Shown here piece by piece: positions 1 to 52,787 of a stretch of DNA of 52,787 bases. A program made the translations under genes and the position numbers. The stretch is from assembly GCA_024235695.1 (NCBI GenBank), contig JACKLX010000023.1:1-52787 (forward strand). The letters run 5' to 3'. Under the pieces are notes generated by a model, which saw only the letters and a list, made by a program, of their open reading frames with translations, was not told the origin of the DNA and searched no databases. This DNA comes from Accumulibacter sp. GTDB taxonomy: Bacteria; Pseudomonadota; Gammaproteobacteria; Burkholderiales; Rhodocyclaceae. Position 1 is the first letter of the stretch, and every line of letters starts with the position of its first letter.

Positions 1-862
1 CATGAACATCGACCGGAAACGCCAAGGTGCCACCCAGCCGCCAGTTCTGCTGCAGATCGTTGCCCTCCACACCATCGAGCGCCGTCCGGCCGCCGGCAAA
101 ATACGTCGCGTCGAGCGAGCCCCAGATCCCCCTGACAAAGCTGTAGATCGCGTGCGCCTGGAGCGAATAGAGCGGATCCTGCGAGCGGGTGTTGCCATTG
201 AAGAAGTCGTGGTTGTCGGTGAACAGGGTGACACCGAAATTACCCTCCAGCGTCCACCGGCCCAGCGCCTTGGAAACGCCCAGTTCGGGTTTGAACGACC
301 AGCGATTGCTGCCGAGGTTGACCACCCGGGTGTCGTCGTACTGACCGAGTGGCGCGGAAACCCGCAGGCTGGCGCCGATGATCAGGTCCTGCTGGTAGCC
401 CGCGAACTCGGCCAGCGACAGCGCAGGGGCGCCGTAGAAGTTGACCGACAGCTTGAACACCGGATCGGCGAAACCGGACACGTCGCGCCGCAAGGCTTGC
501 CCTGCGTAATCGGCTGTTCCGGCCAGCTCGGTTAACGGGACGACCATGTTGAACTTGGCCGACTTGCCCCACAGGTCGAGCACGCGTCCATAGCCAAGGA
601 CGGCGCTGGACGTTGCCAGCTGCGGATTGCTGACCAGCGTGGAATCGTCAAAGGCCAGACCACCCCGCGTATAGCCATAGCCGACGAGCAGGAAATTCAA
701 GCCGACCGGTGCATTCGAATAGGCGCGCGGCTCCATGTCCTGTGCCTGCGCGATCGGGCAAACGCCGACCGCAAACCCGGCAGCGGCCACCGTCAGGCGC
801 CTTGCCCAAAGCAGCAGTGCTGGGTAGCCGCGGCTGGATCGCGGCGAAAGATGTACGAGCAT
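1..862 (-). CDS. Outer-membrane beta-barrel transporter-like protein (phenol MetA-pathway family), 3' end cut by window
   Basis: Read leftward in one open frame from an ATG at 862 to the window edge, giving about 287 residues without the C-terminus. The N-terminus has a long basic start, a hydrophobic stretch and an Ala-Gln-Ala cleavage-like site (residues about 20-43), so it is probably exported. The mature part alternates short amphipathic strands rich in Gly, Tyr, Trp and Phe (LVGYGYTRGG, LLIGASLRVSAPLGQYDD-like segments), typical of the PF13557 transporter family of outer-membrane proteins found beside aromatic degradation genes. The substrate is unknown. An in-frame ATG at 931 is an alternative start; neither has a clear ribosome site. 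The frame is seen directly; the family is from memory. Confidence 0.75.
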   Translation of the reverse strand, partial: MLVHLSPRSSRGYPALLLWARRLTVAAAGFAVGVCPIAQAQDMEPRAYSNAPVGLNFLLVGYGYTRGGLAFDDSTLVSNPQLATSSAVLGYGRVLDLWGKSAKFNMVVPLTELAGTADYAGQALRRDVSGFADPVFKLSVNFYGAPALSLAEFAGYQQDLIIGASLRVSAPLGQYDDTRVVNLGSNRWSFKPELGVSKALGRWTLEGNFGVTLFTDNHDFFNGNTRSQDPLYSLQAHAIYSFVRGIWGSLDATYFAGGRTALDGVEGNDLQQNWRLGGTLAFPVDVH

Positions 863-1119
863 CGGCAACGGGTCGAAGGAATTGAACCGCACGGCATCGT
901 CGCGACGCCGCGCTGCATGCTCGGCAAGCATAGCACCGGTTGATGGCAGTCTGGCGGCAAGTACGGCGCGAGCGGCAAACGTGCCGCAGCGGGTGCTGAC
1001 GTGCCCCCGGAAATGCGCCTTGGAGCGCAAGCGGCAAACCGGTTAGTGGAAACCGCCTACTTTCCACGGCAGATCGCGTTCATACTCAGCAGCTCTCCCC
1101 ATCATCAAGAGGTGTGACC

Positions 1120-1278
1120 GTGACCATCTGCCCGATTGCCGTCGTCGCCGGCTGCCAGAAATGCCCGGCATTCAGGATTTGTCCGCTCAAGACGGTGCTC
1201 GGCGACCAGCCGAAAGCGCCCGGGCCTGCCGCCAGTGGGCCCGACTCTGCCAAGGAAACGAACGGCAAGAAATCGTGA
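1120..1278 (+). CDS. Small Cys-rich protein with a C-x7-C-x2-C-x5-C motif
   Basis: A 52-residue frame too short for routine calling. It starts at GTG 1120, seven bases after AAGAGG at 1107-1112; a GTG at 1114 is in frame but too close to that site. The product begins M-T-I-C-P, and Cys4, Cys12, Cys15 and Cys21 each sit beside Pro or small residues, which suggests a small metal or redox centre. The tail is Pro/Ala/Lys rich and probably disordered. Its TGA overlaps the GTG start of the next gene (GTGA at 1275-1278), so the two are probably translated together. I recall similar tiny proteins in Rhodocyclales but know of no function. Confidence 0.65.
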   Translation: MTICPIAVVAGCQKCPAFRICPLKTVLGDQPKAPGPAASGPDSAKETNGKKS

Positions 1279-1790
1279 ATCCACCGATCACGCCCGACGC
1301 CGACAACGACGCCGTCGAGGCCGAGACGGCGGCAGCCGTGAACGAACCGCGACTGTGGATCAACAACGGCTGGACCGCCCGCGTCATCAAGAACGAGGAC
1401 GACGACGGCTGGGCCGTCGCAATGATCAGGGACGGCGAATCCGAGCCTGCCCTGATTGGCCCGTGGACCATGGGTCGCGACAAGAAGAACCCGAAGCCGC
1501 TTGACGTGTCGGCGTTCAACACCCTGGTCAAGACCGCCGGGGAAGTACTGCGTCGTCACGAGCAACAGCGACATGCGCTGTATCACAGGAGCGTCACCGT
1601 CGACGCGCCGTCGGGACGCATCACGGTGACGCTCGACATCGTCCCCGACGAATACGATCCGCATGCCGTGCTGGCTGCACAGGACACCTTCGGTGAACAG
1701 CTGGCGCAGGTACGCGTGCCGCCGGAATTCAAACTGAGCGTCAGCAGCGCCAGCGCATGGATCGACAACGGCTTCCGCAAACCGACTTGA
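1275..1790 (+). CDS. Hypothetical protein, 171 aa
   Basis: Starts at GTG 1275 inside the stop of the preceding Cys-rich small gene, which fixes the start and implies coupling. The product is acidic at the N-terminus, has no signal or membrane segment, and shows a compact middle part with the segments WINNGWTARVIKNEDDDGW and ALIGPWTMGRDKKNPKPLD. These are followed by a predicted helix and alternating beta segments (residues about 110-150). Composition and codon use match the neighbours. I do not recognise a named family. A cytoplasmic partner of the Cys-rich protein is an inference from the overlap only. Confidence 0.7.
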   Translation: MNPPITPDADNDAVEAETAAAVNEPRLWINNGWTARVIKNEDDDGWAVAMIRDGESEPALIGPWTMGRDKKNPKPLDVSAFNTLVKTAGEVLRRHEQQRHALYHRSVTVDAPSGRITVTLDIVPDEYDPHAVLAAQDTFGEQLAQVRVPPEFKLSVSSASAWIDNGFRKPT

Positions 1791-1815
1791 GCGGCGGCTA
1801 CCCAGGCGAAAGACC

Positions 1816-2106
1816 ATGAGCACACGAATCATCGGGCTGATCAAACTGGTCGACCCGGCGGCGTTCGCGGACTATCGCAGCCGGGTCGGCGCGACAGTTG
1901 CCAGCTACCGGGGGCAGATCACCTATCGCGGCTCGCTGGCTCGGTGCTACTGGAACGAACTCGGCTGCGACGCCTTCGACGCCCTTGTCGAACTCGAATT
2001 TCCGACGCTTGACGATGCCACACAGTGGCTGGCCAGTGACGACTACCAGAGCCTGCTGGACGTCCGCAGCAGGGCGATGAAGCTGACGCTGTTTGCCGTC
2101 GAATAG
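1816..2106 (+). CDS. DUF1330-like small alpha/beta-barrel protein
   Basis: A 96-residue cytoplasmic protein starting at ATG 1816. It follows the pattern of the DUF1330 group of dimeric ferredoxin-like proteins: an initial strand (IIGLIKLVD), then PAAFADYRSRVG, a strand-loop-strand core and a late helix with SDDYQSLLDVRSRAMK. Members of this fold often bind small molecules or act as EthD/ABM-type monooxygenase-like subunits, but no catalytic residue can be named here. It lies 25 bases after the preceding gene in the same direction, so it may share its transcript. Confidence 0.7.
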   Translation: MSTRIIGLIKLVDPAAFADYRSRVGATVASYRGQITYRGSLARCYWNELGCDAFDALVELEFPTLDDATQWLASDDYQSLLDVRSRAMKLTLFAVE

Positions 2107-2238
2107 GCGCACGGTTCCCCCGCTGACGCGCGACGCCGGTCGCCCAGCACGCGCTGCGCTGCCGATCGGCGCTTGACCAGGCTGGCCTTCCGCCAGCCGA
2201 TTTGCCACAATGCGATTCCCGTTCGGAGCGCCACCACC

Positions 2239-2754
2239 ATGTCCACACGACAAAGGATTCCGCAGGCAATGGCCGAGAAATTCGCCGCCATCACCGCCTT
2301 GACCGACGCTTTCTGCAAGCAGCACCTCAACGAGGAATACCGGCAGATGATCCAGCGCGCCGTTGGCGCCCTGGCCAGGAAGCGGCCCTCGCCACTCTTG
2401 TCGGGCACCGAGAAGGTCTGGGCCGCGGCCGCGGTACACGCGGTCGGGCGGGTCAACTTCCTTGATGATTCGTCGACAACGCCGCATTGCAAGCCCGGCG
2501 TGATTTATGCGTTTTTCGGGATCGCCGAAAGCACGGGGCAGAACAAGTCGAAAGCGATCCGCGATCTACTCAAGATGGGCCCTTTTTCGCCCGAGTGGAC
2601 CCTGCCCAGTCGGCTCGCCCGCAATCCACGGGTGTGGATGCTGCAGGTCAACGGCCTGTTGGTCGACATTCGTCAGGCCTCCCCGGAGCTGCAACGGCTG
2701 GCATTCGAAAAGGGCTTGATCCCCTGGATTCCCGCCGAGAACCCTGAACCCTGA
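2239..2754 (+). CDS. DUF6398-like hypothetical protein
   Basis: 171 residues from ATG 2239; an upstream in-frame extension to 2173 lacks support. The protein is mostly helical, with a conserved-looking N-terminal helix (FCKQHLNEEYRQMIQRAV), a central VWAAAAVHAVGRVNFLDD segment and a C-terminal small domain around SKAIRDLLKMGPFSPEW. This pattern matches what I recall of the DUF6398 family, which has no assigned function and is sometimes found next to SEC-C motif proteins. No SEC-C motif is present here. Cytoplasmic, no membrane segment. Confidence 0.65.
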   Translation: MSTRQRIPQAMAEKFAAITALTDAFCKQHLNEEYRQMIQRAVGALARKRPSPLLSGTEKVWAAAAVHAVGRVNFLDDSSTTPHCKPGVIYAFFGIAESTGQNKSKAIRDLLKMGPFSPEWTLPSRLARNPRVWMLQVNGLLVDIRQASPELQRLAFEKGLIPWIPAENPEP

Positions 2755-2807
2755 ACACTGAACGAACCGACTGAACCGGATCTTGCCGCGCCCATCGTGA
2801 GCGCCGA

Positions 2808-3340
2808 TTGATCGGGCCGTTGCACACGGCCGACCGGCAGATCGGCAAGCAATCGCTCGGCGCCGCGATCCTGCCGGCGCCGCTGACCCAGCGCAACACC
2901 TTCAGCGATCTCGGCGAATGGTTCGTCGGCGCCGAAGCCGAGGCCGAACGGGTCAGACTGCTCGAGCGACGGCGCCTGGCAGCTGCCGCGGAGATCAGGG
3001 GCGCCGACCTGGCGACGCTGCCTGAGCAGCCGCGGCAGATCAGGGAACTGCAAATCCGCCAGGCGGCCGCCGCAACCCGGCTGCGCGTCGCTCTCGATCA
3101 GGATCGCCGCATCGAGATCGGCAGCGAGTCGCTTGAGGGCAGTGGCGAACGACTGCTGCTGGCAGCGGGGGCTGTTCGACGCCGCGACGCGGCATCAGGC
3201 CCTGCTCTTCGCCTGCCATCCAGCGAACTGGCGGGAGCTGGGCGTCGGCGCCAGATCGCTGGAAGCGCTGCGCGCCGTGGCACGAACCCGCGACGCTTGC
3301 GGCATGACTGATCACGATGGCAAGTGTCGAGGCCTGACGC
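2808..3340 (+). pseudogene. Probable decayed remnant of an SMC/YhaN-like ATPase
   Basis: No intact gene fills this stretch. One forward frame (about 2808-3170) encodes Glu/Arg/Ala-rich helical, coiled-coil-like sequence such as ALLER-type heptads and ERVRLLERRRLAAAAEIR. A different forward frame (about 3170-3320) then reads RHQALLFACHPANWRELG, which resembles the end of the nucleotide-binding domain of YhaN/SbcC-type ATPases. The frame change and missing Walker motifs point to a 3' fragment of a decayed gene. Assignment is weak; it could also be non-coding GC-rich sequence. Confidence 0.3.
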
Positions 3341-3346
3341 CGCTGC

Positions 3347-3700
3347 TCACCCGATGCGCACCGCCGTGCCACTGACCGCCACCATCAGCATGCCGTTGGT
3401 TTCGCCGAGCACTTCGTAGTCAAAGTCCAGACCGACGATGCCGTTGGCACCCATCTCCTTCGCCGCCCCGATCATGTCCTCGACCGCCGCATCGCGAGCA
3501 CCGGAAAGGGCGCGCTCGTAGCCGCCGGCACGACCGCCCACCACGTCTCGAACCGACGAGAAGAGGTCCCGGAAAATGTTGGCGCCGATGATTGCCTCGC
3601 CATTCACCACACCCAGGTACTGCTCGATGCGCACGCGCTCGCTGCCCGGCACCACTGTCGCCAGAAAGAAATCCTTGTCCGCCTTCGAAAACCAGCCCAT
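3347..3700 (-). CDS. YbjQ/UPF0145-like heavy-metal-binding-domain protein
   Basis: 117 residues read leftward from ATG 3700, preceded by GGAGG in the minus strand. The segments YLGVVNGEAIIGANIFRD, GGRAGGYERALSGARDAAV and GANGIVGLDFDYEVLG follow the YbjQ (PF01906) pentamer-forming fold, which is of roughly this length. The molecular role is not established despite the 'heavy-metal-binding' label. An N-terminal addition MGWFSKADKDFF replaces the usual short lead-in. Single gene, convergent with the remnant on its left. Confidence 0.85.
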   Translation of the reverse strand: MGWFSKADKDFFLATVVPGSERVRIEQYLGVVNGEAIIGANIFRDLFSSVRDVVGGRAGGYERALSGARDAAVEDMIGAAKEMGANGIVGLDFDYEVLGETNGMLMVAVSGTAVRIG

Positions 3701-3867
3701 GCCACCTCCTTGCTCAATGCCGTGTCACTGAAACAATCCAGGCGAGGGCCGTACGGCCTTCACCACCCCCACCGCGCGAACCGGTGGACCGCGCGACTTG
3801 CGGTCGTGTAATGTACCGCAGGTTGACGGCCGCTTTCGGCCGTCGTGCAGGCAGCGGACAGCCAGGC

Positions 3868-4245
3868 GTGAACCGGGAAAGAGAATCGGGTGTCCTGAAA
3901 GCAATCAAGGTGGTGCACACCATCGCCTGGGCGTTCTTTGCCGCCTGCATCATCGCCATTCCCGTCGTTTCCTGGCGCGGCGAGCAGCGCGCGGCGACGT
4001 GGCTCGCCGCCATCGTCCTGGCCGAGGTCGTCGTCCTGGCGATCAACCACTGGCGCTGCCCGCTGACGCTATTGGCCGCACGCTACACGGACGATCGTCG
4101 GGCCAACTTCGACATCTGCCTCCCGGCGTGGCTGGCACGGTACAACAAGCACATCTTTGGTCCGCTCTACGTCGCCGGCATCATCGTCGCGCTGGCAAAC
4201 TGGGCGTGCCAGCCGCGGCCGCCCGGCTGCTGGCTTGTTCACTGA
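3868..4245 (+). CDS. Small integral membrane protein, unknown family
   Basis: 125 residues from GTG 3868; the frame stays open further upstream but without a good start. There are two strong hydrophobic hairpins (residues about 14-33 and 39-55) and one C-terminal segment (about 99-116). Conserved-looking polar joins WRCPLTLLAARYT and the loop NFDICLPAWLARYNKHIF lie between them. The CPLT motif recalls DUF2784-type membrane proteins, but the remainder differs. Probably an inner-membrane protein with three or four helices. No operon partner. Confidence 0.6.
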   Translation: MNRERESGVLKAIKVVHTIAWAFFAACIIAIPVVSWRGEQRAATWLAAIVLAEVVVLAINHWRCPLTLLAARYTDDRRANFDICLPAWLARYNKHIFGPLYVAGIIVALANWACQPRPPGCWLVH

Positions 4246-4521
4246 TCGCGGGCGAGATTTTCGGCAGGGCTCCGGCGATCGGCACTGGCCGCTTCGCCCG
4301 AACCTTCTGCAAACCGACGGGTCAGACGGCGGAACGCCACCCCGGCGAGGACGTTGCCAGCAGCAGAGAGCCGCTTCCCTTCGCTGGCCCCTTCAAGCTT
4401 CTTGCACGCTATCGTGACACACGCCGACAGGTTTTCTGCCGCACCGCGCAGCTGTTGCACGGCAAACGGCAGCGGCAGGGCGCCGGCGCGTACAGACCAC
4501 GACGATAAAGCGGGCTAACGC

Positions 4522-5292
4522 ATGCAGATCCTCTGGCTTGTTCTCGCACTTGCCCTCGCTCTCGCTTCGGCGCCTGCCCGGGCCGACATCTATGGTTATG
4601 TCGATGCGCAGGGCGTGGCGCATCTTGCCACGGAAAAGGTCGACGCACGCTACAAGTTGTTCTCGCGCGGCGATGCACTGCTTTCGTCACCATCGCTGGC
4701 CATCGGTGAGGGGAGGCCCGAATTGTTGCGCTACCTGGCCCGGCATCCGAACCTGAAAAAGTTCGGTCCCTTTCTCAAGGCGGCGGCCGACGAATTCGCG
4801 GTCGATTCCGCCTTGATCAAGGCAGTCATGGCAGCGGAATCGGGCTTCAATCCCGACGCAATTTCAGCCAGGGGAGCCATTGGCCTGATGCAGGTCATGC
4901 CGGCCACCGCCGAGCGCTATGGCTTGCGCGGTGACAAGCGGAAGAGCCTGGAGGAGAAGTTGAGCGAGCCGGAAACCAATATCCGCCTTGGCGCGCGCTA
5001 CCTGCGAGACCTTCAGCGCATGTTTCCCGATCAACAGGATCTGGTGTTGGCTTCGTACAATGCCGGCGAAGGCGCCGTTCAGCAATACAACAACCGCATT
5101 CCGCCGTATCCGGAAACACGCAACTACGTGCAACTGGTCACGCAGATCTACCAGTTGTATCGCCCCAGGGCACTGACCAGGAGCCTGCAGAGCGGCATCG
5201 TCGCCAACGCCAGAAGCAAGGGCACGCGTCTTCACCTGACGATTCCTGGACAAGGCAACCGGCCGTCTGCAGCGGACGCAGGATCCGACTGA
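4522..5292 (+). CDS. Lytic transglycosylase (SLT family) with N-terminal DUF4124
   Basis: 256 residues: a clean signal peptide (residues 1-21, ending A-R-A), a short DUF4124-like segment (DIYGYVDAQGVAHLATEK), then a lysozyme-fold SLT domain at about 85-200. The catalytic Glu lies in AAESGFNPDAIS. The family motifs GLMQVMPATAERYG, NIRLGARYLRDL and ASYNAGEGAVQQYNN are all present. The enzyme should cleave peptidoglycan glycan strands in the periplasm with 1,6-anhydro product formation. The C-terminal 40 residues are basic and probably disordered. No peptidoglycan genes adjoin it. Confidence 0.93.
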   Translation: MQILWLVLALALALASAPARADIYGYVDAQGVAHLATEKVDARYKLFSRGDALLSSPSLAIGEGRPELLRYLARHPNLKKFGPFLKAAADEFAVDSALIKAVMAAESGFNPDAISARGAIGLMQVMPATAERYGLRGDKRKSLEEKLSEPETNIRLGARYLRDLQRMFPDQQDLVLASYNAGEGAVQQYNNRIPPYPETRNYVQLVTQIYQLYRPRALTRSLQSGIVANARSKGTRLHLTIPGQGNRPSAADAGSD

Positions 5293-5560
5293 TGGCCTCG
5301 ATGGCGCGACCGGCTGCCAGCACCGGTCGTTCACCCGCCGTCCAGCGAACCGGCAGGGCACTGGAGCAGGCGCCTGCTCGCTCGAGCCGCCAGGGGGTAT
5401 GGGGTGGTCCGTAGATTTCCTGGCAGCGCTGACCCCCGTGCCCCCGTGCTTCCGCTGCTCATCGATGACGAGCGCCATCAGAATCAGCAAGCAGCGGTCG
5501 AAGCACGAAAGAAATCATCAAACGATGCTACCATTGGCACAACTGCAACAAGGAGAAGCC

Positions 5561-5758
5561 ATGCGCACCACTCTCGCACTCGATGATGACCTGCTTATCA
5601 AGGCCCAAGCTCTGACAGGCGTTTCTGAAAAGACGGCGCTTGTGCGAGAAGCCCTGCGCGCCCTGATCCAACGCGAAAGCGCGAAACGACTGGCACTGCT
5701 CGGCGGCTCCGAGCCACAACTGGAAAACGTACCGAGACGCCAGACGGAGCAAGCATGA
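5561..5758 (+). CDS. vapB: VapB-type antitoxin
   Basis: 65 residues from ATG 5561, directly after AGGAG at 5551-5555, which rejects the longer upstream frame. MRTTLALDDDLLIKAQALTG followed by KTALVREALRALIQRE is the ribbon-helix-helix pattern of VapB antitoxins. The C-terminal 20 residues would wrap the toxin. Its stop overlaps the toxin start by four bases (ATGA at 5755-5758), the usual VapBC arrangement. It is expected to bind its own promoter as a complex; no operator was identified. Confidence 0.88.
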   Translation: MRTTLALDDDLLIKAQALTGVSEKTALVREALRALIQRESAKRLALLGGSEPQLENVPRRQTEQA

Positions 5759-6126
5759 TTCTGGTCGATACGTCGATCTGGATTGAACACCTTCGCCGTG
5801 GTGACGAGCGGCTGACACGGCGCCTAGAGCTGGGCCAGGTGCTGGGCCACGCCTACGTCATAGGAGAACTGGCTCTTGGCAACCTCCGGAATCGCCAGCC
5901 AATCATTGGCGCGCTGCAGGACTTGCCGCAGGCAGCCGTCGCTACGGATGAGGAAGTACTGCGTTTTGTCGAGCAGAATGCGCTGTACGGCGCTGGCATC
6001 GGCTACGTTGACGTGCATTTGTTGGCAGCGGTGCGTCTTTCGCCAGGAACCACCTTGTGGACAGGGGATAGAAAGCTCCTCGCCGCTGGCAAGCGCCTGA
6101 ACTTGACAGAAAACCGGCTTCAATGA
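5755..6126 (+). CDS. vapC: VapC-type PIN-domain ribonuclease toxin
   Basis: 123 residues with the PIN nuclease fold. The acidic residues expected to hold Mg2+ are visible: Asp in ILVDTSIWIEHLR, Glu in VIGELALGNL, and the later pair in GIGYVDVHLLAA and WTGDRKL. This is the VapC family, which cleaves tRNA or rRNA when freed from VapB. Overlap with vapB implies coupled expression. The pair lies at the edge of a more AT-rich block, consistent with an addiction element carried with it. Confidence 0.9.
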   Translation: MILVDTSIWIEHLRRGDERLTRRLELGQVLGHAYVIGELALGNLRNRQPIIGALQDLPQAAVATDEEVLRFVEQNALYGAGIGYVDVHLLAAVRLSPGTTLWTGDRKLLAAGKRLNLTENRLQ

Positions 6127-6471
6127 CCAGAGCGGCGCCAGCCAACGACCAACCCCGCCGCCAGCTTTCCGACTGCGGGCGTCCGGCAACGCTCGCTATC
6201 AGTAAACGCTGCGCCGTTACGGGCAGCGAGCGAATGCGCCAAGGATCGACGTGGCCCCCTGTTTTCCGGGCAAAGGAAAAGAGCTGACAGCCACTCGCCT
6301 GTGTTACAAAGCGGATCACAAAGCAATGGCAATTACCGCCATTTACATGGGCACCAATTCAGCCGGGACGATAGCGAGGTCCGGCAACGCGCAAGGGTTC
6401 CAGATTCCTCGGAGGGCCACAGTTCGGATTAAATGCAGCCCACTTCCACCTACTGCTGGCGCGGTTCGCAA
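6127..6471. other. Gene-free stretch between vapC and the phospholipase D gene
   Basis: No convincing gene on either strand. A small inverted repeat AATGGC...GCCATT lies at about 6327-6347. The sequence becomes more AT-rich toward the right, where the phospholipase gene ends. No integrase, IS end or clear U-tract terminator was seen. Confidence 0.5.
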
Positions 6472-8316
6472 CTATCCGCCACTGGCTTGAACATTAATTC
6501 GGTGTGGCCAGGAGTACTGCCACAGTGGTTCCCAGTACGTCTTGAGCAGTGTCGAGACGGCGTCTTTCCCTTCCACCAGGTAATCGAATTCGGAGAGAAA
6601 ACCTGGGTAGAGGTTGTCCGAACCGATAACGTAAGCCTCATCGTCAATAATCATGATCTTGGCGTGGTTTCCCGGAGCAGATGGCACCCTGTCGTAGATA
6701 TAGCCGCTGGCATTAATCACTGCCCGCGCGGCACTGCCGATCACACCTTTCTTGGGTGGCTTTTCGGAAAGCGGCGGCTGTTTAAGGGTGGCGGTGTATC
6801 CTTCCGCACTCAGGCGCGGCCATTGATAGGTACCCCCTTCGACTTGTTGATCGCTCGGAACCTTATCCGTGTAGTAGAGCGGGGCTATCGTCAGTCTCTC
6901 CAGGGCGTTCTTTCGTCTACCATCGGAGTCTGGCAAAGGCCGATCCGTGGCCACCTCGTGGGTCATGTAGTAGTTCATTAGAGCATAGGTCCGGACTGCG
7001 CCCGAGCCGAAGGAATACTGGTCGCCCTCGGCTCCAGCACCGGCATCCAGCGGCGAGACGACCACCTGGACTTCGAGTTCAGGGTTCGCCAGAAGAGCCT
7101 CCAGAAGCCAGTGGCAGACGACATGATCGGACCAGTTTTTCTTCCAGGCGCTGACCAGATCCATCTGTGACATTCTGATGGTCTTCTTTGCGCCCTTGAT
7201 CAACTGTTCTTTCATTAGTTCCGACGCTTGTTGAAAGTCTTTTCCTTCGGGCCCGGTCCAGTATTTGCCGAGGGACAGGACACGCGTCGCCTGTTTGTAC
7301 TCGTCGAAATACTGATAGCTTTCGTACCGTACACGCTCCGGGAAGACGGGCTCGTTGATTTCCACCAGTGTTTGCAGATCCTTCTCGCGGATGCCACTGG
7401 GCTGCGCCGACGGAGCGGGCGCAGGTTTGTCCCTGGTGGTCTGCTGGCCAGCACGATGCATTGCAAGGAGAGCGCGTTGGCGTTGCTTGATCGAGTTCTG
7501 GGCGGCTGTCGCTGCCAGCGGATCTGTCGGCATCCCGCGGTCTTTGTCGCGGTTTTTCCACGACAAGCCGTCAAGCTTGAGCCATTCCTTGGTCAGCAGG
7601 TCGGTACCGCACTGCCACATCTGGTTCAAGTAGAGCTGCGCGCCGTACGCGCCGTCGCCATGTATGACAGCAGAAACGTCGTGCACGGGCGGGTAGCTGC
7701 GGAACAGATCCATGTTGAGGTTGTGTCCGCCGACTAACGCTTCAACGCCATCGACTGCGATGATCTTGGAGTGATTCCATGTCATCTTTGTGTCATCACT
7801 GCCGATAACGCTGCTGCCAAACACCTTGGCTTGAAGTGCGGAAAGGATGCCAGCCTCAAGCCGATAGAAGCGCCCCATCCAGATCTCCGGCAACTGTTCC
7901 CAGTGCGGCGAACGGTCGCGCACAAGTCGAACGAGCGCTGCCTTGAAAGCCGTGTAGTTGGCAGGCTCGCCAACGGGCACGGTGGGCGTTTGTCCGAAGA
8001 GGAAGCGAAACTGGACTGGTTGCCGGCGTCCCATTCTTGTCGACAGGCAGGTATCAATACCGCCTACCACCGCACGTATCCAATCGGGGTCTGGACTATT
8101 CAGCGAAGACAGGTCGCACCGGCACTCGGTTTTTTGAATGATTTCCGTTAGGGCGCGCTCGAAATCGCTCTGGCGTTTGCGTGCCTGCGCCATGATCTCT
8201 CTGCCAAAGGGCAGCCCCCACACGTGTGGCGTATCCAGAATGCGTATGTAGTTCTCGCCACTCAGGCGGCTGAAGCAATTGCCTATTTTCTCAACAACGC
8301 GATCAATTTCACTCAT
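6472..8316 (-). CDS. Phospholipase D family protein with two HKD motifs
   Basis: 614 residues read leftward from ATG 8316, with ACGAGG just upstream; an in-frame start at 8370 is less likely. Both catalytic HxKx4D motifs are intact: H182-K184-D189 in WNHSKIIAVDG, followed by GGHNLN, and H551-K553-D558 in NHAKIMIIDD, followed by GSDN. This is a single-chain, two-lobe PLD as in Streptomyces PLD and Yersinia murine toxin. It is expected to hydrolyse phospholipid head groups. No signal peptide is seen, so delivery would need a dedicated route or host lysis. It lies 75 bases after the fascin-hydrolase gene, likely in one transcript. Base composition is clearly more AT-rich than the flanks. A charged, Pro/Ala-rich linker (about 290-310) separates the lobes. 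Confidence 0.88.
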   Translation of the reverse strand: MSEIDRVVEKIGNCFSRLSGENYIRILDTPHVWGLPFGREIMAQARKRQSDFERALTEIIQKTECRCDLSSLNSPDPDWIRAVVGGIDTCLSTRMGRRQPVQFRFLFGQTPTVPVGEPANYTAFKAALVRLVRDRSPHWEQLPEIWMGRFYRLEAGILSALQAKVFGSSVIGSDDTKMTWNHSKIIAVDGVEALVGGHNLNMDLFRSYPPVHDVSAVIHGDGAYGAQLYLNQMWQCGTDLLTKEWLKLDGLSWKNRDKDRGMPTDPLAATAAQNSIKQRQRALLAMHRAGQQTTRDKPAPAPSAQPSGIREKDLQTLVEINEPVFPERVRYESYQYFDEYKQATRVLSLGKYWTGPEGKDFQQASELMKEQLIKGAKKTIRMSQMDLVSAWKKNWSDHVVCHWLLEALLANPELEVQVVVSPLDAGAGAEGDQYSFGSGAVRTYALMNYYMTHEVATDRPLPDSDGRRKNALERLTIAPLYYTDKVPSDQQVEGGTYQWPRLSAEGYTATLKQPPLSEKPPKKGVIGSAARAVINASGYIYDRVPSAPGNHAKIMIIDDEAYVIGSDNLYPGFLSEFDYLVEGKDAVSTLLKTYWEPLWQYSWPHRINVQASGG

Positions 8317-8391
8317 TGTTGCGCCTCGTAACAATGTGCAGCATGAAAATGGATTCCAGCCTTGATTCAAGTTGCTTTGTGAGCGCCATGA

Positions 8392-10113
8392 CTACAGGAA
8401 TTTCCATTTCACCCAGCCTGCATTCTTGCGTTCATTGGTGACGGGATAGGCCATCGTGTAAGGAGGATCCCCAGCCACGTCGTCCATGAAGTAGGTATTG
8501 AAAGGATTCTTCCCGTAAATCGAGGAAACTCTTCGAACGTAGGGGCGATCTGCGAGAATGCTTGTCCGTGTTGCACCACCGCCCATAATGTCGAAGAGGC
8601 GATGATTGAGATTGATGTCGATTCTCAAATCGAGAGCGCTGGTGTCCACGGCGCCATTCCGAGGAAACTCCACGCCCCACTTGGTCAGGTAAGCTCGAGC
8701 CATTCTGTACACAAGTTTCGGGACCGACTCTACGTCGGCGCTAACATTCGTCGGATCGTACTCGGCGTTTGCTGTGGCATTCCCGGCAACAGTACTATGT
8801 CTACCGCGGCATGCAAACAGTTCGTAGCCCTGCGGTTGCGGGTCCTTGGCAGGTTTCAGCGGATCCTTCTTCTGCGACTCATCTGCCAGGTACTTCCAGC
8901 GGTTCCAGGGCCAAAACCGGTAGTAAGTAAGCTTGATGTCGTTGTTCGTGCCGATCATCCGGCCATTTGGCCTGGGCACCAAGGCCGAAAAGGGCTTGTC
9001 CGCGGGCATGACACATTGATCCCAGGAATAGACACCCACGTAATTCATTACGTTGGGCGGTAACTGCGTCAGAATGCCGTACCACTCGCCAGTACCCGGT
9101 ACCGGATCGATAGCGAAGATATTGACGGGAATCTGACGAATGCTGTCGGAGCCGTAGGCATACAGGAACCATGCCGCCATGATGGCTTCGACGGCACCCC
9201 GGCTATGACCAAAAAAGTTGAACTGCCGAGCGCCGCTGGCTGCGGCGAGGTTTGCACCGTGCAATGCGAGTGCAGGCGCAGACCAACCGTCCAACTGTGT
9301 CGCCTTCGAGAGTTGATCACCACCCGAATAGCTCTTGATGTAACTCAATAGCGTCTTGTCGGCCTTGAGGGGAGCTTTGAAGACGAGTGGCTCGCTATCG
9401 TGTCGCGGAATACTCCAGTCGTTCTCCCCAACACCCCGTACAGTTACGCTGGGACGAGTAGCGCGAAGATCGCCGGAAATCTCTTTGTGTAAGCGAACGA
9501 GGATGTATCCGGTCTGCTCGCAATAAATCCTCTTGTCGCTTTCCGGACGACTAACCTCGCCCTCGTCACGCGTGCAAGCGGTACCGGCAAAGAAGACAGT
9601 GAATGCAACCGACGGCGCCGCTGATTGAATATGGGCTGCGCGCCTGTTTTGCATGCGGGCACTGGGCCGCGCCGGCGACTCCACCTTGTCTTTTTCAAGA
9701 GGGACAAGCTCAAACGTCTCCGAGTCACCTGCTGATTTGCTGGTAGCCCGCAGGGGAGCCGCCCCTGACTTCGCGTTGCACACATAGCTGCCGTTGGTGG
9801 CGATGAGTGCGACATGTTTCTCATCGAGCGGGACAATGCGGAATATCTCGCCTTTCCCCATCTTGTTACTATTGGCGGCAAGCTGGTTATTCTCGTCCTT
9901 GTCGCTGCCAACGAACTTTCCATTGGCTGCTCTAAATGCCACTTGCCACTCACCCTGATGTAGCATTTCGAAAGTTTCGCCCTGACCGATGCTACTCCGA
10001 GCTGCCTGCAGCGGAGCGTTTCCACTACTGCCAACTGACACATATTGTCCATTATTGGCTTTCAAAGCGACACGGATAAATGAATCGGCATTTTCCTGTT
10101 TCGTTTGTTTCAT
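8392..10113 (-). CDS. Fascin-like beta-trefoil fused to a GHSRG alpha/beta-hydrolase domain
   Basis: 573 residues from ATG 10113, which follows GAGAAAG; a TTG at 10128 is the alternative. Residues about 12-138 are three similar units, each built as VAL/F-x-A-x-NG-x-Y/F-V ... L-x-A ... G-x-x-E-x-F, the beta-trefoil of fascin-like domains. From about 170 a hydrolase-like domain begins (FFAGTACTRDEGE). It has a nucleophile elbow GHSRGA (Ser304), a following acidic turn FAIDPVPG (Asp336) and a candidate His439 in CRGRHSTVAG. This triad layout resembles DUF2235/Tle1-like phospholipase effectors and DUF5621. No signal peptide. First gene of a pair with a phospholipase D. AT-rich relative to neighbours. 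Family names are recalled; the activity is inferred. Confidence 0.8.
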   Translation of the reverse strand: MKQTKQENADSFIRVALKANNGQYVSVGSSGNAPLQAARSSIGQGETFEMLHQGEWQVAFRAANGKFVGSDKDENNQLAANSNKMGKGEIFRIVPLDEKHVALIATNGSYVCNAKSGAAPLRATSKSAGDSETFELVPLEKDKVESPARPSARMQNRRAAHIQSAAPSVAFTVFFAGTACTRDEGEVSRPESDKRIYCEQTGYILVRLHKEISGDLRATRPSVTVRGVGENDWSIPRHDSEPLVFKAPLKADKTLLSYIKSYSGGDQLSKATQLDGWSAPALALHGANLAAASGARQFNFFGHSRGAVEAIMAAWFLYAYGSDSIRQIPVNIFAIDPVPGTGEWYGILTQLPPNVMNYVGVYSWDQCVMPADKPFSALVPRPNGRMIGTNNDIKLTYYRFWPWNRWKYLADESQKKDPLKPAKDPQPQGYELFACRGRHSTVAGNATANAEYDPTNVSADVESVPKLVYRMARAYLTKWGVEFPRNGAVDTSALDLRIDINLNHRLFDIMGGGATRTSILADRPYVRRVSSIYGKNPFNTYFMDDVAGDPPYTMAYPVTNERKNAGWVKWKFL

Positions 10114-10225
10114 TGCTTTCTCGCTCAATTGTGAATCATATTATCTGCAAGCAAGCAGGCAGGCAGCGCTCGACAGATATGGAGCACCGCGTCGGCGTCG
10201 GACCTTTCTTCGTGCCCATACCAAC

Positions 10226-11701
10226 TCACAGCGTCTTCAGATACTCGACCAACGCCTCCTTGTCGGCTGCCGACAATGCGGTCCCGAATTCGTGCCCCTG
10301 GTTACTGCCACCCCGGCTGCCGGTATCGAGTTTCGTCCCGACGCGCTGCGCCGCTGGCGTATCGGTGACAAAACCGACCTTGGTCTGGTCATAGACGTCG
10401 TAGCCGCGCCAGAACACGGTCGGTCGCTGGGCGGCCGGTTCGAGCAGGTCGCGCAGGGTCGGCACCGAGCCGTTGTGCAGGTACGGGGCTTTCAGCCAGA
10501 TGCCGTCGAGGAAGGGCACGACATAGCCGATCAGGTCTTCCTCGACCAGGCCGCGTCGCTCCAGACCCATCTCCTTGACGACCTGGTTGGCCTTGATCGC
10601 CGCACCCTTGTTCCAGGAATCGAGGCGGCCGCGGTCGGTGCCGACGTCGGCCAGCGCGAGCGGCCGACCGGTCAGCTCGCTGGCGTGGCAGCTGGCACAA
10701 TTGGCGTCGAACAGCACCTTGCCGGCGTCCGCCCTGGCGGCGTCGACGGCGAAGGGGTATTTCGGCGGCGGCAGTTCGGAGAGATAGCTGTGCAGCCACT
10801 GCACCTGCGCGACGAAGTCGTCCTTGCTGGCCGGTGCGGCACCGAGCAGGCCAAGGGCCGAGTCCATGATCACCGAGTAGGCGTCATTGCTGTCGCCGGC
10901 GTAGTTCATGCGGTGCCCCTTGTCCCAGACGTACTTCTTGAGGTTCCACACCGACGGCATGTCGGTGGGACCGAAGGTGTCGTCCATCGGCGCACGGATC
11001 ATGAAGTACTTGGTGAGATTCATCGCGTCGTCGCGACCACGGCCCCAGTCGGGGAAGTCGGGACGGTAGATCCAGGCAAACTGTTGCTCGCGTTCGAGCA
11101 GCCGCTTCCTGGTGATCGGGATGACGAAGAAGCGGTAGAGCATCTGGTCGATGAGATCGAGCTCGGTGACGCGATTGATCTCGGCCATCAGGATGTCGGA
11201 GTTGAAGCGAGGATCCTTGGCGCAATCGATCAGGTAGCGGAAGAAGGCCTCGACGTTGGTGGTGTTCGCGGGTCCGCCGACGACGAAGATCGGGTTGGAG
11301 TCGGGCGATTCGCGGTAGCTGCTGGTGTGACAGACGGCGCAATTGTTGGCCACCCGCGGAAAGCCGATGGTCTTCTTGGTGAAACCCGCCGGCAGCTCGT
11401 GCCCCTGCTCCCAGGGCACGCCCAGCGCGGCATAGCCGCCGGGAAGCACCTTGCCGTCCTGCGTCAGTTTCTCGGGAAAGACGCGCGGCAGCACGTAGAA
11501 GATCCAGTAGGGAATGCCGGCGTCGTGCTCGGCGCCGATCGAGCCGTACTTGAAGCGGGTCTCGAAGTCGGCGGTGACCCACGCCGGCTGCGGCTGTTCG
11601 CGGAAACCGCGGTCCCAGGCGATCCACCCGCCGACGACCGCGACGACGATGATCAGCACGCCGATGGCGCGAAACCAGTTCCTGCAGGAGCGCATGCTCA
11701 T
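10226..11701 (-). CDS. Membrane-anchored di-haem cytochrome c, RoxA/CCP-like
   Basis: 491 residues from ATG 11701. An uncleaved N-terminal anchor (about 11-29) places the rest in the periplasm. Two haem c sites are present: CAVCH at 121-125 and CASCH at 335-339. The C-terminal half carries APYLHNGSVPTLRDLLEPA and YDVYDQTKVGFV, shared with the next gene upstream and typical of the RoxA / di-haem peroxidase superfamily. It is the last gene of a five-gene leftward cluster, 10 bases from its paralogue. It is likely an electron carrier or oxygenase/peroxidase; the substrate is unknown. Confidence 0.85.
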   Translation of the reverse strand: MSMRSCRNWFRAIGVLIIVVAVVGGWIAWDRGFREQPQPAWVTADFETRFKYGSIGAEHDAGIPYWIFYVLPRVFPEKLTQDGKVLPGGYAALGVPWEQGHELPAGFTKKTIGFPRVANNCAVCHTSSYRESPDSNPIFVVGGPANTTNVEAFFRYLIDCAKDPRFNSDILMAEINRVTELDLIDQMLYRFFVIPITRKRLLEREQQFAWIYRPDFPDWGRGRDDAMNLTKYFMIRAPMDDTFGPTDMPSVWNLKKYVWDKGHRMNYAGDSNDAYSVIMDSALGLLGAAPASKDDFVAQVQWLHSYLSELPPPKYPFAVDAARADAGKVLFDANCASCHASELTGRPLALADVGTDRGRLDSWNKGAAIKANQVVKEMGLERRGLVEEDLIGYVVPFLDGIWLKAPYLHNGSVPTLRDLLEPAAQRPTVFWRGYDVYDQTKVGFVTDTPAAQRVGTKLDTGSRGGSNQGHEFGTALSAADKEALVEYLKTL

Positions 11702-11711
11702 CGTGGGATCC

Positions 11712-13235
11712 TCAGAAAGTCTTCAGGAACTCGACCAGCGCGGTCTTTTCGGCCGGACTCAGTTCGGTGCCATAGGCCTTGCCCTCGTGGCCGCCGTTGC
11801 CGTTGCCGGGAACGGCGGTGTCGAGCAGGAAGAAGGACTTGCCGCTGACCTCGGCCTGATCGGACACGAAACCGACCTTGACCGGGTCATAGACGTCGTT
11901 GCCGCGATAAAAGGTTTTCGGCCGCGCCGTCGCCGGTTCGAGCAGGTCGCGCAGGCTGGGCACCGAACCATTGTGCAGGTAGGGCGCGCGCAACCAGAGA
12001 CCGTCCAGCGGCATGTTGGCGTAGCCGTAGGTCTTGCGGAAGTGCGTGAAACGCCAGGGATAGCCGGCGTAGAGCGTCGCCTGGTTCACCGCCAGGGTAT
12101 AGGTATAGGAATCGAGCCGTCGCCGGTCGGTGCCGATCTCGGCCAGCGGCGTCACCTGGCCGACCAACTCACCGCCGAAATCGCTGCCGCTGGCGCCGTG
12201 GCAGGCGGCGCAATACGCCTTGTAGATCGGCGCGCCGCTCGCCGCCAGCGCCGGGTCGATCGGGAAGAACTGGCTGAATGCCGGCGGCGTCACGTCGAGG
12301 ATCCAGTCCTCGACCCGACGAATGCGCGCCAGATCGATGGTCGGCGGCGTCGTCCCGGTACCGAAAGCGGCGCTCTTGTTGCGCTCCTCGACGGTGGTGT
12401 TGTTGCCGTCCCAGTGCAGTTGCATTTCATGCGGTTGCTTGCGCTGCCGTTGTCGCCACAGCGAGGGAAAGTCGGCCGGCGCGTCGAACTCGGCTGGGTC
12501 GAGATGGGCCATCGGGAAGTTGAAGATGACTTTCGCCGAGTTGAAGGTGTCGACACGCCCGGGGCCCCACTGGTGCTGCTTGAAGACCCAGTCGAAGCGC
12601 CCGGCGAGTGCCAGCACGCGGTCGCGCATGATCGCGATGGCGACCGGATAGACGACGTAACGATCGAGCAGGTCGAGTTGCCCGCCCTGGCGCTCGATCT
12701 CGGGCAGGATGAATTCCTTCGCGAACTTCGGGTCGGCGGCGCAGCGGAAGAAGAACTCCTCGAAACCCTTCATGTTGAACGTCGCGGCGGGCATGCCGAG
12801 GACGATCGTCGGCGGCTGGTCGGCGGCGGTGCGCACCGTACTCGTGTGGCAGACGGCGCAGTTGACGAACACCCGGTCGATGCCCTGGTAACGACGACGC
12901 GAGGTACCGACGGGAACATCCCGGTCGCTGCCGTCGGCGTTCTTCTCGAAAACCATGCCGAGCGATTGGTAGCCCTTGCCGGGCAGATACTGCGGGCAGA
13001 CCTGCGGCAACGCCCGCCAGATCCAGTAGGGGAAACCCATCTCGTGCTCGCCGCCGGTAGAACCGTACTTGAAGTGCTCGGCCGGGCTGTCGTAGTCCAC
13101 CGCGACGTCGCCAGCGAAGCGTTGCACCAGCCAGATCAGCACCATCGCCGGCAGCACGACGGTGACCACGAAGAGAATCACGAAGCGCCGTTTCCAGGGG
13201 CTTTTCACTGCCGGATTCTGCTGCTGCTCGTTCAT
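11712..13235 (-). CDS. Membrane-anchored di-haem cytochrome c, paralogue of the following gene
   Basis: 507 residues from ATG 13235 with GGGAG upstream. N-terminal membrane anchor at about 17-37. Haem sites: CAVCH at 126-130 and CAACH at 342-346. It shares with the 10226-11701 product the early FKYGSTGGEHEMGFPYWIW segment, the first haem context NCAVCHTS-x-x-R, the LRAPYLHNGSVPSLRDLLEP block and the C-terminal ELSPAEKTALVEFLKTF, so the two arose by duplication. Periplasmic, RoxA/CCP-like superfamily by motif memory. No catalytic assignment is possible from sequence alone. Confidence 0.85.
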   Translation of the reverse strand: MNEQQQNPAVKSPWKRRFVILFVVTVVLPAMVLIWLVQRFAGDVAVDYDSPAEHFKYGSTGGEHEMGFPYWIWRALPQVCPQYLPGKGYQSLGMVFEKNADGSDRDVPVGTSRRRYQGIDRVFVNCAVCHTSTVRTAADQPPTIVLGMPAATFNMKGFEEFFFRCAADPKFAKEFILPEIERQGGQLDLLDRYVVYPVAIAIMRDRVLALAGRFDWVFKQHQWGPGRVDTFNSAKVIFNFPMAHLDPAEFDAPADFPSLWRQRQRKQPHEMQLHWDGNNTTVEERNKSAAFGTGTTPPTIDLARIRRVEDWILDVTPPAFSQFFPIDPALAASGAPIYKAYCAACHGASGSDFGGELVGQVTPLAEIGTDRRRLDSYTYTLAVNQATLYAGYPWRFTHFRKTYGYANMPLDGLWLRAPYLHNGSVPSLRDLLEPATARPKTFYRGNDVYDPVKVGFVSDQAEVSGKSFFLLDTAVPGNGNGGHEGKAYGTELSPAEKTALVEFLKTF

Positions 13236-13313
13236 GCTGTACTCCCTTTTTCGTGTCAGAGCCCACTTGCCCCCGGCGCGCAGCCCGGCTCTGGCAGGTC
13301 CGGCTTCCCGCTT

Positions 13314-15461
13314 TCAACGTGGCGGCAGGCAGGGCCGCAGCGCCTCGTAACCACCGGCCAGCATCGCCGCCAGCTGCGGCGCCTGGCCGGTTTCGGCGCG
13401 CAGCCACTGTTCGACCTGTGCCAGCAAGCCGGCACGCAGCGGACTGCCACGCCACGACGCGGGATCGCTGGCAAAGGCCGGCAACATGCTTTCCGGCGGC
13501 ATCGGCGTCTTGGCACGCTGCTCCGGCGCGACGTCGGCCATCGCCAGGCGAACGTAGAGCCGCGGCGCGCAGTGCCGCAGTCGCGCCGTCACCTCGGCGG
13601 CGCTGCCCTGCAGGAAATTCGGCGGGAAGGTCTCCGCGCTCTGGTGGCAGGCCGCGCAGTAGGGCTGAAAAGCGCGCAACAGCGGATCGCTGGCGCTTGC
13701 CGACGATTGCCCGGCAACGACGGCCGGCGCCGCCAGTTGCGGCGCTGGCAGTCGCCGGGCAGCCTGGCAACACGGCGGCGGCGGACGGCTGCCAAGTTCG
13801 GCGAACAGCGCCGCGAAAAGCTTCTCGCGCGGCAGGGGCGTCGGTCCGAACAGGCTCGCTGCCTCGGGCCCGGCGAGCAGCCGCTCCAGCGCCTGCTGCA
13901 CGAGGGCAAACTCCTCGCGGATCAGCAGCGTCGCCTCGCCCTGCTCGCCACCAGCCGGGCGTTCGATGTCGATCACGCTGACCGCGTCACCCCCGGCGGT
14001 GCGCGGCAGCTGTCCGTCCGCCCGCGGCTGCAGGCTCGCCGCGGTCGCTGTCGCCTGGCCGACGGGCGCCAGCTCGAGATCATTGAGCGCCGTGCCGCCG
14101 GGCAACATCAACCGCGTCAGCCGCCCTCCGGCGGGTCGCCCGGCCCGCAAGGACAGCGTGCCGGCGAGCAGCGTCCCGGCTGGCGCCGCGCAGCGCAACA
14201 CCCAGCGCGAGGCAGCGGGGCTGGCGTCGATGCGGCAGGCGACGGCGATCCGTCGCGTACCGACCGCCGCCGAACGGTCGAGGACCTTGACCAGCTGCCG
14301 CCGGTCGGCAGCCGCGACGAATTCCGCCAGGCCGGCGACCAGCGGCTGCAACGCACCGGCAGCGTCGGCGTGCCAGACCGGCTGCTGCGGCCGTGGCAGC
14401 AAGGGATCGAAGCGTGCCTGGACATCCGAGTAGGCCACCCGGGCGGCGCTGTCCGCCGGCCAGCTGACCAGTCCCTGCAAGGGATTGCGGTTGGGAATGT
14501 CGGCATTGCCGGCAGCCAGTCCGCCAGGCCAGCGGCGGCTCGCCTCGCGACGCAGGGGCGCCGCAACCATCTGCTCGAAACGCGCGTCGGGGAGCCAGCT
14601 CTGGCCGCCGGACAGGGCGTAGCGCAAGGCGGCGGCAAACAGCCCGGCACGACAGCGCTGCGCGGCCGGCTGCTTGCCGCCACAGCCGTCTCGCCACAGA
14701 CGTTGCGTCAGGGCGAGGCCGTTGGCGCGTTCGGTGGCGTTGTCGATGGCGTAGGGTACGTCGATTCCGCGGCCCGGCGGAATGCCGTAGAAGCGCTCGC
14801 GCGTCGCCAGCAGCAGCGCGGCGACGGCGGGATTGGCGTTGGTTTCGTCCCACAAGGCGCGCGAGAAGATCGGTGCGCCGTTCTGGTGACAGGCGAAGCA
14901 GATGTTGCGGTTGGCGTAGACCACCCGCGGCTTGCCGCCCGCCCGATAGTCCTTGACCAGCTGGAATTCGAAGCGGCCGGCGGCCTCGTTGTAGCTGATC
15001 ACCTCGAGCACCGCCGATTGCTCCTGATAGCCGATGAACAGGCGATCCTTGAGCAGCGGCGTGGCGGCGGTCGCCGACGGGCTGTCGACGGCGACCACCA
15101 CCCGCGGATAGGCGAAGTACTCGGGTGCGGCGGCGCTGCGTTGCAGGGATCGACCCAGCGGGATCAATACCCGCTTGGCGGGCGGCAGCGGGCTGTCGGG
15201 ATCGCGCTGCAGTTGCGCGTCGATGCGGCTCAGCAGGGCCTCGAAGGGGAAAGGCGGATCGACTTCGACGTCAGCACCCCGGCTGACGGCGAACAGCTGA
15301 TCGAACAGCGAGCGGCCGACACTCGGCAGGTGCTCGCCGGGGTCGGCCGGTTCGACCACGCGAACCGGCGGCACGGCTTCAAGCGCCAGCGCCGGCATGA
15401 CGGCGGCGAAAGCGCCGACGGTGCCGAGCGCCATCGCCAGAAAGGCCTTGCGAAGAGTCAT
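13314..15461 (-). CDS. Exported di-haem cytochrome c-like protein, divergent
   Basis: 715 residues from ATG 15461; a GTG at 15464 directly precedes it and could be used. A signal peptide ends near residue 27 (MPALALEAV). There are only two haem motifs, widely spaced: CFACH at 188-192 and CAACH at 602-606. Between them is a long region without recognisable motifs, with many Ala/Arg/Pro residues and extra Cys (CGGKQPAAQRC, PCCQAARR). The first haem context, NRNICFACHQNGAPIFSR, differs from the RoxA-type sisters. The middle cluster position suggests a shared pathway. I do not recognise a named family. Confidence 0.75.
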   Translation of the reverse strand: MTLRKAFLAMALGTVGAFAAVMPALALEAVPPVRVVEPADPGEHLPSVGRSLFDQLFAVSRGADVEVDPPFPFEALLSRIDAQLQRDPDSPLPPAKRVLIPLGRSLQRSAAAPEYFAYPRVVVAVDSPSATAATPLLKDRLFIGYQEQSAVLEVISYNEAAGRFEFQLVKDYRAGGKPRVVYANRNICFACHQNGAPIFSRALWDETNANPAVAALLLATRERFYGIPPGRGIDVPYAIDNATERANGLALTQRLWRDGCGGKQPAAQRCRAGLFAAALRYALSGGQSWLPDARFEQMVAAPLRREASRRWPGGLAAGNADIPNRNPLQGLVSWPADSAARVAYSDVQARFDPLLPRPQQPVWHADAAGALQPLVAGLAEFVAAADRRQLVKVLDRSAAVGTRRIAVACRIDASPAASRWVLRCAAPAGTLLAGTLSLRAGRPAGGRLTRLMLPGGTALNDLELAPVGQATATAASLQPRADGQLPRTAGGDAVSVIDIERPAGGEQGEATLLIREEFALVQQALERLLAGPEAASLFGPTPLPREKLFAALFAELGSRPPPPCCQAARRLPAPQLAAPAVVAGQSSASASDPLLRAFQPYCAACHQSAETFPPNFLQGSAAEVTARLRHCAPRLYVRLAMADVAPEQRAKTPMPPESMLPAFASDPASWRGSPLRAGLLAQVEQWLRAETGQAPQLAAMLAGGYEALRPCLPPR

Positions 15462-15495
15462 CACGCGTTCCCACGCCGGAGGGCCCCGGTGGCGT

Positions 15496-16383
15496 TCAGG
15501 ATTTCGCGGCAGTGGCGACGGTGCGCTGCTGGGTACCCGGCCAGCAGTCTTCCTGGACCTTGCCGGTGCTGACGAAGTTCTCCCGCGCCTGCTCGTCGGT
15601 GGCCTTGTCGTAAAGCGTGAAATTCAGCGCGAAGCCACGGTCCAGGTAGGCGCGACCGAGGTAGAAACCGGGGCGAATCATGCGGATTTCATCGCGCACC
15701 TTGAGCCCGCGCCGGCCAGCGAGATAGTCCGGATTTTCCTGGTAGCCGGGAATCTCGTCGGTGAAGAAGTAGTCGATGATGATCGATTCGCGCCGTGAGT
15801 CGAGCAGGCTCTGACCGCAATAGAGCTTGGCCGGGAACAGCAGCCAGGTTTCCTTGCCGCCGTAGCTCATCTTCTTCGGCTCGCCTTCGACCAGGCCGAC
15901 CTTCTTGAGCAGCGACAGGTCCTCGATGCGGTTGCGCAGCACGCGCTCGTCGCGAAAGAACACCTTGCCGCGCCACAGCACTTCGCCGACTTCCTCGACG
16001 ACCAGCCCCTTGAGGTGCAGCGCGGTACCGGCGAAACCACCGACCATCTCGGAGAGCCTGAACTTGCCGCTGCTGCCGCGCGGCAACAGGATACGGCCTT
16101 CGAAAGCGCCGTCGGGAATCGGTCCGGCGGTGAGCCGGGCGTAGATCTGGTCGATCTGTTCCTCGTCGAGCGTCGCCAGGTAGTCCGGCGTTATTTTCGC
16201 CAGCTCGGCTGGCGGGATCGGGTACTTGTAATCGACCTGGGCGAGGTCCATTCTCGTCTGGTAACCCTTGCCGTAGGGTGCAAAGGTGATGTTGGGCGGC
16301 TCCGGCTTGCTGCACGAAGCCAGCGCGAGGCTGGCAAGGGCGATCATTCCGGTGCGCAGGGTAGCGGTAGGCGACAGTCCCAT
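15496..16383 (-). CDS. Lipoprotein of the cytochrome cluster
   Basis: 295 residues from ATG 16383, with GGAGAG just upstream; a GTG seven codons earlier is less favoured. The signal sequence ends in a lipobox L-A-S-C (Cys about residue 23), so the protein is probably lipid-anchored in the periplasm. The rest is mixed alpha/beta with no haem motif, and has the segments PNITFAPYGKGYQTRMDL, GRILLPRGSSGKFRLSEMVGG and FYLGRAYLDRGFALNFTLYD. It is placed 17 bases after the 874-residue cytochrome gene. An assembly or scaffold role for the cytochromes is an inference from position. Confidence 0.75.
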   Translation of the reverse strand: MGLSPTATLRTGMIALASLALASCSKPEPPNITFAPYGKGYQTRMDLAQVDYKYPIPPAELAKITPDYLATLDEEQIDQIYARLTAGPIPDGAFEGRILLPRGSSGKFRLSEMVGGFAGTALHLKGLVVEEVGEVLWRGKVFFRDERVLRNRIEDLSLLKKVGLVEGEPKKMSYGGKETWLLFPAKLYCGQSLLDSRRESIIIDYFFTDEIPGYQENPDYLAGRRGLKVRDEIRMIRPGFYLGRAYLDRGFALNFTLYDKATDEQARENFVSTGKVQEDCWPGTQQRTVATAAKS

Positions 16384-16400
16384 GATCTCTCTCCGGTCGC

Positions 16401-19025
16401 TCACAGGGTGACCAGGAAGGCGGTGAGCGCCTTCTTGTCAGCCTCGGAGAGGTCCTCGCCGAAGCGGTGACCTTCATTTTCGATTTCCTGATCGCAGGTC
16501 TGGTAGTTGGCGCTGATGAACTCGCGCTGCTCGCGCAGGATATCGACGAAACGCGACGGGTTCTTGACGATCTCGTCGGCCATCGCCTGCAGTGTCGGCA
16601 CCAGCTCCGCCTTGCCCGCCGCCTGCAGCCTGTCGGGATGGCGTTTGGCAAGGAACAGGTCGCCGACCAGCTGCTTGTGCATCAGGCCGTTGATGTAGCC
16701 GGCGCTGGTGCCGGCCGGGATCCTGACCTGGCCAAAATCGAACAGCGGCTTCTCGGTCTTGCCGTCAAGCGGTCGTATGCCGACGTCGATCAACACGTCG
16801 GCGTTGGTCAGCGTCCGCTTGCTGCCCCTTTCCTGCGGGTGCAGAAGCTCGAACATCGACAGCTTGTAGAGATCGAAACGACCCTCGACGCTGGGATCGT
16901 AGCGGCGGCACTCGGGCTGTTGCGCGAGCAGCTTGCCGCTGGCATCGACGTAGCGGGCGCGGTGGAAATCGTTCTCCTGGTTGACCGGCTTGCCGCAGAT
17001 CTCCGGACCGATGGCGTTGTTGTGCATGAAGGGCGCGGTCGCCCAGACATTGACCAGCGAGACATTGCGCATATAGCCGCGGCCGGCGTCCTTGAGGTCG
17101 TTTCGTTCCGGAATGTCGGCGACCACCGGCCGCTGGCGATAGGCGTCCGACGCGTATTCCATGTACAGGTTGCCGGCCTTGTGATTGGAATGCAGCGAGC
17201 GGCAGCGGAAAGTGCCGACCTCGGTGACCGGCGTCGCCTGATCATTGCCCAGAAAGTCGGCACGGACCTTGCGCGGATGCTGTTCGCTGGCGGCGGCAAA
17301 GTCGCGGTTCCTGAACGAACCACCGGTACTTTCCGGGATACTCGAATGGCAACGTGCGCAGTTCTCGGCGAACACGGCCTGACCGCGACCGACGGCGCCG
17401 GCTCCGAACTCGCTTTCCAGGTCGGCGACGAAGTCGGCGCGACTGTAGGTCTTGCCACCCTGGCTGCCCTTGCGGACGCTGGCCAGGGCCGCGTAGAGGT
17501 CGACCTGGTCCGACTCGGCGGAAGCGAAGAAGTCGAGCACGTTCTGCAGGCGATCCTCGATCGCCCTGAAATTCGGGCAGTCGCGTCGGCACTGGCCGAT
17601 GTCGAAAGGCGTTTGCCCGAAGCCGCGTTGCTCGGGGTCAACCTGGCGCATGTCGGCGAGGTGATTGACCCAGCACTGTTCTGAGCACGAACCGATATTG
17701 AAGTACACCCGCTGGATCGCTTCGTGCGCGCCAGTCGAATCCTCGCCGCCCTTGAGGATGTGATGGACGCCGGGGAGGATGACTTTCTGGCCGCCGAGAT
17801 TGACCGGCGTGGTGTCGTCGTTACGGCTGCTCTTCAGCCAGCACTTGCCATTGCGTCCCGGTTCGCACCAGCACTTGCTCTCGTCCTTCTCGTCGCCGCA
17901 GGTCGCCGCCTTGCGCCACTTGCTGATCATTTCACCCGCGAAGACCGGCCGCTGGGCGACGTTGATCAGCGCATTGATCGTCCCCGGGTTATTCACCTGG
18001 TCGTGTGAAATCGCCGAAGTGTCGGTCACCCCGGGACGCGCGTGCGCGAACATCTGGTACTCGAGGCTGGTGATCGGCAGGCCCGAGCCGAGCAGTTCGG
18101 ACATCCGCGTGTATTGGTTGCCGATCAGCCCGACGATGTTCTCCCATTTCGGATGCGCCGGGTCGGCAGGCGGGTTGCGCGGGTCGAAGGCGATATGGCA
18201 CGAGCCGCAGGAGGTCCCGATCAGGAACGGCGGTTCGACCGAGCCGTCGGCCAGCTTGCTCACCCGCTGGTCCGATTCGATACCGGTCTTCGCGGCGAGC
18301 TTGCTGTCGAAGCCGGACCAGGTACCGAGCGCACCGTTGAGCTGTTTCCACCTGGCAGCGTCGAAACGCGGATTGGGAAACTTGCGAATTCCCAGGGCAC
18401 CGGTCGACGTACCGAATTTCAGGTCGCAGGGCGAATGCCGCTGATCTTCCTTGCCGCCCCGGCTGTGCGGATCGTCGGGATCGAGCGCCGCGTCCCTGAG
18501 GCCGCAGGCGGGGTCGATGTAACCGGGTTTGCCGACGTACTTGAGCAGCACGTCGTCACCGGGGCACCAGTCGAAACCGTAGGTTTCCTCGGCCGACCTG
18601 GCCGGACAGTCGGCTTCGCCGGGCTTGCAGCATGACGGGTCGTTGATGATTCCCCAGGCCCAGAAACGATCGTCGCGCTGGTCGGCACGCAGCACGCGGA
18701 ACCAGTCCACCAGTACGCCGATGCGCTGCTGGAAGGTATAGGTATGGAAGCGATCATTGCCGGCGGTGGCCTTGAACCAGATCAGTCGCCCGACGCATTC
18801 GGACTCGCTCAGCCCCTCACGGGCACAGGCCTCGTAGTAGGGGGCATCCTGATCGACCATCGAGGCTTCGGGTACCTGCCGCCCGGGCGCCGTGGCGACG
18901 GTGCTGGCTGTGGCTGAGCCGGTGTTCTGGGCATGGACATCACCGACGCCGCGGCCATGAAAGAAGGCGATAGCAGCGACGAGAGTTGCGAACGCCGCGA
19001 GGGCGGCAAACTGAGCGCGTTTCAT
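16401..19025 (-). CDS. Large exported di-haem cytochrome c, RoxA-like
   Basis: 874 residues from ATG 19025, with AGGAG upstream. A signal peptide runs to about residue 33. Haem sites: CGSCH at 273-277 (GTSCGSCHIAFDP) and CARCH at 556-560. ATAPFMHNNAIGP near the C-terminus is the family's distal block. Many additional Cys residues (SCCKPGEADC, CWCEPGRNGKC, CSEQCW, CRRDC) suggest disulfides or a further metal site. First gene of the cluster, so its upstream region probably holds the promoter. Larger than RoxA (about 70 kDa); function unknown. Confidence 0.82.
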   Translation of the reverse strand: MKRAQFAALAAFATLVAAIAFFHGRGVGDVHAQNTGSATASTVATAPGRQVPEASMVDQDAPYYEACAREGLSESECVGRLIWFKATAGNDRFHTYTFQQRIGVLVDWFRVLRADQRDDRFWAWGIINDPSCCKPGEADCPARSAEETYGFDWCPGDDVLLKYVGKPGYIDPACGLRDAALDPDDPHSRGGKEDQRHSPCDLKFGTSTGALGIRKFPNPRFDAARWKQLNGALGTWSGFDSKLAAKTGIESDQRVSKLADGSVEPPFLIGTSCGSCHIAFDPRNPPADPAHPKWENIVGLIGNQYTRMSELLGSGLPITSLEYQMFAHARPGVTDTSAISHDQVNNPGTINALINVAQRPVFAGEMISKWRKAATCGDEKDESKCWCEPGRNGKCWLKSSRNDDTTPVNLGGQKVILPGVHHILKGGEDSTGAHEAIQRVYFNIGSCSEQCWVNHLADMRQVDPEQRGFGQTPFDIGQCRRDCPNFRAIEDRLQNVLDFFASAESDQVDLYAALASVRKGSQGGKTYSRADFVADLESEFGAGAVGRGQAVFAENCARCHSSIPESTGGSFRNRDFAAASEQHPRKVRADFLGNDQATPVTEVGTFRCRSLHSNHKAGNLYMEYASDAYRQRPVVADIPERNDLKDAGRGYMRNVSLVNVWATAPFMHNNAIGPEICGKPVNQENDFHRARYVDASGKLLAQQPECRRYDPSVEGRFDLYKLSMFELLHPQERGSKRTLTNADVLIDVGIRPLDGKTEKPLFDFGQVRIPAGTSAGYINGLMHKQLVGDLFLAKRHPDRLQAAGKAELVPTLQAMADEIVKNPSRFVDILREQREFISANYQTCDQEIENEGHRFGEDLSEADKKALTAFLVTL

Positions 19026-19525
19026 GCGTTCTCTCCTGACGGAAAAAAACAGCGGAAAACCCGGGAAATCGCGGATTCAGATTCAGATTCAGAATTCAGA
19101 ATTTCAGAATTCGTGCAACGGGCAACGAGTATCTGTTCGGGTGCCAGCCCTGTCAAGCGCGGTCAAGACGACCACAAATTGCCAATGGCGTGTCAACTGC
19201 TGCTGTTAAATGATCGGACTAGCAAGATCCGAGGCGGCAAGCGTTGTTTCCGCTTTGGCAACCGGCAAGCGCGGTAGTTCGCAACGCCGCGGCGCCACGG
19301 TCAGGCCGGCCGCTCATCGGGCATCGTTTCAAGCCCGTCTTTTCCGTCCGAACGCACGGCTTTGGTGTACTCTGACGGAAACCCATCCCGGCAGTACTGA
19401 AAACGACCGGCGTCCCTCGGCAAAGCACCTAAGCCGCGGTTTTCAAAGGCGTGCCGAGGAGTCGGGGAAGGTCAACAAGGACCAGGAGCAAGCCTTGGAA
19501 CAGCTCGTCGCCGTTTGACATCAGC
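19026..19525. other. Divergent intergenic region between cytochrome cluster and diguanylate cyclase
   Basis: About 500 bases without a credible gene. It must hold the promoters of both divergent units. It contains an ATTCAG hexamer repeat (separate entry). No confident -35/-10 pair was found. Confidence 0.5.
19074..19112. repeat. ATTCAG-type simple repeat
   Basis: Six near-perfect copies of ATTCAG, the later ones with an added A or T (ATTCAGA, ATTTCAGA). They lie about 50 bases upstream of the first cytochrome gene, in its probable 5' region. AT-rich against a GC-rich background. Confidence 0.85.
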
Positions 19526-22519
19526 ATGAATCTGAACCCGTTTCAGTGGCGGTCGCTCAAGACAAGGGTGACCCTGTTCACCCTGGCCATTTTCCTGGTC
19601 AGCATCTGGTCGCTTGCTTTCTATGCCAGATGGATGCTTCGCGCCGACATGGAACGGGTCCTCGGCGACCAGCAACTGTCGACGGTTGCGGTGCTTGCGG
19701 AGGAACTGCAGCACGAGCTGAGCGACCGGATGATCGTTCTCGAGAAGGTCGCCCGACGGATCGATCCCGCCATGCTGGCCGATCCCCGGGCCTTGCAGGA
19801 CTTCATCGAGCGGCACCTGATGCTGCAGGAACAGGCGTTCAACGGCGGCGTCATCGTCTACGCGCTCGACGGCACGGCGATTGCGGAGGTGTCGCCGTCG
19901 TCGGAACGGCTCGGCGTCAATTACATGGAGATCGACACCGTCGCCGCCGCGCTGCGGGAAGGAGCGTCGTCGGTCAGCCGGCCGGTGATGGGAAAGAAGC
20001 TGCAGGCGCCGGTTTTCGGTATCACGGTACCGATTCACGACGGTCGCGGCAAGGTCATCGGCGCACTCGGTGGCGTGGTCAATCTGGGCCTGCCCAATTT
20101 TCTCGACCGAATCACGACAAGCCGCTACGGCAAGACCGGCGGCTACGTTCTGGTCGCGCCGCAGTATCGCCTGATCGTCACCGCCACCGACAAGAGCCGC
20201 GTCATGGCGAGCTTTCCCGAGCCCGGCGTCAACCCGACAATCGACCGCTTCATCGGCGGCTTCGAAGGTCCGGTCGTCTACGTCAGTGCGGTCGGCGCCG
20301 AAATACTGACCTCGTCGAAACGCATTCCCGTGGCGGGCTGGGATATCGTCGCCATACTGCCGACCAGCGAGGCCTTTGCCCCGATTCGTGCCATGCAGCG
20401 GCGGATGCTGTTGGCGACACTGCTGCTCACCGTGCTGGCGGCGGCCCTCACCTGGTGGATGCTCAAGCGCCAACTTGCACCGGCGCTCGATGCAGCGCGA
20501 GCGCTGTCGTCCCTGTCGGATGCCAACGAACCGCCGCGGGCCTTGCCGATCACCCGTGCCGACGAAATCGGCGAACTGGTCGGCGGCTTCAACCGCCTGC
20601 TGGAGGCTCTGACGGCGCGCGAGAAGGAACTCCAGGAAAGCGAGGCGTTCAAGAACAGCATTCTCAACGCGATGGCGGCGAGAATCGCGGTGGTGAACTG
20701 CCACGGCGACATCCAGGCGGTCAACAAACGCTGGTGGCAGGCTACCGTGGCCGAGCACGAGGGCGGCGAGCCCGGCAAGCCGACGCCGCACAGCGCGGTC
20801 GGCGACAATTACCTCGAATTTTTCGCGGCCGGCGGCGATTTCGCATCGCCCGAGCAGGCCCTGCGGGCGCGTCAGGGCATCCAGGCCGTTCTCGATGGCA
20901 GCCTGCCCAGCTTCAGCCTGGACTACGCCGCCGACTCGTCGCAGCAGAATCGCTGGTTCACGCTGGCGGTGATGCCCCTCGGTCGGGACAGCGGACATGG
21001 CGCAGTGATCACGCATAGCGAGGTCACCGCCATCAAACGTGCCGAGCAGTACGAACACTGCCGCAGCCGCGTTCTCGAACTGCTGGCTACGGATCAAGCG
21101 CTCGGCGATATCCTTGAAGCGATCGTGCTGGGCGTCGAGCAGCTCGATCCGGCGATGCTCTGCAGCATCCTGTTGCTCGACCGCGAGGGTAAGCGATTGA
21201 CGACCGGTGCCGCACCCAGCCTGCCCGATTTCTTCAACAGCGCGATCGACGGCAGCGAAATCGGTGCCGACGTCGGCTCCTGCGGAGCCGCGGCTTTTTC
21301 CGGCGAGCGCGTCGTCGTTGCCGATATCGCGACGCATCCTTTCTGGCGGCGCGCCAGAAAACTGGCCGCCCGGGCCGGCCTGGGAGCGTGCTGGTCCGAG
21401 CCGATCCGGGCATCGTCGGGACAGGTCCTGGGTACCTTTGCGATCTACCATCGGCAGGCGCACACGCCTTCCGACGCCGATATCGCGATCATCGAACAGT
21501 CGGCCCGCCTGGCCAGCATTGCCATCGAGAAAAACCTGGCGGCCGAGAAGCTGCGCGACAGCGAGGCACACTATCGCCTGCTGACGGAGACCGTCTCGGA
21601 CATTGTCTGGCGACAGGATCGCAAGCATTACTTCACCTATATCAGCCCGGCCGACGAGCGTCTGCGCGGCTATCCGGCGAGCGAGGTAATCGGTCGCCAT
21701 GTGACGGAAGTACTGCCCGCCGAAGGAGTCGCGCTGCTCAGGGAAACCCAGCGGCGGCGAGAGGAAGCCGAGCGAAGCGGCATCAGGACCAGTATTACCC
21801 GCTTCGAGTTGCCACAGCTGTGCAAGGACGGCCGGCTGATCTGGCTGGAAGTCCTGTCCACCCCCGAGCGCGATGCGCACGGCACGATTACCGGCTATCA
21901 CGGCATCAGCAGGGAAATCACTAGCCGCAAGCATGAGCAGGATCAGGTGCGGCAACTGGCGTTCTACGACCCGCTCACCGCGCTGCCCAACCGCCGCCTG
22001 CTCAACGACCGTTTGCGCCAGACGATGGCGGCCAGTACAAGAACCGGTTGCTACGGCGCGGTGATGTTCGTCGACCTGGACAACTTCAAGCCGCTGAACG
22101 ACCAGAGCGGACACGTTGCCGGCGACCTGCTGTTGATCGAGGCGGCCCAGCGCCTGAAGGCTTGCGTACGCGAGATGGACACGGTGGCGCGCTTCGGCGG
22201 CGATGAATTCGTGGTGGTCATCAACGAGCTTGACGTCGACCGGGCGAAATCGACCGACAGCGCCAGTGCCATTGCCGAAAAGATACGCACCAGCCTGTCG
22301 AAGCCCTACCTGCTGACCGTCCGCCGCGAGGGCGAGGACGAAAGCAGGTTTGAGCACCGCTGCTCGGCGAGTATCGGCGTCGCCCTGTTCATCGATCACC
22401 AGGCCAGCCAGGACGAGATCCTCAAGTGGGCGGACAGGGCGATGTACGAGGCCAAGCAGGCCGGGAGGAACGTCATCCGCCTGCATGCCCGCGACCAGCC
22501 CCGCGGACGTTCCGGATAG
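19526..22519 (+). CDS. Membrane multi-sensor diguanylate cyclase (Cache-HAMP-PAS-GAF-PAS-GGDEF)
   Basis: 997 residues from ATG 19526. TM1 at about 14-36, a periplasmic Cache-like sensor to about 275, TM2 at about 292-312, HAMP, a PAS-like segment, GAF (about 515-670), a second PAS (about 690-805, SEAHYRLLTETVSDIVWRQD) and a C-terminal GGDEF domain. The motif FGGDEF is intact and is preceded by RxxD (REMD) five residues earlier, so both the active site and product-inhibition site look functional. There is no EAL domain. It should synthesise cyclic di-GMP in response to an extracytoplasmic ligand plus cytoplasmic cues. Monocistronic. Confidence 0.92.
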   Translation: MNLNPFQWRSLKTRVTLFTLAIFLVSIWSLAFYARWMLRADMERVLGDQQLSTVAVLAEELQHELSDRMIVLEKVARRIDPAMLADPRALQDFIERHLMLQEQAFNGGVIVYALDGTAIAEVSPSSERLGVNYMEIDTVAAALREGASSVSRPVMGKKLQAPVFGITVPIHDGRGKVIGALGGVVNLGLPNFLDRITTSRYGKTGGYVLVAPQYRLIVTATDKSRVMASFPEPGVNPTIDRFIGGFEGPVVYVSAVGAEILTSSKRIPVAGWDIVAILPTSEAFAPIRAMQRRMLLATLLLTVLAAALTWWMLKRQLAPALDAARALSSLSDANEPPRALPITRADEIGELVGGFNRLLEALTAREKELQESEAFKNSILNAMAARIAVVNCHGDIQAVNKRWWQATVAEHEGGEPGKPTPHSAVGDNYLEFFAAGGDFASPEQALRARQGIQAVLDGSLPSFSLDYAADSSQQNRWFTLAVMPLGRDSGHGAVITHSEVTAIKRAEQYEHCRSRVLELLATDQALGDILEAIVLGVEQLDPAMLCSILLLDREGKRLTTGAAPSLPDFFNSAIDGSEIGADVGSCGAAAFSGERVVVADIATHPFWRRARKLAARAGLGACWSEPIRASSGQVLGTFAIYHRQAHTPSDADIAIIEQSARLASIAIEKNLAAEKLRDSEAHYRLLTETVSDIVWRQDRKHYFTYISPADERLRGYPASEVIGRHVTEVLPAEGVALLRETQRRREEAERSGIRTSITRFELPQLCKDGRLIWLEVLSTPERDAHGTITGYHGISREITSRKHEQDQVRQLAFYDPLTALPNRRLLNDRLRQTMAASTRTGCYGAVMFVDLDNFKPLNDQSGHVAGDLLLIEAAQRLKACVREMDTVARFGGDEFVVVINELDVDRAKSTDSASAIAEKIRTSLSKPYLLTVRREGEDESRFEHRCSASIGVALFIDHQASQDEILKWADRAMYEAKQAGRNVIRLHARDQPRGRSG

Positions 22520-22640
22520 GTTCCGGATAGCCGTCGGAAGAACCGCTGCTGCCGGCCCTGAAACAGCCGACGAGCTGCCCGGCCGCCCTTCGCGCGGTTT
22601 CTCGATGCCTTCACCGCGGCGTCTTGCGGCGACTGCTCCG

Positions 22641-22680
22641 AACGAGTTCGAACGAGTTCGAAAGAGTTCGAACGAATTCG
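22641..22680. repeat. Four tandem 10-bp units AACGAGTTCG
   Basis: Copies read AACGAGTTCG, AACGAGTTCG, AAAGAGTTCG, AACGAATTCG. Each unit is nearly palindromic and one helical turn long. The repeat lies between the cyclase stop and gltX, about 70 bases before gltX. Confidence 0.9.
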
Positions 22681-22697
22681 CCGGCGCACCGCGCCGG
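22681..22697. terminator. GC-rich hairpin CCGGCGC-ACC-GCGCCGG ahead of gltX
   Basis: A perfect 7-bp stem with a 3-base loop, without a U-tract. It directly follows the tandem repeat and precedes a TAGAAT -10-like hexamer at 22712-22717. It could be a weak terminator for the cyclase gene or part of the gltX promoter region. Confidence 0.3.
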
Positions 22698-22747
22698 CAG
22701 CGCGTCTGGTCTAGAATGGGCGCTTTGGCCGACTGAGACCCGCCCTC

Positions 22748-24136
22748 ATGATCCGCACCCGTTTCGCCCCCTCGCCCACCGGTTTCCTGCATATCGGCGG
22801 CGCTCGCACGGCGCTCTTTTCCTGGGCGTACGCGCGCCGTCACGGCGGCCGCTTCATCCTGCGCATCGAGGACAGCGATCTGGCACGGTCGACACCGGCC
22901 GCCGTGCAGGCGATTCTCGACGGCATGGGCTGGCTCGGCCTGACGCACGACGAAGGCCCGTTCTACCAGACGCAGCGGATGGCGGCCTACCGGTCAGTGA
23001 TCGCGGAGATGCTCGCCGCGGGCTCGGCGTATCACTGCTACCTGGCGCCGGAGGAACTCGACCGGCTGCGCGACGAGCAACGCGCGCAGGGCCTCAAGCC
23101 GCGCTACAACGGCGCCTGGCGGCCGGAAGCCGGCAAGACCCTGCCGGCGCCGCCGCCAGGGGTACGGCCGGTGGTCCGTTTCCGCAACCCGAGTGACGGC
23201 GTGGTCGCCTGGGACGATCTGGTCAAGGGCCGGATCGAGATCGCCAACGCCGAACTCGACGACCTGATCATCGCCCGCGCCGACGGCACGCCAACGTACA
23301 ATTTCTGCGTCGTCGTCGACGACCGCGACATGGGCATCACGCACGTCATCCGCGGCGACGACCACGTCAACAACACGCCTCGCCAGATCAACATCCTGCG
23401 GGCGCTTGGCGTCGCGGTGCCGCTATACGCACACCTGTCAATGATCCTTGGCGACGACGGTCAGAAACTGTCCAAGCGGCATGGCGCGGTCAGCGTCATG
23501 CAGTACGACGAGCACGGCTACCTGCCGGAAGCGGTGCTCAACTACCTGGCACGCCTCGGCTGGTCACACGGCGACGACGAGATTTTCTCGATGGAGCAGT
23601 TCTGCGAATGGTTCGACCTCGACCACATCACGCCGTCGGCGGCACAGTTCAACACCGAAAAACTCGACTGGCTCAACGCCCACTACCTCAAACGCGCCGA
23701 GCCGGCGCGGCTGGCGGCACTGGTCCAGCCGCGCCTCGAGGCGCGTGGCGTCGCGGTCACTGCCGTACCGTCGCTGGCGGCGATCATCGCGCTGTACCGC
23801 GAGCGCGCCAGTAACCTCAATCAACTGGCCGACGCGGCCGAGGCCTTCTACATCGAGATCACGCCGCCAGCCGAACTGCTGGCCAGGCATCTGACGACGG
23901 AAGCACGGCCGGCGCTGGCCGACTTCGTCGCCGGTCTCACCGAGATCGACTGGGAGCCTGCGGCGGTCGGCGCACTGATCAGGCAGAGCGTCGCCGCGCA
24001 CGGACTGAAGATGCCCAGGCTGGCGATGCCGCTGCGGGTGCTGCTCACCGGCCGGGAGCAGACACCGTCGGTGGACGCCCTGGTCGCCCTCTTCCCGCGC
24101 GAAACGGTGCGCAAGCGCCTGAGCCTTGCCGGCTAG
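22748..24136 (+). CDS. gltX: Glutamate--tRNA ligase
   Basis: 462 residues, normal length for GltX. The class I signatures are present: [17 protein letters not shown] (HIGH-type) at the N-terminus and KLSKRHG in the KMSKS position at about residue 240. The [13 protein letters not shown] segment and the helical anticodon-binding C-terminus also fit. It charges tRNA-Glu in the cytoplasm. Its TAG stop shares the tetranucleotide CTAG with the stop of the convergent peroxiredoxin gene, so there is no room for a terminator between them. Confidence 0.97.
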
Positions 24137-24681
24137 ACGTCGCCGGTAAACTCGCCGCGTGCCGGATAGTCCCTGGCCACGGCGAAGTCGATGGCGCCGA
24201 GCAGATCCTGGAACGGCGGGCGTGCAAACGGCATCGTCTGAACCGCGCCGTAGTACAAGGTGCCATCCGGGCGAACCAGGAACACGCCGGGTTCGCTGAA
24301 CAAGGTCGGTTCTTCGATGCCGATCGACGTCAGACCACGCGAGGTGCTGATGTAAAGGCCCCACTGCCGCGCACTCCGCAGGCTCAAGCCGTACGCGAAC
24401 TGGACGCCGCTGGCCGCGACCTTGTCGGCCATCTGTTTGCCGCGTTCCTCACTGTCGCTGCTGATCGCCACCAGTTGCACGCCGCGTGACGCGAACTCCG
24501 GCGCCAGACGCTCGAGTTCTAGCAGGTACTTCGCGCAGATCGGGCAATGCAGCCCGCGGTAGAAGACCAGCAGGTCGAAGTGTTCGGCGGGCGAAGCCCC
24601 GAGAACGAAACGACCACCCGTGGTGAGCGGAACGTTCAGTGCCGGTACCGGATAACGTGGAAGAAGGGCGTTGACCTGCAT
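24133..24681 (-). CDS. Peroxiredoxin-like (AhpC/TSA family) protein
   Basis: 182 residues from ATG 24681 with GGAG upstream. A thioredoxin-fold protein with the peroxidatic-type site in [17 protein letters not shown]; a CPIC pair replaces the usual P-x-x-x-T/S-x-x-C context, as in the PRX_like2 group. Downstream are [12 protein letters not shown] and [14 protein letters not shown]. It is expected to be a cytoplasmic thiol peroxidase or disulfide reductase-like protein. Convergent, four-base overlap with gltX. Confidence 0.85.
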
Positions 24682-24743
24682 CTGGAGCTCCTTGTCGGTA
24701 TGAGATCTGGGGCAAAGCAGAACGGCGTATCGCCGACGCGTCG

Positions 24744-25436
24744 CTAGCTTTCTTCGTCACCGGCGATGAAACGATAGGTCAGCGCACCGAGCACGCCGCC
24801 GATGATCGGCGCCAGCCAGAACAGCCAGAGCTGCGCCGTCGCCCAACCGCCGACGTACACGGCGACGCCGGTACTGCGCGCCGGATTGACCGAGGCGTTG
24901 GTCACCGGAACGCTGAACAGGTGAATCAGGGTCAGTGCGAGACCAATGGCGATCGGCGCCAAACCTGCCGGTGCGCGCTTGTCGGTGGCACCGAGGATGA
25001 TCAGCAGGAAGAACATGGTCATCACGATCTCGGTGACCAGCGCCGACAGCAGGGAATAGCCACCGGGCGAATGCTCGCCATAGCCGTTCGAGGCAAAGCC
25101 GTTGGCAACGTCGAAACCGGCTGCGCCGCTGGCAATGACGTAGAGCACGCCACCCGCGACGATACCGCCGACGACCTGCGCCGCGATGTAGGGAGCGAGC
25201 TTGTTGGCCGGGAAACGGCCGCCCGCCCAGAGGCCGATCGAAACAGCCGGGTTGAGATGGCAACCCGAGATATGGCCGATCGCGAAGGCCATGGTCAACA
25301 CCGTCAAGCCGAACGCCAGCGCGACGCCGAGCAGGCCGATGCCGACCTCCGGAAAAGTGGCAGCAAGTACGGCACTGCCGCAGCCACCGAGAACCAGCCA
25401 GAACGTTCCAAGAAACTCCGCCGCATAAGCTTTCAT
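24744..25436 (-). CDS. aqpZ: Aquaporin Z-type water channel
   Basis: 230 residues from ATG 25436, preceded by AAGGA; the long upstream extension in frame is not supported. Six membrane helices with both pore NPA motifs: HLNPAVSIG and [10 protein letters not shown]. The early [20 protein letters not shown] is characteristic of AqpZ. Inner-membrane water channel. It lies 62 bases upstream of the peroxiredoxin-like gene in the direction of transcription order aqpZ then peroxiredoxin, so they may be cotranscribed. Confidence 0.95.
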
Positions 25437-25784
25437 CTTCTTATCCTTGTTGTCGGGCCGCGTTACTGATCGTGGCGAGCGGCGCCCGGACGGCGACGAT
25501 TGCCGTTTCATTGTTGCCATCTTCCTTTTCCCACTGCCTGGCTTTGAACGCACGACTTGCCGGCTGAGCGCCCGGCGGCGCAGGTCCAGTCGAACAACCA
25601 AGTTTCCCGGCCGACGGCGATGCCCGCGCGTTCTAGCCACAAATCGTGTTACCGGCGTCAACGCCCGCCAGGGCGTCCCTCGCTGCGCGTCCTCGGCACG
25701 GAAGGTGCTGCAAGGCGAAAGTTCACTTCGGCAGCGCTTTCCGCCGCATTGCCCTCGTCCGACGACGGTTCCCCGGCCGTGCGG
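25437..25784. other. Intergenic region upstream of aqpZ
   Basis: About 350 bases between the end of the ZntB-like gene and the start of aqpZ. It presumably holds the aqpZ promoter on the minus strand. No clear -35/-10 pair, hairpin or small gene was identified. Confidence 0.45.
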
Positions 25785-26759
25785 TCAAATCCACTTCTTC
25801 CGTTTGAACAACACGTACTGCACGAGGGCGAAAGCGACCAGCAGGATAGTGACATAGGCGAAGGCAAACTGATTTTCGGTACCGGGAATGCCACCGACAT
25901 TGATCCCCAGCAGGCCGGTGATCAGGCCGAGCGGCAGGAAGATCGCGGCGACGATCGACAGCACGTACATCGTCTTGTTCATCTGCTCCGACAGGTGGCT
26001 GTTGAGTTCTTCCTGGGTGATGGCGGCGCGATCGCGGGCCGAGTCGAGGTCGTCGACGAAGCGGGCCGTGCGTTCGGCAATCTCGCGGATGCGCACCCGG
26101 TCAAGCTCGTTCAGCCACGACACGCGTTCGTTCTGCAGGCGCGCCAGGACGTCACGCTGGGGCGAGATATAGCGCCGCATGCTGATCGTCTGCCGGCGCA
26201 GATTGGCAAGCCTGGGGCGCAGTTCATGGCTCTCCTCGGTCAATACCGTGTCCTCGAGCTCATCGACGCCATCGTCGATGTCACCGATGACGTCAGCCAT
26301 CCGGTCGGTCAGCTTGCTGGCCGCCATGACCAGGAAGTCGCCGCTGCTCAGCGGGCCCTTTCCTGCTTCGATGGTCCGGTTGATGTCGTCCATGGCCATC
26401 ACCCGGCGATGGCGCATGCTGATGATGCGGTGCTCGTCGAACCACATGCGGACCGCCACCATGTCCTCGGGATCGGCGCCAGGATTGAAGTTGATGCCGC
26501 GAAGGATCAACAGCAGGGTATCGGCGGCGGCCACGACGCGCGGCCTGGTTTCGACCGCCATCAGCGCGGCGCACGACACGTCATCGATGCCACTCTCTTC
26601 GACCAGCCATCGCTTGGCGCCCTCGTCGGCATAATCGAGGTGCAGCCAAAGCAGGCCTTGCCCGGGCTCCCAGGTCTTGACCCGCTGCCAGCCGATGGCC
26701 TGCCCGCAGCCCTCCTCCAGAATGTAGGCAAACACCAAACCGTTCCTCGCACTCATCAT
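25785..26759 (-). CDS. CorA/ZntB-family divalent metal transporter
   Basis: 324 residues from ATG 26759 with GAGGA ten bases upstream; the long N-terminal extension is rejected. It has a large cytoplasmic N-terminal domain, a long helix (about 130-250) and two C-terminal membrane helices. The pore motif after the first of these reads GINVGGIPG, in place of CorA's GMN, which favours the ZntB branch (Zn2+/H+ transport) over magnesium. It ends in a basic tail, KRKKWI. Monocistronic, leftward. Confidence 0.85.
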   Translation of the reverse strand: MMSARNGLVFAYILEEGCGQAIGWQRVKTWEPGQGLLWLHLDYADEGAKRWLVEESGIDDVSCAALMAVETRPRVVAAADTLLLILRGINFNPGADPEDMVAVRMWFDEHRIISMRHRRVMAMDDINRTIEAGKGPLSSGDFLVMAASKLTDRMADVIGDIDDGVDELEDTVLTEESHELRPRLANLRRQTISMRRYISPQRDVLARLQNERVSWLNELDRVRIREIAERTARFVDDLDSARDRAAITQEELNSHLSEQMNKTMYVLSIVAAIFLPLGLITGLLGINVGGIPGTENQFAFAYVTILLVAFALVQYVLFKRKKWI

Positions 26760-26943
26760 TTCGACCCAATCCTCTTGCTGGTGAATGGCGCTGGGGAGAC
26801 GGCCTCCCGTTTCCCTAAGCTGGTCGTCGCTGCCCACCGACAACGACGATCGGCGAACGATGGTAGCGCAATCAGCGCCATCGCCGCTTGCTGCGCCTGC
26901 CGGGCACTGCCAGTCCGGCGGCCGGCAGACGACTGCTCGACGC

Positions 26944-27141
26944 TCAGCGGCCAGGAACGCCGGGCCGCTGGCAACGCGCGTCCTGGTAGGGGCCGCTGGC
27001 CATTTCCCACCCCTCACCGGGCTTGGTCTGGGCGCAAAATGCCTTGCCGTCCAGCTTGCTGCGCCACATGAACCAGGGCGCCGGGGCGGCAAGGACGGTA
27101 AGGCAGAACAGCGCGATGACGATGGTGATGCTTGCTTTCAT
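26944..27141 (-). CDS. Small exported hypothetical protein, 65 aa
   Basis: Start chosen at ATG 27141 because a signal-like segment follows immediately (KASITIVIALFCLTVLAAPA). The mature part of about 45 residues holds two Cys (DGKAFCAQTKPG, DARCQRPG) that may form a disulfide. Unknown family. It is divergent from the L12-like gene, with about 120 bases between them. Confidence 0.6.
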   Translation of the reverse strand: MKASITIVIALFCLTVLAAPAPWFMWRSKLDGKAFCAQTKPGEGWEMASGPYQDARCQRPGVPGR

Positions 27142-27260
27142 GCCTTCATGACTTATGCTTCCCGCCAACACCGGCCTGCCACCCGCATCAGGCAGCGCCC
27201 GGCCTTGGTGCGCGTACGCTCGCCGCGCACACCCACGCAAGCGAAACCGATGGCAGCGCC

Positions 27261-27527
27261 ATGAATGATAATGACCATGAGCTCCCGCGTGAAGCCATCG
27301 CCGCCCTGGAGCGGGGCAGCAAGATCGAGGCGATCAAGTGCGTCCGCGTGACCAGGGGGGTCGGCCTCAAGGATGCCAAGGAGATCGTCGAGCAATTCCT
27401 CGAACAGCTGCCGCGGCTGCAACAGCGCATGACGTCAGCCAACATCGAGATTGTCCGGGGAAAGCTTGGCTGGTTCGTGCTGGCGGCAATGCTGGCCGTG
27501 CTGGCCCATTATTTTCTCACCGGCTGA
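27261..27527 (+). CDS. Ribosomal protein L12 C-terminal-domain-like protein with a membrane tail
   Basis: 88 residues from ATG 27261. Residues about 8-50 follow the bL12 C-terminal pattern (KIEAIKCVRVTRGVGLKDAKEIVEQ), including the G-L-K-x-A-K-x-x-V signature. L12's N-terminal dimerisation domain is absent. A hydrophobic segment ends the protein (LGWFVLAAMLAVLAHYF), so it may be tail-anchored in the inner membrane. It is not the ribosomal stalk gene. Role unknown. Confidence 0.75.
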   Translation: MNDNDHELPREAIAALERGSKIEAIKCVRVTRGVGLKDAKEIVEQFLEQLPRLQQRMTSANIEIVRGKLGWFVLAAMLAVLAHYFLTG

Positions 27528-27585
27528 TCTGGCGCGGGCAGTACCGGCGGCCACCCGATCGACTCTCGTCGCCGCTCGCGGCGCT

Positions 27586-28626
27586 TCAATGTCCGTGCCG
27601 ATGATGGATGTCGGGAAAGTGGCGGTGGCTGTGCGACATTGGCAGATGCCGATGCGGATGGCTGTGCGGCTGCTCGCCCTGCCAGTCGGCCGAATGCGGG
27701 TGCTGGTGATGTTCGTCGTGTCGGTGGCTATGGGCGTGATGCATTTCGTGATGACTGTGTTGATGGCGATGCTGCTCGGTCAGGTGCAGCCAGACGCCGA
27801 GCGCCATCAATGCCGCTGCCGCCCAGAACGCTGTTGACGTCGACTCGTCCAGAATGACCAGCGCGACGGCGGCACCGATGAACGGCGCTGTCGAGAAATA
27901 GGCGCCGGTACGCGCCGCACCCAATCCGCGCAAGGCGAGAACGAACATCACCAGGCTGACGCCGTAAGCGAGCAGACCAAGGCTCATCGCCGGAATGAGC
28001 GTCCAGGTCGCCGGCCAGGGGATGCCCAGAACCAGCGCGAGCAGCGTATTGACGCCACCCGCGACCAGGCCCTTGCTGCCGGCAATGAACAGGGCGTCGG
28101 ACGCCGAAACCTGGCGCGTCAGATTGTTGTCGATGGCCCAGAACAGGCAGGCAGCGCTGATCGCCAGCGGCCCGGCCCAAGTCGTCGGGCCAGCGCCAGC
28201 AGCCGGCCACGACAGCACGGCGCCACCGGCAACGATCGCCAGCATGCCGAGGACGATCCGCCGGTCGGCGTTCTCCTTGAAGGCCACCCAGGCCAGCACG
28301 GCGGTCAGCACCGCCTCCAGGTTCAGGAGCAGGGACGCGGTCGCGCCGCCGGTGTTTACCAAGCCGTAGAGCAAGGCCACCGGCGCCAGCACGCCGCCGA
28401 AAAGCATCGCCCCCAGCAACCACGGCCACTCGGCAGACGCCAGCCCGGACGGCTGCCAGCGGCGATCGCGGATCAGGCGCGCGGCGCTCAGGCTGAGGCC
28501 GCTGCCGAGGTAGAGCAGACCGGCAAGCAGGATCGGCGGCAGGTCGCCAAGCAGCAGCTTGGCGATCGGCGTACTGGCGCCAAAAAGGACCGCCGCCAAG
28601 AGCGCATACAGCACGTAGATGTTCAT
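27586..28626 (-). CDS. DMT/EamA-family permease with a His-rich C-terminal tail
   Basis: 346 residues from ATG 28626, preceded by GGAG. About ten membrane helices arranged as two EamA repeats fill residues 1-285. The last 60 residues contain about 25 His in clusters such as HSHHEMHHAHSHRHDEHHQH and are almost certainly cytoplasmic and metal-binding. EamA proteins export metabolites; the tail suggests a metal-linked (Ni, Zn or Co) role or metal buffering. Divergent from a DUF411 metal-binding-type gene. Confidence 0.85.
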   Translation of the reverse strand: MNIYVLYALLAAVLFGASTPIAKLLLGDLPPILLAGLLYLGSGLSLSAARLIRDRRWQPSGLASAEWPWLLGAMLFGGVLAPVALLYGLVNTGGATASLLLNLEAVLTAVLAWVAFKENADRRIVLGMLAIVAGGAVLSWPAAGAGPTTWAGPLAISAACLFWAIDNNLTRQVSASDALFIAGSKGLVAGGVNTLLALVLGIPWPATWTLIPAMSLGLLAYGVSLVMFVLALRGLGAARTGAYFSTAPFIGAAVALVILDESTSTAFWAAAALMALGVWLHLTEQHRHQHSHHEMHHAHSHRHDEHHQHPHSADWQGEQPHSHPHRHLPMSHSHRHFPDIHHRHGH

Positions 28627-28795
28627 CGCTTGCTCCGCCGATCCCGACAACCGGATTGTGCGCCCGAAGCTGCCGGCAAGAATTACGGAAATGTAATTTG
28701 ATCGTCAGGCCGCCGTGAGCTTAAGCTGTACACAATGCACGATCAAACTCAATCGGCCACTTTGGCCAAAATCAGCCACGAAACGAGACCCTGCC

Positions 28796-29230
28796 ATGAA
28801 GCCAGTTCGCATCTTGTCTGCCCTCGCCCTGCTGTCGGTCGGCAGCGTCTACGCCGAGAGCGCCCCGCGCATAGAAGTCTACAAGAACGCCAGTTGCAGT
28901 TGTTGCGGCGGCTGGGTCGATCACCTCCGGCAGAATGGCTTCGAGGTGAGCAGCCATGATGTCGATGATGTGTCCGCCAACCGCAAGAAGCTGGGCATGC
29001 CGGAGCGACTCGGTTCGTGTCATACCGCCAGGGTCGACGGCTACGTGATCGAAGGCCACGTCCCGGCCGGCGATATCCAGCGCCTGCTCAGGGAAAAGCC
29101 GCCAGCCCTCGGGCTGGCGGTGCCGGCGATGCCGCCAGGTTCACCGGGCATGGAAGGCGCCAGCGCCGTTCCCTACGACACCTTGCTGGTCAACCGCAAC
29201 GGCTCGACGCGGGTGTTTGCCAGCCACTGA
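28796..29230 (+). CDS. DUF411 periplasmic metal-binding-type protein
   Basis: 144 residues from ATG 28796, with a signal peptide ending near residue 20 (GSVYAES). The family hallmark YKNASCSCCGGWVDHL supplies a Cys-x-Cys-Cys cluster. LGSCHTARVDGYVIEGHVPAGDI is the second conserved block. DUF411 proteins are periplasmic and often linked to copper or other metal resistance. The gene is divergent from the His-rich permease, which fits a metal-related pair, but no metal regulator is present. Confidence 0.9.
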   Translation: MKPVRILSALALLSVGSVYAESAPRIEVYKNASCSCCGGWVDHLRQNGFEVSSHDVDDVSANRKKLGMPERLGSCHTARVDGYVIEGHVPAGDIQRLLREKPPALGLAVPAMPPGSPGMEGASAVPYDTLLVNRNGSTRVFASH

Positions 29231-29274
29231 GCAGATCATTTGCCGGGCACGACAGCGCTTCCTGCCGCGGTGCC

Positions 29275-29337
29275 GCCTGGCGCCAGGCAAACGCCGAAAC
29301 ACCTCGAGGGCAACGTTGCAGGTGCCAGGCTGGCACC
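29275..29337. repeat. Two strong hairpins between DUF411 and the next gene
   Basis: A perfect palindrome GCCTGGCGCCAGGC at 29275-29288, and the stem GGTGCCA-GGC-TGGCACC at 29321-29337. Neither has a T-run, so a terminator role is uncertain; a REP-like element is possible. Confidence 0.45.
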
Positions 29338-29434
29338 CGGCGACTGTTGAAATCGGCAGCGAGAGCGCACAATGGCGGCGTCGGGGGTAGCCGCAAGGAC
29401 GCTCTCGCAAATCACGCCGAGGAGGAAGTTGACC

Positions 29435-29986
29435 ATGGTCATCCGGAGAACCTCACCCACCTGGACCGACCTCAAGGCCACGCTCAAGGATTTCGACCGT
29501 AAGGACCTGCTTGGGCTGATCGAGGATCTGTACGCGGCGAGCAAGGAAAACAAGACTTTCCTGCATGCCCGCTTCGGGCTGGGTAGCGACACCCTCAAGC
29601 CCTACAAGGCGATCATCGATCGCTGGCTGTGGCCTGACGTATTCAAGAACCAGAACTATTCGGTCGCCAGGGCGAGGAAGCCGATCGCCGATTACCGGAA
29701 GGCGGTCGGCGACGCCGACGGGCTCGCCGATCTGATGGTCTTCTACTGCCGGCATGCGGTCGGCTTCAGCAACGAAGTCGGCGTCGACGACGAGGGCTAC
29801 TTCGACGCCCTGATTGGCATGTTCGAGGAGGCGCTGCAGATGGTCATGACGCTGCCCGAAAACAAGCGAGAACGCTTTCTCGACGAGTTGCGCGAGGTCA
29901 GGGCAGCCGGTCGTGACATGGGCGGGGGCGTTGGCGAAGGTCTTGACGAGGCATGGCGGCGCGCCGACCTGAAGCTCGACGCGTAG
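29435..29986 (+). CDS. Hypothetical protein, DUF6155-like
   Basis: 183 residues from ATG 29435, with GAGGAGG upstream fixing the start. The N-terminal half (TDLKATLKDFDRKDLLGLIE, LYAASKENKTFLHARFG) resembles the DUF6155 pattern. The second half is helical and acidic, with KPIADYRKAVGDADGLADL and a Gly-rich turn near the end. Cytoplasmic. Function unknown; the family match is from memory and weak. Confidence 0.65.
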   Translation: MVIRRTSPTWTDLKATLKDFDRKDLLGLIEDLYAASKENKTFLHARFGLGSDTLKPYKAIIDRWLWPDVFKNQNYSVARARKPIADYRKAVGDADGLADLMVFYCRHAVGFSNEVGVDDEGYFDALIGMFEEALQMVMTLPENKRERFLDELREVRAAGRDMGGGVGEGLDEAWRRADLKLDA

Positions 29987-30032
29987 GCAGGGCAGCCGGC
30001 CTGTGCGCGCCGCGCCGCCGATGGCGAGCCGC

Positions 30033-30485
30033 TCAGACGGCCAGCTTCCTCTTCAGAAATCGCATCAGCCAGCCGATCGCCGGCAGTTTCGCGTAGAGCT
30101 CTTCGGCGGCGTCCCAGTAATCACGATGCCAGACCACCTTGCCCTGGTGATCGAACTTGAGATGCGAGGCACCGTGGATCAGCTGCTCCTGACGCTGCCC
30201 GGGCGCGCCCTTGAGCCAGAAATGCAGGTCCCAGACGAGCAGCGCGCCGTTATCGTCAACCACCCGTTCGATCACCACGAAGTGTGGCTCGCCAAGCTGC
30301 CTGAACATGTGGGTGAAGAGGCGGCAGATCGGCGCCACACCACGCACCTCGTTGAACGGGTCCTTGAAGAACGCGTCGTCGGCGTAGAGTTCGGCAAAGC
30401 GCGCGAGGCTCGCCGGCGTGAGGCTTTCGAAGAAGGTGATCAGCGCGTCGACGGCTGCCGCGTTGCGCCTGCCGGCCTCGTTCAC
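30033..30485 (-). CDS. NTF2/SnoaL-like protein, last gene of the lipid operon
   Basis: 150 residues from GTG 30485, which overlaps the stop of the SDR gene (GTGA), so the start is well placed. It has the NTF2-like fold pattern: an initial helix (VDALITFFESLTPASLARFA), FAELYADDAFFKDPFNEV, and late strands with LLVWDLHFWLKG and VVWHRDYWDAAEE. Such proteins act as small isomerases, cyclases or binding proteins. The operon context suggests it acts on a modified lipid or pigment intermediate. No active site is assigned. Confidence 0.85.
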   Translation of the reverse strand: MNEAGRRNAAAVDALITFFESLTPASLARFAELYADDAFFKDPFNEVRGVAPICRLFTHMFRQLGEPHFVVIERVVDDNGALLVWDLHFWLKGAPGQRQEQLIHGASHLKFDHQGKVVWHRDYWDAAEELYAKLPAIGWLMRFLKRKLAV

Positions 30486-31249
30486 GATCCGGCGAAACGG
30501 CGCACCAGCGGAAAATAGATCCGGTAGGGCAGGTGCGCCAGCAGCTTGAGCAGCCGCGTGAAGCGCTTCGGGTAATGGATCTCGAAGGCGGTGCCGGCGA
30601 ATCCGTCGATCGTCGCCTGCGCCGCCTGTTCCGGCGTCAATAGCGCCGGCATCGCGAAATCGTTCTGTTCGGTGAGTGGCGTGGCGACGAAGCCCGGGTT
30701 GATCAGCCGCACGCCGATGCCTTTCGGCTGCAGGTCGAGATGGAGCGCTTCGGCGAAATTGATCAGCGCGGCCTTGGTCGGGCCGTAGATCAGCGATCTG
30801 GGCAGCCCGCGATAGCCGGCGACACTGGCGACGAAACCGATCTGGCCGTCACCCTGGCGCAGCAGTAGCGGCACGACGCGGGCGGCGAACGAAACCGCCG
30901 CAACGAAATTGACCTCGATCATCTGCCGAGCCCTTGGCAGATCGAACTGCCAGGCGCGCATCGGCTGATAGTCGCCGGCGACGTAAAGCGCGACGTCAAG
31001 CCCGCTCCATGCGGCCAGCAGGCGATCCCGGGCGGCATCGAGGCTCGCTTCGTCGGTGGCGTCGCAGGGCAACACCAGCGCCCGCCCGGCACCCCCCACC
31101 ACTTCGGCCAGCCGGGCGGCGTTGCGTGCCGAGAAGGCAACGTAAGCGCCTCGCGCCAGCAACTGTCTGCCAAGCGCCGCGCCGATCCCGCTCGAAGCAC
31201 CAAGCAGCCAGACACGCTTGCCCGACCAGTCTGCAATTGGTTCATTCAT
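30482..31249 (-). CDS. Short-chain dehydrogenase/reductase
   Basis: 255 residues from ATG 31249. Rossmann motif LLGASSGIGAALG near the N-terminus for NAD(P) binding; the catalytic Tyr and Lys lie in IYGPTKAAL. PGFVATPLT follows, as in classical SDRs. Cytoplasmic oxidoreductase of unknown substrate. Ninth gene of the ten-gene leftward operon. I recall an SDR in the equivalent place of a Rhodobacter sphaeroides singlet-oxygen-induced gene set, so oxidation or reduction of a lipid product is plausible. Confidence 0.92.
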   Translation of the reverse strand: MNEPIADWSGKRVWLLGASSGIGAALGRQLLARGAYVAFSARNAARLAEVVGGAGRALVLPCDATDEASLDAARDRLLAAWSGLDVALYVAGDYQPMRAWQFDLPRARQMIEVNFVAAVSFAARVVPLLLRQGDGQIGFVASVAGYRGLPRSLIYGPTKAALINFAEALHLDLQPKGIGVRLINPGFVATPLTEQNDFAMPALLTPEQAAQATIDGFAGTAFEIHYPKRFTRLLKLLAHLPYRIYFPLVRRFAGS

Positions 31250-31269
31250 GATTTCAAGACCTCACGACT

Positions 31270-31812
31270 TCAGCGCTTGCTGAAGCTCAACGTCACCGCA
31301 CCGAGGCGGAAGCCGAACTTGCGCATTTCCGAGCGATTGAGCATCACCTTGTCGTTCACCAGGAACATCCAGTCGTCGAAATCGACGTTCCACACCCGGC
31401 CATCGACTGGCAAGGCCAGCACATAGCGCCAGTGCAGGGCGTTGCCGGCAGCTTCGCCTTGCGCATCACCGACGACGTCGTCGGCCCGACCGACGTAGCG
31501 CCTGGCGTCGACGCGGCTGATCGTCCACACCCGGCGCGACGTCGTGCCATCCGACCACGAGAAAGTCTCGTCGAGGGTGCCGACATCGACGCCGTCGCGC
31601 TTCTCCCAGCTGGCGTCGATCAGCACGTGAAAGCGCTTGATCACGGCGCCCGAGCGATCCTGGAACATCCCCCAGCCGTCGATCGTGCCGTTGAAGTAGC
31701 GGGCGAGGTCGAGGGCCGGTTGCTCGGCCCGGTAGCGATCGACCGGTACGCCAGCGCAGCCAGTCAAGCCAAGAATGCCGCAGGCCAGCCACGCCAGGCA
31801 AGAATTCCTCAT
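31270..31812 (-). CDS. DUF3833-family lipoprotein
   Basis: 180 residues from ATG 31812, which shares one base with the stop of the transporter gene (TGATG). The signal sequence ends in a lipobox (GLTGC, Cys about 19). The body follows the DUF3833 beta-sandwich pattern: LARYFNGTIDGWGMFQDRSG, ETFSWSDGTTSRRVW and DDWMFLVNDKVMLNRSEM. It probably faces the periplasm and may bind a lipid. Role unknown; its constant company with cyclopropane-synthase-type genes suggests lipid handling. Confidence 0.88.
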   Translation of the reverse strand: MRNSCLAWLACGILGLTGCAGVPVDRYRAEQPALDLARYFNGTIDGWGMFQDRSGAVIKRFHVLIDASWEKRDGVDVGTLDETFSWSDGTTSRRVWTISRVDARRYVGRADDVVGDAQGEAAGNALHWRYVLALPVDGRVWNVDFDDWMFLVNDKVMLNRSEMRKFGFRLGAVTLSFSKR

Positions 31813-33095
31813 CACCAACCCTCCAGAGTGCCGCGCCAGCGCCAGGCCAGCAGACCGGCGAGCGTCTTGAACAGCAACGGCAGCAGGCAATAGATGGCGG
31901 CAAGGCCACTGGCCGTGCCGGCGACGCCGGGCTGGTAGCCGACCAGATCGAGCAGCGGCAGCGACAGGCCGGCCGCCAGCGCAAGATTCAATTTGCCGAC
32001 CAGATTCCACCAGCCGAAGTAGGCGCCAGCCTGTGCCGGCCGGCTGCCGGCTCCGTCGGCGCTGCGGCGGTGTTCGGAGAGGTCGGCGAGCAGCGCTGCC
32101 GGCAGCGTCAGGTCGGCGCCGAGCGCTGCCCCCGAGAGCAGGCAGACGACCGCGAACGGCCAGACGTCGCCGGCGCCCAGACCCCAGGCCCAGGCGAAGG
32201 AAGCAACGGCGACCAGCATCGAGGCGATCCAGCTCCTGACGCGACCGACACGCCGCGCAAGGACGACCCACAGCGGCAGAAAGGCGACTCCGCTGACGAA
32301 GTAGAGTGCCAGGAAAGGGCCACTCCAGGTCTCGGCCTGCAGCACGTCGGCGACGTAGAACAGCACCAGCGTCGCCGGCAGGGCGGCGGCAACGCCATTG
32401 ACCACGAACACCGCCAGCAGGCGGCGAAAGCGATGGTCGGCAAACACCCCGCGGAGGTCGCCAAGCAGGCTGCCGCTGGCTGGCGTGCGCGCCACCGAAC
32501 GAGGCGAGCCCGACAGGGTCCACGCCGCCAGCAGCAGCAACAGCAACGGGAACAGCTGCGCGAGTCCGGCAAGACCGCGTGCAAGATCGGCCGAGATCAA
32601 ACCGGGGAGCGCTGCGGCGAGAACGACGCCAAGCAAGCCGAAACCCTCGCGACTGGCCGTCAAGCGCGTTCTTTCGCCGGCGTCACGGCCAAGTTCCGCG
32701 CCCCAGGCCTGGTAGGCAACGGTCGCCAGCGAGAAGCCGAAATAGGTGATCAGCATGGAAACGAGCAACCACGACGCGGCGGCTGTCGCTGGCGGCTGCA
32801 ACAGCGCGAACATGCCGAGCGCCAGACACGGCAGGGCGAGCAGAATCAGCCGTTGGCGATTCGCCGTGCGATCGCTCCAGCCGCCGAGCAGCGGATCCAT
32901 GCCGGCGTCGAGCAGGCGGCCGGTCAGGAGCAACGCGCCGAGCAGGCTCAGGCTCATGCCGGCGGCTTCGGCGTAGAGCCGCGGAACATGCACATACACC
33001 GGCAGGGCTGCCATTGCCAGCGGCAGCCCGAGCGCACCATGAGCGAGTAGCTGCCGGCGTGGCAGGGTGAACGCTGGTGCCATGGCCAGGCTCAC
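31812..33095 (-). CDS. GPH/MFS-family transporter
   Basis: 427 residues with about twelve membrane helices, from GTG 33095 overlapping the preceding stop (GTGA); an ATG four codons later is possible. GRLLDAGMDPLLGGWSDRT is the loop 2-3 motif of the glycoside-pentoside-hexuronide:cation symporter branch, with ELGRDAGERTRLTASREG as the second marker. The substrate cannot be read from sequence. In this operon a lipid or lipid precursor is more likely than a sugar, an inference from context. Confidence 0.87.
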   Translation of the reverse strand: MSLAMAPAFTLPRRQLLAHGALGLPLAMAALPVYVHVPRLYAEAAGMSLSLLGALLLTGRLLDAGMDPLLGGWSDRTANRQRLILLALPCLALGMFALLQPPATAAASWLLVSMLITYFGFSLATVAYQAWGAELGRDAGERTRLTASREGFGLLGVVLAAALPGLISADLARGLAGLAQLFPLLLLLLAAWTLSGSPRSVARTPASGSLLGDLRGVFADHRFRRLLAVFVVNGVAAALPATLVLFYVADVLQAETWSGPFLALYFVSGVAFLPLWVVLARRVGRVRSWIASMLVAVASFAWAWGLGAGDVWPFAVVCLLSGAALGADLTLPAALLADLSEHRRSADGAGSRPAQAGAYFGWWNLVGKLNLALAAGLSLPLLDLVGYQPGVAGTASGLAAIYCLLPLLFKTLAGLLAWRWRGTLEGW

Positions 33096-33628
33096 AGCGC
33101 CGGGCCCTGCAACAACGCGGCGCGCAAGGCGGGGCTGCGACTGCGGCGGTCCAGCCAGATGGCGAAGAACAGGCGGGCGAAATCGGCGTCAGCGATTTCG
33201 CCACGACGGCGGTCGCCATGGTAGAACGCCGCTCCTTGCCCAGGGTAGTGGACGCCGACGATCGTCTCGCCCTCCCTGACATCCGGCAAGACGCGCTGCA
33301 GCTCGCCCTGCCAGCGCGCCAGCTGGGCCTCATCGGCTCCCAGCCGGCGCATCTCGTCGAGACTGCTCTGCACCAGGCGATCACGCGGGATATCGCGCCG
33401 GTACTGCAGTCGCAGGGCGGTCGGCACGTCGGCCGGCAGCTCGCCGCCCGGCGGCGCGGCGACCCACAGTGTCGCACGGTAAAGCGCAAGGCCCCACCAG
33501 CTCATTTCACCGCTACCCCATTGCCGCCAGCCGTTCCCGCCCTCGCGCAGCGCCTCCGGAACGGCCTCGGCGAGCGTGCTGCCGGCCAGCAGGAGAAAGC
33601 TGATCAGTGCCGCACGTAGCGTCCTCAT
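33092..33628 (-). CDS. Chalcone-isomerase-like exported protein
   Basis: 178 residues from ATG 33628, overlapping the methyltransferase stop by four bases. A signal peptide ends near residue 22 (STLAEA). The body matches the bacterial chalcone-isomerase-like group: GSGEMSWWGLALYRATLWV, ALRLQYRRDIPRDRLVQSS and FFAIWLDRRSRSPALR. These proteins are related to fatty-acid-binding proteins and usually lack flavonoid isomerase activity, so periplasmic lipid binding is a reasonable guess. Confidence 0.87.
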   Translation of the reverse strand: MRTLRAALISFLLLAGSTLAEAVPEALREGGNGWRQWGSGEMSWWGLALYRATLWVAAPPGGELPADVPTALRLQYRRDIPRDRLVQSSLDEMRRLGADEAQLARWQGELQRVLPDVREGETIVGVHYPGQGAAFYHGDRRRGEIADADFARLFFAIWLDRRSRSPALRAALLQGPAL

Positions 33629-34863
33629 CGCCGGTGCGCCAGTTCGAATTGCATGACGTCGGTGGTGCCGCTGCTGAAGCCGGCCTGGCAATACGCGAGG
33701 TAGAAGCGCCAGAGCCGGCGAAAGCGCTCGTCGAAACCCTGCGCCTCGATCGTCGGCCACTGCTGCTCGAAGTTTGCCGACCACTCGGCCAGCGTCCGCG
33801 CGTAGTCACGGCCGAAGGCGAAAGAGTCGCGAACCTGCAGGCCGGCGTCGGCGGCGCGTTGGCCGAAGACCGAAGGACTCGGCAGCATGCCGCCGGGGAA
33901 GACCTGCTGCTGGATGAAATCGGTGCCACGCCGGTAGCGCGCGAACAGCGCGTCAGCAATGGTGATGCTCTGCACCACTGCCCTGCCGCCCGGCACGAGC
34001 AGGCGCTGCAGGGTGGCGAAGTAGGTCGGCCACCAGCGTTCGCCAACCGCTTCGAACATCTCGATCGAGACGATGTGATCGAACTGCTCGCCGACCAGAT
34101 CGCGGTAGTCGCGCAGTTCCAGCCGTACTTGCCGGTCGACGCCGGCCAGCCGCAGCCGCTCGCGGGCAAACTGCAGCTGCGCCGGCGACAGCGTCAGACC
34201 GACAACCTGCAGTCCGGCCTCACGCGCGGCGGTTTCGGCAAAGGCGCCCCAGCCACAGCCGATTTCCAGAACGCGCTGACCGGGGCGGGCGCCGAGCCGC
34301 TGCAGGATGCGCCGATACTTGGCGAGCTGTGCCGACGCCAGAGAACGCGGTGCGTCGCTGGAGAACAACGCGCTCGAGTAGCTCATCGTCGGGTCCAGCC
34401 AGAGGCGATAGAAATCGTTGCCGAGGTCGTAGTGCGCGATGATGTTGCGACGCGATCCGGCACGGGTGTTGGCGTTCAACAGGTGCCGCAGGCGCGCGCT
34501 CAGGAGTCCCCACCATTGACCGTAGACCGCCCGCGAAATCGCCTGACGATTGTTGGCGAACAGGGTCAGCAATGCGGCAAGGTCGGGGCTGTGCCAGTGA
34601 CCGTCGATCGATGCCTCGGCGAAACCGACGTCACCACGCTCGAGCACCCGGTCGAAGACCGACCAGCAGCCGATCTCAAGCATCGCCGAATGGTGACCGG
34701 GCGAGGCGTGACCGAAGCGCAAGCGGGCGCCGTTGGGCAAGCGCACTTCCAGGGCGCCTTGCTCGATACCTTCGAGCAGGGCGAGGACCGTCCGCGCGCT
34801 GCGCGGCGGCGGCCTGCCGAGTGCCCCGCTCGGCAGGCTGAGCGTCTGTTGGCTGGCATTCAT
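33625..34863 (-). CDS. Cyclopropane-fatty-acyl-phospholipid synthase-type methyltransferase
   Basis: 412 residues from ATG 34863 (overlap ATGA with the DUF1365 gene). N-terminal domain to about 120, then AHYDLGNDFYRLWLDPTMSYS, the S-adenosylmethionine motif VLEIGCGWGAFAE and IVSIEMFEAVGERWW, all typical of the CFA synthase family. It should methylate or cyclopropanate unsaturated acyl chains of membrane lipids. Combined with an FAD-dependent oxidoreductase and DUF1365 it fits unusual fatty acid synthesis (cyclopropane, or furan-type as described in Rhodobacter). The exact product is unknown. Confidence 0.92.
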   Translation of the reverse strand: MNASQQTLSLPSGALGRPPPRSARTVLALLEGIEQGALEVRLPNGARLRFGHASPGHHSAMLEIGCWSVFDRVLERGDVGFAEASIDGHWHSPDLAALLTLFANNRQAISRAVYGQWWGLLSARLRHLLNANTRAGSRRNIIAHYDLGNDFYRLWLDPTMSYSSALFSSDAPRSLASAQLAKYRRILQRLGARPGQRVLEIGCGWGAFAETAAREAGLQVVGLTLSPAQLQFARERLRLAGVDRQVRLELRDYRDLVGEQFDHIVSIEMFEAVGERWWPTYFATLQRLLVPGGRAVVQSITIADALFARYRRGTDFIQQQVFPGGMLPSPSVFGQRAADAGLQVRDSFAFGRDYARTLAEWSANFEQQWPTIEAQGFDERFRRLWRFYLAYCQAGFSSGTTDVMQFELAHRR

Positions 34864-35642
34864 CGTGTGGTCTCCTCGAGTGGCGGATGAGGTTTGCGAA
34901 AGAAGGGGACGCGCTTGCGCCACAGGCGGAGCGCCTGCCAGTGAATGCGCAGAACGACACCGAGGGTCAGCAGCGGGAAACGGAAGAAGGCTTTCAGCAG
35001 CGGGCCGGTGGCGAGCGCCTCGGACTTGCCGGAAACCGAGGTGTGCAGCAGGTCGCCCGAGGCGTCGCGGTGATCGATCCGCGCCAGGCGCCACACTGGC
35101 GTGTGGTCGTCTCCGGCGCGCCAGTGGAAGCGAAAGCGGTAGCTGCCGGCGACGTCCATGAACGGCGACACGTGGAACAGCTTGCGCCGCTCGATGGTTT
35201 CACCATTGCCGATCGGCCGGCCATCGGCGTGCGCCAGGAGGTAGTTGTGACGCTCGCCGAAAGTATTGTTGACCTCGGCCAGCACCGCCCGCAGTTGTCC
35301 GTCTTGGTCGTGACAGAACCACAGGCTGATCGGGTTGAAGACGAATCCCAGCAGACGTGGGAAGCACTGCAGCCAGACCTCGCCGTCGGCACGGATTCCT
35401 TCCTTCTGCAGCAAACGGCGAATCCAGGGCAGTGGATGCGAGCCGTCGCGCGCGCCGTGATCGGAGAAGTGGAAACTGAACAGGTTCCAGCGGTTGACCG
35501 CGAACAATGCGCTGCTTGACACTTCGATCCGCGACAAGGGCAGCAGGCAGAAGTACACCGGATAGACGAAACGGTTTACCGCCGGCCGCAAGCGGTGGTG
35601 CATGACCTGTCCGAAGTACAGGCTCGCCGAAAGCGTGTTCAT
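34860..35642 (-). CDS. DUF1365-family protein
   Basis: 260 residues from ATG 35642, overlapping the FAD-oxidoreductase stop by four bases. It has the DUF1365 blocks HHRLRPAVNRFVYPVYFCLL, LGFVFNPISLWFCHD, EVNNTFGERHNYLL and FHVSPFMDVAGSYRFRF. Members almost always sit between an FAD-dependent oxidoreductase and a CFA-type synthase, as here. One C-terminal hydrophobic stretch may bind the membrane. The biochemical role is not settled; a part in acyl-chain modification is inferred from constant linkage. Confidence 0.92.
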   Translation of the reverse strand: MNTLSASLYFGQVMHHRLRPAVNRFVYPVYFCLLPLSRIEVSSSALFAVNRWNLFSFHFSDHGARDGSHPLPWIRRLLQKEGIRADGEVWLQCFPRLLGFVFNPISLWFCHDQDGQLRAVLAEVNNTFGERHNYLLAHADGRPIGNGETIERRKLFHVSPFMDVAGSYRFRFHWRAGDDHTPVWRLARIDHRDASGDLLHTSVSGKSEALATGPLLKAFFRFPLLTLGVVLRIHWQALRLWRKRVPFFRKPHPPLEETTR

Positions 35643-36988
35643 GCCGCCAGTTCCGCCGCCCGTCGTAGCGCCGGTCCGGCCACGGCTGCTTCGTCGACAC
35701 CCTGCCAGGGGGCATGACACGCGAGCGCGTTGGCCACCCGCAGCGCCGACTTGAGGCCGTCCTCGTGGAAGCCGTAGCCATTCCAGGCGCCGCAGAACCA
35801 TACCCCGAATGCACCGGAGATTGCCGACAGCCGGCGCTGCGCGGCGATCGCCGCCGCGTCGAAGATCGGATGCTGGTAGTCAAATTCGGCGATCACCCGT
35901 TCGCCGGCGGGCGCTCGCCGGGGGTTCAGCGAAACCATCAGCGGCGTCTTGAACGGCAGCGGCTGCAGACGATTGATCAGGTACGAAACGCTGACCGGAC
36001 GTTGGTCGAGCGGGCCGCCGCTCGACAGGTAGTTCCACGCCGACCACAAGGCCGGTGAACGCGGTAGCAGCGCGGCATCGGTGTGCAGAACGGCACGATT
36101 CGGGGCGTAGCGAATGGCGCCCAGCAGGCAGCGCTCGTCGATCGTCGCGCCGCCACCGAGGAGCGACAGCGCCTGGTCGCTGTGACAGGCGAGGACGACC
36201 TGGTCATGCCGCTCGACCGCCTCGTCGGTACGCACGAGCAGGCCGGACGCGGCGCGGCGAATGCCGCGCACCGGCGTCGCCAGGCGGACATCGTCGAGGC
36301 CGGCCGCGAGCTTCCTGACGTATTCCCTGCCGCCGCCGCGTACCGTTCGCCACAACGGCCGATCGAGTACTTGCAGCAGGCCGTGATTGCGGCAGAAACG
36401 CACGAAACTGGCGAGCGGATAGTCAAGCATCTGCCCGGCCGGACACGACCAGATCGCCGCCGCCATCGGCAGCAGGTACCACTCGGCGAAGGCGCGCGAG
36501 TAGGCTCCGGCGGCCAGATAATCGCGCAGGCTCAGCTGGTCCTGCGGGCTGGCGTCAAGCCAGGCGACACTGTCGCGGTTGAAGCGGACGATATCGGACA
36601 ACATCCGCCAGAAGTCGGGCCGCAACAGATTCCGCTTCTGCCCGAAGACGGTGGCCAGACTGCTGCCGGCCCACTCCAGCCGCGGCTCTTCGAGGCTGAC
36701 CGAAAATGACATCTCGGTCTCGACGCTGGCGACGCCAAGGTGGGCAAACATCGCCGTCAGGTTCGGGTAGGTGTGCGTGTTATAGACCAGGAAGCCGGTA
36801 TCGACCGGGTGGCACTCGCCGTCGAGCGTCACGTCGACGGTGTTGGTGTGCCCGCCGAGGGTCTCGCCGGCCTCGTACAGCGTCACCCGGTGTCTCTGCG
36901 AGAGCAGCCAGGCGCTGGCCAGACCCGAAATTCCGGCGCCGATTACGGCGATGCGTTGTCCACCACGGATCTCCATGTCGTCGGCCAT
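35639..36988 (-). CDS. FAD-dependent amine-oxidase-like oxidoreductase
   Basis: 449 residues from ATG 36988, whose A is the last base of the folE2 stop (TGATG). The dinucleotide-binding motif is IAVIGAGISGLASAWLL, followed by TLYEAGETLGGHTNTVDV, the GG motif of the amine-oxidase/phytoene-desaturase superfamily. The C-terminal WFCGAWNGYGFHEDGLKSAL closes the FAD site. Relatives beside CFA-type genes desaturate or oxidise fatty acyl chains. It is expected to work with the methyltransferase and DUF1365 product at the inner membrane. Confidence 0.92.
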   Translation of the reverse strand: MADDMEIRGGQRIAVIGAGISGLASAWLLSQRHRVTLYEAGETLGGHTNTVDVTLDGECHPVDTGFLVYNTHTYPNLTAMFAHLGVASVETEMSFSVSLEEPRLEWAGSSLATVFGQKRNLLRPDFWRMLSDIVRFNRDSVAWLDASPQDQLSLRDYLAAGAYSRAFAEWYLLPMAAAIWSCPAGQMLDYPLASFVRFCRNHGLLQVLDRPLWRTVRGGGREYVRKLAAGLDDVRLATPVRGIRRAASGLLVRTDEAVERHDQVVLACHSDQALSLLGGGATIDERCLLGAIRYAPNRAVLHTDAALLPRSPALWSAWNYLSSGGPLDQRPVSVSYLINRLQPLPFKTPLMVSLNPRRAPAGERVIAEFDYQHPIFDAAAIAAQRRLSAISGAFGVWFCGAWNGYGFHEDGLKSALRVANALACHAPWQGVDEAAVAGPALRRAAELAA

Positions 36989-37788
36989 CAGGCGTTTTCG
37001 CCGCAGATCTCGGCGTACGCCGAGTGGTTGTGAATCGACTCGAAGTTCTCGGATTGCACCGTCCAGTGCGCAATGCGCGGGTCTTTCATCAACCGCAGCG
37101 CGATGTCGCGAACCAGGTCCTCGACGAACTTGGGATTGTCGTAGGCGCGCTCGGTGACCCATTTTTCATCGGGCCGCTTGAGCAGGCCGAAGACCTCGCA
37201 GGAGGCCTCGTCCTCGGCCAGCCGCAGCAGCTCCTCGGGCGCCATCCCCGAGCGCAGGCGAACACGGATGGTGATGTGCGAACGTTGGTTGTGCGCGCCG
37301 TAATCGCTGATTTCCCGGGAACACGGACAGAGGCTGGTGACCGGTGCGACGACCTCCAGGGTCAGTTCGGTGCGCTGCCCCTGGCGCTTTTCAGCGATCA
37401 TCCGGACGTCGAAGTCGAGCAGGCTTTCGGCGGTCGACACCGGCGCCTTCTTGCGGATGAAGCAGGGAAAGGCGAGTTCGATCTCGCCGCTCCGGGCTTC
37501 AAGACGAAGCAGCATCTCGTCGAGCAGGCGCAGCAGGCGGTTGATATTCAGTGGCGCGCGCTTCTGCTCGACGAGTTCGACGAAGCGCGACATGTGCGTC
37601 CCCTTGACCTCGGGTGGCAAGCCCACCGACATCGACAAGCTGGCCACGGTGTGCTGCACCTGGCCGGACGCGTCGAGCAGTGCCAGCGGATAACGCAGCC
37701 CCTTGACGCCGACCTTGTGGATCGCCAACTGCCGCAGGTCGGCAGTGGCCTGGACATCGGGAAGGAAGAAATACTCTGGTGCGTTCAT
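36988..37788 (-). CDS. folE2: GTP cyclohydrolase FolE2 (type IB)
   Basis: 266 residues from ATG 37788. Signature segments GLRYPLALLD, VGLPPEVKGTHMSRFVEL, the metal-ligand Cys in SLCPCSREISDYGAHNQRSH, and ENFESIHNHSAYAEI at the C-terminus identify COG1469/FolE2. It converts GTP to dihydroneopterin triphosphate. Presence in this operon, not a folate locus, suggests a pterin demand tied to the same signal. In known LitR/CarH systems folE supports the photolyase antenna cofactor, but no photolyase gene is in the window. Confidence 0.95.
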   Translation of the reverse strand: MNAPEYFFLPDVQATADLRQLAIHKVGVKGLRYPLALLDASGQVQHTVASLSMSVGLPPEVKGTHMSRFVELVEQKRAPLNINRLLRLLDEMLLRLEARSGEIELAFPCFIRKKAPVSTAESLLDFDVRMIAEKRQGQRTELTLEVVAPVTSLCPCSREISDYGAHNQRSHITIRVRLRSGMAPEELLRLAEDEASCEVFGLLKRPDEKWVTERAYDNPKFVEDLVRDIALRLMKDPRIAHWTVQSENFESIHNHSAYAEICGENA

Positions 37789-37844
37789 GGTGTACTCTCG
37801 GGTGGAGAAAAGGATGGGCGGTGGTTGACCAGGGACGTCGGCGC

Positions 37845-38429
37845 CTACCTGGCGAGCCACTGTTCGATGCGCGCAAGCAGGGCCGGATCGTCGGGTTGGA
37901 CGTGGCTGTCGAAGCTGATCACGTGTTGGCCGCTGCGATCGATCAGATACTTGTGGAAATTCCATTGCGGCGGCTTGCCGGTCGCCTGCGCGAGTTGCGC
38001 ATAGAACGGGCTGGCGTTGTTGCCGATCACCGTGGCTTTCGCAAACATCGGGAACTTGACGCCATAGGTCAGCCGGCAGAACTCGGCTATCGCCTCGTTG
38101 CTGCCGGGCTCCTGCTCACCGAAGTCATTCGAAGGAAAGCCGACGACTACCAGGCCCCTGTCCTTGAGACGCGCGTACAACCTCTCGAGACCGTCGTACT
38201 GCGAGGTGAAACCACAGTAACTGGCCGTATTCACGACCAGCAGCACCTTGCCCTGCCATTGACACAGCGAAGTTGACTGCTCTTGCGGCTGCTTCGCCTG
38301 CAGCGGCGGGAAGCGGTGATCAAGCAGCGGCGGACAACGCTCCGCGGCGACCGCCGACGACGCGGCAATGACGCTGACGACAAGCGCGAAGGCGAAAATG
38401 AACGGCCGAAGGATGGCCTTCTCCTGCAA
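37845..38429 (-). CDS. Glutathione peroxidase-family protein, exported
   Basis: 194 residues if the TTG at 38429 is used. The frame is open far upstream, but the hydrophobic export signal (FIFAFALVVSVIAASSAVAA) sets the true start close to here. A strong GGAGAAGG lies just inside the TTG and would best fit an ATC codon, so the start is uncertain. The peroxidatic Cys is in NTASYCGFTSQY, with Gln in FPSNDFGEQEPG and Trp in WNFHKYLIDR, so it is the Cys form of GPx. It probably reduces lipid or other hydroperoxides in the periplasm. First gene of the ten-gene operon. Confidence 0.88.
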   Translation of the reverse strand: MQEKAILRPFIFAFALVVSVIAASSAVAAERCPPLLDHRFPPLQAKQPQEQSTSLCQWQGKVLLVVNTASYCGFTSQYDGLERLYARLKDRGLVVVGFPSNDFGEQEPGSNEAIAEFCRLTYGVKFPMFAKATVIGNNASPFYAQLAQATGKPPQWNFHKYLIDRSGQHVISFDSHVQPDDPALLARIEQWLAR

Positions 38430-38488
38430 TCCCGCGCTTGCACGAAGGGTCGTCGCGCCTGGCTGGATTTCGACGACCACGGACGCTT

Positions 38489-38499
38489 TGTCCAGGACG
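38489..38499. promoter_or_regulatory. Operator-like copy TGTCCAGGACG (10 of 11)
   Basis: Matches the palindrome TGTCC(A/T)GGACA at ten of eleven positions. It lies in the leader between the predicted promoter and the peroxidase gene. Confidence 0.35.
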
Positions 38500-38669
38500 C
38501 AAGAGGGCGAGCACGGGGATCGGGGTGGCACTACCGTGACCCACCGAAGACTTGCTCGCAAAGCCAATGGCCGTTGCCAACAACCAGCAGCCCTGGTGCC
38601 GATCGAAGTTGTCAACGACCACCGAGAGAGCAGCGCTGGCGTCGGGAGAGCCGAGGCTCTTTCTATAAT

Positions 38670-38680
38670 TGTCCTGGACA
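38670..38680. promoter_or_regulatory. Operator-like palindrome TGTCCTGGACA downstream of the operon promoter
   Basis: Perfect; extends to the 13-mer TTGTCCTGGACAA (38669-38681). It lies about 10-20 bases inside the predicted leftward transcript. The same 11-mer overlaps the -35 of the regulator gene at 40317. Confidence 0.6.
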
Positions 38681-38697
38681 AATAATTCATGGAAACG

Positions 38698-38726
38698 AAT
38701 ATACGTCCCACCACCGCACCTGTCAA
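38698..38726 (-). promoter_or_regulatory. Near-consensus sigma70 promoter of the gpx-folE2-lipid operon
   Basis: On the minus strand: TTGACA (38726-38721), a 17-base spacer, then TATATT (38703-38698). It faces the peroxidase gene, giving a leader of roughly 260 bases. The strength of this match implies a repressor is needed to keep it off; operator-like palindromes lie on both sides and an imperfect one covers the -35. Confidence 0.75.
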
Positions 38727-38731
38727 GGACT
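38721..38731. promoter_or_regulatory. Imperfect operator-like copy over the -35 box
   Basis: TGTCAAGGACT, matching the 11-bp palindrome at nine positions. It overlaps the -35 TTGACA and is exactly 22 bp (two 11-bp steps) from the perfect copy at 38743. Confidence 0.4.
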
Positions 38732-38742
38732 TTTCTTATTTT

Positions 38743-38753
38743 TGTCCAGGACA
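38743..38753. promoter_or_regulatory. Operator-like palindrome TGTCCAGGACA upstream of the operon promoter
   Basis: Perfect 11-bp palindrome, separated from the -35 copy by the AT-rich block TTTCTTATTTT. It is 73 bp from the downstream copy at 38670. Confidence 0.6.
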
Positions 38754-39241
38754 TCGAGGCAGCGCCGGGACACCAAGCGGCTCGCTCACGACAACCCGGG
38801 AACGCTACATGTCGATGACGCCGTCACCGTTGACCGGACGGCCAGGGCAAGGCTGTCTCTCGCCGCCGAAGCGTGTTTGTCGGCTTCGCAGCGAGAACAT
38901 TCGCGCGGTTGCGGACAGCGCAACACGATCGCGCGGGAACTCGGCTCTGTCCCGGGCACGCCGTCCTGGCAGCAGCCGATCCTCTCGGCGATGCCGGGTA
39001 CCGCGCTGCCGCCGCCAGCGCACGCGACGGAAGCCGCGTTGGCAAGCAGAGGCGCACCACCAGTCCTGGCGATCACTTGCCTGGTGGGTCTCGCTGCCGC
39101 CATGCGCAACGGCGTGTATCCACAGCATCCTGCGACGACTTGTTGCCTCTTTAACCCGTTTACCCGCGCGCCGGCTCGCGCGAAACTAGCGAATCCTGGA
39201 GCGCGCTACCCATGGCGCGAGCTTTCTATCGAGGACTGCCG
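38754..39241. other. Gene-free region between the operon promoter and the next rightward gene
   Basis: Several overlapping open frames on both strands are Arg/Ser/Pro-rich and show no motif; I treat them as non-coding. The right end holds GAGGACTGCCG, the ribosome site of the gene starting at 39242. Confidence 0.45.
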
Positions 39242-39727
39242 ATGAGCAAGCATTTGCCAACGATTCTCCACCTGCTGGGATCGGCGCTCGTCGTCGCCTT
39301 GACCGGCAGCAGCCATGCCGAAACCCGGCAGGAACACGTACACCAGATGGCGCATGAGGTCATGCCCTTCGAGCTGGCAAAGACGGTGCACATCTTCAAG
39401 ATGACCGAGTTCGGAGGCATTCAACAGGTGATCGCCAGGGACCCCGGCGCCGCCGATCAGATCGCGCTGATTCGGCAGCATCTCCAGCAGCAGGCCCGGC
39501 GGTTTCAGGACGGCGACTTTTCGAACCCGGCGAAGCTGCACGGCGCCGACATGCCGGGAATAGGGGATCTCCAGAGCGGCTCGGCGCATCTCGAGGTCTC
39601 GTATGCCCGTATTCCCGGCGGCGCGGAAATCAGCTTTCGAACGACCGACTTGCGGCTGATAACGGCTCTGCATCGCTGGTTCGGCGCGCAGTTGTCCGAA
39701 CACGGCGCCGATGCCAGAGCGGATTGA
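39242..39727 (+). CDS. Exported hypothetical protein, 161 aa
   Basis: Start at ATG 39242, seven bases after GAGGA. Signal peptide to about residue 26 (TGSSHAET). The mature part contains MPFELAKTVHIFKMTEFGG, DQIALIRQHLQQQA, KLHGADMPGIGDL and LHRWFGAQLSEHGADA. I recall relatives in Pseudomonas and Burkholderia, sometimes mislabelled aspartate carbamoyltransferase, for which there is no motif here. Its position between the light-type operon and its regulator suggests it may belong to the same regulon. Confidence 0.78.
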   Translation: MSKHLPTILHLLGSALVVALTGSSHAETRQEHVHQMAHEVMPFELAKTVHIFKMTEFGGIQQVIARDPGAADQIALIRQHLQQQARRFQDGDFSNPAKLHGADMPGIGDLQSGSAHLEVSYARIPGGAEISFRTTDLRLITALHRWFGAQLSEHGADARAD

Positions 39728-40316
39728 GCGGAAGGCGTATCCATCCGCTCGGTGGGGATGTCCCGGACGAGGCCAAAGCCGGCGACCGCCTAGCCGACCG
39801 TGAACGCACCTGCGAAGCGGCGCGATCAGCTCATCATGCCCCGCCCGGCGGGCTCGATCGACCGCCAGCACGCCCGTCGATCGGCGCTCGATCAGCCACT
39901 GAGCACTTCGTTTGCCAGGGTCGCCGCGCTGCCCGGTGTTGGCCGACTCATCGTCCAGCCACGGCCCTTCCTTCCGGAACAGGTTGCGATCACGAAGGCG
40001 TCAGCAGCGCGTTTCAAAGCGTCGTCGGCCTCGCGCGGCGAATGCTGCAGAGTCACCGGCAGCAATCGTCAATCGTCGCAAGACAGCTCAGAAACGGATT
40101 GGCGCTGGTCAGACGACTGCGGGCGGCGCCCGCTGCCGACCTGGCGATGCCGAGACCTCCCTTTGTCGAGTGGCGATGCAGGCAAGGAAGCAGCCGCCGG
40201 TTTCAACGAAGGAGATCGCAGGCCATCAGAGTCGGTTGACCGCTTTCGCCCCGTACCGCGCCGAGCAAGCGCTTCGGTGCAACTTCGAAAGGCCACACTA
40301 CTGGAAAGGCCACTAC
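39728..40316. other. Gene-free region upstream of the B12-type regulator
   Basis: About 590 bases. Overlapping short frames on both strands lack motifs and start signals. No repeat or RNA gene recognised. The regulator promoter lies at its right edge. Confidence 0.45.
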
Positions 40317-40327
40317 TGTCCTGGACA
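40317..40327. promoter_or_regulatory. Operator-like palindrome TGTCCTGGACA over the regulator -35
   Basis: Extends to the perfect 13-mer CTGTCCTGGACAG (40316-40328). Its right half forms the predicted -35 hexamer TGGACA, an arrangement expected for autorepression. Confidence 0.6.
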
Positions 40328-40350
40328 GGATGATATTTTTGCGCTATGTT
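40322..40350 (+). promoter_or_regulatory. Predicted promoter of the MerR/B12 regulator
   Basis: TGGACA (40322-40327), 17-base spacer, TATGTT (40345-40350), giving a leader of about 47 bases before ATG 40404. Confidence 0.5.
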
Positions 40351-40390
40351 CGACGGGGTTTCGCGACCTCTCGCTTCCCATTCTCCCATT

Positions 40391-40401
40391 TGCCCAGGAC
40401 A
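40391..40401. promoter_or_regulatory. Second operator-like copy TGCCCAGGACA at the regulator start
   Basis: Ten of eleven positions match the palindrome. It overlaps the AGGA ribosome site and ends two bases before ATG 40404. Distance to the upstream copy is 74 bp, almost the same as the 73 bp separating the two perfect copies at the operon promoter. Confidence 0.45.
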
Positions 40402-40403
40402 TC

Positions 40404-41321
40404 ATGGAAAACAGCCCGGCAATGAATATCAGCGCCGTTGAGCGCGATACCGGTCTCGGCAAGGACACCTTGCGCGTCTGGGAACGTCGTTACGGTTTCC
40501 CGCGACCGACTCGCGACGCGCACGGCGAACGCGTTTACCCGGCCGAGCAGGTCGAGCGCCTACGCCTGATGAAGCGGCTGATCGACCAGGGCTACCGCCC
40601 CGGTCGCCTGTTCGCTGCCAGCGATGAGGACTTTGCGGAACTTTGCATGGCATGCGCGTCGCCCCGTCGCTGCGACGGCGGCCAGGGTGAGGGCGTCATT
40701 CGCCAGACGATCGACTTGGTCAAGGCGAACGAGGTGCTGCCGCTGCGCCAACTGCTCAACCAGGCGATGATGCGACTCGGCCTGCAGCGCTTCGTCATCG
40801 ACGTCGTCGCGCCGCTCAATGACGCCGTTGGCGACGCGTGGATGAGCGGCGAGATCGAGGTCTTCGAGGAGCACTTGTATACCGAGCAGATCAAGTCACT
40901 CCTGCGGCTGGCGATCGGCAACTTGCCGACCGGCGGCAGAGCGCCGCGGGTTCTGCTGACGACGCCGCCGGACGAACAACACGTCCTCGGCCTGTTGATG
41001 GTCGAGGCATTGCTCGCACTCGACGGTGCCACCTGCATCTCACTCGGAACGCAGACGCCTCTGGCCGACATCCAGATGGCCTACCGGGCCCACCGCGCCG
41101 ACGTCGTCGCCATCTCGCTCTCTGCCGCCTTTCCGGCCCGACAGGTCGGCGCGCTGGTCGGTCAGATGCGGCAGATGCTGCCGCCGGAGGTCGAACTCTG
41201 GGTCGGTGGTGCCGGCGCGCAGCGCGCCGCAGCGGAGGATGGCGTCGTCCTGCTGCCAACGCTGCAGGCGGCTCTCGACGCCCTGCAAGCCTGGCGCGGC
41301 CAGCGTGCGAAGATCGGCTGA
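40404..41321 (+). CDS. MerR-family regulator with cobalamin-binding domain (CarH/LitR type)
   Basis: 305 residues from ATG 40404 with AGGA upstream; ATG 40422 is the alternative. The N-terminal MerR helix-turn-helix holds TLRVWERRYGFPRPTRD. The C-terminal half is a B12-binding module: the four-helix part carries W146-x9-E156-H157 (AWMSGEIEVFEEH), and the Rossmann part carries E-x-H193-x-x-G, the lower cobalt ligand. This is the signature of CarH/LitR, adenosylcobalamin photoreceptors that repress in the dark and release DNA in light. The residue after the Trp is Met, where Thermus CarH has His132. C81-x2-C84-x5-C90 lies in the linker. Probable master of the divergent lipid operon. Confidence 0.9.
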   Translation: MENSPAMNISAVERDTGLGKDTLRVWERRYGFPRPTRDAHGERVYPAEQVERLRLMKRLIDQGYRPGRLFAASDEDFAELCMACASPRRCDGGQGEGVIRQTIDLVKANEVLPLRQLLNQAMMRLGLQRFVIDVVAPLNDAVGDAWMSGEIEVFEEHLYTEQIKSLLRLAIGNLPTGGRAPRVLLTTPPDEQHVLGLLMVEALLALDGATCISLGTQTPLADIQMAYRAHRADVVAISLSAAFPARQVGALVGQMRQMLPPEVELWVGGAGAQRAAAEDGVVLLPTLQAALDALQAWRGQRAKIG

Positions 41322-41371
41322 ATTCCCGGCAGCAGCGCGAACGCTGGCCGCTACTTTGTCGTGTAGACGGA

Positions 41372-41414
41372 CAAAGCCCTCGCCGCTGTTTAGCGTGAGG
41401 GCTTTGTTTTTTTT
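41372..41414 (+). terminator. Rho-independent terminator after the regulator gene
   Basis: Stem CAAAGCCCTC / GAGGGCTTTG (41372-41381 with 41397-41406) followed by eight T. The same stem on the minus strand lies just beyond the 5S gene but has only a short T-run there, so it may also help end the rRNA operon. Confidence 0.85.
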
Positions 41415-41418
41415 GGGA

Positions 41419-41533
41419 GCCTGGCGGTGACCTACTTTCACACATGGAGATGCACTATCATCGGCGCGCCTTCGTTTCACGGTCCTGTTCGGGATGGGAA
41501 GGGGTGGGTCCAAAGGGCTATGGCCGCCAAGCA
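41419..41533 (-). rRNA. rrf: 5S ribosomal RNA
   Basis: On the minus strand it begins TGCTTGGCGGCCATAGC and ends with GGTCACCGCCAGGC, the expected complementary ends of a 5S RNA of about 115 bases. Last gene of the rRNA operon. Confidence 0.93.
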
Positions 41534-41612
41534 TAACGGATTCGCACGCCGCGTGAGGGCGGGGTGCGCAAAATGGGAAGAAGGTGTTGTGACTGAGTTG
41601 AGTTGCGGCTTA

Positions 41613-44613
<3,001 letters not shown>

Positions 44614-44852
44614 TAAGCTCTCTTCCGAGAACTCCAGCTACAGGCAACTCTTTCGTGCTCCCCTGCTCGCGCAGAGGATCGATGCAATCACAACCGTATC
44701 ACCAGCCTCTCCACGCATCGTGACGACTGCGCTTCACCGGTGATACAACCTTCTTCCATTTTGTTAAAGAGCACTGGCCCCGCAAGGGGTCAGGCCTGAA
44801 GAGCCTCGTGAAACCCTTCAGGCCTGACATCTCATCAGACAGATCGCGGCCG

Positions 44853-44928
44853 TGGTGGAGGATGACGGGATCGAACCGACGACCCCCTGCTTGCAAAGCA
44901 GGTGCTCTCCCAGCTGAGCTAATCCCCC
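44853..44928 (-). tRNA. tRNA-Ala (TGC)
   Basis: Minus strand runs from GGGGGATTAGCTCAGCTGGG to ...TCCTCCACCA, 76 bases with encoded CCA. Anticodon TGC in the CCTGCTTTGCAAGCAGG arm. Standard 16S-23S spacer tRNA. Confidence 0.97.
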
Positions 44929-45013
44929 GCTAAGCAACAGACCACACCCCCCGGCTCCGCACCAGAAAAGCAGCGATCGTTGCCTACGCACACCGTGGTC
45001 CACGCCCAGGCGC

Positions 45014-45090
45014 TGGTGGGTCTGGTTGGAATCGAACCAACGACCCTCGCCTTATCAAGACGATGCTCTAACCGACTGAGCTACAGACCC
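45014..45090 (-). tRNA. tRNA-Ile (GAT)
   Basis: Minus strand from GGGTCTGTAGCTCAGTCGG to ...CCAGACCCACCA, 77 bases with encoded CCA. Anticodon GAT within CGTCTTGATAAGGCG. First of the two spacer tRNAs after 16S. Confidence 0.97.
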
Positions 45091-45149
45091 CTCCGCTTGT
45101 GCCGCTTGTGACAACCGATAGGTTGTGAGCTCTCGATCCAGCTTTTCTC

Positions 45150-46689
<1,540 letters not shown>

Positions 46690-46838
46690 CAAATCCTAAA
46701 ACCCCCGCTCGACGTTCTCCCTGCCAGCCCAAGTCTCCCCAGACCAGCAAGATTACTTCCGTGCGAGTTACTCCATCTTCTCGGTAGCCCGCCTAAACAA
46801 ACTACCCCAGACCGAGAACCCACACCTATCGGTTGTCT

Positions 46839-46852
46839 CATTTTTAAAGAGC
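46839..46852 (-). promoter_or_regulatory. rRNA antitermination boxA
   Basis: GCTCTTTAAAAATG on the minus strand, close to the boxA consensus TGCTCTTTAACA. It begins immediately after the CCA end of the initiator tRNA and about 150 bases before 16S. Confidence 0.7.
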
Positions 46853-46929
46853 TGGTTGCGGGGACAGGATTTGAACCTGTGACCTTCGGGTTATGAGCCC
46901 GACGAGCTGCCAGACTGCTCCACCCCGCG
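46853..46929 (-). tRNA. Initiator tRNA-fMet (CAT)
   Basis: 77 bases from CGCGGGGTGGAGCAGTCTGG to ...TCCCCGCAACCA. The unpaired C1-A72 at the acceptor end and three G-C pairs above the anticodon (GGGCTCATAACCC) mark it as the initiator. It lies between the rrn promoter and boxA, so it is probably the first gene of the rRNA transcript. Confidence 0.95.
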
Positions 46930-47037
46930 ACACTGAAGGCAAACATGTCACCTTCGCTCCGCCTTACGTTGCCCACCGACATCTGGTTGGCTCTGCCAAA
47001 CCTCGATCTCGACAGACGCGTGCTGCGAAGAGGGAGC

Positions 47038-47066
47038 ATTCTAGCAACGCACCGGCCGGACGTCAA
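47038..47066 (-). promoter_or_regulatory. Strong promoter of the tRNA-fMet/rRNA operon
   Basis: Minus strand TTGACG (47066-47061), 17-base spacer, TAGAAT (47043-47038), followed by GCTCC. No comparable promoter is seen between the tRNA and 16S. The AT-rich AAATTTG upstream may act as an UP element. Confidence 0.75.
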
Positions 47067-47246
47067 CAACAAGCCCGCAAATTTGCAGAGTGGCCGACGC
47101 CCTCGGGCCGCTGGCCGGCGCAGCAGGACACGGGCACCGTCCGTCGGCGCAGCATGGCCAAGGGTTCCAGGCGCTACCGGTTAGCCGCACCCGTCGGCAT
47201 CCGTTTTCTCAAGCGCAGCGGACAGCCGGGGCTTGCGCCCCACGAA

Positions 47247-47852
47247 TCAGCCGAGAATATTGGCCAGGAACTCCAGCCGGAAGTCACCACCCACGAAGCC
47301 TGCAATTCCGGAAGCAAGCCCCACGCCAACAAACACCAGCGCAAACCAGACCAGCCACCGCCGGCGAGTCAATGCGGCAACGCCGAGCAGAGCCAGCGCC
47401 ATGTTGATCGAAGCTTCGGCGACGTCCAACTGATCGTCGTGAACATTCAGCCGGTCGTATTCCTGCTCGTAGGCTTCTGCTTTCGCCTTGATTTCCAGCT
47501 TCTCACGCTCATACCGGTCCACCTTTTCCCGATAGAACTCGATCTTCGTCTCCAGCAGGGTTCTGGCCTCGGCATTCAGACCGGAATTCCCTTCCCGCTC
47601 GACGAGAAGCTGGTCGAGCATGCTTTCGGCGAGCCCCTGCTTGGTGCTCTTGGCCTGGAAATAGGCCCACGCGTTCAGGCTGCCCGCCTGCGCCTGCGCC
47701 ATCGCCTGACCGACATTGCCGCCCTTGATGTTGAACAGCGCCATGACCGTCGCCAGCACAGCCACCAGCACGGCAATCAGGCTGATCAAGCGGTCGGCAA
47801 CCTGTTCGGTTTGACCCACGACATCGTCGATCACTTGTTTGACATCCGCCAT
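47247..47852 (-). CDS. DUF4337-family membrane protein
   Basis: 201 residues from ATG 47852, with AAAGGAGG upstream. An N-terminal membrane helix (about 20-42), a long charged coiled-coil-like middle (about 80-140, KIEFYREKVDRYEREKLEIK) and two C-terminal helices match the DUF4337 layout. Function unknown. A GGGGC-TTGC-GCCCC hairpin (47228-47241) follows its stop and may end the transcript. Confidence 0.85.
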   Translation of the reverse strand: MADVKQVIDDVVGQTEQVADRLISLIAVLVAVLATVMALFNIKGGNVGQAMAQAQAGSLNAWAYFQAKSTKQGLAESMLDQLLVEREGNSGLNAEARTLLETKIEFYREKVDRYEREKLEIKAKAEAYEQEYDRLNVHDDQLDVAEASINMALALLGVAALTRRRWLVWFALVFVGVGLASGIAGFVGGDFRLEFLANILG

Positions 47853-48269
47853 ATCTTCGCCCTCCTTTCACCACTGCGACCATCTCGAACCTGACCCAGC
47901 ACCGGCATCGGAACACGTCCGTACCGCCCCAGAGCGCCACCGGCCGGCACCGTGAGGCCAGCTGCCTCTCGGCCGCCGCCGTCTTTGCTGGCGCTGCCAC
48001 ACTCCCGTGGCGCCGAATATTAGCTCAGGAGGGGGTGTGCGTAGGCAACTTGTCGAGCCCTGGATGGCGGTCGCTCGGCAGCGAACTCGCGTTCACCGCT
48101 GTCGCCCTGCCGACGACCTCAAGACGTCAGCCGCCGACCAGCGAACGGAACGCGTCAGGTAACTCGTCCTGACACTTGGCGCGCACCATCCAGCCGTTGC
48201 TGCGAGCGCCGTTTTACCGCTCGCAGCCCCAGGCGCAGCGAGCCGACACCCTACCAGGCGCAAGCAGCT
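47853..48269. other. Divergent intergenic region before groES
   Basis: About 420 bases with no credible gene. It must hold the promoter of the DUF4337 gene on the minus strand, which I could not pin down. The groES promoter and CIRCE element begin at its right end. Confidence 0.5.
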
Positions 48270-48299
48270 CTTGAAATTCGCCTTGCCCGGCCCTATTAT
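48270..48299 (+). promoter_or_regulatory. groESL promoter, sigma70 with overlapping sigma32-like elements
   Basis: TTGAAA (48271-48276), 17 bases, TATTAT (48294-48299) is a good sigma70 promoter. The overlapping CTTGAAA (48270-48276) and CCCTATTA (48291-48298) with 14 bases between resemble a heat-shock sigma32 promoter. Confidence 0.75.
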
Positions 48300-48325
48300 T
48301 AGCACTCGCTAGCGTTGAGTGCTAA
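48299..48325 (+). promoter_or_regulatory. CIRCE element (HrcA operator)
   Basis: TTAGCACTC, nine-base loop, GAGTGCTAA: an exact CIRCE inverted repeat directly over the transcription start of groESL. Implies HrcA repression in addition to the heat-shock promoter. Confidence 0.96.
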
Positions 48326-48411
48326 CAACTCTGACCTCGAGTCGCGCCCTCGCAGCGCCAAGGTCTGCTAGTTTTTTGTTCGCTTGTATGCCTATCCCAA
48401 GGAGAAACTGC

Positions 48412-48702
48412 ATGAAAATTCGTCCGCTGCATGATCGCGTCATCGTCAAGCGTCTTGAAGAAGAGCGCAAGACCGCTTCCGGGATCGTCATTCCAGATGC
48501 GGCCGCCGAAAAACCCGACCAGGGCGAAATCCGCGCTGTCGGCAACGGCAAACTGCTCGAAGATGGTTCGGTTCGCGCCCTCGACGTAAAGGTTGGCGAT
48601 CGGGTCCTGTTCGGCAAGTACGCCGGCCAAACCGTCAAGGTGGATGGCGAAGAACTGCTGGTCATGCGTGAAGAAGACATCATGGGTGTCGTCGAAGTCT
48701 AG
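48412..48702 (+). CDS. groES: Co-chaperonin GroES
   Basis: 96 residues, standard length, from ATG 48412 with AAGGAG upstream. [19 protein letters not shown], the mobile-loop segment [19 protein letters not shown] and [18 protein letters not shown] are GroES signatures. It forms the heptameric lid of GroEL. Followed after 99 bases by groL in the same transcript; regulated by CIRCE. Confidence 0.98.
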
Positions 48703-48780
48703 TGTTTCGCGGCCGACAAGCTCGCGCCCATCCACGGCAGGACTCGCTTTTCCCGTTTCCGAATCAAGTCATTAAATTAA

Positions 48781-50463
<1,683 letters not shown>

Positions 50464-50490
50464 CATTAGCGCCGGCCTGCACGCCGACCA

Positions 50491-50520
50491 AAAAGCCCCG
50501 CTTCGGCGGGGCTTTTTTTT
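50491..50520 (+). terminator. Rho-independent terminator of groESL
   Basis: AAAGCCCCG-CTT-CGGGGCTTT-type stem (50492-50514) followed by eight T, 28 bases after the groL stop. Confidence 0.93.
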
Positions 50521-50805
50521 CCAATCCGTCAGGTTCGCCACCGGGAAGTCGGCGCGGTGCTCAAGCGAAACCGTAATGGTCCTGACATGACTTGCTGTGC
50601 ATTGCCTTGCTCGGGGCGTGTTGATTAGCTGCAGCCCAGGCGCCGTAGTCAGAGCTTTCGGGGACGGCAGCAAACGGTTCGTCGATCGGCAGCGAAGGCA
50701 AACCGCCAGCGCCAGTCGGCAGCCACTCCGCCGGGCAACTCGCTGGCAGCGACACGGCGCAAATCGGGGACGACCGCCCGGGGAAGAGCCACCATCACCG
50801 AACGC

Positions 50806-52713
50806 CTATCGCTCCTTGCTGTCTAGCGCCGCCTGGTTGACATCGATCTTGTAGCGCATCCGCAGACCTGCGAGGTAAGCGGCGAAGTCCTCCTGACCGA
50901 GAACCGTGGCGATCTCGCGTTGAAGGGCCTGGCGCCGCCCGTCGTCAAGCTTCGCCGGCTGGCTGACCTTGATGATCTGAACCAGCAGGTAGTTGCCGCC
51001 ACCGACTTCGACGCCGACGAAGGCTGGCAGCTTCCGGACGTCGGTCCGGAAGATCGCCTTCAAGGCGGCGGCCGGCACCTGCCGGCCGTCGAGCCGCGAA
51101 ACCGTCTTGACCGGACCCCAGTTGAGCTTGCCTTCAGTGCCCTGCTGCAAGGCGCTGAGCTGTGCCTCGCCAGCCTCGCGGGCCAGCGCCGCCGCCGCCC
51201 GCGCCTTCAATGCCGCTTCGATGGCGACTCGCACATCCGCGAAGGGCTTGCTGCTGGCCGGTCGATATTCGCTGACTCGCGCTGACAGCAGCGTGCCCGG
51301 AGCAACCTCGACAGCTTCCGTATTGCGCTTGTTCTTCAACGAATCGGCCGAAAACAGCGAGGTCAACACCTTCTCGTTGCCAAGCGGGCCCAGAGTCGCC
51401 AGCAGCTGCGGATTCGGGTCGCGAGGCAACCATCCCGAGTGCTGAATCTTCAGCTGGAAGCGCTCAACCACGGGCTGCAGGCTGTCCGGCTGCTCATAGA
51501 CCATGTTGCTGAAAGTCTCTGCGGCTTCCGCGAACTGCCGAGAAGCGACCTGGCGCTTCAACTCGTTCACAATCTCCGAACGAACCTCGTCCATTGCCCG
51601 CTGCTTGCCGGCCTTGATACCGGTCAGCTTGATGATGTGATAGCCGAACTCCGACTCGACGATACCGGAAACCTCGTTCTCCCGCAGCGCGAATACGGCT
51701 TCCTCAAACGGCTTCACCATCATTCCACGCGCAATGAAGCCGAGGTCGCCGCCTTTTTCAGCGGAACCGGGATCCTGCGAGTATTTCTTGGCCAGATCCG
51801 CAAAGGTCGTTGGTGACTTCTGGACCTCGACCAGAATCTCCTCGGCCGTGGCCCGGGCTTTCGCCTTGTCCACGTTGGCGTCGACCAGAATCAGGATGTG
51901 GCTGGCCCGTCGCTCGTCGGCCTGCTGGTAGCGATCCTGGTGACTGTCATACCAGGCGGTCACTTCGTCATCGCTGACCTTGACCTTGTTCATCAGATCG
52001 TCGAGCGAGAGCACCACGTAGTCGGCCTTCGCCTGCTCCGGAATCTCGAATTGCTTCTTGTTCTCTTCGTAGTATTTCTCCACGGACGCCGGCTCGACCT
52101 TGACCTGCGCCGCAAACTGCTCCGGTGTGAAGCGCAACTCGGCGATCTGGCGCTCTTCCGACTGGATGCGGAGCATTGCCTCGGTCATCGTGTTGCCGAC
52201 GATGGCCGTCTCGCCAATCGCATTGACCAACTGCTGCAGCGTCAGGTCCTGCCGCATCTGCGCCTCGAACTGGCTCTGTGACAGCCCCTGCGCGGCCAGC
52301 ACGGATTGATAGCGCGCCATCGAGAACTGCCCGTTTTCCTGCAGGGCCGGAATCCTGCTGATGACGTCGCGCAGCAATTCATCACTGGCGCCGAGGCGAG
52401 CCTTGGCCGCCTCGAGAAGCAGCAGCCGCTGATCAATCAGCGAATTGAGCACGGCCATTCGCGCTGCCGGCGTATTCATTGCCTCGGGACGAAAGTCGGC
52501 ACCGAGAGCCTGCCGCAGGCGATCCTGTTGCGCCCGCCAGGCCTGATCGAACTGCTGAATGGTGATCTTCGAGTCGCCGACGCTCGCCAGGTCAACACCC
52601 GCCCCGGCGTTGCGAACGTAGGAGTCCACACCCCAGAACGCGAAGGGCAAGGTGATCAGGGCCAGGAAGACCTGGACGACTCTCTTGTTGTTGCGAACGG
52701 CATCAAACATCAT
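50806..52713 (-). CDS. ppiD: Periplasmic folding chaperone / peptidyl-prolyl isomerase PpiD
   Basis: 635 residues from ATG 52713. One N-terminal membrane anchor (VVQVFLALITLPFAFWGVDS), a SurA-N-like helical region (about 45-215), a parvulin domain (about 260-360: ASHILILVD, KKYSQDPGSAEKGGDLGFIA, EFGYHIIKLTG) and a C-terminal helical domain, the layout of PpiD. It acts at the SecYEG exit on newly exported proteins. A terminator just upstream belongs to the preceding gene, so ppiD is probably the start of its own unit. Confidence 0.95.
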   Translation of the reverse strand: MMFDAVRNNKRVVQVFLALITLPFAFWGVDSYVRNAGAGVDLASVGDSKITIQQFDQAWRAQQDRLRQALGADFRPEAMNTPAARMAVLNSLIDQRLLLLEAAKARLGASDELLRDVISRIPALQENGQFSMARYQSVLAAQGLSQSQFEAQMRQDLTLQQLVNAIGETAIVGNTMTEAMLRIQSEERQIAELRFTPEQFAAQVKVEPASVEKYYEENKKQFEIPEQAKADYVVLSLDDLMNKVKVSDDEVTAWYDSHQDRYQQADERRASHILILVDANVDKAKARATAEEILVEVQKSPTTFADLAKKYSQDPGSAEKGGDLGFIARGMMVKPFEEAVFALRENEVSGIVESEFGYHIIKLTGIKAGKQRAMDEVRSEIVNELKRQVASRQFAEAAETFSNMVYEQPDSLQPVVERFQLKIQHSGWLPRDPNPQLLATLGPLGNEKVLTSLFSADSLKNKRNTEAVEVAPGTLLSARVSEYRPASSKPFADVRVAIEAALKARAAAALAREAGEAQLSALQQGTEGKLNWGPVKTVSRLDGRQVPAAALKAIFRTDVRKLPAFVGVEVGGGNYLLVQIIKVSQPAKLDDGRRQALQREIATVLGQEDFAAYLAGLRMRYKIDVNQAALDSKER

Positions 52714-52754
52714 GGTGGTAACCCGCCAGGTCGTGTGAACGTTGAAGAGACAAC

Positions 52755-52778
52755 AAAAAAGGCGAACTCGCGTTCGCC
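52755..52778 (-). terminator. Rho-independent terminator of the gene upstream of ppiD
   Basis: On the minus strand the stem GGCGAA-CGCGAG-TTCGCC is followed by six T. The terminated gene lies beyond the window; hupB is common there but not visible. Confidence 0.8.
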
Positions 52779-52787
52779 CTTTGGTAG

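Follow-up and report, generated by a model that had tools for sequence, protein, structure and literature searches.

Lipase effectors are generally described as the products of single genes, each accompanied by an immunity partner and served by a single secretion system, and the Tle group comprises both serine hydrolases and phospholipases D (PLDs). PLDs of the Streptomyces type are secreted with signal peptides. Mif1 and EAT17 are lipase-type eCIS effectors, as described in the available parts of their sources (PMC11796346, PMC11297309), and in the available part of another report (PMC11039641) CBM92 domains occur on carbohydrate-active enzymes from soil-dwelling and marine bacteria.

The window, a 52,787-nucleotide stretch of Accumulibacter sp. 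DNA forming contig C23 of a 3.83 Mb host genome (G000; 83.66% complete), encodes two different putative lipid-cleaving enzymes that occur as a constant pair across several phyla; neither an immunity gene nor a secretion gene conserved alongside them was found. The pair is probably a variant of known lipase effectors. Neither the fixed pairing of these enzymes nor the cross-phylum exchange of binding domains was found described in the literature searched; no paper was recognised as describing the pair, with many subscription papers outside the reach of these searches.

Architecture of the two-gene unit

Two minus-strand open reading frames lie back to back, confirming the arrangement and spacing given in an earlier sequence-only reading of this DNA. 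The features are as follows.

5558..6126, plus strand: VapB/VapC (PIN) pair, convergent neighbour of the hydrolase/PLD pair (Pfam)
6472..8316, minus strand: two-HKD phospholipase D, 614 aa (ORF with ATG at 8316; PDB phmmer; motifs)
8317..8391, minus strand: intergenic gap of 75 bases (15-91 bases in homologous pairs)
8392..10113, minus strand: serine hydrolase, 573 aa (ORF with ATG at 10113; Pfam; models and fold searches)
9196..9210, minus strand: GHSRG nucleophile elbow of the hydrolase, residues 302-306, with Ser304 (alignment; model)
9691..10080, minus strand: β-trefoil of the hydrolase, residues ~12-141, with WExF-type sites GETF, GEIF and SETF

The pair forms an AT-rich block, as had been noted, with a GC content of 0.556 compared with 0.647 in the remaining window without the rRNA stretch. 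One flank carries VapB (Pfam E 1.4e-17) and a PIN toxin (3.1e-05) and the opposite flank two RoxA-like cytochromes, leaving VapC and a RoxA-like cytochrome as the neighbours of the pair. VapBC, noted earlier beside the unit, is present; a role in the unit is rejected, as gene clustering over 20 loci revealed no counterpart elsewhere.

The hydrolase is composed of an N-terminal β-trefoil followed by an α/β-hydrolase domain (residues ~164-573). The GHSRG elbow is invariant in the alignment of 19 hydrolases and, in the predicted model, is preceded by strand 297-303 and followed by helix 305-320. The candidate catalytic residues Ser304, Asp336 and His439 are all kept and stand (nearly) directly after strands 297-303, 330-335 and 430-436, their canonical places, where the three may meet. 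Fold searches with predicted models assign the core to the Tle/Lem25 effector type, with a Tle1/TleB-like fold and exported effectors as its nearest neighbours; the combination typical of Tle proteins, an α/β-hydrolase fold with GxSxG and Asp/His at strand ends, is present in the predicted structure. No Pfam or NCBIfam model names this core, and up to E 1 neither library matched the window hydrolase to the Tle/DUF2235 sequence family. Chlorophyllase, considered as a known family for the core, was discarded, as it gave a weak Pfam match in 2 of the 19 members (best E 0.0024).

The window PLD lacks an accessory domain. Its two motifs, H182-K184-D189 and H551-K553-D558, retain the catalytic residues as first read, and both are conserved in 16 of 16 aligned PLDs, an alignment (A2) without L019 and L020 (contig-end cuts), L021 (pieces in different frames) and L002/L023; the L023 PLD entered trees and distances only. 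A PDB phmmer search returned 7js7 at 2e-19 with both HKD halves aligned. With two HxKxxxxD motifs per chain and known PLDs matched in both halves, the protein belongs to the two-HKD PLD superfamily, the nearest solved sequences being 7js7, 7jrb and 1v0r, which we take to be Streptomyces-type PLDs.

Pairing and spread across bacteria

The pairing is established by conserved gene order. A PLD-seeded scan of genome contigs revealed 18 loci, all close relatives at 61-81% identity, with a hydrolase homologue directly upstream of the PLD in 17; the 18th (L020) starts within the PLD at a contig end. A genome of the window's own order found via the hydrolase (G205) possesses the pair too; this genome and the window are the two cases that support the association as read from hydrolase to PLD. 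All 19 readable loci (17, G205 and the window) share the same order, co-directional and with gaps of 15-91 bases, a recurrence beyond chance and in line with the proposed two-gene unit.

The hydrolase core is present in 2 of 399 genomes of the window's order; this search gave four matches, two of them (L003, L004) through the fascin-like domain only. A profile search for orphan hydrolases (E up to 1e-8) in 345, 145 and 246 further sampled genomes returned, among the matches listed, the seed genome only. Nine records have non-MAG titles (Duganella, Phytobacter, Thalassomonas, three Catenulispora, Burkholderia, Marinomonas and Sphingobacterium) and span three phyla; bin contamination is therefore insufficient to explain the whole spread. 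By record title, many relatives are environmental.

The hydrolase tree crosses phyla. The window hydrolase clusters with that of a metagenome contig from Myxococcota (99/97), apart from G205 of its own order, and the eight trefoil-bearing members form one clade (99/98) across Bacteroidota, Pseudomonadota and Myxococcota. The PLD tree has a weaker base and repeats this pattern only partly. Over 17 pairs, the distance matrix of the hydrolase core is correlated with that of the PLD core, with kinship uncorrected (Spearman 0.556, with 0 of 2000 permutations as high). Alignments A3 and A4 are without L002 and L012, and A4 also without L019. Phage or plasmid cargo was considered and rejected: profile searches of viral contigs revealed no relative of either protein, and, with the PLD as the only query, phage records gave no match while plasmid records yielded three distant ones, each falling short of 80% query coverage.

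Exchangeable binding domains

Pfam matches the window hydrolase to FRG1 (9e-15) and Fascin (7.8e-10). The trefoil is CBM92/fascin/FRG1-like, with fascin and CBM92 equal in Z in the fold search, and it possesses the β-trefoil fold of CBM92. The earlier description of a fascin fusion holds for a β-trefoil with a Fascin match, while a CBM92-type assignment fits equally well and the domain is one of several exchangeable ones. All three Trp of the WExF sites, which mark the β-glucan-binding type of CBM92, are replaced in the window trefoil, by Gly, Gly and Ser. L009 retains three of three and L021 one of three, and the remaining five trefoil-bearing homologues retain none. The founding carrageenan-binding CBM92 is likewise without WExF, as given in the available part of its report (PMC11039641), so the absence of this motif is compatible with CBM92 in a wide sense.

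Across carriers, the attached domains are swapped among CBM92 trefoil, jacalin, LamG, and tectonin or kelch propeller, sitting on either subunit and at either PLD end; 6 of 19 pairs have no recognised accessory domain. Jacalin is matched by Pfam in L011, L016 and L017, and in L012 and L013 the threshold of E 0.001 was not reached, though their C-termini are 86-93% identical to that of L011. We prefer a carbohydrate-binding type for the window trefoil over actin binding by a fascin-like domain, the alternative reading, since most of the domains attached elsewhere resemble lectins and the CBM92 motifs of L009 are intact.

Export, immunity and delivery

No signal peptide was detected by a crude hydropathy check in 19 hydrolases and 16 PLDs, in line with what had been read from the window. 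Neighbouring genes were clustered over 20 loci (simple gene caller, at least 45 aa; blastp E 1e-4; first 20 kb of the window), a procedure that may miss small or fast-changing genes. No third gene conserved by sequence is present beside the pair across these loci, and fast-changing ones may escape the comparison; the absence of an immunity gene, as originally asserted, accordingly stands for a conserved one, and a divergent one is possible. The non-pair clusters are one common to L005, L009 and L015, whose L015 member is an AraC-type regulator, and another common to L007 and L018. Synteny is shared within Catenulispora (L011-L013) and within L006/L018. VgrG, PAAR and Hcp are unmatched among 15 further proteins from the first 24 kb of the window; in that stretch, ten proteins together with VapBC, a transglycosylase and the cytochromes show no secretion-system or toxin-carrier domain.

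The eCIS marker Pvc16_N is present in 11 of 20 carrier genomes and absent from nine, compared with 50/398 genomes of the window's order, 29/197 of Catenulispora's class and 37/198 of Sphingobacterium's phylum. The stratified odds ratio is 6.7, with relatedness and genome size uncontrolled, Catenulispora isolates counted separately, L020 showing the PLD only and some carriers included in the control sets. Per stratum, the marker occurs in 6/9 Pseudomonadota/Myxococcota, 3/5 actinomycetes and 2/6 Bacteroidota; the last shows no significant excess alone (2/6 vs 37/198, p 0.32). The eCIS-like cluster of G000, on contig C2, comprises Pvc16_N, sheath, tube, CIS_tube, hub, Baseplate_J, AAA and two eCIS_core proteins, with the pair on C23. 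In G205, the pair lies at 3,885 kb and the eCIS at 114 kb of a 3.96 Mb contig. Both genomes contain an eCIS, and in neither is the pair encoded in or beside the cluster, as eCIS cargo would be.

T6SS VipB, a marker that may miss Bacteroidota-type T6SS, is present in 7 of 20 carriers and absent from 13. None was found in G000 (at 83.66% completeness), G205 or the three Catenulispora isolate genomes. Six of 20 carriers have neither marker, and these six include one non-MAG genome, that of Sphingobacterium. For many carriers, a contractile machine is a plausible route of delivery.

Proposed function and rival explanations

The pair is probably a lipase effector module of two genes that moves horizontally. 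Its first gene would encode a serine hydrolase of Tle/Lem25 fold, here with an N-terminal trefoil of carbohydrate-binding type, and its second a two-HKD PLD. Both enzymes, made without signal peptides, would be co-produced in the cytoplasm and may be set free by lysis or exported by a contractile injection system, after which the exchangeable lectin-like domains would anchor them to a target that bears glycans. On this target the PLD may cleave off lipid head groups and the hydrolase acyl chains, which would expose one membrane to attack on two types of bond. The target may be non-bacterial, possibly fungal, oomycete, protist or animal, as suggested by the nature of the attached domains and the lack of a conserved immunity gene. 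Of the effector or toxin pair originally proposed, the real unit, the intact motifs and a predicted effector-type hydrolase fold are supported; the fascin assignment is revised and VapBC is set apart from the unit.

A more specific reading, which we hold only tentatively, is a portable binary membrane toxin in which a constant Tle/Lem25-type lipase and HKD PLD carry a plug-in, glycan-reading aiming domain. Such a pair would cross phyla, including Gram-positive actinomycetes in which no VipB was found. Harm would arise only where the two enzymes meet on one foreign membrane, which would account for the lack of an immunity gene travelling along.

The missing signal peptides and conserved immunity gene would also suit abortive infection, in which the two lipases, switched on by stress or by a phage signal, would destroy the producer's own membrane; the patchy spread across phyla, the adjoining VapBC and an nSTAND1 protein upstream in L006 and L018 agree with it. 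We consider this unlikely. PADLOC is empty for the hydrolase and gives the PLD weak HKD-motif matches to DrmC and MkoB (best E 0.00039), neither protein matching a defence system over most of its length. Only generic genes recur next to the pair across unrelated loci, the nearest hydrolase folds are those of exported effectors, and lectin-type domains would be better suited to outside glycans than to inside signals. The Tle1/TleB-like fold, the breadth of the Tle group over both enzyme types and the seven carriers with VipB would instead fit antibacterial T6SS lipase effectors (Tle) with immunity genes elsewhere in the genome or too divergent to recognise. This, too, is unlikely, given the lack of VipB in G000, G205 and the three Catenulispora isolates, of a sequence-conserved adjacent third gene, and of VgrG/PAAR/Hcp among the 15 proteins in the first 24 kb of the window.

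Rather improbable is scavenging, whereby lysis-released enzymes would bind polysaccharide or debris via their CBM or lectin domains and digest lipid as food. It draws on the many environmental relatives and on the attachment of CBM92 to carbohydrate-active enzymes in soil-dwelling and marine bacteria (PMC11039641, available part). Against it stand the effector-like hydrolase fold and the absence of signal peptides by hydropathy in both protein sets, odd for a nutrient enzyme, chiefly in actinomycetes. Ordinary cytoplasmic lipid metabolism would accommodate soluble proteins without signal peptides by hydropathy, and is very improbable for a rare and patchy pair (2/399 genomes of the order; the seed genome only, among the matches listed, in the further samples) that bears lectin-type domains.

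If the favoured effector module is correct, the locus would represent modular evolutionary re-aiming of a membrane toxin, and it would provide functional context for the uncharacterised Lem25-type fold as well as for bacterial fascin-like domains outside carbohydrate-active enzymes.

Comparison with known systems

The hydrolase shares the Tle-type fold of Tle1, TleB and Tle4 (PDB 6sjl, 9j3f and 4o5p, the last presumably Tle4). Unlike these, the window core is without a Pfam match, no VipB was found in its genome, and the pair possesses a fixed PLD partner and lectin-type domains with no conserved immunity gene found. The Lem25-type fold is shared with the Legionella Dot/Icm effector Lpg2422/Lem25 (PDB 4m0m), for which we know of no PLD partner or trefoil. 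The hydrolase activity of Lem25 itself is likewise putative, according to its paper.

Both HKD halves resemble Streptomyces-type PLDs (7js7, 7jrb, 1v0r; E 2e-19), whereas the PLD of the pair is without a signal peptide by hydropathy and has a conserved hydrolase partner. The trefoil compares with CBM92 and bacterial fascin-like domains (PDB 7zoh), the window copy having Gly, Gly and Ser for the three Trp and sitting on a putative lipase, in contrast to the carbohydrate-active enzymes named in the available part of the CBM92 report (PMC11039641). Mif1 and EAT17, likened by description rather than by sequence from the available parts of their reports (PMC11796346, PMC11297309), are lipase/phospholipase-like payloads of contractile systems; the window's genome likewise contains an eCIS-like cluster, but encodes its pair away from it.

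Neighbourhood of the hydrolase-PLD pair

The Duganella and Pseudoduganella loci, recovered through their relatives of the window's two-HKD phospholipase D (PLD), share one gene arrangement around the putative serine hydrolase and PLD.

L006:2085-14534 and L018:2074-14523 (Duganella, Pseudoduganella), all co-directional: pair and flanking genes

At both loci the pair is flanked upstream by an nSTAND1 protein and two small genes, and downstream by an RHS-repeat protein, all of them co-directional. The nSTAND1 protein carries a transcriptional-regulator domain, and the RHS-repeat protein spans ~1,550 aa.

Window 10226-13235, (-): two adjoining RoxA-like cytochrome c proteins

The next ORF after these cytochromes in the window (715 aa) has no Pfam match.

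Other PLDs and a partial match to the hydrolase

L021:8001-9770, Myxococcota metagenome contig: PLD in pieces
L009:9840-10550: C-terminal tail of a Flavobacteriales PLD
L003:514-1923, (-): 470-aa protein matching the hydrolase by its fascin-like domain only

The L021 PLD, the nearest to that of the window, is split into three overlapping pieces in differing frames, reflecting either sequencing error or decay. The L009 tail, lacking any Pfam match, contains about four similar repeats as judged by eye. The L003 protein, whose genome belongs to the window's taxonomic family, matches FRG1 weakly and has DUF7910 in three stretches.

Contractile injection cluster in the same genome

Extracellular contractile injection system (eCIS) cluster on G000 contig C2, running from L030:712 to L031:14635

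This cluster lies in the window's own genome (G000), with two eCIS_core proteins, one bearing an OmpA domain, close to its end.
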